DNA of 64,000 nucleotides, taken from NCBI RefSeq assembly GCF_024713945.1, contig NC_134682.1:4813001-4877000 (forward strand). Direction: 5' to 3'. The position numbers and the translations under genes were made by a program. The notes under the pieces are model-generated. The model did no database searches and was not told the origin of the DNA. It worked only from the letters and a program-made list of their open reading frames with translations. This document shows positions 1 through 64,000 of this stretch, piece after piece. The first letter of the stretch is position 1. Each line of letters starts with the position of its first letter. This stretch comes from Dermatophagoides farinae. Taxonomy: Eukaryota > Arthropoda > Arachnida > Sarcoptiformes > Pyroglyphidae.

Positions 1-3000
1 AAGTATTTGCTGAAATAATGTACATGAAATTTTGTTCCAAATCATCATCTTTCTGGCGTTCTACTTCGGTTCGATTGCAAGTATTATTATAGGATTCTTC
101 CCAATTCACACAACCACTTGTCAGTGCAATATTTGTGTTGATTTTCATTACTAACGATGGACCTTGTATAATAATAAGAATTATAAATGCCGTAAACGAT
201 ATCCATTTATGTCCACGAATATAGGCCATATATCGTAATAACAATATCCAACATGATCTTAATGAAAATCGGATACGATTCGTTGGAATACCATCGATAA
301 CTTTTTGTGTATCTTGCATTGATTCCATTTTGTTTTGTTGATTTGTAATTTCCATCGCTGTTGCATGTTGAGCTAGTTTTTCAACTATCGGATCTGTGTA
401 ATTCAAACAAGAATATCGTATAAGTTGTTCGATGGGAAATAAGTTGTTTTCTTCCATGATTCTCGTTTCATTGATATCGGGAATTTGCATGAGAAATTGT
501 CGTATATTTGACGGTGGACCCGAATAAACACACACACCACCTTTAGCGAGCACATAAAGTTGATCAAACATCATCAACACTTGAATGTTTGGTTGATGAA
601 TACTAGCAATGATGGTCAGATTATGTGCACGTGCAAGTTTAGCCAAATAAGCTACAACAACTTCAGCTGAATTACTATCCAATCCACTGGTTGGTTCATC
701 GATGCAAATCAAATTTGGCATTCTTTGGCTAGTTAATTCTAAACCCAATGCCAGTCGTTTACGTTCACCACCTGAACATTTTTGTACATAAGTATCAGCT
801 ATATCTGCGATGCCTAATTCATTCAACATATTTCTTGCAATACTTTCATGATTTAAATTGGATTCTTCGGATGAATTTTTCAATCTTGATGCATATATAA
901 GACTTTGTAGCGCTGTTAAACCAGGCATCAGATGTCCAGAAACTTCTTGCGTCAAATAACATACACGTGTTGGACAATATTTTGTGAGATAAAATTCACT
1001 TTCTTCACTCAATCGCGTTTTCATTTGTCCATTTAAAACTTTCAATAATGATGTCTTGCCAGCACCCGATGGACCCATCAATGCATTCAATGAACCGAAA
1101 CGAAAGTGACCATTTAAATTTTTCAGGATTAATTTCGATCCTTGATCAATATTATTGGCTGAACGTATTTCATATATTGATGAGGATGCAAACAGATTGA
1201 TTGAACGCCATGCAATCATAATTTTATTGCGTGTAAAATTTTCAAATTCAATTTCTTTACCAATTTTTGTACGATTTATTTGTGTTAAATCAATATTTTC
1301 CATTTTGGCATTTTCATCATAATCGATTGGCAATAATTCATCGTTTGTCGTGGTCTGAGGCAATTGTTTTTTGCCACGTTTATAATAGAAAGAAAATTTC
1401 CACCAAAGTATCAAAGCAGTAATCAATCGTATAATAAGAATATTCAAGAAAACTCCAGCAGATTCACTGAATATTTGATCTTGATCAATATCGTTATCGA
1501 CTAATATATATGAACGTTCCGTTTCAGGATCACAACGATGAAATGAATAAAATGAATATAAAAAACCATTAAAAATATAACGATTTTTAACAATTTTTAT
1601 CATTGTTTGCCATATAGGATCATTCAATTGTTCAGATTTGAAAATCATACCAATAAATATATGAAATGTTTGTGAAACAATCAATCCTAATATAACGGCA
1701 ATTTCCAAATAACGGGTGAATATGATGCCAAGTAGAAAACCACAACTTTGATTATATATGATGATTAACCATGTAAAATAAACATAATAACTAAATCGTT
1801 GCCAGTCAATGCGATATTGATCAATATATAAATGATTTACAGTGAAATAATTGAATATTGTAAGGAAAATGGCTACCAATGTAAATTCAAACAATCGTAC
1901 AAGATTGAATGATAGATAAAAGGCAACCAAACTATACCATTCTATTTATTGTTAAAATGTAAAATTAAATTAAATCACAGGCAAAAATACAATTAAACTT
2001 ACTATTTCGATGTTCATTAATGAAAATTTTCATCATCTGTATAAATGATATTGCACTGATTGATATTGTAGTAGCACCCGATATCCAAATGATATTTGTT
2101 AGAAATATACGATATTGGAATATATAATTCTCATTTGAATGTTTTTGCATACAAGTTATATTACCAATATCAGTGCCATCATCATTATTGTCGAATGAAT
2201 AACATGTGTTTGGTGTAACCATTAATGGATCATACATTGTTGATAAAACCGTAATAAACAATGCCAATGATATGAGTAATAGAAATAATTTTGTACGTTC
2301 CACTACGAATACGATGAGTAGTAAACGATTAAATTGTAACCATAGATCATACAATGAAAATTTTTTTTGATTTTTTGAAATAATTTGATCAATCGAATAA
2401 AATTCTTGTTGATTGATGATTTTTGTTGTGGAGTTTATCGTCGCTATTTGTTCCTGTAAACATGAATTGGCGAACCTTCTAACCAATTCATCACCGATTC
2501 CTAAATCAAATTTAAAAGTTATTAATTGTTCTATATGTAATTTCTTACATACCTTTACAGGCTATTTTCGAATATTCTTCAATCGTTGGTTTATCCGCCT
2601 CCAATTCTTGTTGGGTTGTTTGTTGCAATTTTCCTAGTAAATTTTTGGCGTCATCAAAATATATGCAAACACCGCCTTTTGCTAGTATATAAAGCTTATC
2701 GAAAAGATTCAAGATATCTGAACTTGGTACATGAATTGAAACCAAAATCGTTAAATGATCATTATGATCCACTAATCGTCGTAAACATTGCATAACCAAT
2801 AATGCTGAATTACTATCTAAACCGGTGGTTGGTTCATCCAGAAATAAGAAATCTGGCTGTTGTAAGGACATTAGTTCCTGTGCGATTGCAACACGTCTTT
2901 GTTCACCACCAGAACAATGTTCAAATTGTTTATTCAGAATAGTTTCGTCTAGTATCAATTCCTTCAATACCTGGCCAATGTGTTCATCCATTATTCGATT

Positions 3001-3414
3001 GTCATCACGATTATTTTTAAATCGAAATGCATATTCAAGTATCTGACGGATTGTCATTTTACCAATGATTGTTTCTTGGATATGTTGTTCAATTATACGA
3101 ATTACCGGTATCTTGTCATTTCGACGGATATAAATTTCGGAATCAGCTGAAACGCCAGATTGTAATGTTCCATTCAGACAATTTAATAAGGTTGTTTTAC
3201 CGGAACCACTGGGACCAAGAAATCCGTTTAAACTTTTTCTATATAAATGACCATTCAATCTTTGTAGAATAATTTTAGGTTTATTAAACCAACAATTGTA
3301 ACGGCTATTATTCACTTCAAAACGAAGATTTCGCCATAAAATCGATACATTTTTCATGGATTGTGAATGATCATCATCAAAATTTTCAATTTCAATTTCT
3401 TCTGTTGACGACAT
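1..3414 (-). CDS. Full-size ABCG-type transporter (NBD-TMD-NBD-TMD), 3' end beyond the window
   Basis: ATP-driven membrane exporter of the ABCG (White/PDR) family. Exons on the minus strand are 3414-2553, 2500-2003 and 1941 to beyond base 1. The introns are 52 and 61 bp with GTATGT and GTAAGT donors, and both joins keep frame. The first NBD has Walker A GPSGSGKT (residues 67-74), signature CSGGEQ (167-172) and Walker B LFLDEP. It is followed by a membrane domain (exon 2 to about base 1380). The same frame then runs without a stop into a second NBD with GPSGAGKT (near 1050), CSGGERKR (near 770) and ICIDEP (near 690), and into the start of a second membrane domain (about 250 to the edge). NBD-before-TMD order is the ABCG hallmark, but animal ABCGs are normally half-transporters. 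Substrate unknown. The start is the ATG at 3414; a retrotransposon lies about 320 bp upstream. Confidence 0.88.
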
Positions 3415-3732
3415 TATGATTTTTCATCAGAAAAAAATGAACGGTGTATTTTTTGCAGGTTTTGAATCAAAATTAAAACTAGAGCAAAAACGAAAAAAAA
3501 TGAATATTCAGCAATCAAGAGATATGTTTAGCAAACACTAACCAGAATAATAATCACACATCAGCCTTTCTTTTTATCATCATTTGAGAAATGTGATGAT
3601 AATATCGATGTGAATTTTTTTACTTTCAATGCCAATGCTGATGTTTTGATTAATTTGAAGAAAGAAATTTATATCTGCAAGGGAATATGTTGTTTTGATA
3701 GTGTAGATTTGATTCAATTAATCGTTAAATGT
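3415..3732. other. 5' flank of the ABCG gene
   Basis: AT-rich flank between the ABCG start codon and the first retrotransposon. It must hold the ABCG promoter, but I could not place a convincing TATA box. No coding potential seen. Confidence 0.5.
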
Positions 3733-3736
3733 GTAT

Positions 3737-3929
3737 AGTATGCGGCCTCCACACACACACATACCACTCACACTACACAACACCACCACTACCACTAATG
3801 TCACACACACACAAAGGACACGACATGTATATAAGTCATGACACAAACACTGGACACACACTTGTTGTTTAACCTTTGATTAGTTGACCATTAAAAGTTC
3901 TTCTTCTCAACCGTGGTGCGAACGTTACT
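3737..3929 (+). repeat. Left LTR of the first retrotransposon
   Basis: A 193-bp direct repeat matching 8042-8234 with no difference seen. It is rich in CA repeats near its start and holds a TATATAAG-type TATA box near 3829, a plausible element promoter. Its ends AGT/ACT form a short inverted repeat. Confidence 0.93.
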
Positions 3930-3975
3930 GGTGTCAGGACCGATTCGAACTCAACGTGTAAATTCAACGATCAAT

Positions 3976-5085
3976 ATGGCAACATTGTCAACTACACGGC
4001 GAGAAATCTCTCGTTTACATAGTCGACTATTAATTCGACAATTGAATCCGGAAGCAGAAAAAGAAAAAATCTTAAAGCTTGCCGAAGATCTGGCCAATGA
4101 ACATGATCAAATATGGTCGTCAGATACAGAGCCGACAACTGAAGAAATCGACAAAATGTCGCAATATCAAGAAAAACTGCGAGAATTATTGCAGGAAGTG
4201 GACCCGAAACCAAAAATTTCCACTAATGCAACAGCAGAAATACCGAAGATCAAAATTAAATTTTCCGGTAAAAAGCAGGACTGGGCAAGTTTCCTCTCGC
4301 TGTTCGAGATTGCCACAAAAGAAGCAAGTCCACAAGAAAAATACCTAATCTTAACAAATGCTCTGCCTAATCATCTAAAACGTGATCATCCGACAACACC
4401 AAATGCTGAAAGTGTCGAAAATATAATCAACGCTCTGAATATCACATTTGGACCGATCGACAACAATCAAACGTTGGACATGGTAGAACGTTTTAATCCT
4501 GGTTCAAAAACACCATTATCATCAACAACAGGCAGATTGTGTGCTCTCTACCATCAAGCAGTCTCTCGGGATATCAACAAAGAATGTATAAACCGAGTGT
4601 TCAAGAAGAAAATTTTACAAATCATGCCGTTTAGCGTGCTGAACCAACTGCCGATGAACAACGACGTAGAGATGATAATCAACAAAATGGCTGAAATAGC
4701 CCATGTGCAAACTCAAGCCCTTGAGGCCAAACGAGGAAATCAACAACAACAACAACGCTCAGCTTATCGACCAACACAGCAGGGCAACAGAAGCAATAAA
4801 TGTGCATTATGTTCAAGATCGAACCACAACAGCATGGCATGTACCAGTGGCTCAGCAAGATCACGTAAGCAAATGGCTCAACGTCGTGGTTTATGCATGA
4901 AATGTTTACGACCCAATCACAAGGCCAACGAGTGTCGATCAAACACAAGTTGTGGCAAGTGCAAAGGACAACATGCCACCTGCCTATGTGACAAAGCAAC
5001 GATCAATACATCGGAGATGGCGCATGATGATTCAAACGACGAAGACCAATTCGACGATAACGACGACTTGGTAGCTTTAAACTAA
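3976..5085 (+). CDS. gag: gag of the first retrotransposon, BEL/Pao-like
   Basis: Structural protein that would form the element's particle. The open frame extends a little upstream into the LTR, but the first ATG inside the element is at 3976. The centre carries FSGKKQDWASF followed by a helical stretch, resembling the DUF1759 domain of BEL/Pao gag proteins. The C-terminal part has three zinc-knuckle-like clusters: CALC..H....C, CMKCLRPNHKANEC and CGKCKGQHATC. The last two closely follow the BEL/Pao pattern rather than the single CCHC of most Ty3 elements. The tail is acidic. The short glutamine run is likely a disordered linker. The assignment rests on remembered family patterns. Confidence 0.8.
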   Translation: MATLSTTRREISRLHSRLLIRQLNPEAEKEKILKLAEDLANEHDQIWSSDTEPTTEEIDKMSQYQEKLRELLQEVDPKPKISTNATAEIPKIKIKFSGKKQDWASFLSLFEIATKEASPQEKYLILTNALPNHLKRDHPTTPNAESVENIINALNITFGPIDNNQTLDMVERFNPGSKTPLSSTTGRLCALYHQAVSRDINKECINRVFKKKILQIMPFSVLNQLPMNNDVEMIINKMAEIAHVQTQALEAKRGNQQQQQRSAYRPTQQGNRSNKCALCSRSNHNSMACTSGSARSRKQMAQRRGLCMKCLRPNHKANECRSNTSCGKCKGQHATCLCDKATINTSEMAHDDSNDEDQFDDNDDLVALN

Positions 5086-8033
5086 ACCGCCCTCCCAGGC
5101 GTTTAATAGAATTCCCTTTGTTTATCAATAAAATTAAAACTTTGGCATTATATGATACGGGTGCAAATTTTACTGGCATGTCAAAAAGCAAAGCGGAAAA
5201 TCTAAAAATTAAGTGGCAGAAGAAAGCCGGAACTGCATATATGGCTGACGGAACAGCAGTTCAATGCCTCGGGAGGGCTAAAACATCTGTATCGATTGGT
5301 AGTGAAAATCACGAAACCACAATATTTGTGTTCAACAAACTTCATCATGACATCGTAGTTGGGACGGACACTATCGAAAAATTCCTGTTGGAACAACGAG
5401 TTGGTCTTAAAATCTTTCAACACAACAAACCGTTGACCAACCTGAAAAACGAAACAAGAAAACGTCTGACAATCAACAACTGTGCCGATCAAATCAAGCG
5501 ACAATATAACGACGTATTCACTGGTTGTGGAAGAACAGAAAGAATAGTCCACACCATCGACGTTTCATCAAATCGATTAATACGTCATAAAACACAAAAT
5601 ATACCAGTACACTGGAGAGAAGATATTGCCAATCATATCAACGAATTACAACAACTTGGCATTATCGAAGAATCAAAAAGTGAATATCGATCTCGCATAG
5701 TACCGATCAAGAAAAAAGACGGTTCGGTTCGTCTAGCCATCGACTATCGCGACCTAAACAAAATTTCAAACAACGATGCTTTCCCGATGCCAAAGATAAA
5801 AGACATCCTGTTCAAATTATCCAAGGCGAAAATCTTTTCAAAAATGGATCTAAAACGCGGATATTATCAAATACCAATGGAAGAAAATTCCAAGAAATAT
5901 ACCGCTTTCGCCTTCAACAACAAATTGTATCAATTCAAGATGATGCCGTTTGGTCTAGTGGCAGCACCACAAACCTTTCAACGACTAATGGAATCTATTC
6001 TGGGTCATCTTGATTTTGTAGAGTGCTACCTCGACGACGTAATAATATTCAGTGAAAACGAACAAAAACATCGACAACATCTCGATCAAATATTCAACAT
6101 CCTCAGAGAAGAAAATCTCAAATTGAATGAAGAAAAGTGCCAATTCTACATGAAAGAAATCGATTACCTTGGGTTCTCCATCAAAAAAGGACATCGAACA
6201 ATATTGGCTTCAAATAAACAAAAATTATTACAATTTCCTCGACCATCCAATCAGAATGAAGCCAAAACATTCATCGGTTTGGCCGGCTATTACCGTGATC
6301 TGATAAAGGACTTCGCAAAAATGTGCAAGCCGTTATATTATTGCAGTAACCAGAAAAAGTTCAGATGGTTACACGAGCAAGAAGAAGCCTTCAATCAGCT
6401 AAAAGAAGTGATCAAGAAAAATCCGACGGTCATGATACCGGATATGTCACTAAAATTTACCGTAACAACGGATGCCTCTGATAGCGCCATGGGAGCGGTA
6501 CTATCACAAACAATCAACAATGTTAAAACGCCAGTTGATTTCTTTTCAAGAGGCTTCAACGATACACAGAAAAGATATTCAACCTATGAGAAAGAAGCGA
6601 CTGCCTTAATTCAAGCATTGAAGTACTGGCAATATCTATTGATTGGAAAACCGTTCATTCTGGAAACAGACCACAAACCATTGAAATGGCTGCTGTCCAA
6701 GAAAGATTGTAACGGGAAATTGGGCAGAATGGTGTTGAAACTGGCGGACTTCCAAATCGAAAACATCGAACACATCAAAGGAACGGAAAACGTCCTTGCA
6801 GATACGCTAAGTAGATTGCAAGTGAACTGTATTGCGGGATCACAGGACGATAGTCAACCGGATGACGTGATCAACAGAGATCGCAATAATTTTCGGTACC
6901 AAAATGGCAGATGGTATTTCGTCGACAGCTCGTCAGGTACAGAATCGTTACGAATATACATCAGAAACGAAAACGAACGTGAACAGATACTAAAGACGGT
7001 TCACGATAACGGACATTTTGGGGTATTCAAATGTATGGAAGAAATCAGAAAACGATTTTGGTGGCCCGGCTGGAAAAGGCAAGTCAAACATATTGTATCA
7101 ACCTGTCCACGCTGCGAGCAATACAAGGAAAATACCGAAAGGACTCGATTGCCGATGATTACGAGTCAAGCGGAACCAAATAACTGGAGAAGATTGGGAA
7201 TCGACATCTGTGGCCCGTTGCAGACTACCAACGACGGAAATAAATACATCCTGGTTTTACAAGACTACGCTTCAAAATTCGTCGTAGCAAAACCAGTGGC
7301 CACCATCTCATCAACAGTCGTTATTGAATGGTTACGTCAGGTATTCCAAGATTTCGGATGGCCCCAGATCATACTTCATGACTGTGGTGCCCAGTTCCAG
7401 AGCGAACAATTCAAAAGATTCGCATCCGAAAATCGCATCGAACTGGAAGAAGCAACAGTGGCTCATCATCAAACTAATGGAATGGTGGAACGTATTATCC
7501 GGACAATTGAAACAATTATCCGAGTATCAGCTAACGATCATAATAATTGGGACCGTACGCTACCAGAAGCTATCGCAGCCTACAATGGATCAAGACATTA
7601 TTCGACATCCATGTCACCATTCAAGGCAATGTACGGCCGAGACATGACTACTCAACTGGACCGAAGATATGGAATCGTACACAACACCGAAGATATGGGA
7701 ATCCTGAGAGAACGACGTCTGGCTCGACATGGACAAGCCCAACGGCACCAAAAAGAACAATACGACAGGAAAACTAAAGTGGAGCCGATTCGAGTTGGGG
7801 ACAGAGTGCTATGGCATTTGGTCGAAGCAACTATGGGGAGCTCGAAAAAGTTCAACCGACGTTGGAAAGGCCCATTTATAGCAGCCGAAATGAATTACCC
7901 GAACATCAAGATCGAGGACAGGAATGGAAACTTCCGTTGGATCCACCACAACCACATCAAAAAATCATTGGCTGCAAACACCGATTTAGACATAATTAGA
8001 AACCGCGGCCGACCCCGGACACTTCCGTCTTGA
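5061..8033 (+). CDS. pol: pol of the first retrotransposon (PR-RT-RH-IN), Ty3-like
   Basis: Polyprotein that copies and inserts the element. Domains in order: aspartic protease (ALYDTGANFTGMS), reverse transcriptase with IDYRDLN and the active-site motif YLDDV, RNase H (TTDASDSAMGAVL and the DTLSR end), and integrase with its HHCC zinc region (H..H...CPRCEQ) followed by the D,D,E core and a basic tail. This is Ty3/Gypsy order and sequence style. The frame lies one base back from gag with a short overlap near 5061-5085. Many Ty3 elements express such an overlap by programmed -1 ribosomal frameshifting, and a plausible slippery run sits in the overlap. There is no independent ATG near the start. 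Confidence 0.9.
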   Translation, partial: RRLGSFKLNRPPRRLIEFPLFINKIKTLALYDTGANFTGMSKSKAENLKIKWQKKAGTAYMADGTAVQCLGRAKTSVSIGSENHETTIFVFNKLHHDIVVGTDTIEKFLLEQRVGLKIFQHNKPLTNLKNETRKRLTINNCADQIKRQYNDVFTGCGRTERIVHTIDVSSNRLIRHKTQNIPVHWREDIANHINELQQLGIIEESKSEYRSRIVPIKKKDGSVRLAIDYRDLNKISNNDAFPMPKIKDILFKLSKAKIFSKMDLKRGYYQIPMEENSKKYTAFAFNNKLYQFKMMPFGLVAAPQTFQRLMESILGHLDFVECYLDDVIIFSENEQKHRQHLDQIFNILREENLKLNEEKCQFYMKEIDYLGFSIKKGHRTILASNKQKLLQFPRPSNQNEAKTFIGLAGYYRDLIKDFAKMCKPLYYCSNQKKFRWLHEQEEAFNQLKEVIKKNPTVMIPDMSLKFTVTTDASDSAMGAVLSQTINNVKTPVDFFSRGFNDTQKRYSTYEKEATALIQALKYWQYLLIGKPFILETDHKPLKWLLSKKDCNGKLGRMVLKLADFQIENIEHIKGTENVLADTLSRLQVNCIAGSQDDSQPDDVINRDRNNFRYQNGRWYFVDSSSGTESLRIYIRNENEREQILKTVHDNGHFGVFKCMEEIRKRFWWPGWKRQVKHIVSTCPRCEQYKENTERTRLPMITSQAEPNNWRRLGIDICGPLQTTNDGNKYILVLQDYASKFVVAKPVATISSTVVIEWLRQVFQDFGWPQIILHDCGAQFQSEQFKRFASENRIELEEATVAHHQTNGMVERIIRTIETIIRVSANDHNNWDRTLPEAIAAYNGSRHYSTSMSPFKAMYGRDMTTQLDRRYGIVHNTEDMGILRERRLARHGQAQRHQKEQYDRKTKVEPIRVGDRVLWHLVEATMGSSKKFNRRWKGPFIAAEMNYPNIKIEDRNGNFRWIHHNHIKKSLAANTDLDIIRNRGRPRTLPS

Positions 8034-8041
8034 GGGGGAGG

Positions 8042-8234
8042 AGTATGCGGCCTCCACACACACACATACCACTCACACTACACAACACCACCACTACCAC
8101 TAATGTCACACACACACAAAGGACACGACATGTATATAAGTCATGACACAAACACTGGACACACACTTGTTGTTTAACCTTTGATTAGTTGACCATTAAA
8201 AGTTCTTCTTCTCAACCGTGGTGCGAACGTTACT
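8042..8234 (+). repeat. Right LTR of the first retrotransposon
   Basis: Partner of the repeat at 3737-3929, with the same length and no difference noticed by eye. It follows the purine-rich GAGGGGGAGG polypurine tract and is followed by the GTAT target duplication. Confidence 0.93.
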
Positions 8235-8238
8235 GTAT

Positions 8239-9057
8239 GATTTATTTTTGATGTGAATCAATTTGATTTAAATTGCGAATGATTAATAACAATCATCATA
8301 TGATGTTCATGATGATGATGATGATGGGCAAATATGGTATTTTGATTGAAAATTTTTTTCAAACATTTGTTATTTATCAAAAAATCTACATTGTAGTAAA
8401 CTCTGATCGATTGATTAATTTTATTACTTGCGAATAAATAGAAAAAAACTGGTTTCATGTTTTTTTTTGTCGATAAATAAATATATTCGAACGACAAAAC
8501 ACATATATTTTGATTTTTTTTTCTGTTGTGTTCATTTATTATTGATAAAACAGATATTGATACGATACGCTATCCGCCAAAATTAGCTTACTATATGAAA
8601 TTTTTGAAGCTGTAACCAGATTTAAAAACAAAGGGTTTTTAACCTTTATATTCATTTTTCGATTTTTGATTTCATTTGTAATGAACCTCATTCCAACATT
8701 CGATCCAAAATCATTGTGAATCTGAACACCAGGATACATTATGTGTGTGTGGCTATTATCACACAACCAGTGTTAGTGTTTTGTATCAGTGGTGGTGGTG
8801 GTGGTAGTGGTAGTAGACCAAACATTTCATGCATACATTTATGCATAATTGTAAATTCATGCGTACCATGCATATACCGCTCACATTGTGTGCTGTCAAT
8901 GTGTTTTCTATTTTTTTTTTAGCGCGCCAAAACTTATTCGCATGTTTTACCAAATTTTTTTTTTTGCAAATTATCTGAAAAAAACAACCTGAAAACTTGT
9001 CAAATAATTGAACGGTTGTGTGTTTGTTTGATCGATAAAGACAATTACAAGTAAATC
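8239..9057. other. Intergenic region with simple sequence
   Basis: AT-rich DNA with ATG/CAT triplets, a GGTGGT run near 8790 and long T runs. Reading frames here are short and repetitive. Nothing convincing seen; the last part should hold the promoter of the gene starting at 9058. Confidence 0.5.
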
Positions 9058-9938
9058 ATGGATGCTCTCAAGAAAAAACTTCTTAAAGATTTCAATTCGA
9101 TTGTCTATAGAATCAAAAAAAATCAAGAAAAAAGTAAGCAAAGAAAAAACTGAACCAAATCGTTTTTAATCCATATGATACATTTTTAAATAGATAAAAT
9201 ATTGCAAGATTACATGATATTCATTGATAATCTGAATCGATATGTAAATCAAACAAAATGGAGCCAATTTTCCGTTGGCGAGGAAAGATGGCAAGCATTA
9301 TCGTGTTATGTAGAAAAGAATCAATCAAATTCATCATCTTCATCGGAAATTATCGACCAGGCAAAACTGTTGGAGAGTTTCAAAATGTCGAAAATTCTGG
9401 CCAATAAAATTATCTTTGTAAATATATTTCGCAATATTTGTGAAAATTGGTTGTAACAAATTTTTTGAAATTTTTTTTTGCAGCGCAAAACTGCTGGCGT
9501 TTTTCGGCTAAATCATCCGTTGGTCATGGCAATGAACCGCCTGAAACACGGATCCAAAGATCAAGAAGAATGTGCCATCCACCGAAAGAGATTCAAAAGC
9601 GAATCAAGAATGAGGGAGCATTTGAAAACTTGTCATCCGTAAGTCTGTTAAATCGCTTATAACATTGGTAATCTGATTCTCACTTATTATTACATTCATT
9701 CTATAGAGAAGTTTATGTTGATACTATCGATCCAAATGAATATGAATATGACCGAAAAAATGTTTGTCAAATTTTGTATGTTCCTGTGGCAACCATTAAA
9801 GATGAGAATATGTCTCCAAATTGTGCAAAAGAAAAACCCAAAATTCCAATCATTACGTTATCATCGGATGATGATAATGGCGACAACAAAGAATCTATTG
9901 ATCAAAATCAAAATGAACAAAAAAAAAGAAGAAATTGA
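9058..9938 (+). CDS. Small unknown protein with a degenerate zinc finger and a possible SUMO-interacting tail
   Basis: I do not recognise this gene. Four exons (9058-9133, 9194-9417, 9484-9638, 9707-9938) join in frame to 228 residues. The first 100 residues are charged and helical, probably coiled coil (MDALKKKLLKDFNSIVYRI...). Around residues 128-150 is a C2H2-like finger in which the second ligand is His (ECAIHRKRF ... HLKTCH). The C-terminal part has IPIITLSSDDD, a hydrophobic run followed by Ser/Asp that matches the form of a SUMO-interacting motif, then a basic end (KKRRN) that could help nuclear import. A nuclear chromatin or DNA-repair role is a guess. AATAAA-like signals follow near 10158. 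All splice sites are GT/AG and every intron is 60-70 bp. Confidence 0.7.
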
Positions 9939-10631
9939 AAAAATAAATGGCCAGTCCACCATCAAAATTATCTCGAAAATCTGAAATTGTTGGATTTCAG
10001 CTTAAAATGGCATCCACCAGATGATGGGGCAATCGCAACTTGAAAAAAATTTAACAGGAAACAAAACTAAACTACGAATGATAAATTCAGCAAATAATCA
10101 AATACAAAACGACAACGAAGAAGAAGAAGATATTCAAGTTTTTTTTCTGATATTTCCAAAAATAAATGAATAGAAAAACGAATTTTGGAATTGCCTCATG
10201 AACACACACATGCACGTACAACAGAACAACATATTGTATATATGTGAAAATCGAAAAAAAAAATTCAATCCAGCGTTTCAATGTCATCATCAACACTAAC
10301 GACAACGACAAACTTTTTCTCTATATATACGCGTGTATATCAATTTAATGATCATGTCCATTTTTTTGTTTTGTTTTGTTTTGTATTCGTCATTGAATAT
10401 TTCAATCTTCTTCAACAAAAATGTTAATGTTGCAATCAATCATCGAACAACAACAGACAATGAATGAATGAATTGAATTGAAGCTGTAATGTGAACATCA
10501 TTTCTTTTTTTCTGATTGTTTGACTCATAGTGTGATCAAGTTTCTTGTTACATCATTTTGTTTCTTATTGATTCTTTGTTTTCCATTTTTTTGTTGTTGA
10601 AAATTCTATTGATCTCAATCAGTCGCCAATA
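9939..10631. other. 3' flank and intergenic spacer
   Basis: Probable 3' UTR of the preceding gene to about 10165, where an AAATAAAT signal lies, then AT-rich spacer and the promoter side of the next gene. No further gene seen. Confidence 0.45.
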
Positions 10632-11568
10632 ATGGTCAATTTACTTCGTTTATTCTCAGCCATAATCATCACCATATTTGTATTATGTATTCAGCAGCCA
10701 TCAATTGTCAATTGTGATACATGGATTACATTGTGGAATAAACTCAATATGCCAGTAGAAATTCAATGTTTTCGTGATTCAGCAATGAAAGTTAGAAAAT
10801 TTAAAAAGAAAATTATCGAACCAGATGATCGTTATGATATTAAGGGGTAAGTTTCAAAAAGAAATCATGAATTGATTATGATGATCGTTAATTCACGTGA
10901 CACTCGTTTTAGGAAATATCCACAAAAATCAATGAAAAAATTTTATCGCCATTGGTGTGAAGTAAAAACCGATGATAATATTTCCATTATGTTTGACGTA
11001 TTTGGTGGTAAAAATAAAAAAATCAATAAAATGTCTGATTCTTATTCGGATTGGATCATAAATTCTGGCGGCATTTATCGTTTCCGTAAGGGACAATTAT
11101 TTATGTATTATGGTAAAAATTGGCTCGGCGAAGAACATAATATTGAAGATGATTTAGCCGGTACACCGGAAAAAGAATTGCATCCAGAAGATTTTGTTTT
11201 CATGTATGTTTAATTGATTGATTTTTTTTTTTTTTTGATTAATTGATTGATTGACTTTTTCATTTTCCCAACTTTCCCACCACCTTAGTGCACCGGTTGA
11301 TATTGATTTAAAAACGGCTAAAATGCCAATCGATCAGCAACGATTTGCCATTACAAAAGCTGAATATGCAGCATTGAAATTTGAAAATCCCAAAGATATG
11401 GCTCGATACGTGAAAGCGGCAATGAAAAAACGTTTCGGTTCATTTTGGGAAGTATTCATCGAACAAAAAATGTCAAATAAAACCGTAAAACGTACTTGTG
11501 ATTCGAAATTTGTAATGAATTTTTCCGTCAATGATTTAGCATTTATTGTTTGTCGTGTAATGAGATAA
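10632..11568 (+). CDS. Secreted protein with an S1/SPH-like N-terminal part and an LC8-like C-terminal domain
   Basis: Three exons (10632-10846, 10913-11203, 11289-11568) join in frame to 261 residues. Residues 1-29 are a clear signal peptide (MVNLLRLFSAIIITIFVLCI...). The next about 75 residues (ITLWNKLNMPVEIQC ... HWCEV ... IMFDVFGG) have two cysteines and the strand pattern of plant self-incompatibility S1/SPH proteins; this resemblance is weak and from memory. The last about 65 residues align with dynein light chain LC8, with KDMARYVKAAMKKRF against the family's KDIAxxIKKEFDKKY, then FWEVFI and VMNFSVNDLAFIV. LC8 is normally a cytosolic 89-residue protein, so a secreted LC8-like domain is odd; flatworm tegument allergen-like proteins also carry one, but after EF-hands. 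Function unknown. An AATAAA-like signal lies near 11670. Confidence 0.72.
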
Positions 11569-11739
11569 AATCGAATCTGATCTTGATGCAGTGTCTATTT
11601 CTTCCCTGAACAACAACTCGATTCCGTTAACTCGTTTTTTGTTTTTTTTTGAATTTTGATTTTCAAAAAATAAAAAATTCATTTTCATCATCATTTGAAT
11701 TAAAAATAATTTTAATCAATCAATAAATAAATCAATCAA

Positions 11740-12718
11740 TCATTTTTTACGTTTCTTATTCTTTTTTTTCTTTTTGCATTTTTTAATTACATTGCTACCT
11801 CGTTGAGATTGATTTTTTTGTTTTTTCAATTTTTTTATTCGGCGATTATGTTCACGTACTTCACGATTACCGAATATTAATTTTCGTTGTTCATCAGTGA
11901 TTGTTGAATCATTTTTAATTAGATAGAAAAATGTTCCACCTGGTGAACGTCTACGTTGATGCTGTTGTTGTTGTTGTTGATCATTACCATCATCAATCAT
12001 AAGGCCACCAACATCTTCAATATCTAATACTTCGGCCATTAATTGCCGTGCACGTGTTTCACCCAAAACATCGACAGTATTTTCTGTGTGTGTGATTAAA
12101 CAGACAAAAAAAATGATTTTTTTCGAAAAATTTTTGACACAAATTGAACTTACTGATAATATCGGTTCGTTTTTCTCGAAGTTTATAGGCAATTTCACCA
12201 ACGATTCCTGGTTTACGAATACGTTTAGGTTTTCCATCCGATGATGAAATTTTTGGTGCAAATTTTTGCTCAAAATCTTTTTGTGACCATTGAAAATAAT
12301 TTTCACGATCATTTGATTCATTCTGTTGTTGTTGTTGTTGACATTTCCGTTTCTGTAATCGTAATCGTTTTCGTCGTCGTGCTGCTGCACGTCGGTCTTT
12401 TATTTCCAATGTTTCATTCATTGTATCGGTTAGTTGTTGTTCCATAAGTATTTCCGACCATATACTAAATTTATTCTTAGTATTCGATTGATCGACAATC
12501 GTTAGCTTTGGTGATGGTCGAGACAGGGATGGATTCAAATGATCGTTTTTGATGACAATTTCATCGTTATCATCGTGAATTTTGGCACCAACATGTCTAC
12601 GATCATCACAATCAGAATCATCATCACTAGAGGATGAACCAGGTGGTTCGAATCGAAATGGTTTGGTAGCTGTAGCCATTACATTATCATTTATGGATTT
12701 AGATGAATTCAAATTCAT
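11740..12718 (-). CDS. PHAX: PHAX, phosphorylated adaptor for RNA export
   Basis: Nuclear adaptor that links capped U snRNAs, through the cap-binding complex, to exportin CRM1. Two exons on the minus strand (12718-12154 and 12083-11740) join in frame to 302 residues. The donor is GTAAGT and the acceptor is CACACAG. The PHAX RNA-binding domain spans the junction: IAYKLREKRTDII, then DVLGETRARQLMAEVLDIED, GGLMI, RRRSPGGTFFYLIKND and ITDEQRKLIF, which follow the vertebrate protein closely. The N-terminal half has a Ser/Asp patch (SSSSDDDSDCDD), a likely phosphorylated acidic region, and a basic RRKRLRLQKRK stretch. Two glutamine runs and a lysine-rich tail (KKKKKNKKRKK) are added low-complexity parts. 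The start is the ATG at 12718; the frame upstream of it is open but has no ATG. Convergent with the preceding gene. Confidence 0.92.
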
Positions 12719-12903
12719 TTTCAATCAAATGAAGAAGAAAGTGAAAAAACATGAAACAAAAAAATGATACACGTGAGAATTCTTTCTCTCAAATGAGTGT
12801 CCTAGTGTTTATGAACGGTTTGGAAAATTTGGCACGTGTTTATAAAGCAAAAAAAATTCTTGACATTCTGAGATTTGAGATTTAAATCCACAACATTAAA
12901 AAA
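12719..12903. promoter_or_regulatory. Divergent promoter region between PHAX and TSEN2
   Basis: Only 185 bp separate the start codons of PHAX (minus) and TSEN2 (plus), so both RNA-processing genes probably share this control region. It holds two CACGTG-like E-box pieces (ACACGTGAG near 12770 and GCACGTGTT near 12831). No TATA box was recognised. Sharing is inferred from spacing. Confidence 0.55.
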
Positions 12904-14022
12904 ATGGATGGATCCAAAAAGAAACCAAAAACCAGTCATCATCATCATCATCGTCATCATCATTCATTGGGTAAAGCGTTCTGTAAAACACAGATTAATT
13001 TACCATTCCCATATCCAATGTTGGATTTGAAAAAGAAAACAATATGGCCATTTTCTAAGGAAGAATTTTTCATGATCGCTATTGGACGATTAATCGAGAA
13101 GGAAAAATTAATTTCCATTGAACATTTGCCTACTATTTTAGCATTGAATAAAATGGGTTTTTTCGGTGCACATTCTAGCCGTGAAATTATATTCAAATCA
13201 ATGATTGATTCAACAACACAAAACAATCGACAACAATCACAAAATAAACCAAAATTTACGGTCGGATTTTTTTCACTAAAAACCGTCGATATACCATCGG
13301 CATTGACAACATTTATTGGTGATACAAATGTAATGGTTTCCTTTCATTTCTTTTTTCTCTATACTAATGGCATGTTTTGTTTTTCATTACAGAAACTTAA
13401 AAAGAATGAAAATCAAAATTCAACGACAACAACAAAAGATCAGAAAACATCATTCACAAATATGAAACTTAATTTGGAAGAAGCTTATTTCCTGAGTTAT
13501 GTGTTTGGAATGTTGAAAATTGAAAAAAATCCCAAAGAATTTTATGGTCTTGATGAACTATGGCAATGTTGTTGTCGGTTATCCAATGATGATTCAAAAT
13601 CTGGTGGTGATTGTACTAAATTCGTTACACGATTTGCTGCATATTATTATTTTCGTTCACAAGGATTTATTGTAAGTAATGGTTTTAAATTTGGTGTCGA
13701 TTATTTGCTGTATGAAGAAGGACCACCATTCAATCATTCACATTATGCTGTTATTGTTGAATATAAATACGATGATGATGATGGTGATCAAAAACAAAAT
13801 GAAACATGCAAATATAATGAAATATCTGGCCTAATACGAATATCGAACAATTCACGAAAAGAATTAATTCAATGTACAGTGATTATACCGGCAACATATC
13901 GATCACATTTATCCGATTGTGGACCTGGTTGTATTAAATATTTTCATATTAATCTTATTCATTTACAACGTCAAACATTGGATACATGGCAAAATAATAG
14001 TGGCGGTGGTGGTGGTGGATGA
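12904..14022 (+). CDS. TSEN2: tRNA-splicing endonuclease catalytic subunit Sen2
   Basis: Nuclear endonuclease subunit that cuts the 5' exon-intron border of pre-tRNAs. Exons 12904-13329 and 13393-14022 give 351 residues, short against about 465 in vertebrates. The C-terminal nuclease domain has YYYFRSQGFIVSNGFKFGVD, then LLYEEGPPFNH. The tyrosine of LLY, the histidine of FNH and the lysine of SRKELI fit the family's Tyr-His-Lys triad. The N-terminal part has WPFSKEEFFMIAIG and the LNLEEAYFLSY segment typical of the family. Low-complexity additions are a histidine run near residue 12 and a glycine tail. The 63-bp intron is a multiple of three and contains no stop, so retention would add 21 mostly hydrophobic residues; the GT/AG ends and T-rich acceptor favour splicing. 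Confidence 0.9.
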   Translation: MDGSKKKPKTSHHHHHRHHHSLGKAFCKTQINLPFPYPMLDLKKKTIWPFSKEEFFMIAIGRLIEKEKLISIEHLPTILALNKMGFFGAHSSREIIFKSMIDSTTQNNRQQSQNKPKFTVGFFSLKTVDIPSALTTFIGDTNVMVSFHFFFLYTNGMFCFSLQKLKKNENQNSTTTTKDQKTSFTNMKLNLEEAYFLSYVFGMLKIEKNPKEFYGLDELWQCCCRLSNDDSKSGGDCTKFVTRFAAYYYFRSQGFIVSNGFKFGVDYLLYEEGPPFNHSHYAVIVEYKYDDDDGDQKQNETCKYNEISGLIRISNNSRKELIQCTVIIPATYRSHLSDCGPGCIKYFHINLIHLQRQTLDTWQNNSGGGGGG

Positions 14023-14969
14023 AATTAACAATTTTTTTTGTTAATAAATTTTTTTTTTTTGATTTTATAAAACAATCGATATTTTTTTTAAATAAATACT
14101 ATTGCGATAGTGGTGTTGTTGGCGGAAAAGTATCGTGCATCACTATCACAAAATTTTATTTATTTTTTCTTTTGTTTTTTGTTTTCATTTCGTTTTCTTT
14201 CTGTTTGTTTATTTGTTTGTTTGTTCATTGGATTTGATTCAGAAGGTTCGAAGGTAAAAACATTTTTTTTTCTCATTCCATTTGATTCTTTCCAACTTAC
14301 ATTATCGTCGTCGTCATCATAGAACCTCTTGGCCGTTGAGATGCCGACCCTACTGATCGTAGATTGGTCGGTCGGTCGATTGTTTGCACAATCAGACACG
14401 AACGAACTTCGAACACCAAAACAACACTGGAAAATTTTTCTTTTATTCACTCAATATTTTGGTTTTGTTTGTCTTTTATCATCGGAACCAATGTCGAAAA
14501 AAATTGAAGTCCATGTACAACTTGGGTGTACACAACAACAACAACAACAATTAGTTCATATTTGAATCTTTAAACAGTTTTTTTTCTTTTTTGTGGTTAC
14601 CTTGGAGAATTTTTCTTTTTCATCTGACAAGGCCATCATCATCCACACATACATACCATATACCGGCAACCACAATGAACTTTTATCATCAACAACCATC
14701 ATCATCATCATCATCATAAATGACTAAAAACCGCGAAAATAACTTGGCTAGTGGCTTGAATAGTGGGAAAAAAAACAGTCAAAGAATCAATCATCAAGAA
14801 GCCGAACTCAATTTTTCTCTTTTTTTCGGGTGTTTCGAAAAAAAAAAACATTGTCGAGATCAAGAACAGTTCAAATCAAGTGTTCGATTTTTTTTTCTTC
14901 TTTTTTTTGGAAGTTCAAACTCAAAACTAAATTTTCGAATGTTTTATCGACGGATATAAGTGTGTGTGT

Positions 14970-14975
14970 GATGAC

Positions 14976-15009
<34 letters not shown>
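14970..15009. repeat. ATG-triplet microsatellite
   Basis: About 13 tandem ATG/GAT triplets, directly after a short GT run. Confidence 0.85.
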
Positions 15010-15011
<2 letters not shown>

Positions 15012-15800
15012 CAACAACCACCAACAAAAAACCAATTGTACATCTGCTTTTGTTACCTAGGTTTTTTTCCAGCAGATTTGTTTTTTTTTTCATTTTACTT
15101 CTCTTCTCTTCTTCCCAAGAACAAAATGTGCATTATTATCGTTCATTGATCACCATTATTACGATTACGATTAAATCATCGCCAATTTACCAGATTTTTT
15201 TTGGTGTGCAATAAATAAATGTCTCTAAATTGGTAACCACTGAAAACAAATATTAGTCGAGGCCATTGTTTTTTTTTTTGTTTTACTTATCGATTCATTT
15301 CATTTCTACACATTTATTTTGATTTTTTTTCTGTTTCCATTTCATCATTATATAGATTGATTTATTGTTGTTTTAAATAATGGAAATGAACATCTTTTAC
15401 TGAAATGCAATGAATGCAAAATGGTGATTGTCGCCATTTTGCATTAAAGTGAATTTTCCATATGTCATATGCTTGTAAAATCCATTATATAAATGTTCTA
15501 ATTTTTTTTCTTTGTCAGTTTTTTTTTTTAGTTTGAAAATTTAATTTTTCGGGCAATGACATTGTTGTTACCGGAAAGCATTGCAACGACCAACGAAATG
15601 ATTTCTTAACAAATGTCTTCAACATTTGATGGCAGTGGCGGACATTTATTACATATCGATCGAATCGATCGATCAAATTCAAATGAATGTTATACATCAT
15701 CATCATCATCATCATCATCACCATCATCAAATCATCACTATTGATAACAACAACAACAACTAAGGGAGGAGAATGTATAATACTTGTCAATAATATTCAA

Positions 15801-15805
<5 letters not shown>

Positions 15806-15830
<25 letters not shown>
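15806..15830. repeat. GT dinucleotide microsatellite
   Basis: About 12 GT units followed by ATACATGAATG; likely polymorphic. Confidence 0.85.
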
Positions 15831-15832
<2 letters not shown>

Positions 15833-17208
15833 ACATGAATGCGGCAATAATATACGAACAAATGTAATTGTCTAAATGTGAAAATGAATGAATGAATGAA
15901 AAACATCAACATTTTGATGCATCAACAACGCATAAGCATATATATCGTATCACAACAACAACAACAACAACAACCGAAAAAAACCAAACCAGTCATTTGT
16001 TGTTTTCGGGTCGTGAAAATCCATCTCCATCGTCAACATCATCATCATCATCATCAGTAAGAAGAAAACGACCCGTTCTTTTTTTTCTGTATACAAGAAA
16101 CAAAGTTTAACTTGGACTCATACAATTGCACAAGTTAATCTATAACCGGGGAAGAACGGCGCAATTCTGACCAACAGCACAAGCAAACAACAAACTATGG
16201 AAAAGAATCATACTCCATAGCCTGCATGCTATTTACAACAGAAACCATGCATCAACATTCATTTTTATTTCGCATTGTCGTCTTGCGCGCCTAAAATTTT
16301 CATGATTTTGATGTGTGTGTTTTTTTCTGGTTCAAAATGGTGTATTGTGTTTAATTTTGAGATACAAACTCACATCACTCACATACACACAGAGGAATAC
16401 ATCCCATCATTTTTTTCCGATTTTTGTGACCAGCAAACCGAAAACCAGAAAATTTTTTTTCTTGACTTGTCATCGTCATCCGTTCCATTATTATTCTTTT
16501 TTTGTTTTGTTTTGTTTTGACAATCATTTCTCCCGGTTTTTTTTTCGTACATCAGAATTTTTTTCCTCTTTTAGTTCCATTTTTTGTATATATTCACAAT
16601 ACACAATATAAATGTCAGGCGCATTTTGGTATCGCTGACGCCCATTCTTCTATTTTCTCAACCCCCTTTCCGTTCTTTTTGACTGGCTCCAATTTCCAAA
16701 TTTTTTTTTTGTTCAAGTCAAAAAAAATATACAAGTAAAAACGCACACAAACACACACACACACTGGTGGTAGTTCATCACACAACAATATGAGATTGCA
16801 ATCGAATGATGAAAAACACCATTCACATCTTTTTTCACTTTTTATTACCCATTTTGATATGTTCAATCGTCATAGTCATCGATTGTGAAATTGTTTTTTC
16901 ATTAAAAAAACATCATTTTGTGACTCATCATCATCATCATGGATATGATATTCCAGTTTTTTGATTAAAAAATATATAAACCATGAATCTTTTTGTTTTC
17001 ATTCAATTCTAAAATTGTCTTCGATATCATCATCATCATGATATTATCACATCACCATGAGTTTTTTCTAAATCGTTGATATCTTCTGACGATATATCAA
17101 CAATTTTCTCACCAATTATCAATTTTGATATTCAAAAAAAAAACATCGACAGCAGATAATGTTTTGTATTTGAATCCATTATCATCATAAATCCAAAACA
17201 GAAAAAAA

Positions 17209-20200
17209 ATGGAACAAACATATAAATTGCTGATATTTTTCACCATATTCTTTATCGTATGTATCATTTGATTTCAATTTTTTAAATTTTAAACATCATC
17301 ATCATTCTTTTTTGTGTGTTGTTCTGAAGCACACAAAAAACTAAAAAAAAAAGATTTATTGACGCAAACATACAAACAAACAACGAAACGAAACGAGAAA
17401 AAAATCACAACAGCCCGGTCATAAATTAGTGGTGCTGGTGATGGTGGTTATTGTTGATGAGAAATTTTCTCTGAATTAATTATCAAATGATTTTTTTTGC
17501 GAGGGTTCAAATTTCTGAAAAAAAATTTATTTTTTCATAGCACCACCACATTTTTAAATTGATTCATCATCACACACGTTATATGTGGATTTTTTTTTTC
17601 TTTCACTTTTTGTCCAATCTACATTGACATTTTTTTCATTTACAATATTGTGGACATATTTGGGCCACACACAAACAAACACGTTAATGTTTCTTATCAA
17701 TCAAAAAAAAAAAAAATTCTTCTGGCTACTAACTAAATAATAACTATGATGATGATATTTGCATTTAGCCATTTTAGTAGTAGTTTTTTCCATTATTTTT
17801 TTCTTTTTTCCTTTTTGTTTGTTTGTTCAGTACATACCAGAGCTAGAAATATGGCCAAGAATGGAATTTTGTATACGCATAAAACACACACACACACACA
17901 CATGATTCTCTCTTTTTGGTTTTTTGTGTGTTATTTACATTCATATAGTGATGAGAAAAAAAAATCCAATGTAATAAACGTTGAAACCGAGAGGATGCAC
18001 GTTAGGCATAAATTGGACGCAGGAATATTTAATCAACGAATTTTATTTATCATAATATTTTTTAAAGAAACGCGGAGACAATATCAATACAACTAAACTC
18101 ATCAATCGTACAACAATTGGTGAGCTCTAAAAACAAATCACCTGACTTGAGACCAAGAAGAGAGACATTCATAGACCTCGTTACACCCCTTTTTCAGTCG
18201 AGCTCTCTTGGTCTTCCTCTAGATGGAACATTAATTAAATCAGAATCAGTACAATCATTGATGTACAACTTCATTTGATTGTTATGAACAATAAGTTTTT
18301 TCTGATTTTGACCTGCTATTTCAAATAACTTAGAGCCTTTTGTTTCTACAATTTTAAACGGTCCGAGCCAAGGCTGATTTTTAACATGTTTTCTTCGGAT
18401 CAGTACATAATCGTTAATTTTGAATTTTGATTCCAGATCAGATTGATAATTTTTTTTCAAATTCATTTTAGCTTGTGTACGCCAATTAGCTATTCTAATG
18501 GGATCTTTTTCAAATAGTTTTTGATCAATTGGATCGGATATATCACATTCGAACTTTTCGTGATTACCATGTAAGAGTTGACTTGGAGTAAATCCTGTGG
18601 AAGTATGAATCGTATTATTATATATTTTCAATACTTCATTCAACTTCTTATCCCATTCATCTTGAATTTTCATTGAACGAACAATATTACGAAAAGATCT
18701 GAAGAATCTTTCAATTGAACCATTAGTTTGATGCAAATACGGTACTGCAAATTTTTGATGAATATTTTTTTCAGCACAAAATTCATTATATACTGTTGAT
18801 TCGAAGATTGAACCTCGGTCAGATATTATGTTCTTTGGAATACCACGAGTTTTAAATACTTTATTCAAAAAGAATATTACTTTTTTAGCCGTAGCTGTTT
18901 TTGTTGAACACGCTTCCACCCATTTCGATGATAAATCAATACAAGCAATCAAGTACCGATTATTGCGTTTAGATGAATTCATGTCACAAATATCGATAGA
19001 CCAAGTATCATTAATTTCCAATGACGAATAATCGATTTTGTTATGTCGTAATTTAACTTGATTATCATAATCTTTAGTTTGTTGACAGATTGAGCATGAA
19101 TTAATCAATGATTTGATTCGTTCTTTTAATTTTGGATGATAATACCGTAATTTCATAAATTCGCTCGTCTTCTGTATACCAACATGACCTAATGAACTAT
19201 GAATTTGATGAATACGTTCATTTCAATAAATCAATTGGAAGACACAACTTCGATACATCATTTTCTTTTTTATACCATACACTGCCATCCTTCCAAAAAA
19301 GTTGTGGATTAGATTCGATTTGATTTTGCAAAGAGTCATCAGATTCTTGAACATCATTCCATGGTTTTGATTGAATAGTGAAGACACGAGATAACGCATC
19401 AGCAATGATATTATTTCTACCAGGAATATGTACAACGTCGAAGTCGTATTGTTGTAATCGTAATGCCATACGTCCAAGACTACCAACAGAATCTTTTTTA
19501 GTCATCAACCATTGTAAAGGACGATGATCACTTTCAACCAAAAACTTTCGACCATATAAATAATGATTGAAATGTTCGATAGACCACAATAAAGCAGTTG
19601 CTTCTTTTTTAATTGTAGCATACCTCAGTTGACAATCGGTAAAAGATTTGGAGGCATATTCAATTACATATTCGTTATTATCTTCATCACGTTGCAATAA
19701 TACAGCACCCATTCCTTTATCAGATGCATCACATTGAATAACAAAGGATCTCATGATATATGAACAATTCGGATTCGGCATATGTATTACTGGAGATGCA
19801 CAAAGAATATCACGAATTTTCACAAAAGAATCTTGACATTTGTCAGACCACACAAATTTATTTTGATGTTTCAATTTTTGGAGAGGCAATACCAATGTAG
19901 CATAATTTTCAATCATTGAACGGAAATAATTAGATAAACCAATAAATCGTTCAAGATCTTTACGACATTTAGGAACTGGAAAGTTCTTTAATGCTTCAAT
20001 TTTTTTTATTGATGGTTGAATTTTTCCATCAGATATCGAAAAACCAAGATATTCAACTTGTTCCAATAAGAATTCAGATTTTGCCTTGTTGATTGTAAGA
20101 TTATATTCTTTGAATAATTTGAAAACAATTTCTAAATGTTTATAATGATCACTTTTTGAAGAAGAATGAATAAGAATATCATCATAATAAATTTTGACGA

Positions 20201-23200
20201 AATCAAGTTTACCAAAAATTTTTGACATACATCGAATGAAAGTTTGTGGAGCAGAAACGAGACCAAACGGCATTCTTTTAAAATGATACAAATTGTTATT
20301 CCATTGAAATGCAGTTTTTTCACGATCTGATTCATTCATTGAAATTTGATAATAACCACTATTCATATCGATTTTTGAAAAATACTTTGAACCACGGAGA
20401 TCACGAATTATTCGGTCACTTCTAGGTACTGGAAAAGAATCTTTTTTGGTAATTTTATTTAATTCACGGAAATCAATTGCTAATCGGATAGTACCATCAG
20501 GTTTTCGTATTGGAACTATCGGATTTTTCCATTCGGATTCAGACTCTTCTATTATGTTTTCATCAATTAGCTTTTTAACAGCAATATCAACATCTTTTTC
20601 GATAGCTTCCGGAATTCTATATTGACGAGTTTGAATTGGATGAACATTATCACGTAAAATAATTTTATGTTTGATAACTGATGTTTCACCAAGTTTGTTG
20701 AATAAATCATTATATTTTTTCAATAATTTTTCGACATTTTTATCACTATGTGAACTATTAACTGATGATGATGATGTTGTAGAAGAAATCATTTTGATAA
20801 CACATTGTTCAATATCTTCGTTTTTATCAGAATCAGTAGAAATGATCAAATTATTAAATTGTTGATAATCATGTGAATTTATATCTGTAGATCGCAATAT
20901 TTTAGTTTGACCTTCGGTTCGACCATTCGAAATTTTAAATAACCCAAAATCAGTAGAAATCTTGAATCTTTTTGAACTAAGAAAGTCGAAACCAATTAGG
21001 AAATAATCATTATTATTTGCAACATAAAAATCCCATTTACATTTCACATTTTCAATTTTAATTGTTTCTTTATAAACACCAATAATCGATATCGGATCAT
21101 TTGTGAATGATACAGCAGATACATTTTTCTCGGAATTAACCAATTTAGATGAATCAATAAGATTTTTTGGAAAAAATGAAATACTACTGCCCGAATCAAT
21201 AATAGCTAGATGTTTTTTATTTTTGAAATCAATCATAATTTTCATTACCATTCGATCTGATTCGATACTTGAAACTTTTTCTTTTTCAGCTTTATCTTTT
21301 TTTTCTTTCTTCTTTTTTGAATAACAAGCATCAGTATTATGATTAGTTTTTTTACAGTACTCACAAAATTTATTTGATTTCTTGTTGTTATTTTTATTAT
21401 TGTTATTATTAGACGATGACGATGGTTTTTGAAATGAATTTTCGTTACGATTATAATGACACTTTGATGCATTTTCAAAAGCTTCAGCTTTAGCCAGAAC
21501 ATCATTTGCTGTTCTTGGGAGCTCAGATAACGCTATAATTTTTTCACGTAACTTCAAATCTAATGCAGCCATGAAATGATTTCGAACCAATTGTGTCTTA
21601 TTTAATTTCGCGAAATTAGGATAAACCCGTTCAACACATGTAGTTGTTCTTTGAAGAAGTTTACTTAATGATTCGTTTCTATCTCTTTGAATGAACATTA
21701 GTTTCATAATATTTGCAACCATATTATGTTTGAATTTTTCTTCGAAAGCTCGTTTAATTTTGGAAAATGATTTTTGATCTGATTCGGTTAAATCTTCAAA
21801 TAATTGTAAAGCTTCCGAATCTGCACGAAGCATAGCTTGAAAAATATCAGCACTTCGACAATCAGTCCAATTATTAGCCTTCGCAATTCTACTAAATTCA
21901 TTTAGATAGCTTTCAATTTTGTCATCTTTTTCCATACGAGAAGGACGAACCACCCACTTGTCTGGATCATTTGATTGATTAGTAGTATTTGTTTGAATAT
22001 TTTCGGCCATTCTTTAAATACGAAAAACAAATCGGTTGTTTAATAGAAATTAGCTACCACCATGTAATAAACGTTGAAACCGAGAGGATGCACGTTAGGC
22101 ATAAATTGGACGCAGGAATATTTAATCAACGAATTTTATTTATCATAATATTTTTTAAAGAAACGCGGAGACAATATCAATACAACTAAACTCATCAATC
22201 GTACAACAATTGGTGAGCTCTAAAAACAAATCACCTGACTTGAGACCAAGAAGAGAGACATTCATAGACCTCGTTACACCAATGATTTTGCCAGAATTTT
22301 GAAAATCTATATCGAAATACAAACAATGATATGTGGTCCGGTCTATCAAGAATCGAATGGGAATTTTTTTTCGAAGAAGAAAAAGAATTTTGACAATCAT
22401 TGAACCAAAAATCGGTAAATCTTCTTTATACCTTCAATTTTGATTTGAAATAATCAAAACATCTGTTTTATAATCATCATCTACCCTGTTTACCTACACG
22501 CGCTAGAGAGGCCTTTTTTTTGGTTTGACAGTAATAATAATAAGTGTGTGTGTGTGTAAGTGTAGATTTCGTGACTTGAACATCTTATTTTATAATTGGA
22601 TTTCTTTTTTTTCTTGATAATTTAATCACACAGAAAATAAATATCATTCCCATCGTGCACACATATACATCATTGGGTCGTGGTTGGATCTGATTTACAA
22701 TCATCAATGAGTTTAATTTCTGATGTTATCAATTATTCATATAAATAATGATCATTTGAAGGGTGATTTTTGGATGATTTGAATTTTTTTCCTTTTTACG
22801 ATCCGAATGTGAATGAATGGAATTTTTATCTTATGAATTGAATCTCACCGAACATTTGATTTATTACCTTTTTTTGCATCCAAAAAAAAAAAAAATCGCC
22901 AATCGAAAATTAGATCAAAGATATGCACAAAAAAAATAAAATAACGAAAGTTCGTGTCATTCAAACATGCATTCATCATAAATAATAAAAACATTTTTTT
23001 TTTCACATCAATCGATTCTTTTTCGACATTTTTTTGTTTTCATTTCATTTTCTGATGATCACGATTCTTTAAATTCTTGCTGATTGTTTGTTTGTTTGTT
23101 GTTGTTGTTGTTATTATTATAAACAAAATGTTTTATTTTTCTTTCTGCGTAAAGTTTGTCAAAAAAAAAAACATCAAGACTAAATACACATAAACATACT

Positions 23201-24309
23201 ATAATAGTCATTGAGAACATCATCATGTGAAATGAAATTTTTTTTTTTTTTTTTAGTTTACATTTTCTGTGCATATATACACAGAATGAATTTTGATGAT
23301 GATTTGGTATTGTTTTTGTTTCGATTCTTGGCTCATCATTTCCTAAATTTTATTTTATGTTTGTTTATTTTTTTGTTCTCTTAAAATTGTAAAGCAAAGT
23401 ATGTTTTTCCTTGCATGGATTTTGATTCTGAATTTGATTTTTGGTCTTGTTTTTTTTCAAGGAAAAAGAATAGTAATAAGACATATACACATTGATTCTG
23501 ATTCCATGATTTTCATTGATGATTGAATGAAATTTGTTTATTTGCACATTTGTAAATATCAACCATATTTATATTTCTGATTTATTATTATCAACCATTT
23601 ACCATTGATGAACGAAAATAGGTCATTATTTAATATTTCATTATCATACACACACAATGATGATGATGATGATTTACATTTATTTATAGTTTCCGATTTG
23701 ATTCAATCTTATGATTATTTTCCATTTCTATTGTTGTTTAGTTATTATTTCTGATAAATATTGATCATTATTGCCTTAATGTATTACCATCATCCAATGA
23801 TAAACATATTGTTAATAATAATGCTGATGATGGTGCCAAGAATATTCCATCATCATTAAATGAATGGTCACAATGGTCATCTTGGTCTCCTTGTTCCAGG
23901 TATATATGGAATTGATTTTGTTTAATTTTGAGAATTTTCGTTTTCTTTTCATTTTTTTTTTTTTTTTTTTGACAAAACAGAATCTGTGATGGAGGCATAA
24001 CTACCTCAGTACGTAAATGTTTGTCTCGTTCTGGTTGTAATAATGGCCAATATAAACGTCATAAATTATGTAATATGCAGCCATGTATAATTAAAACAAA
24101 TTTTCGTCAAACACAATGTTCGGCATTCAATAATAAACCATACAGAGATCGTTATTATGAATGGTTAGCATTTATTGATCCTACCGATCCGTGTAGTCTG
24201 ACTTGTAAAGCAAATAAATTGAATTTTGTTGCCAAACTATCACCATTTATAACTGATGGTACTAGATGTACTCCGGATTCATTGGATGTATGTGTGGCCG
24301 GCAAATGTT

Positions 24310-24340
<31 letters not shown>

Positions 24341-27300
24341 GGTTTCAGTATTTTTTTTCTTCATATTACACATCTATTTTCGCGTCAAACAGAGCGTTGG
24401 CTGTGATCTTCAATTGGGATCAGCGAAAAAAATCGATAATTGTGGTGTATGTGGTGGTGATGGTTCATCATGTAAAAATCATTCATATCGATGGTCACAT
24501 CGATTCGAAACCAATTGTTCCACCATATGTTTATCCGATCAGCTTTCTCAATTTCGTACATCATCTGTCGTGTGTGTGGATGCCAATGGATCCAACAATC
24601 AGCTTGTCGATGATCTATTCTGCCCAATGGATGAACGACCAAATCCGATAACATCACCATGTGAACCAAGTGAACATTGTAAATTTAGGTAAATTATTTT
24701 GTCCAACAAAATCGATACATTGACCTTGTAGTGGCGTGATATCGTCATCAATTATTAACCCCAATTCGAACAGATGAGTTGAGTGTAAATGTGCTTTGGA
24801 GTTTAGTTGAATAAACGTAGTCAATAAATACACTATAACCTTTATTTTTTGTTAATCTCTCTCACAATCCATTTTTTTCAACAAAAAAATATAGATGGGT
24901 AGCCGAAGAATGGTCAAAATGTTCGCAAAGTTTAGGTTATCAAACACGTGCCATTTATTGTGTACTTAGTATTAATCATAATGTAAAAATTGATGAAAAA
25001 CAATGTGAAAAAATTGGTTTAAAACGTCCGGAAACAGAAAGAAAATGTAATCAAGAAGAATGTCCCCAATGGTATGAAGGACCTTGGTCATCGGTATGTT
25101 GTTGTTGTTGTTTAAAAAAATCTGCATCAATTGATTAATTAATGGCTTTGTTATTTATTATAAAAATACAGTGTTCTGAAACATGTGGTAATGGCATCCA
25201 ACGGCGTCTTGTTGTATGCAAGGATAATCAAGGATCGCCAAGGTTAATTAACGTGGTTTCTTTTCTATTATTTTGTTAATCTGTTGAGTTTATTTTCACT
25301 ATTTTCATTCTTTAGTGATAAATGTGATTGGCAACTAAAACCATTGGATAGCCGTAATTGTTCGGATATAACGGATTGTCTGAATGGCCAATCAAATTCA
25401 CAAGAAGATTCTCCAAATATGATTATTGATTCGATGACAAATGAGCCAAGGTACAACATGCAATTGATTCAATCGATTTTTTTCAAAACTTTTTTTTCTC
25501 AATCAATTAGCTATGATATTGGCCCATGGTCATCATGTAATGTAACTTGTGGGATTGGTTACAAAAAACGTAACGTTAAATGTAAAATTTATCTTGAATT
25601 TTCTCAAACATTTGCTACAATACCATTTAATCAATGTTCTGGGCCAAAACCAGCTGATTTGCAAATTTGTTATGGATATGATTGTCATATGGATGGAACG
25701 AATTCACTGCAGAAATATAATCATCATTCTAGTATTGAACACGAGAATAATTTTGAAATTGAAAATGAAAAATTTCAATGGAAAATCACTGGTTTTACTA
25801 AATGTTCGGCAAATTGTCTTGGCGGTATACAAGAATCAATTATTGATTGTATTCGAATTGGTGATAATCAACGAATGCCTACTGAACTCTGTCCATTGGA
25901 ATTGAAACCTGAAACTTATACACGAATATGTAATGATCAACCGTGTGTACCACGTTGGAATCTAAGTGAATTTGGTGATTGTTCAAAAAAATGTGGTGAA
26001 GGTGGTTATCAAACCAGAATCGTCATCTGCATACATGAAGTAGCTAGAGGTAAAAAAAATTTTGTTATCTTACCGGATAATGAATGTGAACCGCCTAAAC
26101 CTAAAACTGAACGGAAATGCAATCAAATCGATTGTCATCCCCGGTGGGATATACAACACTGGCAAAAATGCTCACGTGAATGTGGTGGTGGTTTGAAAAA
26201 ACGAAATATTTATTGTGTCAAGGATTTTGTTATTGGTGGCTTGCAAAATATTTCTCTGGTTGAATGTTCAATGATGAAAAAACCAAAAATATCAAAACAA
26301 TGCAATCTAAAACCATGTCGAACATCAGCTACTTCTACTACAACACTGACCGGTGAAATGGTACGAAAATCCAAAAGAAATCATTATAATGGAATATATC
26401 CAATGATTCGATTGCAAGATCATCAAATACAATATAAACATGTGTTCAAAGTACAAGGCCAAGTGACCATCCGTGAAGGATCAAGAATTAAACTTTTATG
26501 TCCAATGACTATTCAAACAACCGGAATAATACCGAAATGGCTTAAAGGTCATGACCGTATCCGACCAGAACGTAAACGTTATATAATGATGGATAATTTT
26601 CTTAAAATTCGTAATGTAAAATCCAATGATACAGGTGTTTATAAATGTATCTATAATCAATATGAAAAAAAGGATCAAGATGATGATGATGATGATGGTG
26701 AGGACATTATACAGCATTCAATGTTTTTACATGTTGTTCCACTGAAATCGGCAATAATGTTGGATAATAATGAAATTATGAATGATCAACACTCAACAAC
26801 AACAACAACAACAACGACGACAACAGAAGTTAATAATTATTATCAAAATGAATTGGATATGTCACAGGAAATGGAAAAATATTCACTAAAAAGTGAAACA
26901 ACTAAAAGAACAAAATATCTATTGAAAGATGATGATGAAATTGTGGATAATGATGATCGAATAAAATCTATACGACCTGATAGACTTGGTGGTATTCAGG
27001 AACTAATTGCAAAGTTTGGAAAACCGAATAAAAAATCTCATCAAATACCATCATTAGTGGATAGTTCAAGTGAAATTATCGATGAAAAACAACATCAGCA
27101 GCAGCAACAGCAGCAACAACAACAACAACAAGTGGAAATAAGCCAATTGCCAAAGCTACAAGGCCAATTTAATTGGATTACAACATCCTGGTCTAATTGT
27201 ACTATACCTTGCGGTGGATTTGGATTCAAAGTAATTAATCAAAAAAAAAACATTTTTTTCTCATTCGTCTGACCAATGGTTTTTCATGATATTTTTTTTC

Positions 27301-28059
27301 AGATACGACATAGTCAATGTTATGTACGATTAGGTAATATGACCCGTAAAGTGAATGATTCATATTGTATTGAAATGGGCATGGCTAAACCAAAAACATT
27401 TGAAACATGTGGACTGGAAACATGTTCATATTGGAGTGTTGGACAATGGTCTGAGGTGAGGCCAAAAGATTGAATAATTCTTGTTATTTTTTTAATGGAA
27501 AATTCATTAAATTTTTTCTTTAATCATAATTAATAATTACACATACACACACAAACTTTTGCCACAGTGTCAAGGTTGTATAGACATACATAAAGGACTG
27601 CAATGGCGTAATGTTGAATGCCATCATCATAATGGTACAATCATTGTGGATGAATCCGTTTGTTATCAATGGAACGATAAACCAGTTAATCGTCAAGAAT
27701 GTTATCATCATTTGAATTGTATACCAATGTGGAAAATTTTCAAAACAAAAATCAAACAATCAATAAAAGTTTGTTTTTCTTGTTTGTTTCAAATTGTTTT
27801 TTTTTGTTTATAATTAATGTTTCAATTTTTTATTTTCATTTCTTCGATAATCTAGTGTCAAAATACTAATGATCATTGTGAGAATGATGTTGATTTGAAT
27901 GGAAACGACGAAAATAATAATAACGATGATGATGATGATGATGGTGATTCGAGGACAAAATTATTATCAATTCATTGTGTTTGGAATGATCAAATGCTTC
28001 AGGATCAACCTATTGATGAAAGTTATTGTGATGGATTAATTAAACCAACAACAAACTAA
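17209..28059 (+). CDS. ADAMTS-like/papilin-like secreted matrix protein with about 11 TSP1 repeats and an Ig domain
   Basis: Extracellular matrix protein without a protease domain. Eleven exons (17209-17256, 23742-23899, 23981-24311, 24393-24688, 24895-25093, 25172-25242, 25316-25450, 25511-27230, 27303-27455, 27568-27768, 27856-28059) join in frame to 1171 residues. Exons 1 and 2 together make one signal peptide, which supports the 6.5-kb first intron. Then come TSP1 repeat 1 (WSQWSSWSPCS), the ADAMTS cysteine-rich part ending CGVCGGDGSSC, about seven more TSP1 repeats (e.g. GPWSSCNVTCGIGYKKRNVKC-type), an Ig domain near residues 729-793 (IKLLC ... NDTGVYKC), a low-complexity linker with T and Q runs, and two or three degenerate TSP1 repeats. 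The usual spacer after the cysteine-rich part seems absent, and no PLAC domain was found. The 60-bp intron at 25451-25510 is open in frame and could be retained. The first intron holds an antisense LTR element. Confidence 0.82.
17970..18185 (-). repeat. 3' LTR of the second retrotransposon (element on the minus strand)
   Basis: 216-bp direct repeat partner of 22063-22278, TG..CA ends on the plus strand, no difference noticed between the copies. Confidence 0.92.
18194..22010 (-). CDS. gag-pol: gag-pol region of the second retrotransposon, about one break
   Basis: Reads on the minus strand from 22010. The gag part (about 230 residues) ends in one CCHC zinc knuckle (CEYCKKTNHNTDAC) and is followed without a frame change by the protease (IIDSGSSISFFPK), reverse transcriptase (IDFRELN and the YYDDI active site), RNase H (CDASDKGMGAVLL and ADALSR) and the integrase core with a basic tail. 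The style resembles Mag-like Ty3/Gypsy elements, which use one fused gag-pol frame. The region carries about one break, so it is unlikely to be fully active, but the identical LTRs show that it is young. Confidence 0.88.
22063..22278 (-). repeat. 5' LTR of the second retrotransposon (element on the minus strand)
   Basis: 216-bp LTR next to the CCAA target duplication at 22279-22282; same sequence as 17970-18185 by eye. Confidence 0.92.
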
Positions 28060-31000
28060 CAAAAACAACTGATAATGATTATAATTGATGAATGTTGATG
28101 ATGTCGCCACAATCGATCCATTGTAATGAATTTTTTATTTTTATTTTGCTTAGTTTTGTCAACAACAACAAAAAAAAATTGAGACACTACACATGTATAT
28201 TATTAATGATGTCATCAATGACTGTATTCAACAACAATGACCACCACCACGCAATTCATTTCATATTTTTCATTTTGTTCATTATCACCATCATCATCGT
28301 CAACAATGTTGTTATGGTTTGTTTACGTTTTGTTTTTTTTTTCATTTTGTTACTTATATAATTATTGATGTCCACACTTGATTAGTGAAAAAAAATGTTA
28401 CTTAACTCACACACACACACACACACACACACACAAATGCACACGCACGCACTAAAAGCATGTGTATAGTATTTATCTGATTACCATTTGTCCGGCATTA
28501 ATTCTTATTTGTCCAGTTGATTTGTGAATAAAAAAAAATTTGCCCATTTTATTCGAATTTTTTTTCATATTGAAACTTTCAATCCATGAAGAAAAAAAAA
28601 TTGAAAAATCTAAATTCAGAACATCTTGATAATCATCGTAATGTACGATGATGACAAATATAGATGGACAAGCAAAAAAAAACAAACAAGTTTTGACACC
28701 ATCATCAGACACATTTTCAATTTTTACAAAAATTGAAAATTTTTAATTTTAAGATAATTTAATTTTTCAAAATAATCAAATTGCTTGATTGAATTAAGAA
28801 ATAAATGAATCAAGATGATCATGGTCTTGATAATGATTTTTAATTTTGTTGTTTAATCATCATCATCATCATCATCATCATTTATATCATTTGTCATTTA
28901 TTATTGGTTATTTGCATACATAATCAACAAAAAAAAAAAACAGAAAATTAATCGAAACATATCCGATACGTTTGTTTTTCTCATCCTCTTTCCCGTTTTC
29001 ATCACACACATCTCTTTAATTAGATTTGATGCAAGTTTACAGAACATGGGAAAATCTAGTTCTCTAAATCTGTCATATATCGATTTATAATCAAACAGAA
29101 AAAAAAACGATTTATATTTTACCACTGTGTGTGTATGAGTACTCGGGTGCATTTGAATTTTTCTCCCCACACATATACACAAAAAAGTTTAAATTACATT
29201 TTTCTATCATCTTTTTATTTTCAATCCATGTATCCATGTATTTTTTTTTATTTTTCTTAAACATCCATCGTCCACATTCTCACATCATCGATGAGATATG
29301 AGACACAGGTTTTCTAGCCATTTTACGTTTACATTTTTTTTTTTTTTTTTTTTGATTTCATTTGATTATAATTAAAATATACAAACAATTTGATTGGATT
29401 TGATTGAATTTTTTCGAAAATGAAAATTCATCAAAGGATTTACAAATTTTTCTTTCGTTTCTTATTTCTTATGTTCCATTTTCTTATCATCGACAAAAAT
29501 TTTCATATGGATGAAAATGAAAAAAAAACTGCGGAAAGCCTCGTCGTTTTACTCTTTCAATGGATTTGTCAATGGTGAATTTTGGCAGGAAAAAAAAATC
29601 TTCGTGTGTGTGTGTGTTTGTTATGTCTCTATACACACGATATATATGTTGATGATGATGACGACATTTGATGAAACTTGAAATCTTAAATCTTCAAATG
29701 CCTTACAGGCAAGCTTGCTTTTTTTCCAAGTATCGAGGAGAGATCTAGTTTTAAAACAATTTTTGTTGTTGTTGTTGTTGTTTTTAATCAAACACACACA
29801 CATTAATATATTATTCAAAGTGTTCGATTTTGATTTTTGTTTTTTCTCATTATCATTTGATGGATTTGATCAGAATGATCGAAATTTTTTTCTTTCTTTT
29901 TTGTCGTTTATTTCCTAATTTGTAATAATATTTTAAGGCAAAAAAAACGACTCTAATTCTGAAGCGATCAATCATGACACACACATGAAGTATTCAAAGG
30001 ATTTTTTTTTCTTTTTGTTTTTTTTTCATTCATCTTGATAAATGTCTGAATGGATTAAGTTGAAAAAATTTTTTCTGATTGAAAATTTTTTTAGTTTTTT
30101 TTCATCTTGTCTGGTTTGATTATAATCAAACAAACAAACAAAAAAATCTTTGAATCCAAAGAATGAATTGTTTCTATGTGACATAATTTGGTGGTGTTTA
30201 TATAAAACACAAAACGTCTAGATGATGATGATGATGATAATTTAAAGATTGGCGTCTGCGAAAAAAAAAAACAAATGCAGACTAGCTGGTGATTCAAGGT
30301 TGTTTGTTTGATTTTTTTTTATGATTTCATTTTCACTTTGCTGGACCATCACCATAAATGAGATAATCATCATCATCATCATCATTTTTATTTATAACGA
30401 TGCAAATGTCAGACTGCAAAAATTAACAAAAAAAAAATCAAGATGAAAGTCATCATTCAGAGGTTCGTAAATGCGTTGTCGTTGTGATGGTTTTGCGAAT
30501 AAAAATTTTATTCCATTACATTCATTGTCATCCAAATCATCAAAACCTTTGTATATGTTTGTCCTCGAATCAAATCGTTGATTGATTTGAATGGCAAAAA
30601 GTAAAATTCGATTTTGATTTCGTTTTTTTTTATTTCTCCCATATGATGATGATTGATGATAAAATCGATTGAAATGAAAATTTTGTTTCAATTCAAAATA
30701 CAAAATTACAGATCATTCGTTTTGATAAATAATGATTATTAGAAAGAAATTAAAGCAAAAAAAAAATCCAAAGAATTTTTCAGCAAAAAAACCAATTCAA
30801 AACATTAAGATAATAATTTCAAAGATGAAGAAAATTTTCCAAAGTTGAAAACAAAAAAAAAATTTTCAATTGATAACGATGATCATTCGATACAATCGAT
30901 AGTTTATGAATCAAGAATTTGACGACTATTTTTTTCCATTATATTGAAAAGGGTTTTCGAACTTTTGGATTTTTTTTTTGTTTTTGTTTTTGTTTTTCTC

Positions 31001-32220
31001 AACCATAATGATGATGATCACCAATGGCAATGAAGAAAATTTTTCATTTCTTCACACACAACAACAACAACAACAACAATGTTTTTCAAAAACAAAAATT
31101 GATTCTGATTGATTTTGATAAACGGTATGTTTTTTTGTTTTTTTCTATTTTTTTTTTATCATTTTTCATCCCAAAATTTAAAATGATTATATAGAAAATC
31201 AATGGAAAAATAATCAGAGCATTCATGATGATGCTCATAATCAAATCAATCAAAGAAAAACGCTCACCACTACGTGACCACAACCACCACCACAACATTT
31301 TTTTTTCTTCAAATGTTTTTGATCTGATCTCCATATTTGTATCTATCATTGTGGTAAAATAAAATGACCATGATGAATGTGATAATGAAAACGAAAACGA
31401 AACATTTTGCATATATACGAACAAACAAACAAACAAAAAAAATGTATGTGTATGAATCGCGAATCATCAAACGATAAAAATGGATCATGAATCAAAATGA
31501 ACGACATAACATGGGGTGGCCATGCTTCGTTTTGAAAATGTGGACACAGCATATGAAAAAAAAATAAAACAAAGAAAAAAACTTGTTGCAATCACATTTA
31601 TTTGGGGAAAAAATGTGTGACTGCGTGTGTGTGTGTAAACGTGTTCCAACAAGGTATTTTGTTCATAATATTCATATAAATAATGATCTGAAACCATTTC
31701 CATTCTATCCATTCATTCAATTCAATGATGACGACAATGATAAAATCCATTAATTATGATGAATGAATGAATGAATGGACTACGTGTATTCTTAAATGAT
31801 ACGATATGTGTTTGCTTCTAAAGGTGAAAATGAATGATTTTTGGCGTGTCTTAAATCTTCAATGGTGGTGGTGGTGGTTGTGGTATGTTTTTATCTGTAT
31901 ATGTAATAGAGGTATTGATTTTCTAATCGAATTTTTGTTATTTTTTTTTGTTGTTTTGTTTTCTCAACAGGCTAAATTTTGTTATTTTTTCCGTGGAATA
32001 AAAAAAATATAAAAACATCGATTGTGGATTTGGAATCATTTTCTTGTCATTTCGGTTGTTGGAATTGTGTGTGCTGCTGCTGCTTCTGCATTGTGTTTGC
32101 TGTGCTGTGCTTGTCTGTCTTTTTTTTGTCATCGAAACAAAAAAAAATCGTGTGTGTGATTTCCGGTTTTCGTTTTGTTCTGTTTATTTTTTTTTATTTT
32201 GCGTGAATCATAAACCAATC
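28060..32220. other. Long intergenic region, mostly simple sequence
   Basis: About 4.2 kb of AT-rich DNA with many A/T runs, CAT/ATG triplets and AC runs. Most reading frames are repeat translations. One minus-strand stretch at 30425-30600 has less repetitive codons (IYKGFDDLDDNECNG) and might be an exon, but it has no supporting splice sites that I can place. Otherwise nothing. Confidence 0.45.
28408..28434. repeat. AC dinucleotide microsatellite
   Basis: About 13 uninterrupted AC units. Confidence 0.88.
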
Positions 32221-33110
32221 ATGAATATCAATAATATGGTATGTTTTTTCTGTGTATGTGATGAATCATCAAATGAAATTTCCGACTGTCAAAAAAAAAA
32301 ATTTGGATTTTTTTCAAGCAAAAAAAAACTGAATTTTTAATTTTTTTCCAATGAAATTTCATTTTTTTTTTGTTGTTGTTGCCTATATTTCAATGTCTTT
32401 CTTTTTGTTGTTTCTGTTTTTTTTTGACTTTGATGAATTTTTTTTTTCATAGATTTATAAATATAACTATAAATAATTAATTTTCAAAATTATGCTAATG
32501 AATTTTCTTTCTTTTTCTTTTTGTTTTTTTTTTATGTTTTTTGTTTCATTTTCATTTGAAATCAATTAATTAATTAATTAATTGAATTCTCAATCATCAT
32601 CATCATCATTAGTTATTTGCCATAATGTTATTATTGTTTATGCCATTGGCAATGGCACAGCCACCACCACCAGTATTACAACGGGATCCGCATTCAATTA
32701 CATTGCATGAATTATTAGTATCACACGGCATTCAAAATGGACAAATGGCATTGGTTATGGTTGCACCACTTAATGCTGAACAAGCATTACAAGCTAGTGC
32801 TGGTACCTTACAAAATCAATTGGTAAATCGTCCATTATTGGTACAATCACCAGCACAAGAAGTGAATGTTCATTATCGTTCACAATCGGCACCATTGAAT
32901 GTACAACATACACATATTCCAGCACCAAAACCAGAATTGCAACTATCTCGTTCGGAAGAAGAGCCACATAAATTGGTACACGAAATTGTTAGGCCAGTCA
33001 TACAGGAAGTACGTGAAATTATTCAACCATATCGTCGTATCATACAGGAAATTCGTCCAGTACAAGAAGAATTGGTACAGAAAATTGCTAAAAATTCTAA
33101 TGTTCATTAG
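32221..33110 (+). CDS. Small secreted protein with I-x-E-I-R-P repeats, probably cuticular or surface
   Basis: Two exons, 32221-32238 (MNINNM) and 32613-33110, join in phase 0 to 171 residues. The short first exon completes a strong signal peptide (MNINNMLFAIMLLLFMPLAMA), cut before QPPPP. The middle is neutral and rich in Q, A, V and P. The last about 45 residues are an alternating, almost mirror-like repeat of short E-V-R-P/Q-E-I units (IVRPVIQEVREI, YRRIIQEIRPVQEEL), which should form an amphipathic helix or coil. Similar endings occur in arthropod cuticle-type proteins as I remember them, but I cannot name a family. No cysteines. A start at the ATG at 32623 would still leave a shorter signal peptide. 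An AATAAA signal follows at about 33121. Confidence 0.78.
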
Positions 33111-35714
33111 AAACGATGAAAAATAAAGAATGGCCAAATCAATCAATCAACATCAATTTTCAAACCGGAAATGGAATTTTATTTGGAATCAATTTTTTTT
33201 CAATATATATCTCTTTTTCTCCACTTACATCGACCAACCGGAGGGAACAAATTATCATTTTTTTTCCTTCTCATTTTGTTAATGAATAAAAATGAATCTA
33301 TTTGATCCGATAAACAATGTTGCGAAATGTTTTGGCCAATTAATTTTTTTGTTTTTTTTCTGATTATTAATTGGATCAATTTTTCTGTTTTTGTTTTTTC
33401 GTCAGGTGCAATCAAACTATTGATTGACCAAAGAAGGAAAGAAAATCATATCATCAATTTTTAATAATCGATTGTTAATAATCGATCAATCAACGAATTT
33501 AACGAATTTTTTTGGCCAGAAAAAAATGTATCAATTTTTTTTCTTCCTCCTAAATTGGATGATGATGATGATGAATGATTGGATGGATAAAAAGGTGTGT
33601 TCGTGTGTTTGTTTGTTTGTTTGTAACTAAGCTCAGTTGGCTGTCAACGTTAATGATGATGATTGACAATTGTCGGATTTTTTTTCTGATGTTTTTGAAA
33701 AACAAGATGTGATTATCACACAAACATATTGCTTCTGGTCAGTATTCAACAGCAGGAAAAACAATTATTTCTATTTATTGATTGATTGATTGATCGATCT
33801 GGATAAATGTTGAAAATATGCGAATATCTAGGATGAATAAATTGTTTGTAACTTCCATTTTTGAATGAAAGGGAAAGTTGTGGTGAAAATGGGTAACATC
33901 AATGAAGAATGGCCACACATTCGGTTTCAAATATCCGCCGTAAGCGCCAAAAAAAAATTATGATAATGATGAATAAAATATTTCCAATTTCCATGCATTT
34001 CAAGGTATTTTCATTGTTCTTTATGTGTGCAGATATATATGATTTATCTTGACAACGACAATAGATCAATTTTTTTCCCCAATATCCAATGTCCATTATA
34101 TATTAATATTAATTTATTAATAATGAGAAGTATTGTATTTTGATTATCTTTTTGTATCTGGATTATTAAAACATCTGATCAATGTTAATTCAATGATAAT
34201 TTTGATCTAGTCTAAAAAAACAAAAGATAACAAAAAAAACGAGAAACGACCATTGTCATTATCATTATTATTTCCATGTTACTTTCAATAATCAGAAAAA
34301 ATCATTGTTTCTGAATTGAAGTTTAATGAATTTTTATTATTGTTTTCTGTCTGTCTGTCTGTGTGTGTGTGTGTGTGTGTATGTGTTTGAAGATGCCTAG
34401 AAGACAAATTTTATTGAAATCATTCTGTATATATTCATGTGTTTTGATTTGTTGCTTTGTTTCATTGTTTAAATGATTGATTGATTGATATTTTGTTAAA
34501 AAAAAAGAAAAAAAAATCTCTCTTTGTTCAAATTTCATTTTCATTGTCATTTTTTTTTGTTGCAACTTCACAATTGGTGAATGTTGATGATGGACATTCC
34601 TTTTTTGGGGCCACCATTATATTGTGGCCAAAAAAAAGAAGAAAAACTCACATTACACACAATATGAAACAAACGAGATAATAATGATGACGATGATGAT
34701 GTCAAAAAGTTTTCATTTTTTTTTCTCAACAAACAAACATTGAAATTAAATAGCCACAACACACACACACATGTGTGGATAATTAATCATCAAACACTAA
34801 CTAAAAAAAAAAGAGAAAAGAATTTTTTTTCTGCCATTATCATCAATTGAAATCTCATCTATTTTCGGTAGCTGTGGTGAAATGGGGGTCATGTACAAAT
34901 AATTGGTTAAAAAATAAACAACAACAACAACAACAACAACGAAACAAGCCTTTTTCAAATAGAAAAAAACGATTTTCTTTTCTTCTTTTTTTTTCACTGA
35001 TAATAATTTTAATAAATTCATCACCACATAATACTTTTTTTCTGATTTTTTTTTGTCTTTGACCAAATGTTGGAAAATTTCCATCCATCTACTGATTCAT
35101 TTCGTTTCGTTTTAAGTTTTCTCTTTTTTTTCAACAGTTTCATGTTTCCTATTTACTGGATATAACTGTTCGTACAATGGTGTGTATTGGTTGTGTATGG
35201 TGTGAGATGATTGGTGTGTTTGTTTGTTTGTTTGTCTCTAAAAAAACAAAACGGTTGAAATGGAAAAAAAGGTTTCAGTTTTTTTTCGCGTTATCATTCA
35301 TCACATCTTGAATGAAGAAAAAGAAAAAAAAATGGGCTAAAAAAACTTACTTCGGGCGTCATATTTAAAGCCGATGCACATGTTCATGTTCGATCGATTG
35401 ATGATCGATATTTATTTTCCATCTCACGTGTTTGTGTGTGTGTCATGTTCATGGATTGTCCATGATTTTTTTTTAATTTTATCGTTTATTTCTTCTCGTG
35501 ATTTATATATATTCATGTGTTCATGCGTTCATTTTAAATTTAAAATTTCAAAAACCAATTCAATGTGACAATGATTCATATTGATTTCATGAATTTCAAC
35601 AAAATTTCATCGTGTTTAACATCATCATCAAATTATTTATTATTTGGACCAATGTAAATTTTTTTTTGTTGTTGTTGTTTTCACCGAAAAAAAATATATA
35701 TATCCAAATTAATC
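33111..35714. other. Intergenic region with simple repeats
   Basis: 2.6 kb of AT-rich DNA with a CTGT/GT microsatellite (34346-34382), CAA triplets near 34920, ATTG repeats near 33780 and poly-T runs. No gene seen. The end should carry the promoter of the CBM14 gene. Confidence 0.5.
34346..34382. repeat. CTGT then GT microsatellite
   Basis: Compound simple repeat: about four CTGT units passing into about ten GT units. Confidence 0.8.
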
Positions 35715-37233
35715 ATGTTGTTTTTTAAATCGACGACAACAATGATGATGATGATTGGTACAACAAAATCATCAATTTTTACGGCAATAACGATCAATAC
35801 AATTGTATTGGTATTATTTTCATTGATCAAGGTAATCAATCAATCAATCAATCGTTCAGTTTTTCATTTTCATCATTAAATAAATTATATCATTATCATA
35901 ATAATCATCACTAATGTTCACACATTGTATCAATCATACACTAATCATCTTTTTTTCCCATTTTTTCTCTTCTTTTTCATATATTTTTCTATCGATTAAA
36001 TCGATACTCATCGAATTAATCGAAACTTATCATCATCATCATCATCATGATCATTATTGATTGATCAATTTTATTGCCCATGAAACCATTGTCCATCATT
36101 TTAAAAATATCCCATTTAGCATACAAATGCCGGCGCCTACGATCTACCAGCCGGTACATTGAAGCAAACCGGATTAACCGAATTAAAACGTACATTTAAA
36201 TGTGAAGCTGAAGGTTATTTTGCCGATGTTGATAATGAGTGAGTGTGTGTTTGTTTGTTTGTTTGTGTATGCATGTGTGTGTGTATGTCAATCAAATCAA
36301 ATTTAATCCTCTTTTTTTCTTTTCTCTTCGTGAATATTCATTCATTCATTCATTCATTTAAAGATGTAAAATTTATCATCAATGTAATTCATTCAATTCG
36401 AAAAAAGGATCCCCAAACGTAAGTTACCATGCACACATGTTCATGTCCATGACATCATCATCATGCATCATCATTTGCATTGTAGTTATGAATGTGTTAA
36501 TTGAATTTTTTTTTTTGTTTTGTTTCACTGGTTGAATATTTACCATTCGAATTATGAACATAAAATGGTGATATATAAACTTGAATTATAGATAAAATAT
36601 GCACAAACAACAATGGCATGTGGTGAGAATCAAATATTTGATCAATCAAAATTTGCCTGTAAAGATGAATCGGATGCAATACCATGTGAAGCATCATCAG
36701 ATTTTTTCTATCTAAATGAACGTATTGGTGATGAAACTGCCGATTTTCTTACGGATGCTGATATTGAAAAAGCACAGGCAGCACGTCCAGAATATCGTGC
36801 TGCAGCCAGAGCTCGTGCTAAACGGCGTCGTGCTATTTCGAAATTGAAAAAACGTAGAAGTACTACATCACGTGCTGATCAAAACCAGCCACAACCATAT
36901 CCGGTTTTAGTGGATGATCTAAATACCGCAAGTAGTAATATTGATGGAAAAGTTATTATAACTAGTCCGAAATTAATTAAAATAACTAAACCATCATCGC
37001 CATCGTCATCTGAATCATCTAAATCATCATCAACTAAATCGAAATTTAAACCATCCAAATCAAAACAAACATCATCATCATCATCATCATCGTCGTCGGC
37101 GAGGGCAAAAAAATTATTGAAAAAAATGAAAAAATTAAAGAAAAAAAGAAATACCATTAACCAACAACAACAACAACAAGAACAAAAAAAATCAGAATTA
37201 TCAAAAATATTGGTCATTAAAATGAATAGATGA
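35715..37233 (+). CDS. Chitin-binding (CBM14/peritrophin-A) protein with a basic, Ser-rich tail
   Basis: Likely extracellular chitin-binding protein of cuticle or gut lining. Four exons (35715-35831, 36120-36238, 36364-36418, 36592-37233) join in frame to 310 residues. The first exon encodes a Met/Thr-rich start and a hydrophobic stretch (IFTAITINTIVLVLFSLI) that acts as signal peptide or anchor. Residues about 67-120 form one peritrophin-A domain with the six-cysteine spacing: FKCEAEGYFAD, ECKIYHQC, MACGENQIF, FACKD and a last Cys at IPCEA. After it come AAARARAKRRRAISKLKKRR and a long Ser/Lys low-complexity tail with a Gln run. One CBM14 per protein fits the arthropod CPAP1 group. The basic tail is unusual and could bind acidic polymers. 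Intron positions split the domain. Confidence 0.87.
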
Positions 37234-40107
37234 TTTCTGTGAAACGTAGAAAAAAAACAAATGAAAATCATGTGTATGTAAATGATTTCGATTGAACTCA
37301 CACACACACACATGCACACATGCACATATTTCCGGTATTCACATTCATTTTCCTAAACAGCATTTAGCAACATTTATCGGATGTAAGAAAAAAAAATTAA
37401 ACTTATGTAATACACTTGTATAACAGGATCTGATATGATCAGTCCATCCATTCATTCATCCATCATTATCATCATCATCATTAATGTATAAAAAAAACGA
37501 AAACGAAAAAAAAAGAAAAAAATTTCTCGTCGCTCTCACTTTCATTTTTTTTTTTATTTTTTTATTTCTATTATTAATCAATCAATAGATAGATAGTTTG
37601 TTCAAATGGACAGCTTAGGAAGAAGAAGAAGAAAAAAAAACTTTTATTAATTTGCAAAAGATATTAAGCAACAACAACAACAGCAGCAACAAATCAGGGA
37701 GGGAAAAAAACAAAGAAACAAAAACCTTATTAATCAATTCGACTAAAACAAAAGTATTGGATAATTTTTCACACTGACACATGCACACACAAAAAAAAAT
37801 TCCCCATATATTGATTTATGTATTGGTAATGGTAATGTATGCATTTGACACCTGTTGATCATCATCATTATTTTTTTTTGTTTTTTTGTTTTGTTATATA
37901 ATTTATGGTCCGACTGTTTTTTTTTTCTCGATTTTTTTTTATTTTGAAAATGAAAAAAACAAAGATTCCTGGATCAAATTAAAGAAACTTCAGTCTTTTT
38001 TGCCATTATTCTAATATATTTCAAATTTTATTCGCAAATTTTTTTCGTTTGGTTTGGTTTTGTTTTGTTTGTTTTCAAAATCATTAATTTCAGGGTTTTT
38101 TTTCGCTTATTCTAATTGCTTTCATTTAATCATCATCATCATCATTTTAATTACTGCTGATGATGATGATGATGATAGTAGATTTGTAGATCGATTTCCA
38201 ATGAATTTGATTCGATTTATAATGATTTTTGATTCTCGTGATTCATTGGTGGTGGTAATCAATTTTTGTTGTTGTTGTTGTTGTTGCGTACATACAACGA
38301 CAAACAACAACAAAAAAACAGGTTTTTCCCATTCGATTTTCAAATAATAAATGAATGAATGAATGATGAATCGAATTATTAAATGAAATATAAATTCGTT
38401 TTCAAATCAATTATTCAAACTCAAAATGGATGAATGGGTGGTGATGGCTATACTACAACAAACAAATTCGATGGTGAAAAGTTTTTTTTTTTTTTTTTTT
38501 TAATTAATTGAATTATAATTTGAAATTGAAACTAATCATTTGAATGTATTATCATTACCTACAACAACGACAATGACAACAACAACAACAACAAGTAGCC
38601 AAGATAATTATAGTCGAACAACAAAAACAAAAAGGGAACAGTAATAATTGACAAATGATAAATTACACACACACACACACACACTTACAGTGACACAATA
38701 GCTTCAAGGTTTTACTATGGTAGTGAAATTTTTTTTTCTTTTATCAAAATTGAACAAATATTTGGTTAATCAAAACAAAAAAAAAATTGTTTCGAATGAC
38801 AGAAATTTTTGATTCGATTTGAATCAAGTTTTTGTTTGTTTTTTTGGCTTTTTGGGAAAAACCAAAGAATTGCCAATGAACGCTCTCACACAAGCTCACA
38901 GACACACACATACACAGAGAGAGAGAGAGAGAGACCCCTTCTTTTCAAGAAAAAAAAAATCTTGAGAAAATCAACATTGAGAATGATTGTTTGTTTTTCC
39001 CTCTCTCATTTTTCTTTTCATGTCAATCATAATTTTTTTTCATTTTTGAATTTTTAAAATAAAAAAAAATTCTTTTGTTCAAATTCATCTGATGTTTGAA
39101 TGAATGTTTTCACATGTAACAAAAGTTGTGAACAAACCACAATTATAATAAACAAACAGTTTAGATGCATTTTCGAATGTTTTTATTATTCATCATCATA
39201 TGAATGATAATAATGTATTCTTAATCATCTTTGATCATCATCATCAAGAGATAATTAAGAGAAAAAAAAACAAAAAAAAAATTACCTTTAGCTGCTGCTG
39301 CTGTTTTTTGTTAAGTGTATTTTTTTTTTTATCATGCGTGTTAAGTTTAAAATGTTGAAGAAAGAAAGAAAAATGAAATCATCATCAACCAGAAAGAAAA
39401 ATAAAAAAAATTTTCATTGGAAATGGCCATCATCATTATCATGATCATGATGACTATCATTCGAAAGTATATGTCCAATATTATGATAATGAAGATGGCT
39501 GAAAGTAGCGAAAGAAAGAAAGGATAATGAAATACTGAATTGAGATGGATGTTGAATGGACATGGTTGCAATATTGCAAATAATAATCGTCAATACGAAT
39601 GTAAAAAGATGATGGACATTGGTGTAAACTGGCGTGGTTTTGAAAAGTATTGGGAAAAAAAAGGTGGTACAACCGTCATCATTCGACTTAAAATTGAGAT
39701 AAAAAAAGAAGAAAGGTAAGTAGTATGTTTGTGTGTGTGTCGAGAATTGAATTCATTAATCATTTTTTAATTTATTGAATCAATAGATTTATAGCCAATA
39801 CTAGTACATGATAATAACCATAACGTTTATGTTGTTGCGTTTGGTTCTTTGTTGGTTGGTTGTTTTTGGCTAAATCGTTACGAATTGTTGAACAACAAAA
39901 CAACAACGACGACAATAACAACGAAGAAAGAAGAAAAGAAAAAACGCTTCGTTTTTTTTGTTACGTCGTAGTCGAAATCACATCAATTAAATAGAGTGTG
40001 TGTGTGTTTTCTGGATTTTTATTATTTGGAATTTTTATCACCAATTTTTTTTTTAAGTGAATTTGAATTTTATCTATCTCGTCTTTGCAACATAATCAAA
40101 TTAAATC
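37234..40107. other. Intergenic region with simple repeats
   Basis: 2.9 kb of AT-rich DNA with AC (38665-38686) and GA (38916-38934) microsatellites and CAA/GAT triplets. A weak exon-like stretch lies at 39531-39715 (listed separately). Otherwise nothing. Confidence 0.5.
39531..39715 (+). other. Possible orphan exon
   Basis: A 61-codon open stretch with non-repetitive codon use (ELRWMLNGHGCNIANNN, MMDIGVNWRGFEKYWEKKGG) that ends exactly at a GTAAGT donor. I could not find a matching upstream acceptor or downstream exon, so this may be chance or a remnant. Confidence 0.18.
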
Positions 40108-41827
40108 ATGGGAAAAACTGAAGAGACAAGTTTTGATAACAATAATAATAATAATAATGACACCGATATCAATAAAAAGAATGTTACATTACCGGAAAAA
40201 TCCGAATCACCGCCAACGACAAAAACGAATAAAGATGGTGCATTGAAACGGAAATGGAAACGTGTACTACGTACACGGCCACATTTATTCATAATTTTCA
40301 TTATAAGTGTTATTGGTTTTTGTTATCATTTCAATATTGCGCTGAATCAATATTGGGATTATAAAACAACCGTATCGTTTTCGAATGAAGATCCAAAAGA
40401 TTATAAATTTCATTATCCAAGCGCAACGGTTTGTTTCCAGGATGTTGTACCATATTTTAAATTATTTGAAAAATTTCCCGAATATGAAGAAAATGTGAAT
40501 AGAATCTATGGTGAAATGAAACGACGAAATAATAGTAATTTTTGGAATAATCCAGCGACGAAAAAATTGATCAATGTTACTGGTGTCAATCTGGAAGGTT
40601 TGTTGTTGCTGTTTTTTTTCTCGTTCGATTGATTTATAATTGATTCAATTGTCCATTTAGCGCTGCATTTACATAAATATTTTGAAGAGAAAATATTTCG
40701 TCGTGAAAAACTTATTGATATTTTGGAGAAATATTCACATAGTGAACACGAAGAATGTTTACTGGATTCAAAACCAGCATCAAAATATGGCTATAAATTG
40801 CACAATTGTGAAAATGTTACACGCATAATCCAAACAATTAATGGTGAATTTCGTTGCTTCACGTATTTTTCGCATTTTGATGTTAAAGAAAATGAAATGT
40901 CTGAATATTTTGACGATAATTTTATGACATCAATATTTATTAGTTCGAAAACTTTTGAACGTCGTACAAATAAAGTTTAGTAAGTATGAAAAGTGGCACA
41001 AATGTTTGAATTAAAAAAAATTTCATCCTTTTCATCGTTTTGTTTTTTTTTCTATAGTTACATAAGCCACGCATTAAATCATTCACGATCATCGCATCCA
41101 TTCGAGAAAGAATTACGTGCACGTATCGCAATACATCCATCGGATATGATACCGGTGCCGGAATTTTATCCAACAATTTCATTATATCAATTTTCACGTT
41201 TTTATGTCATAAATTTCCAAAAAACAATTTCCTATCTATTGGAGAAACCATATATTACAAATTGCTTTAAATATGATCTAGGTATGGAGTATTTAATGCG
41301 AATGATGAATGGATTTAATTAATTTCAATTTTTCGTTTTTGTTAGGTAATCGTGAAGCATTACAATCACACGACGATTGTTTCACAAAATGTGTTATGAA
41401 TAAATATCGTGAAAAATGTAAATGCCTACCACGTAGTGGACTATTATATCGACGATCCTTACTGACCGATGAAGATTACTTCTGCCCGGTGATAAATAAA
41501 TGTCAATTTACAAATTATCGTACAGAATGTTCAAATGAATGTCAACCAGATTGTGTTGAAGAGAAATATGAATTCGAGAAATTTGTCGATATACCATTTT
41601 ATCAACATAAAAATCGTACCGGTATACAGATTAGTCGTAAACCTGTGTTTGATAAAGTTTATCGTCATTCACCAGCGATGACATTCATACAATTGATTTG
41701 TGATTTTGGTGGTTTAGGTGGCCTATGGCTTGGTTTCTCAGTGATTTCCATTACAGCGGCTATTATTTCATTGATAACAAAACCATTGGAAAAGATTGTT
41801 GTCGTTAAAAATGGTGATAAAGAATGA
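40108..41827 (+). CDS. DEG/ENaC family (pickpocket-like) sodium channel subunit
   Basis: Plasma-membrane, amiloride-sensitive-type cation channel subunit. Four exons (40108-40597, 40661-40979, 41058-41281, 41346-41827) join in frame to 504 residues. Membrane segment 1 is near residues 62-80 (LFIIFIISVIGFCYHF), followed by the FPSATVC-type motif (HYPSATVCFQD). The large extracellular loop carries the conserved cysteines late on: CFTKCVMNKYREKCKCLP, CPVINKC and CSNECQPDCVEEKY. Membrane segment 2 holds GGLGGLWLGFSVIS, with the G-x-S selectivity filter. Both ends are short and cytosolic. The N-terminus has an Asn run. Length is usual for the family. Ligand and tissue cannot be read from sequence. 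Convergent with the acyl-CoA reductase gene. Confidence 0.92.
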
Positions 41828-42258
41828 AAAAGAAAAAAAATCGATTGATTGATTGATATAAATATCTTCTTTGTAAAGCTGTGATCGAAAAGATCTTTGA
41901 AGCAACAATTTTGGAATCAATTCATCATTTCATCGCCATTATCGTCATTATTTTATATTTTTTATTCATTAATCACACACTTTCAGTGTCGTTCATCATT
42001 ATCATCATTATTGAATTTTCTTCTTGATTATCATATCAAATCTAAAATATAAATATTTCATTTTTTTTCATTAATGATTTATAAACACGACAGATGGTGC
42101 TAAATTTGCCAAATATTTGAATAAATGTTAACTTGACTATTGATTTTTTCTTTTTTCATTAACAAACACACACACACACATTTAAAGTAAATTCAACCAA
42201 TTTTTATTGAAAGAAATTTACATCAAAAAAAAATAATTATAATATGTCAAATGTCAAA
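41828..42258. other. Convergent 3' spacer with an AGATGG motif
   Basis: Spacer between the 3' ends of the channel gene (+) and the reductase gene (-). It holds an AC run and, at 42078-42104, TTTATAAACACGACAGATGG followed by TGCTA, nearly repeated at 46820-46846. Confidence 0.5.
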
Positions 42259-44059
42259 TTACAATTGATGAATATGTTGGGCGAATATATTGCACCATAT
42301 TGTGCCGAAAATGCCTAGATAGGCCAATGCTTCGGCCGAACCATGTGCCCAATTTATGAATTTTTGTCGTTTGATAGCCCGATCAATGGTGGAATCATCG
42401 TCATTCAGCAGATATCGACGTGTGCCAAGCGTAGCATTATCCACATATTTCATCCAATCCAATGAACCAACATCAGATTGGAATATTTCTTGTTCATGCG
42501 GTGATAATTGATAGTAGATGTCTTGGTAATTCTCATGTCGAAATTGCCATTCGTTATTCGTGAATGGTTCCAACGTGTCGAATCCTAGATGCATGCGTTT
42601 CGTTATATTCATCAGGAATGGTTTATTACCAGTCAGCATTATTAAACCATCGGCCAACAGTGCGAAACCATAATGTGAGAAGATTTTCGTCATTTGATGC
42701 GATAATCGGCCGTACATTGTGTCGATTGTTTCTGGTTTTTGTGCCAATGGACGAATTTGTTTCATGAACGGCTTGGTAGCCACACATTCACGTGAACGAT
42801 CCAGTAATTCACCCCATGTGATTGGATTACGTTGTCCAGATGTGAGATGAACAACTTGTTTCCGTTGTTCAACAGGTACGATGGCTGTATGTGCAGCCAC
42901 AACTATCAACGAATTGACGACATGATCAACAGGTATTACATCAGCATTACATTTGCCATTCACTAATGAAGATGGAGAAATCGAATAAATAAATGGAACT
43001 CAATCCAGAAACTCAAAAAAACTCACAGATCATTGTACGTGCGATACCAAGACCACCAAGAATCATGGCACCAGAGACACCATTTTTTGTATCACACCAA
43101 CCTGGCGTTGGTTCGGCAGCTGAATGTGTCACAATCGATGGACGACAAATAACATACGGCAAAAGATTCGAGTATTTTTTCGCCAATAACAATTCAGCCA
43201 ATGCTTTGGAAAATGTATAACAATTTGGACGGCCCCACAGTGCTTGATGTCCGCGTTTGGGCCACGTGTTGCCATATTTCCACAGAATATCACTGATGAA
43301 TTGATCGATACTTTCATCATTTACATATGCATATGGTATGGTGAAATTGAGTGGATAAACTTTCTCCTCAACGGTGGATAAATTGCAATTCGCATATGCG
43401 GTGGATACATACACGACAGCCTAATGAAAATGAAGAAAATTATGATCATCAAACACGAACTAGGACAATCGGAGAATTACCTTCAAGCCAAGCATTTTTG
43501 TGCATAAATTCATCGTGTAATCAGTGCCGAGAACATTTTGTTCGATAAATATCCGCAGATTTCCTTTGAATTGTACGGATGCAGCTGAATGAAACACAAC
43601 ATTTACTTCTTGGGTTAATCGACGTTGATCTTGAGCTGATAACCCCAAATCTTTTCTCGTAATATCACCTTCGATTGCAAATACTTTGGCCAAATCCAAA
43701 CGTTGGCGGTGAAATTGAAAACATGGTGATTTAATCAGTAATTCCTCCAGTCGTTCATGTGGCGTTTTCGAATGTTTTGAACGTAATAAAATATAAATCC
43801 GACGGATGACGCCTACACGCAACAGTTTCTCCAGTAAAACTTTGCCAATAAATCCGGTGGCACCAGTTATCAAAATGGTTTTATCCTGATAAAATTGCAG
43901 TACATTCAGGTAGTCAGAAGTCGGTTGTTGTCGATTATTTGGTCGTTGCTGCTGCGATGATAATAATTCCTGTAAATAAGTTGGATTCAATTCTGTTTGA
44001 TTATCACTACAACGTAGAGGTGCGTCCACCGTTTCGATTAAAGTTTCATAACGAAACAT
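42259..44059 (-). CDS. Alcohol-forming fatty acyl-CoA reductase
   Basis: Reduces fatty acyl-CoA to fatty alcohol with NADPH, feeding wax, cuticular lipid or pheromone synthesis; usually in ER or peroxisome membrane. Three minus-strand exons (44059-43481, 43420-43027, 42962-42259) join in frame to 558 residues. The Rossmann motif TGATGFIG is at residues 65-72 and the active-site YTFSK is near 261-265 (Y-x-x-x-K), with VYVSTAYAN before it. The family's GIARTMI and VIPVDHVVNSLI follow. The C-terminal sterile domain (NWAHGSAEALAYLGIF) ends in a hydrophobic segment. The N-terminal 50 residues are variable and Gln-rich. A TATATAAA box lies about 80 bp upstream of the ATG (44138-44145). Arthropods carry many paralogues, so I give no symbol. 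Confidence 0.93.
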
Positions 44060-44997
44060 GATTTTCTAGTTGGGATTTGACAAGATGACGACCAGAAAAA
44101 ATGCCACATGTGATGGTCATGTTTTGTGTGTGATCGATTTATATATACAAAAAAAGAAATGTTATCAGGCCAGATTGTTAGCTTTCTTTTTCTTCTTCAC
44201 TCGTTGTGTTTGGATTAGTTATTATCAAATCGAAACGTGAACCTGGACATGCATGTATACTTGATTTGTGCGCCTGTGTCACATGTGTTACCCTCTGTGT
44301 ACAATGTCGAAAAAAATTTGACCATTTTCCCTTGACAACCTTTATCATATCAACAATTTTTATGATCATGAGTCAACACAAACGAAATAAGCAAAAATTT
44401 TTTTTCATTTCTACACATTTCAGAAATTAATAGCATGTTTTTTTGCTACTTAATAGTTTTTTTTTATTATTCCACTGAAAATTTTACAATTTAAATCAAG
44501 AAAAATTGAACAATTTCATTTCAATACACTAAATGCATTGTTTTCGGTGATTTCTTTATTTAGAAACAGAATGATTTCAATGAATAATTTCCAACTTTTT
44601 TCTGTCATACACACACAGAACATTCTCCAACAAACTAATGAATGAATGTCTCGAAAAAAAAGTTTTTCTTGTTCGATTTTTCATCATCTTTTTTTTCCAT
44701 CAGCATTTTCACCAACCATAACTAAGAATTTCTGACAAAATGATTTATTCTCTGTAAATCGATTATAAACGGTAAAAATGAATCAATTTTTTTCCATTTT
44801 TTTCTGGCAAGAGAGGCGAGTGTCACCATCATCATTCGTTATACAGTCAAATACAGTACAACTATTCAACCAAAAAAAAAAACTACTACCACCATCACCA
44901 TTGAATTGTGTGGAAAAAATGAAACAAATTTGCCAAACAATTCAACGTTCATTTTTCTTCTCATGTAAATAACCAAACAAATAAATCAACATATCCA
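44060..44997. other. Spacer between the reductase gene and the receptor-like pair
   Basis: Holds the reductase promoter and the upstream part of the first duplication unit. Frames here are short. A piece at 44778-44970 parallels the non-coding leader before the second receptor copy (47405-47590). Confidence 0.5.
44138..44145 (-). promoter_or_regulatory. TATA box of the fatty acyl-CoA reductase gene
   Basis: TATATAAA on the minus strand, about 80 bp before the start codon. The stretch around it recurs in altered form at 46528-46610, where the TATA is changed. Confidence 0.55.
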
Positions 44998-46318
44998 ATG
45001 ATTATCAATATCATGGCTTCTATAATGAGAATCATTATACATCGCATAAAAATATTTTTTCCATCATCATCATCATCGAAACAATTTGTAAAGATTGGCA
45101 ATGTAATGGATGAATTTCTCAAGTATCTGAAATATTACATATTTCGTTTGGAATATTCAATGGATGATTATCAAAATCGCAGAATTCAATGGACATATCA
45201 AACATTTCGTCGTTCAATATGGTTAACATTGAGTTTTTGGTTGAATATCGTGTGTATTTTTCATTTTGTCATCTATCCAACCAGAATTGAATTGAAAGTA
45301 TTGCAAAATTTTGAATCAGAATTCCATTTACAAAGATCAGATCTTGTTTTTTCACACGTGTTATTCGCATTTACGGTGCTTGAATATTTATGGTTTGATT
45401 TATTTCGCGAAATTTTAACATATAAATTTAAAGTTAACGAATTCATAATAAAATATAGCCGTTTTAATGATGATGAATTGGAGCCAGAATATCGTGGTTA
45501 TTTGTCACGTTTTGTTCAAATTGGCAATCTAGCATCAAATGTATTGAATGTTGTCATTTTCATTGGTCTTGGTCGAATTTTATCTAATAATCATTTATCG
45601 TTTACATTCATTCTATCAAAATGATGAAATATCAATGTTTGTTATGATCATTTTCATCATACTAATCACGAATTCATTACATCGTATGCACTATTTAGTT
45701 GGTCAATTATTCGGTGTAATGCGATATTTATTATATTTTATTGAATTGTTAAAATTGCGAATGAAAAGAATGATTTCGCAATTACGCCAATCTTGTTGTG
45801 GTAAATTCTCATCGATCAATTATCGATTATTTTGGCCAATGTTCACGAAAGAATATGTTCAACTTTATTATGAAGTGGCCATATTCAATCAAACTGTTAG
45901 TAGCATCTTCTTGGATATTGAAATCATATCGAAATCTGCAATTATATTCTGCATATTGTTTTACAGCAAACAAATTCATATGAATGTATACAATACAATA
46001 ATGGTAATATTTTTTCTGGCACCATTCATCTATACAAATGGATTGTATTCACGAGTGGCTCAATTTCCACATTTCAATCAGCTTGGTAGCCGTATAATAA
46101 TGCAATGGATAGGCCGAACACAACAAAAGCAACGAAAGAATATTCGTCTTTCTCCAAGAAATGTGATTAAAACAAATCTATTTGCACAGACAATGTCAAA
46201 TAATCAATTCGGTATTAGTTGTGGACAGGTGTTTTTCATCACAAAATTTAAATACACAGAATTGTTTTTAATGAATTTTGTCATGACTATTATGTTTTAT
46301 AAGAAAATATTCATGTAA
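44998..46318 (+). pseudogene. Multi-membrane, gustatory-receptor-like gene, copy 1, frameshifted
   Basis: Close paralogue of the intact gene at 47620-48930 (roughly 85-90% alike by eye). It starts MIINIMASIM and keeps the same run of membrane segments (SIWLTLSFWLNIVCIFHFVI, VFSHVLFAFTVLEYLW). Near 45567 an extra G relative to copy 2 shifts the frame, so the N-terminal half stops at 45624 while the matching C-terminal half continues in another frame to the stop at 46318. No other break was noticed. The end NNQFGISCGQVFF ... FYKKIFM is retained. The lesion is a single base, so it could be a young pseudogene, an allele or an assembly error. Function would be as for copy 2. Confidence 0.72.
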
Positions 46319-47619
46319 TCGTTGCGAATATAGTGCATTATTTATATGATTTTTTTAATAAAAATTATATTTATGAATGGCAAATAAATAGTGGTAGGGA
46401 TTGTGTAGAGATTGAAATTTTTTCGTCCATTTAAACGGATAGTTCTAATATTTGATAATAATAGATGGATTTAAAAATTAACAACAACGGCATCACCATG
46501 CATGAAAGCGTTGTATGATAGCGGCCAGCATGTTTTGTGTGATCGATTTATGTATCCAAAAAAAGAAACGTTCAGATCGAAAATTATCAGGCAAGATTGT
46601 TAGCTTTCCTTTTATCGATTTTTAATGCCAACTAACTAACACAGACAAACCATAATAATAATAACCCCGAATAAGGAATTTATGACCATCATACATCATC
46701 GACTAATCGATTCCCACATATGATGATTTTTTGGAATCGTTTTGTTTGTTTGTTTGTTGTTTTTCATTGTCATTCAAATTAAAAAACAACAAGCAAAATT
46801 TGAAATTTTGAATTATCCATTTATAAACACGATAGATGGCGCCAGGTTTTCTATAGTGGGAAAAAAATATTTTCAATTCGATCATCAAATGTTCATGGTC
46901 TTTATTTTTTTTTTTTACATTTCCAAACTGAAAAATTGTTAAACGTTGTGGATTTTAAATTGAAAAGAAAAATTTCATTTTTTCGTTCTCGAACAACAAC
47001 AACAACAACATTGTGAAACTAACTCGATAAATGGAAAACATAAAATCGCTATTTTTGTTCGATTTTTTTTAATACAATGTGAATACAAACACAAAAACAC
47101 CGCGCAATTCTTGCATGGTTTTTTCATTTGTTATTGAAGAAATTTGAAAAAAAACAATTTTGTTTCTCATGCAATAAGGCATTTCGATGCGTCTTGTCAC
47201 CAATCGATAAATTATCATTTTTCATTTTTGACAGATTTTAGAACCAATAAATTTAAAGTTAACCAATTTAATAGTAAAATGTTTAAAAATATATTTGGTT
47301 GAAATATCTAGTTGTTTACGATAGCAATGAAAAATCGATTATTTATTGCCATACACTAAATGCACTGTTTCCGGTGATTTCTTTGAAAACAGAATGATTT
47401 CAAACATTAATTACCAACATGAATCAATTTTTTTTCATTTTGAGATGCGAGTTTCACCATCATCAGTCGTTATACAGTCAAATACAGTACAACTCCAAAA
47501 AAAATCTACCACCATTGAATTGTGTGGAAAAAAAGAAAGAAATGGAAAAAATTTACCAAACATTCAACGTTAATTTTTCTTCTCATGTAAATGACCAATC
47601 AAATAAACCAACACATCCA
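46319..47619. other. Spacer between the two receptor-like copies
   Basis: Contains the 3' flank of copy 1, a copy of the reductase promoter piece (46528-46610, no reductase gene attached), the AGATGGCGCC motif at 46820-46846, and the leader of copy 2. No further coding region seen. Confidence 0.5.
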
Positions 47620-49060
47620 ATGATAATCAATATCATGGCTTTAATGATGAAAATCAATCGCATAAAAATAATTTTTCCATCATCATCGAAAAAATTTGTA
47701 AAGATTGGCAATACAATGAATGACTTTTTTAAATGTCTGAAATATTACATATTTCGTTTGGAATATTCAATAGATGATTATCAAAATCGCAGCATTCCAT
47801 GGACATATCAAACATTTCGTCGTTCAATATGGTTAACATTAAGTTTTTGGTTGAATATCGTGTGTATTTCTCATTTTGTCATTTATCCAACCAGAATTGA
47901 ATTGAAAGTATTGCAAAATTTTGAATCACAATTCCATTTACAACGGTCTTATCTTATTTTTTCACACTTGTTATTCGCATTTATCATGCTCGAATATTTA
48001 TGGTTTGATTTATTTCGCGAAATTTTAACATATAAATTTAAAGTTAACGAAGTGATAAAAAAATATAGTCGTTTTAATGATGATGAATTGGAACCAGAAT
48101 ATCGTGGTTATTTGTCACGTTTTGTTCAAATCGGTAATCTAACATCAAATGTATTGAATGTTGTCATTTTCATTGTCTTGGTCAAAATTTATCTATTAGT
48201 CATTTATCGTTTTCATTCATTCTATCAAAATGATGAAATATCGATGTTTTTTATGATCAATTTTATTATACTAAATACTAATTCAATACATCATTTGCAA
48301 TATTTAAACGGTCAATTATTCGGTGTTATGAGGTATCTATTATATTTTATTGAATTATCAAAATTACGAATGAAAATAATGATTTCGCAATTACGACAAT
48401 TTTGTTGTCGTGGTAAATTATCATCGATCAATTATCGACTATTTTGGCCAATGTTCACGAAAGAATATGTTCAACTTTATTATGAAGTGGCCATATCCAA
48501 TAAAACGATTAGTGGTATTTTTCTCGATATTGAAATCATACCGAAATCAGCGATTATATTTGGCAGTTTGTTTTATAGCAAACAAATCCAGATGAATGTA
48601 TACAATACAATAATTGTCATATTTTTTCTGTCACCATTCATCTATACAAATGGATTGTATTCACGAGTGACTCAATTTCCACATTTCAATCAGCTTGGCA
48701 GCCGTATAATGATGCAATGGATAGGCCGAACACAACAACTACAACGAAACAATATTCGTCTTTCTCCAAGAAATGTGATTAAAACAAATCTATTTGCACA
48801 GACAATGTCAAATAATCAATTTGGTATCAGTTGTGGACAGGTGTTTTTCATCACAAAATATAAATACACAGAATTGTTTTTAATGAATTTTGTCATGATT
48901 ATTATGTTTTATGAGAAAATATTCATGTAATCACTGAGAATCTATTGTCTTATTTATATGATGATTCTTTTTCTTGTTGTAGTTGTTGTATTTTTTGTTG
49001 ATGTTTTGATGATCGTGAATGTCTAATAAGATTATATTTATGAATGGCAAATAAAAATAT
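46525..49060 (+). repeat. Tandem segmental duplication, unit 2
   Basis: Second copy of the unit described at 44110-46390, including a stray copy of the acyl-CoA reductase promoter stretch and an intact receptor-like gene. Borders approximate. Confidence 0.72.
47620..48930 (+). CDS. Multi-membrane, gustatory-receptor-like protein, copy 2 (intact)
   Basis: Single-exon gene of 436 residues. I chose the ATG at 47620 because copy 1 shares this start; the frame is open back to 47419, but copy 1 has a stop in that part. About seven hydrophobic segments can be seen, e.g. SIWLTLSFWLNIVCISHFVI, LIFSHLLFAFIMLEYLW, LNVVIFIVLVKIYLLVIY, IFFLSPFIYTNGLY and a last ELFLMNFVMIIMFYE. The end FGISCGQVFFITKYKYTELF has the form of the C-terminal region of arthropod gustatory receptors (7tm_7), but the classic TYxxxxxQF motif is not clear. 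A chemoreceptor in the plasma membrane is therefore an inference. Tandem duplication fits the birth-and-death evolution of such families. Confidence 0.7.
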   Translation: MIINIMALMMKINRIKIIFPSSSKKFVKIGNTMNDFFKCLKYYIFRLEYSIDDYQNRSIPWTYQTFRRSIWLTLSFWLNIVCISHFVIYPTRIELKVLQNFESQFHLQRSYLIFSHLLFAFIMLEYLWFDLFREILTYKFKVNEVIKKYSRFNDDELEPEYRGYLSRFVQIGNLTSNVLNVVIFIVLVKIYLLVIYRFHSFYQNDEISMFFMINFIILNTNSIHHLQYLNGQLFGVMRYLLYFIELSKLRMKIMISQLRQFCCRGKLSSINYRLFWPMFTKEYVQLYYEVAISNKTISGIFLDIEIIPKSAIIFGSLFYSKQIQMNVYNTIIVIFFLSPFIYTNGLYSRVTQFPHFNQLGSRIMMQWIGRTQQLQRNNIRLSPRNVIKTNLFAQTMSNNQFGISCGQVFFITKYKYTELFLMNFVMIIMFYEKIFM

Positions 49061-49401
49061 GTGCAAAAGCGTTGTATGATTTTTCGTGCGCTATAGCGCC
49101 ATTTGATTTTCGTTTTGATTAGTTTTGTTTCTAAAAAAAATTTTTGTCATGAATTTATCTAATCAACAATAACAACGAAAGCAGATTATTCGAATCAAAT
49201 CACTGATTCGACATTTTGTTTTTGTTTTTGTTTTTTTTCAATGAAAAATCCACAATCAATAATCGATAATGATGATTAGATTATTGTTATTTACATGGTA
49301 TGGGCAATTTAATTACTGGAAACATTTTTTCAATATTTACCTTAAATCAATTTCAGCATCGATCTGGCTTTTTTCCCAATTTTGGCCAAACAACAAACAA
49401 C
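48931..49401. other. Spacer before the 2-hydroxyacid oxidase gene
   Basis: Holds the 3' end of the duplication, a palindromic GCGCTATAGCGC at 49088-49099 beside ATTTGAT, and a possible upstream ATG at 49300 in frame with the oxidase, followed by a TTTCAG that may be an acceptor. Confidence 0.45.
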
Positions 49402-50636
49402 ATGGGTATATTAAATTTGGATTCAAAATCAATAACGACAACACAACCAGCACCGGTTGTCAATCTAGATGATATTGAAAAAGAAGCACGAAAAAGATTG
49501 AAAAAATCTGCATTTGATTATTATCGAAGTGGTGCCACTAATGAATATACATTACGTGAAAATGATCGTGCATTTCAACGAATTCTCATAAGACCACGTG
49601 TATTGGCGAATGATGTTTCCCAAAGATCCATTTCGACCACTGTACTTGGCATACCAATCAGTTTTCCAGTATGTGTTGCACCGACAGCAATGCAAAAAAT
49701 GGCCAACGAAATGGGTGAAATAGCCAATGCCCGTGCATGTCAAGCTGAAGCAACAATAATGACATTATCCACTATTTCTACAACGTCATTAGAAGATGTT
49801 GCACGTGCAACACCGAATTCTGCCAAATTTTTTCAACTTTATATCTATAAAAATCGTGATCTTACCAGACAATTAGTTAAACGTGCTGAACAGGCTGGAT
49901 ATCGTGCTCTTGTATTGACTGTTGATACACCATTCATGGGTCAACGTTATGCTGATGAACGTAATCAATTTACATTACCACCAAATTTACGTATGGCAAA
50001 TTTTCCGAAAGATCAAGAAGAATCAAATCGTATTCAAAAAGTTTCTAGTAATGAACCATCATCTGGTCTAACGGAATATACAAGCCAATTATTTGATCAA
50101 TCACTGACATGGAAAGATGTCGATTGGTTGAAAAGTATAACACGACTGCCGATTATAACGAAAGGAATTATGACACCTGAAGATGCATTATTAGCATTGG
50201 AACATGGTGTCGATGCAATTCTCGTTTCAAATCATGGTGGTCGTCAATTGGATACCGTTCCGGCAACTATTGATGTATTACCCGATATAATCAACGTGGT
50301 ACGTGGTCGTTGTGAAGTCTATCTTGATGGTGGTATACGTCGTGGAACGGATATTTTCAAAGCAATAGCATTAGGTGCACGTGCTGTTTTCATCGGTCGT
50401 CCAATGGTTTATGGTTTGGCTTATAATGTATGTGTGTATTGTGTTTTTTTTATTGATTTGAAAATCTGCTAATAAATTCTATCACAATTATTCAGGGTGT
50501 CGATGGGGCAAGACGTGTACTACAAATTTTGCGCAATGAATTTGATAAAACAATGGCACTATCCGGTTGTTCTCGTTTGGAACATATTAATCAATCAATG
50601 TTGATTAGAAGAAAACAATTGACTGCTAAACTTTAG
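49402..50636 (+). CDS. HAO1: Peroxisomal 2-hydroxyacid oxidase (glycolate oxidase type, FMN-dependent)
   Basis: Oxidises 2-hydroxy acids such as glycolate to 2-oxo acids and gives hydrogen peroxide. Exons 49402-50427 and 50496-50636 join in phase 0 to 388 residues. Family marks: AFDYYRSGA near the N-terminus, FPVCVAPTAMQKMA, FFQLYIYKNR, VLTVDTPFMGQR, ITKGIMTPEDA (FMN-binding lysine), SNHGGRQLD (catalytic histidine and substrate arginine) and DGGIRRGTD then GARAVFIGRP (phosphate binding). The last three residues, AKL, match a type 1 peroxisomal targeting signal. The frame is open from an ATG at 49300, but the added part looks like leader or intron, and 49402 gives a usual length. HAO1 rather than HAO2 is a guess. 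Confidence 0.92.
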
Positions 50637-50771
50637 TCATTTCGAACACTGCCGTTAGATGGAGTGCCACAGTCCAATATAGTCGATATATTTATTTTAT
50701 TTTTTGTAAAATTTTTTGAAAACAACAACAAACAATAAACAAAAACAACAGCTATTTAATAAAAATAAAAG

Positions 50772-51185
50772 CTATTCAGATTGAATATCGATAAATTGTT
50801 CGATCGGAACATCCAACATACAACAATCAGCTTCGGCTGAACCAGTATCGTTTTGTCGACATTTTTCACAATCATTTTGTTCTTCATTGGCCATTGAAAT
50901 TTTGATTGGTGGAAAAATTTTCAATGATTGATTTTGTAATCGTTTTAAACGTTCATGTTCGAAATTAATTTTTCCATTCTTTGTGATTCTTGGAGTATTC
51001 GATTCTGAAGATGTTGAAGACATGTTCACTGTGAAAATTTCCACAAAATCAAACTCATAGAATTTCTCTTCGAAATTATCTTTGCGTTGTTGGTGTTGAT
51101 GTTGATTGAAAAATTTTTGCATACGATTTCTCATCATCATCGATTTCGTTGGAAATTTTTTCAAAAATAAAATGCAGTAAAACAT
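50772..51185 (-). CDS. Small protein with a KINFEHER motif, member 1 of a local family
   Basis: Unknown. Up to 137 residues if started at 51185; a start at the MMMRNRM cluster is as likely. It has a basic Gln/His start, Ser/Thr patches, then KINFEHERLKRLQNQSL, and a short acidic end with Cys (CEKCRQ, CCMLD). The motif is shared with the next gene upstream (51278-51706) and more weakly with the third (51816-52604). KINF fits the RVxF form used to dock protein phosphatase 1. The FE..R...L..QSL pattern loosely recalls phosphatase inhibitor-2, but this is only a suggestion. Convergent with the oxidase gene, with its stop about 135 bp from that gene's stop. Confidence 0.55.
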   Translation of the reverse strand: MFYCILFLKKFPTKSMMMRNRMQKFFNQHQHQQRKDNFEEKFYEFDFVEIFTVNMSSTSSESNTPRITKNGKINFEHERLKRLQNQSLKIFPPIKISMANEEQNDCEKCRQNDTGSAEADCCMLDVPIEQFIDIQSE

Positions 51186-51277
51186 TGAAATTTAGTTGAG
51201 CATTTTTTTTATATCGAACTATGATCGATGGATATGAGTCACGATAGCAATTTAAAAAAAAATTTAAAATTTAAAAT

Positions 51278-51706
51278 TTATTCAAACAAAACATCGAGCA
51301 TCAAATCAAAATCATAATCGGCTAAAACGTCATTTTTGAATGCGACTTGATGACTAGCTATTTCAATTTCATCAACACAATTATTATCATCATTCTTGCC
51401 TTTGTCTTTTTGTGGTGATGAGGATTCGTCGTGTTTAGCATCATCATCATCATCATAATAAACCGGTAATGATTGCCTGGCTAATTGTTTTTGCCTTTCC
51501 AATTCAAAATTTATTTTTCTACGACTTTGATTCTGTGACGATCCAACGACGCCGATGGATGTTTTTGTCAATAATAAATCCAGAATTTCAATATCATTCA
51601 ATTCATTGTAACGCGATTCGAATGTATCGAATGCTGAATCTTTTTTTTCTTGATGAGTAGAATTTCTATTATCAAATAGATTATTTTTACGAATCTTTTT
51701 TCTCAT
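51278..51706 (-). CDS. Small acidic protein with a KINFELERQ motif, member 2 of a local family
   Basis: Unknown, 142 residues, single exon. Basic start (MRKKIRKNN), then NDIEILDLLLTKTS, the shared motif KINFELERQKQLARQSL, an acidic stretch of Asp and Ser (YYDDDDDAKHDESSS), and an acidic hydrophobic end (DYDFDLMLDVLFE) of the kind seen in activation or docking peptides. The motif matches member 1 at about 9 of 17 positions. As in member 1, KINF has the RVxF phosphatase-docking form, and FELERQKQLARQ resembles a shortened inhibitor-2 core; both are inference. It lies 92 bp upstream of member 1 in the same direction, suggesting tandem duplication. Confidence 0.58.
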   Translation of the reverse strand: MRKKIRKNNLFDNRNSTHQEKKDSAFDTFESRYNELNDIEILDLLLTKTSIGVVGSSQNQSRRKINFELERQKQLARQSLPVYYDDDDDAKHDESSSPQKDKGKNDDNNCVDEIEIASHQVAFKNDVLADYDFDLMLDVLFE

Positions 51707-51815
51707 TTACCATTTACTACTTATTTGCATAACATTTTATTTATTTGCGGTATTTGTTTTATGAAATTAGACTATTTTTTTTTTTTTTAAATTTAATTTT
51801 AATTTTTAATTTTTT

Positions 51816-52604
51816 TCAAAAATAGTTTGCAAGAATCTCGGGCACTCGACTTGGTTTTGGTCTGCAAATTAGAATTTTCTTCTTTTTCTTGTCATTCGAT
51901 TTACCATCATCATCAGTGTTTGTCGATATTTTTTTCCTTGAATCCATTGAACGTAATCGTTCGATAAACTCGTTTAAATCATTTTGTTGTTGTTGCTGTT
52001 GACGTGCTTTTTGTCTTTCATGACGAAGTCGAATCAAATCAGCTGTAAATGGTGAAATTTTATCATTTTCATGTGATTCATCATCATCATCAATTCTGAT
52101 TGGTAATTCTGGTGAATGAAATACGTCATCGTCGTCGTGGTCTAGTGATTGTTGTTCACGCATAGAATCATCATCATCATCGATAGATGTCATTGTAAAT
52201 TCTTTTGAAATGGAACTTTTTTCTTCATGGCCATAATAATCATCTATTGAACTTGGCTCATCATAATCGTCATCAGCATAATCATCATCATAATTGCTGT
52301 CACTTGATGAAGCTCCAATCCGACTATTACATGTTGATGATTCAGATTCAGATTCAAATTCAGTTGCAAATGATTCATCATAATCATCATCATCAAATGT
52401 TGTCGATGGTATCGATATTGAATCGATAGTTTCTTCCATCATATCCATCATTGTCAATGTTTTTGGTGTTGGTTTTTGTTCGTCATCATTTTTTTCATCA
52501 CGTTGTTGTTCATCATGATGATGATGATCACCATCAACATTTGGATCGTTGTTGTTTTGGGTTACATAACAATCTTCAAACAATGGTAAGATACTTGGTT
52601 CCAT
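51816..52604 (-). CDS. Asp/Ser-rich acidic protein with a RHERQKARQ motif, possible member 3 of the family
   Basis: Unknown, 262 residues from the ATG at 52604 (MEPSILPLFED). The frame is open upstream to 52718, but that part is hydrophobic and AT-rich and reads like 5' UTR. Most of the protein is Asp/Glu/Ser low-complexity sequence (DDDYDDDYADDDYDE-like), predicted disordered. Near the end comes SPFTADLIRLRHERQKARQ, a Gln run, NDLNEFIERLRSMDSRKK, a Lys run and ILICRPKPSRVPEILANYF. The HERQKARQ piece parallels members 1 and 2. Nuclear or chromatin proteins often look like this, but no function can be assigned. Same strand and spacing as the two neighbours. Confidence 0.6.
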   Translation of the reverse strand: MEPSILPLFEDCYVTQNNNDPNVDGDHHHHDEQQRDEKNDDEQKPTPKTLTMMDMMEETIDSISIPSTTFDDDDYDESFATEFESESESSTCNSRIGASSSDSNYDDDYADDDYDEPSSIDDYYGHEEKSSISKEFTMTSIDDDDDSMREQQSLDHDDDDVFHSPELPIRIDDDDESHENDKISPFTADLIRLRHERQKARQQQQQQNDLNEFIERLRSMDSRKKISTNTDDDGKSNDKKKKKILICRPKPSRVPEILANYF

Positions 52605-52792
52605 TTTTTTCGAGCGATGAACAGCAAAAACAAAAAAATACAAATTAAAAATATTGATAAAAGTCGAAAGAGCACGAATTTTTATAGAAAGAAAAAGGAA
52701 ATTCGAAGTTTTTTTCATTTATTTAAATTTAACTTTAAATTAAGTCATTAATATAATAAAACGACGATATTCAATTCGATTTTCGAATCGAT

Positions 52793-53796
52793 TCAAACAA
52801 TGTTTTTAGTGATCCAGTCTAGATAATATTTTGGCCGTGTAAAGACGCTCATATATTCACCAGGTGGACATTTACTTGGACCCCATGATACGATACCGGT
52901 CAATTTTCGATTAGCCGATACTAATGGACCGCCAGAATCGCCCTATGTTTGTTTTTTTTTTTTTTTTTTTGGAGCGAGAATTAGAATTTTCAACAAATTC
53001 GAATTTTTCTCATGAAAAAAAAACAAAAAAACTTACATTACAACCTGATTGTGTTTTATCCAATGCACAAATCATACCAGGATGAATAGCATTGATAGAG
53101 CCCCATTTTTCATTACAACGATCATTACCAACAATAGTCATTGAACCTTTTTGTAATTTATCTGGCAGATCTTTGCCATTACCATCCGTCAGGCCCCAAC
53201 CATAAATAGTTACTTTATCGCCATCAACGATATCATCGGTTTCAATTTCAATCATTTGAACATTTGTACTTGGTACTACTGGTTTTGATAATATTAATAA
53301 TGATATATCATTCTGTATGGTATCAGGATCATATGATTCATGTTGAATGATTGTTTTTACTTTAAGATCACCATAACTTGATGATGTACGTTGATTTGTT
53401 CCATAACGAACTGAAAGTGATGATGCTTTTTGTCTAGAATGATGATGATGAGAATTGTAATTGTAAATGAGAACAATCCATAAACTAATAATGAAAAACT
53501 TACCCATAAGTACAATGAGCAGCTGTGACTACGGTTGATTCTGAAATCAATGAACCACCGCACATATGACTTTTCATTATTAAATAATCTTTCAATAATG
53601 AAATTTGAAATGGTGCTTCAGCTAAATCGGCATCTTGGCCACCAACAACACCGGCAATAGGACTATCACCAATTTTTGAACGAGAAAATTCATTTGAATC
53701 AAGATATGCCCATTTTGGTTGAAGACTGCGTGGAAATCGTGCATCAACCGTTACGGTGATCACGATGAGAATTGTGACCAGAAAAATTTTAATCAT
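52793..53796 (-). CDS. DERF6: Chymotrypsin-like serine protease, group 6 mite allergen (Der f 6)
   Basis: Secreted digestive protease of the trypsin fold. Three minus-strand exons (53796-53504, 53433-53037, 52942-52793) join in frame to 279 residues, the length I recall for the Der f 6 precursor. It has a signal peptide ([17 protein letters not shown]), a propeptide to about residue 49, then a mature start [14 protein letters not shown]. The catalytic residues are H in TAAHC, D in NDISLL and S in GDSGGP. The residue six before the active serine is Ser, as in chymotrypsin. The end [10 protein letters not shown] matches the published protein. The stretch before the second half of exon 2 ([19 protein letters not shown]) differs from the version I remember. 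A TATA box lies about 50 bp upstream of the ATG. A close relative such as D. microceras cannot be excluded. Confidence 0.93.
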
Positions 53797-53842
53797 TGTT
53801 GTTGTTTTCAAATGAGAATTGTTGATGGACCACAACCAAATG

Positions 53843-53850
53843 TTATATAT
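53843..53850 (-). promoter_or_regulatory. TATA box of the Der f 6 gene
   Basis: TATATATA on the minus strand about 50 bp upstream of the start codon, implying a very short 5' UTR and a strong, specific promoter. Confidence 0.6.
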
Positions 53851-54156
53851 ACCCACCATCATCAACCAATCTCCGTAGACAATTTGTCATTTTTGTTTGT
53901 GTGTGGTTATAAAACGAATGGAAAAATGTCATAAAAATATTTGGACGATATGCGATTTATGTTCATTTGAAACGATCCGATTGAAGCAATCCGATTTCAT
54001 CAATGTCATCATGGGGTTATAAATTAATTTCAAAAAAAGAAAAACAAATTTAATAATCACGTACGTATCAAATGTATAATTTAAAAAAAAAATTTTATTA
54101 TTTTTATTACAATCATTCCAGAATCCAGCAACAGGTGTTATATTGTGGAGACAAAA
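53851..54156. other. Spacer between the two allergen-family genes
   Basis: About 300 bp: far promoter of Der f 6 and 3' flank of the group 7-like gene. No other feature seen. Confidence 0.5.
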
Positions 54157-54859
54157 TTAATAAATTTCAAATTTAATAATTTCATTTTCAATGATTGGCC
54201 GTAATAATTCACTAATCTGATGACGGGCTTTTTTATTGAACATAAGAAGATAAGCATCAGCCAAGATATCGATAATGTTATCCAAACCCTTCAAACCATG
54301 AACATAGACTTTACAATGTTTCAATTCATCAATTTCAAATTGTCTAAGTTGAAATTTTCCATCCACAATGGCCAATTCAAATTTAATATCAATATCACCG
54401 ATATCGATTTCAACCTGTAAATCTGGATGTAAATGTTCACCAATTTTCAAATGTAAATCACTTGTAGCGATGATATCTTTATCATTCAAACGAAGTTTAA
54501 CATCGAATGTACCATTTTCATTTTTCATTACAGCATCGCCATTACGATGAATGCGTCCCAAACCTTTGACTTCAACATTTTCCATTTCAGCTTCAATATG
54601 TAAATGAATCAGACCAATTTTACGGTCCAAAGTTACATTATGATGATCAATTTTTAATGGATCCAAATGTTTCGTTTTGATTATTGAGCCAATAATTTGA
54701 TCAACGAATTTATTGGCTTGATCAGTTTTATCATCAGCGACAGCTTGATATATAGACAGTTGAAAGATTGAAAATGATTAAAAAATTTGCCCACAATGAC
54801 TATTACTTACCGGCCAAAACGATGGCAGAGAAAATGAACAATGAAGCAATGAATTTCAT
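54157..54859 (-). CDS. Group 7 mite allergen-like secreted lipid-binding protein
   Basis: Secreted protein of the Der p 7/Der f 7 family, which has a fold like bactericidal permeability-increasing and juvenile-hormone-binding proteins and binds lipid-like ligands. Two exons (54859-54811 and 54743-54157) join in frame to 211 residues, close to the 213-215 of Der f 7. The signal peptide is MKFIASLFIFSAIVLA. Marks in line with Der f 7: DPLKIDHHN, GLIHL, VEVKGLGRIHRNGDA, LKIGEHLHPDL, a strand pair ending LRQFEI and a helical end ELLRPIIENEI. Identity with Der f 7 itself looks low (about a quarter), so this is a paralogue. A TATAAATA box lies about 85 bp upstream of the ATG (54941-54948). Neighbour of the Der f 6 protease on the same strand. 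Confidence 0.85.
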
Positions 54860-54940
54860 TTTTTTCGATTTTTTTTTTGGAGATTTTTTGATCAAATATT
54901 AATCAGATCAATATGGATTGAAATCGATTGATTGATTCGA

Positions 54941-54948
54941 TATTTATA
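54941..54948 (-). promoter_or_regulatory. TATA box of the group 7-like gene
   Basis: TATAAATA on the minus strand about 85 bp before the start codon. Confidence 0.5.
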
Positions 54949-55587
54949 TCATCATCATCATTATCTCCATCATTTACAAATGATTGATTGAATCCTTTTT
55001 TACGTAATCTATATTAATGATTAATTAATTTAATTGATTGATTAATCAATTTTCAAGGTTATCTATCGATACCGGATCTTTCTATATCTAAAATTGCAAT
55101 TGTAAAAACATCATTATCATTAATTAATCTTAACAAAATTTTTTTTTTCCAAATCTTTATGATCATTGTGCCTGAGCGTGTAAAGTTTGAGATCGATGGA
55201 TGGATAGATTGATGTACCAAGTACATTTGTATTGTATTTTTCCATTTTAATCAATTTGATATGATTAGATTTGTCATAACTCTTTTGAAAATACCACACA
55301 TGAGATTATCATCATTAAATGTATCTATATTTGGATGAGTCTGAAATTTTTTTTTTTTTAATGATTTTCGAAAATTATTGAAATTTCGATGAAAACTATG
55401 AATTTTTTGTTGAAAAACAACCGTCTCCATAGAAATTCCAAAAAACAAAAAAAAGACCCATTACAGACATTATAACCAAATAAAGTGTTTTCATTTATTA
55501 TTTACAAAAATATAATTATAATCATAATCATAATATAATAATCTTGAATTTCAAAATCAAATAATAAGACGAAAAATAACGTTGTAA
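54949..55587. other. Intergenic spacer
   Basis: AT-rich spacer with ATTGATTGATT and TTAATTAAT repeats, between the group 7-like promoter and the 3' end of the RhoGEF gene. Nothing else seen. Confidence 0.5.
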
Positions 55588-58500
55588 TCAAAATGAATAT
55601 GTTTTGAATATTTTGTCATCACCGAGATTGTTGTTTTTATTTTTGTTTTTTTTGTTGTTGTCGTCGTCGTTGTGTTGTTCACCATCATCTCTGGGATCCA
55701 TTGGTAATGATTTTGATGGACGAAGAATATTTGATTTTAATGTTTTGTTCATTTGGCCACCAAAATCATCAACAGTAGATAGATTTTTTGTTTGTCCATC
55801 ACCATTGGCAATTAGTCCATTAATTGATGATTTCGATGATGATGGTGATAGTGGTTGTTGTTGTTTTTGATTGGCCAATAATAAATTAAATTTAAGTTCT
55901 TTAAATTTATTGAAAAATTGTTCAAGTTCATCACTAGATTTTGAAATTTAAAATTAGTTTTTTTTCAATAAAAGAAAAATTGATCATCAACTTACCTATT
56001 GGCAAAAACAAATTGATATAGATCGGTTTGATTTAATTTAACAAATTTTATCGTATTCAATGTTGATGTTGTCATTTTGGACCACACAATTTTACTACCA
56101 CCATTATGATTAGGTAATGCCAATGGATTTTGATGAGTAAAAGATGATAATTTTGGTGATGTATCATCATTAACTATTAATGATCCAAGACTAAATTCTA
56201 CACGATCCAATCTTTCGCATTCGATTACTTTGTATTTGTCTCTGTAAAAGGAACAAATTCAGAAATTGGTATGTCAAATGCACAAAAAAAACTTACTTTC
56301 GTTGTTTATAATCGGCCAACATAAGAAGATCGGTCAACAGGATTAACATTGAATTACGTGTTCTTATATCCTTCAATTCATCCGTATTCAACAGACAGAT
56401 GTGTTTAGCAATTTTTATCTGTGCTTGGCGATAAATTTCCCGTCCAGTGATGACAAAATTATCATTCAGATCAAAATTAAAATTTCCTGTCAATTTTTTA
56501 CGAAATTCAATCAATAATTGTAATTTCATCAATTCATTAACAGCATTATCACAACGCATCGAAAATCTGGTGGCGGATTCAAAACATTTTTCCACATCAT
56601 CTTTTAATGTTTTCATCATTTGATGATCTGCAGCAACAGTGTTTGATTTGGCTTCAAATTTTTTCATACGATCCAAAATTGTTTTCAATAACAATGGATA
56701 TCGTGTAATACGTTGCATTGGTGTTATAAATAATGATTGCAACATTTTAACGTCTTTCGGTATCGCTATGGCCAAGTTTTTATTTGCCATCACTGAATCA
56801 CGACCATTTTGTCCACGTATATATTCAATGTAGGGTTCAAATTTTTCATTAAAATATTGTTGAAATGTACGAAATATACGATGCATAAAAAAGTCTTCAT
56901 GAAATGATCGTACAAAATCATTATATAATAATTGATTAACAACATAAAGTGGTTGTAGATTTCCAAATAAAATTTTCTGATCATAACTTGATAATACACT
57001 TGCAATGGCTGGTATACGTTTCGATAGATTCATCAGTTTCTCCAGTTGCTATTTTTATTTTATAGTGATGATAGAAACATGAGATTTTAGAACTAAATGT
57101 AAAATTTGAATCAAACAATTACATACCACTAAATAAGATTTTTCCGTTACAATCAATTCAAACATTGATTCATACATCATAATTTGTTCGGTGGTCAATG
57201 ATTCCCAATCAATTTTACGTTGTCCACATGTTTTTATATAATTTAACCATGGATTGTTTGATTGAAATTTCAATATACGATTATTATCCATCATTATTAA
57301 TGGAGATGATTCACTGTCATTTTCATTTTCATTCATTTTAAATACTTTACGTTGAAGATATTCATCTAATGATTCACGACGTTTATAGAAATTTTTTCGT
57401 CGCCATGATGATCGTAATGGTAGCCGTTTATTAAGATTTACAAGCTTATCATCATTATCATCAACACCGTCATCATCTTGATCGATGGCTTTTAGTCGTT
57501 CATCACCACAATCAAAATCGCAATTTGCTTCGTTGTTAATTTGTTCCATTTGATCGTGTTGATGAAATTTCAGATCATCCAATGTTAAACTAAATGCACG
57601 ATTATTTGTCAAACGACAAAGTGGTGGTTTTTTACCCGTTGAATTACCAAGAATCAATACATCACCTGTTGATCGTGATCTTTCAGTTCGATTTTCTGAA
57701 TTTTTTTCAACAATCGATATTTGTTCGATTTTTCTTTCATCATCATGATGCTGAGTTGTTGTTGTTGTTGATTGAATCAAATTTCGTTGTTTTTTTCTAA
57801 CCAATTTTGGTTTTGATTTTATTGTTTCAATTTGTTTTAGGAATTGTTTTATGTTTTTCGTTGGTTTTATTCGATAACGATGTACACAACCAATACGATG
57901 ACCACGTGTACCTACACGATGATAAACACGTAAAACAATCGATACGGTCGTTCGACTTATTCGTTGTCGTTTAGTTATTGTTGATTTTTGTAACAATGGT
58001 AATGGCTGCTGCTCATTGACCATTTGTTGTTGTTGTGATTCATGATCACCATCATCAGTATGATGATCATCATAGGGTGATGGATGGAGAAATGTTCCTT
58101 TATTATTATTATCATCATGGTCATCAATTATCGTTTCTGAATCACGTATATCCACCTTTTTCAATTCATCAATCATATTCTGAAACATATTACATAATCT
58201 ATGTAAACTAGATGTGGGTGGTGCTGTTTTTTCAATTGAATCATTTCGAGATTCTGAAATTGTTGAAGCCATTTCAGCGTTTTCATTATTATTATTATCG
58301 TTGTTTTGGTTGTCGTCAATCACTTCTGGTTTCGTTTTGGATATTAAAATGTCATATCCAATCGATGATTGGCCTCCAATGATCGATGATGATTGCTTTA
58401 TGGTAGTCTCATTTATCGTTGTAGAATCATTTTGTTGTTTTGATGGTGGCATTAATTCTACAACGATAATAAATATATGATGAATTGATGAATGTGACAT

Positions 58501-60300
58501 GAGGAACAAAAACAAAAACAACAAATTTGTGTCACAAGATAAGCAATAATTTTTGTGAGAAAAGAAAAATACCTTCAATTTCATCATCATTTTGATCGTC
58601 GTCGTCGTCGTCATCATCATCATGATCGTTGGCCGTAATACCATGTGGCTGCTTGTTGGGTGTATTGGAAACCAGATTTCCGTTGTCTGAAATGAAGAAA
58701 TAACGAAAAGTATTTAGAATCCATAATAAAAATTGCAACATGAATAATGCCATTCCACGCATCAATATCTTCATCGTGTGTGTGTGTGTGTTTGTGTATT
58801 GGAACCGGATGAACATAGAATTTAAAAAGGGAAAACAAAAACTTTTACGTTGTTATAGACTTTTTGTGTTTAGCAGCAACAATTAAATGTTTTACAAACT
58901 ATCACTATGGAAACTTTTGGTGTGTGATTTGAAACGATGATGAAAATGATAAATGGCTACCACATTTAACAAGTCATCGAATGATGATCGTGTATGCATG
59001 TAAATATGTACAATTGGTGATGAATAACTGACTATCGATACTATCAAAAAAAATATAATTTACCATTACATTGTTGTTTTTGTTGTTGTTGTTGTTGTAT
59101 ATCATCGATATTTGATTCGGATTTCAAAATATTTGTTTCATCGAAATTTGCAAATAATTTTTTATACTCAGCATCATCATCATCATTGTTATCATAATTA
59201 TTCATCATAATTTTTCCATCATTATTTCGTTGTTTTGGTTCGCATTTCAACAACAACAACAACGATGACGATGATGATAATGAACGTTGACATATTTTCC
59301 GTCTAAATAATAGTGATGAAGATGAATTTGTAGATTTTTGTTGTTGATGATGGCCATCACCAGTAGTATCGCCAAATTTTGTTTCGAATAAATTTACAAA
59401 TTTTTTCACCGTATTCGGTTGTATACAATCCAAATCTTTACGATTACCATTTTTGTCCGTTTGTTGTTTTTGTTCATCTTGATGTTGATGTTGTCCATTT
59501 TTGATTGTTTGAAAATCATTATCAAATAATGTTTGATATTTCGACGTTGGTGATGATGTTTGTGATAACAAAAATCGTAATTTTTCCAATTCATTTCTTT
59601 GTTTTATATATTCCATTCGACTCGTGTGATCATTTTGTGAATATTTTTTAATTGATGATGATTTCTTCAATAATGATGGTGATGATGATGATGGTGAGGG
59701 CATCATAGCACAATCGATAGCATCATAGAAATTTTCTGCATTACCACCATCGCCACCATTTTGTATAGTTGAAATGCCATTCCTTTTGCCAGGATCATTA
59801 TTTGAATTTTGTGAAAAAAATTCCGATTCATTCTTTACAGCAGTAGCTGTACGTAAATGTGATGACGGCGACGACGACGACGATGACGAAGCTGGTGGTG
59901 GTGATGCGTTAATTATTACCGGTGTTGGAACAATTGGACGCATTCTATTCCAGAATTTATCGACAAAATTATTCAATTTCTTTACTTTTTTCTTTTTTTT
60001 CTGATTCTTTGATAATGATTGTCGTAGTTGTTGTCGTTGCCGGTTATTGTCGTTGTCGTCGAGGTTGTTGTTGCTAGTTTTTTTCACATTTGCATCTAAA
60101 TCATTGCCATCTTTATGATTATTATGATTATAATCAATTTGATTATCGTCATCATTTTGGCTTTGTAAAGCAATTACATTATTGCTCAAAATTGTTGTTT
60201 TATTATTATTATAAAATTTTTTTATTTGGCCATTATCATTGCAGTCATCGTCGTCACCGTCGTCGTCGTCGTCGAGGTAACTACTGGTTTTTTTATTCAT
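55588..60300 (-). CDS. Rho guanine-nucleotide exchange factor (DH-PH)
   Basis: Cytosolic activator of Rho-family GTPases. Six minus-strand exons (60300-59064, 58686-58573, 58457-57127, 57048-56297, 56241-55996, 55933-55588) join in frame to 1341 residues. The first 870 residues are mostly disordered, rich in Asp, Asn, Ser and Gln runs, with one basic patch (GTRGHRIGCVHRYRIKPTK) and a possible 14-3-3/kinase site region. The DH domain starts at MYESMFELIVTEKSYLV (about residue 877), continues over a 78-bp intron with LEKLMNLSKRIP, and has the core LFITPMQRITRYPLLLKTIL. The PH domain follows (SMLILLTDLLMLADYKQ ... YQFVFANRSDELEQFF). The tail is Asn/Lys-rich. Which vertebrate subfamily it belongs to (ephexin or PLEKHG type) I cannot say. 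The start is the first ATG of the long first exon. Confidence 0.85.
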
Positions 60301-63300
60301 TTTCTAGATGATTTTGTGATTAATGTGTATGCAGATGAGATGAGATTTAATTGATTTTTTTTCAGTGTTAACGGGTTGGGTTTCATTCAAGTGTACTGAG
60401 ATTGTTGATTGATTGGTTTCAATTTCGATTGGTCCCGTTTGATTATAGTTTGTTTTTGTTTTCGTTGAATGCACACTTTGGATTTCACAAGAAAACAATA
60501 ATAATAATGATGATGATGGGCAATCATTCAAGTCAATAATCAATCTACCATCATCATCATCAATGTGGTTTTTAAACCATAGTAACCAAATCGTTGGTTG
60601 GTTGATAATTGAAAAAATCCTTTTTTTATGATCTGATGACATGATTCCATTTCTATAGCTTTTGGTTTCTATTGGTTTTTTTTTTGGATTACAGATCTAG
60701 AGAATCAGAGAGAGAAAGGAATGTCACTATGGTTTCTTGGTTTAAATCCCTTTACGGTTTTATTTTGTTTGTTGTGTTTGTGTTCTAATTTGCCATTTTA
60801 CATTGAAAAACAAAAAAAAAAACACAACAATCTTATCAATATTTTTCGTAGACAACAACAAGTGGTTAAATCACACTGTATGCATGTGTAATAATGAAAA
60901 AAGGAAAACAAAATCGACAAAAGAAACAGAAAAAGAAAAGAAAAATCCGATTTTTTTTTGGCGTTTTGTCGTTTGTTTGCAGAAAAAAAATTCTTAAAAT
61001 TTCTTTCTATTAAAGAGGAATGGAAAAATACGATAGCTCAAAAGTGATGGACGAATCCTTTTTATTTATCCTCGAATAATGATGATGAATAAAATGAAAT
61101 TATAACAATCATCACATAATGTTATTAGCTGATATTGGGCATTGCTATTGTTTTTGTTTTTGTTTTTGTTTTAAATCATTGAATTCACAAAAAATTCGTG
61201 CTTTATTCGATTATGATGATGATTATAAAATCTAGCTATGTGTTATACATGGCTTGAAAAGATTATTATCAAATTTTTTTTTTGTTGGCTCTCAATGTCT
61301 TGATGTAGCCATGGAAACATCGCGCAATGATAAAAGTGTTTGTGAATACGATTCATTCATTCATTGATTCCATTGATTGATTGATTGATTGACAAGTGAA
61401 TCGAAAAAGAAAAAGAAAATAAAAGAAAACCAATTCTATAGCCAATCAATAGCTTTTTCATATCGTGATTGATTATTAGATTGATTATTAAGTTGTAAAC
61501 GAAAAAAAAACATTTACGGATGCTCGGAAACAAAACAACAACAAAAAATCAATTAATCATTTTTTTCCTTCAAGAATTCGATTCTATATTGATTTGATTA
61601 ATTAATTATAATTAACCTTGATTATGTGTGTCTGATACTAAACAATCGATTGTTTATAATCGATACCAAACATCGATTATTATTTTGACTTCATCATCAA
61701 TCAATCACATTGATCTATCAAATGACATTGAATCAGAAGAGAAAAATTTTTGGATTTTTGATGTACAAATCCAATTCACAAATCGAATCAAATTTACACT
61801 CAAGTCTATTTTGATGAATGTCAAAGTATGACAAAAAAAAATTTTTCTTCTTTTGTTTGTTTATCTCAAAATTTCATAATCATTTCATTCTGTTTGACAT
61901 TCATAGGCTATTGTTGTTGATTGGCATTAAAATCATGGTCATCTATCCATTGTGTCCAAAATAAAATTTGATTGTTCAATGTTTCACCGAACAAACACTA
62001 TTTACACTGGATTATATCACGAGATGAATGATCCAAATTATTCAATATAATTATAACAACAACATAAATCATCATCATCATATAATCATCGCATCACTGG
62101 TGATCGATCGTGTTCAACTTGTCAATGGTTTTTTTATGAAAAAAAAATCCAAATTCAATTCAATGATGATCGGATATTCCAGAAAACGGAACAATAATAA
62201 AAATTTTATTCCAGTTCTTCTTTTTCAACAAACAAAAAACTGTCGAAAGTTTCACATCATCGTCATCGTCATCGTCATCATACTTTATAATTTGTTAAAT
62301 ATAAAGATGAAGTTTAAAACATCATGACATGAAAAAGGATCAAGGATTATCATGACAATCGTTTTTTGTTTCTGGATGACGAAAAATTTTGTTGCAAATG
62401 GTAAGTAGAAAAGCAATTTTTTTTCCTACCTTATCATCATTGTAATTATGACACACATACGCATACACACTCATATTGATTACTGATAATTAATCTTTTC
62501 AAACTTGAAAAATATTCACTGATCAATAATTGATTAGTAGTTTGTTGGTTGATTGATTGAAATTGAATTAATTTCTCATTTTAACGATTTTGTATAGATA
62601 ATTATAGTGAAAAATTAAATGGAAAGAAAGTTGGAAAATCCAACCAAAAAAAAAAAAATAATGAACGTTTAAAAATCAACTTGTTCCATCAGAATTGATA
62701 AATATGAAAATTTATTTGGAATTTTTTTTCTTTCGTATTTTGAAACAAGAAAAAAAATTGATGTTGATTCCTCTGTAGATTATTAATTGATTAATTGAAA
62801 TAATTTATAGAGCCAATGATGATGATGATGATAATGTTGGTTGACAAGAGATTTTTTTTTTGTTTTGTTTTAAATTAAATTTCTTAAAATTCAAGGTTTT
62901 CCACTATTCATTTGTAGAAAAGAAAACAAAACAAAAGAATCCTTGAGCATATCATCTATTTTAATTTCATTTTTTTGACTTTTTTCATTTTTCCAAACGA
63001 AAATGAGAACAAAAAGATCGTGCAAAACACACATAGCATAATATGATAATGATGAGCAAATGAGAAATCATCCTGTATTCAGTGGAGAAAGAAACGAAAA
63101 ACAATGAATTTCGAATGAGACTCCCACACACACACAAACACACACATAGATTTGATTCATTCAACCTTAAACTTGAGAAGCAACAATTTTTTTTTGTTGT
63201 TTTCAAAAAAAAACATGTCATAACCAATTTACTTGAATGATAAATTTTTGATAATTTTTGTTGACATTGATCATTTTTCATGTCGTTTTGATTTGATTGT

Positions 63301-64000
63301 CGTGATTGTTTTTTTTCGTTCGTTATTCTCAAGGTTCATTCCATAACGATCATTGTTACGACATTCCATTCATCGGATGTTCCGGTGTTTAATTTCATTT
63401 TTCATTGGAAAAATGAAATCAAGTTTTTTTTTGTAGCCATTTCGATAATGGAAAATACGCTCATTAATTTTAATATAATAATTTGTGTGTTGTTGATCGA
63501 AAAAAAAGAAGGGTAGTTTTTCTGTTCAATCTATAATTAACACCTTGCAAATTCATTAAAATGTTGCTGAATGCTGAAATTTTATTATAATTTTTTTTTA
63601 TTCTTGTGATGGCTGGTGATTTATAGCCATTTGTATTTCAGAAGAGATTTGATTGTTTCTTCTGAATTCGTTGCTGTTGTCTTGTTTTAGTGTGTTTATT
63701 ATAACATGACCTTGAATATTTTCTTTTTTTTTTTTGATTTTTTGATTTTTTTCCTCTAAATTTATTCATTTATAATCCAATAAAAAAGCTTTTTTTTGTA
63801 AGTTTCAAATTTCCGTTTTTTTTCTTCTGCTTTTAGCCAATTTGAAGAAAGTTTTTTTCCGGTCATAATAACTATGATGATGATGGAATTTTTTTTTAAA
63901 AAATACATAATTATCAGGTCTATTACATACAGACTACAAATGGTTAACCAGGTGGTTACGAAATTTTTTCGTTTTTTTTCCACTTTCTCTTTTTTTCTCT
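60301..64000. other. RhoGEF 5' flank and long AT-rich region
   Basis: 3.7 kb of A/T runs, CAT triplets and ATTG repeats. The first few hundred bases should hold the RhoGEF promoter or 5' UTR. Short frames at 60304-60642 and 61628-61831 lack family marks. A possible first exon at 62352 is listed separately. Nothing else convincing. Confidence 0.45.
62352..62400 (+). CDS. Possible first coding exon of a gene running off the right edge
   Basis: A short open stretch from ATG (MTIVFCFWMTKNFVAN) ends exactly at a strong GGTAAGTAG donor and is hydrophobic enough to begin a signal peptide. I could not find a second exon before the window ends, so this is tentative. Confidence 0.2.

What the first reader, a model, noticed from the sequence alone, without database searches (positions are those of the whole stretch)
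1..3414. Full-size ABCG transporter in a mite
Animal ABCG proteins are known as half-transporters; full-size ABCGs (PDR type) are a plant/fungal/protist feature. Here one gene carries NBD1-TMD1-NBD2 and the start of TMD2, with complete Walker A, signature and Walker B in both NBDs. I read exon 3 from 1941 down to about base 1 without a stop, and the stretch between the last helix of TMD1 (about 1440-1380) and NBD2 (about 1300) is a short linker with no splice signal. The gene could be a tandem fusion of two half-transporters, which would fix the dimer partner.
Basis: partly seen in the sequence, partly recalled or inferred. Interest (0 to 1): 0.75.

Follow-up and report, generated by a model that had tools for sequence, protein, structure and literature searches.

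The report
Full-size ABCG transporters in dust mites
A house dust mite gene encodes, in one protein chain, a complete two-part membrane pump of a type that animals are said to make only as separate halves; it belongs to a large mite gene family that seems to have arisen when two copies of an animal half-pump gene fused.

Summary
Confirmed, and larger than reported. The window gene (minus strand; exons 3414-2553, 2500-2003, 1941 to -80, -152 to -801; negative numbers lie in the flank) encodes 1343 aa: NBD1-TMD1-NBD2-TMD2, both ATP sites canonical. The linker lies inside one 2,022-nt exon. A database protein from another contig has the same length, 14 differences. The species is Dermatophagoides farinae by sequence match. 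The genome holds at least 29 loci of this kind; in 29 of 29 the end of TMD1 and NBD2 share one open frame. Full-size relatives occur in D. pteronyssinus, Sarcoptes and the oribatid Oppia. Grouping with fungal/oomycete full-size ABCGs is rejected; the nearest relatives are half-transporters of Oppia, then spider mites and a springtail. An intron sits at the same site and phase in both halves, as expected if one half-transporter gene was duplicated and fused. A paralogue's predicted structure matches yeast Pdr5 and Candida Cdr1 over the whole chain. Best reading: an animal-made, convergent counterpart of PDR transporters. Substrate, expression and number of fusions are not shown. Two papers seen in passages say animals lack full-size ABCGs; nine searches of an open-access library found none describing this family.

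The parts
2553..3414 (-). Exon 1: start codon at 3414, NBD1 (residues about 20-260), beginning of the NBD1-TMD1 connection
3193..3216 (-). Walker A of NBD1 (GPSGSGKT, residues 67-74)
2902..2916 (-). Signature of NBD1 (CSGGE, residues 167-171)
2830..2850 (-). Walker B of NBD1 (FLFLDEP, residues 189-195)
2501..2552 (-). Intron 1, 52 nt, GT-AG, phase 1; the second half of this gene has no intron at the matching place
2003..2500 (-). Exon 2: first part of TMD1
1942..2002 (-). Intron 2, 61 nt, GT-AG, phase 1, at NEHRN|(K)WYS; same alignment column and phase as intron 3, which lies outside the window
1..1941 (-). Exon 3, window part (the exon runs on to -80): end of TMD1, linker, NBD2, start of TMD2, one uninterrupted frame
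1235..1384 (-). Linker between TMD1 and NBD2 (residues about 640-689), no intron
482..1234 (-). NBD2 (residues about 690-940)
1052..1075 (-). Walker A of NBD2 (GPSGAGKT, residues 743-750)
764..778 (-). Signature of NBD2 (CSGGE, residues 842-846)
692..712 (-). Walker B of NBD2 (LICIDEP, residues 864-870)
1..202 (-). Start of TMD2 from its first hydrophobic segment (residues 1034-1052); the rest lies outside the window (exon 3 to -80; intron 3 from -81 to -151; exon 4 from -152 to -801; G000:C6 below 4813001, locus L009)

Best explanation
The gene encodes a single-chain, full-size ABCG exporter of a sarcoptiform-mite family that arose when a half-transporter gene of the animal ABCG lineage was duplicated in tandem and the two copies fused. 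NBD1-TMD1 and NBD2-TMD2 of one chain fold onto each other as a pseudo-dimer; ATP binds at two composite sites, each made of the Walker motifs of one NBD and the signature of the other, and drives outward movement of a lipophilic substrate between the two TMDs. Shown: gene structure, domain order, intact motifs, family and phylogeny. Inferred: intramolecular pairing (from a predicted structure and from where paralogues degenerate), export at the plasma membrane, and lipophilic substrates (from ABCG kin, general knowledge). The substrate is not known.
For: One open exon carries TMD1 end, linker and NBD2; a database protein from another contig has the same length. 29 of 29 N-half hits entered pair with a C-half hit downstream on the same strand, and in 29 of 29 C-hit loci (L040-L068, the window gene included) TMD1-type and NBD2-type matches share one open frame. 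In two loci a single frame of 1190 or 1163 codons holds both NBDs (L012, L019). Full-size relatives in D. pteronyssinus, Sarcoptes and Oppia. Tree of 83 halves: 17 astigmatan N-halves are one group and 17 C-halves another, inside an animal half-ABCG lineage (39-row bootstrap tree); grouping with fungal, oomycete and jgi119 rows rejected, log-likelihood 163.8 lower, p-AU 5e-76. Introns 2 and 3 in the same column (900) and phase 1. Best PDB sequence match human ABCG1, 144.8 bits, before Cdr1 116.7 and Pdr5 109.9; half-ABCG model TIGR00955 344.9 bits, PDR model TIGR00956 214.3. Predicted fold of a D. farinae paralogue: Pdr5 TMq 0.73, 1060 residues at 4.3 A. Among 24 full-size proteins, substitutions at the motifs scored fall on the site made of NBD1 Walker A/Q-loop and NBD2 signature.
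Against: No transcript was examined. The modelled protein is a 1180-aa paralogue with a shortened linker, not the window protein. The two halves are only 26.6% identical (163 of 612), so the duplication is old, and an intron at that site could also be ancestral to half-ABCGs (no gene structures of outgroups were available). One fusion shared by astigmatans and oribatids is not rejected (p-AU 0.487) but not shown: Oppia N-halves do not group firmly with astigmatan N-halves, and the place of Oppia half P0230 is unresolved. Control against my use: the fungal YOL075C-like P0068 also prefers TIGR00955 (794.6) to TIGR00956 (472.0) and a human half-ABCG (ABCG2) to Cdr1, so those two results speak against PDR kinship only; kinship to P0068-like fungal proteins is judged by the trees.
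Confidence: 0.85

Rival explanations
1. Merged gene model: two neighbouring half-transporter genes read as one.
For: Such merging seems to occur in insect records: in the tree one set of related halves is the N-half in Culicoides, Drosophila elegans and Chelonus models but the C-half in Condylostylus, Bactrocera and Eurosta models, as if neighbours had been merged in different ways. The genes of those insects were not checked.
Against: In the mite the junction lies inside one exon, not at a splice site; TMD1 end and NBD2 share one open frame in 29 of 29 loci; order is N then C in 29 of 29; the stretch leading into NBD2 is similar across most of the astigmatan rows printed.
Confidence: 0.04
2. 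Horizontal transfer of a fungal (YOL075C-like or PDR) or oomycete full-size ABCG into mites.
For: After the mite rows the named full-size hits are mostly fungal; P0017 is named YOL075C-like (its organism name is cut off after the letter D in the listing); the predicted fold matches Pdr5 over the chain; a fungal control behaves like the mite protein.
Against: Grouping full-size mite halves with the 8 fungal, oomycete and jgi119 rows is rejected; mite and springtail half-transporters are nearer; ABCG1 beats Cdr1/Pdr5 by sequence. The trees held no Pdr5 or Cdr1 row, so distance from true PDR proteins rests.
Confidence: 0.03
3. Repeated independent fusions of half-transporters within sarcoptiform mites rather than one ancestral fusion.
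For: Oppia rows do not form clean N and C groups with astigmatan rows; in 200 bootstrap trees the N-halves are one group in 18% and the C-halves in 58%; both halves of Oppia P0045 group together with support 84, but P0045_N is flagged as a long branch.
Against: Holding all 16 N-halves together costs 0.56 log-likelihood units, p-AU 0.487; astigmatan N and C halves each form one fully supported group. The same test for the C-halves did not finish.
Confidence: 0.3

Closest known systems
Animal half-size ABCG transporters (human ABCG1; spider-mite ABCGs such as T. urticae P0198; Oppia P0170)
   Same: NBD before TMD, sequence kinship of each half, C-SGG signature as in the spider-mite and Oppia halves examined
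   Different: Those rows are single NBD-TMD units of about 650-810 aa; here two units are joined in one chain
Fungal/plant PDR full-size ABCG (Pdr5, Cdr1)
   Same: Two NBD-TMD units in one chain; predicted whole-chain fold of a paralogue matches Pdr5/Cdr1; some mite paralogues have altered motifs on the NBD1-Walker/NBD2-signature site, which recalls the degenerate site of Pdr5 (the Pdr5 comparison is from memory)
   Different: PDR model scores far below its cut-off and below the half-ABCG model; the window gene has both ATP sites canonical
Fungal YOL075C-like full-size ABCG (P0068; family name by similarity and memory)
   Same: Full-size, similar length, best matched by TIGR00955 too
   Different: Separate branch, grouping rejected. 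P0068 has LSGGE/ISGGE signatures, though several other fungal rows have CSGGE in NBD1, so the signature alone does not separate them

Membership tests
ABC subfamily G (reverse NBD-TMD order) | NBD on the N-terminal side of an ABC2-type TMD | tested here: met
   Pfam PF00005 two stretches, PF01061 two stretches in the near-identical P0001; hydrophobic segments after each NBD
ABC subfamily G (reverse NBD-TMD order) | Intact Walker A, Q-loop, signature, Walker B, H-loop in each NBD | tested here: met
   row P0001; for the window sequence
Full-size ABCG (architecture class) | Two NBD-TMD units in one polypeptide | tested here: met
   gene; database protein; model of a paralogue; the polypeptide itself was not observed
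PDR family (TIGR00956) | Score above the curated cut-off of 1959 bits | tested here: not met
   P0001 214.3 bits
PDR family (TIGR00956) | Closer kinship to fungal/plant PDR than to half-ABCGs | tested here: not met
   ABCG1 above Cdr1/Pdr5, TIGR00955 above TIGR00956; no PDR row was in the trees
PDR family (TIGR00956) | Degenerate first ATP site (definition recalled) | tested here: not met
   both sites canonical in P0001; altered only in some paralogues
Half-size ABCG, white/EPP model TIGR00955 | Score above the curated cut-off of 736.35 bits | tested here: not met
   344.9 bits, though it is the top model of 171 reported for P0001 (25 shown). The spider-mite half P0198 (324.2) and Oppia half P0170 (286.8) also miss it
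Half-size ABCG, white/EPP model TIGR00955 | One NBD-TMD unit per chain | tested here: not met

The most novel reading that the evidence does not exclude
Sarcoptiform mites independently re-invented the PDR architecture by one ancestral fusion of an animal half-ABCG, then expanded it to about thirty genes per genome as a main lipid or xenobiotic efflux system, with some paralogues turning one ATP site degenerate, in parallel with fungal PDR pumps.
Probability: 0.4. Interest if true: 0.75.

Novelty: new variant of a known kind. Interest (0 to 1): 0.62.

Why it matters
Published surveys state that animal ABCGs exist only as half-transporters. A fused animal family present in dust mites, scabies mites and an oribatid gives an independent evolutionary replicate of PDR pumps, lets one ask whether fusion and ATP-site asymmetry evolve together, and names at least 29 candidate loci for lipid or xenobiotic transport in a mite of medical interest.

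Full report
WHAT IS THERE. The window is G000:C6:4813001-4877000 of a 62.4-Mb, 22-contig genome. Exon 1 is 3414-2553, exon 2 2500-2003, exon 3 1941 to -80, exon 4 -152 to -801 with a TAA stop; introns are 52, 61 and 71 nt, GT-AG, all phase 1 (flank read from L009). The coding sequence of 4032 nt gives 1343 aa, 155.5 kDa. Exon 3 alone is 2022 nt and carries the end of TMD1, the linker, NBD2 and the first two hydrophobic segments of TMD2; exon 4 carries the rest. At its base composition the chance of 673 open codons is about 1e-24. Database protein P0001, which the tool marks as the window's own, has the same length and differs at 14 residues; it is listed on a contig of another length, so probably another assembly.

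SPECIES. D. farinae protein P0006 (LOC124495078) matches the genome at 98-100% in four pieces at C3:5.6396-5.6438 Mb, and its listed contig length, 7,183,292, is that of C3. The window is Dermatophagoides farinae.

NOT ONE GENE BUT A FAMILY. Searching the genome with each half and pairing hits gives 29 loci, the window gene included. Of the 31 N-type rows that head the 80, two were other exons of the window gene and were dropped; the other 29 all have a C-half hit downstream on the same strand, 136-1608 bp away. From the 78 rows I entered the first 30 less the window gene's last exon, plus C3:813275 and C4:2075025, and C3:815667; these three had no N partner. The 29 are loci, not proven intact genes, and the tool calls its counts lower bounds. 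Six lie in one array at C3:5.614-5.644 Mb. Reading the DNA of the 29 C-hit loci, a TMD1-type match is followed by an NBD2-type match in one open frame in 29 of 29. In 23 of 29 that frame's TMD1 match begins at model column 424-428, and in 27 of 29 the NBD2 match ends at column 427-436; this is where introns 2 and 3 of the window gene fall, so the paired introns look old in the family, although splice sites were read in the window gene only. In two loci, C3:3.475 and C9:0.8245 Mb, the first break is absent and one frame of 1190 or 1163 codons holds both NBDs (L012, L019).

WHO HAS IT. Proteins of about 1200-1450 aa with two halves were returned for D. farinae, D. pteronyssinus, Sarcoptes scabiei and the oribatid Oppia nitens, and shorter or partial ones for Euroglyphus, Medioppia and Oppiella (each lists the best 120 only). 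Half-size relatives returned are Oppia P0065, P0170, P0177 and P0230, spider mites P0198, P0208 and P0213, and the springtail P0244.

ORIGIN. I cut 83 halves from 47 proteins (the window protein and 46 of the 250 retrieved, chosen by hand). Trees (83 rows; 63 rows after dropping 20 long, doubtful or redundant rows; 39 rows with bootstrap) place both halves of the full-size mite proteins with Oppia halves, then spider-mite and springtail halves, then other animal ABCGs, away from fungal and oomycete full-size ABCGs. Forcing the full-size mite rows together with 8 fungal, oomycete and jgi119 rows costs 163.8 log units (p-AU 5e-76). Astigmatan N-halves are one group and C-halves another. Whether Oppia shares the same fusion is open: holding the N-halves together is not rejected (p-AU 0.487), the C-half test did not finish, and Oppia rows are loosely placed. 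Introns 2 and 3 fall in the same column of the half-alignment (NEHRN|xWYS) and the same phase, which fits duplication of one intron-bearing half gene; intron 1 has no partner in the second half. The halves are 26.6% identical (163 of 612).

CONTROLS. Long ABCG models also occur in insects, a tick, a planthopper and a fish. In the tree related insect halves are the first half in some species and the second in others, as if neighbours had been merged in different ways. In the mite the order is constant and the junction is inside an exon. A fungal full-size control, P0068, resembles the mite protein in preferring TIGR00955 and a human half-ABCG; those two tests therefore speak against PDR kinship but cannot by themselves exclude a P0068-like source, which the trees do.

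FUNCTION. The window gene keeps Walker A lysine, Q-loop, C-SGG signature, Walker B glutamate and H-loop histidine in both NBDs; the glutamine that follows the histidine in NBD2 (IHQP) is valine in NBD1. Among 24 full-size proteins aligned, NBD2 Walker A and NBD1 SGG are intact in 24 of 24; the NBD2 signature is altered in 5 of 24 (P0017, P0018, P0023, P0039, P0045), the NBD1 Q-loop glutamine is replaced in 3 of 24 (P0018, P0023, P0045), and the NBD1 Walker lysine is replaced in P0045 and lies in a missing stretch in P0002; P0023 has a gap at the NBD1 H-loop. These substitutions hit one composite site, as expected if NBD1 and NBD2 of a chain pair with each other; the rows are related, so this is not a count of independent events. 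AlphaFold of the D. farinae paralogue P0012 (pLDDT 79.1, pTM 0.69) gives Foldseek matches first to Pdr5 and Cdr1 over the whole chain, then to half-ABCG chains; VIA-align gives 1043-1060 residues at 4.3-4.9 A for the Pdr5/Cdr1 rows, with a half-ABCG (ABCG16) at the top of its list. I read it as a covalent pseudo-dimeric ABCG exporter. Substrate is unknown; export of lipophilic compounds is inferred from ABCG kin. In Psoroptes ovis, another mite, two genes named ABC transporter G family member 20 stand with positive fold changes in a table on acaricide-exposed resistant mites (passage of PMC12364353); whether they are full-size is not known.

AGAINST WHAT IS KNOWN. PMC3724490 (passage) states that for metazoans only half-size ABCGs had been reported, full-size ones being in plants and fungi; [quoted passage not shown] PMC8290562 (passage) reports a median of 3.5 ABCG genes in arachnids, with T. 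urticae an outlier at 23; 29 or more full-size loci here exceed both. The proteins are in public databases under names such as ABC transporter G family member, so the sequences are not new; their description as an animal full-size family was not found in nine searches. Hence: new variant of a known kind.

LIMITS. No transcript, protein or assay evidence; no DNA of other mites; no Pdr5 or Cdr1 row in the trees; full-size genes of Prostigmata could have been missed by the word-based, capped protein searches.

Noticed in passing
window 3737-8235, + strand: LTR retrotransposon with gag-like and pol-like frames and two identical 194-bp direct repeats (3737-3930, 8042-8235), so probably a recent insertion; its near end lies about 320 bp upstream of the ABCG start codon, in the likely promoter. 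Observed only.
   Followed up: partly
G000:C3:813275-817112 and G000:C4:2075025-2076698: C-half-like ABCG hits without an N-half partner: possibly true half-transporters or remnants.
   Followed up: no
protein P0045 (Oppia nitens), and P0059 and P0060 (Medioppia): NBD1 Walker A reads GPSGAGLT (lysine replaced) together with an altered NBD2 signature (CSSGQ or CSFGQ), i.e. one composite ATP site degenerate.
   Followed up: partly
proteins P0233-P0240 and P0248: ABCG models over 1200 aa in insects, a tick and a planthopper; the insect ones in the tree have inconsistent halves and look like merged neighbours; they deserve a check against transcripts.
   Followed up: partly
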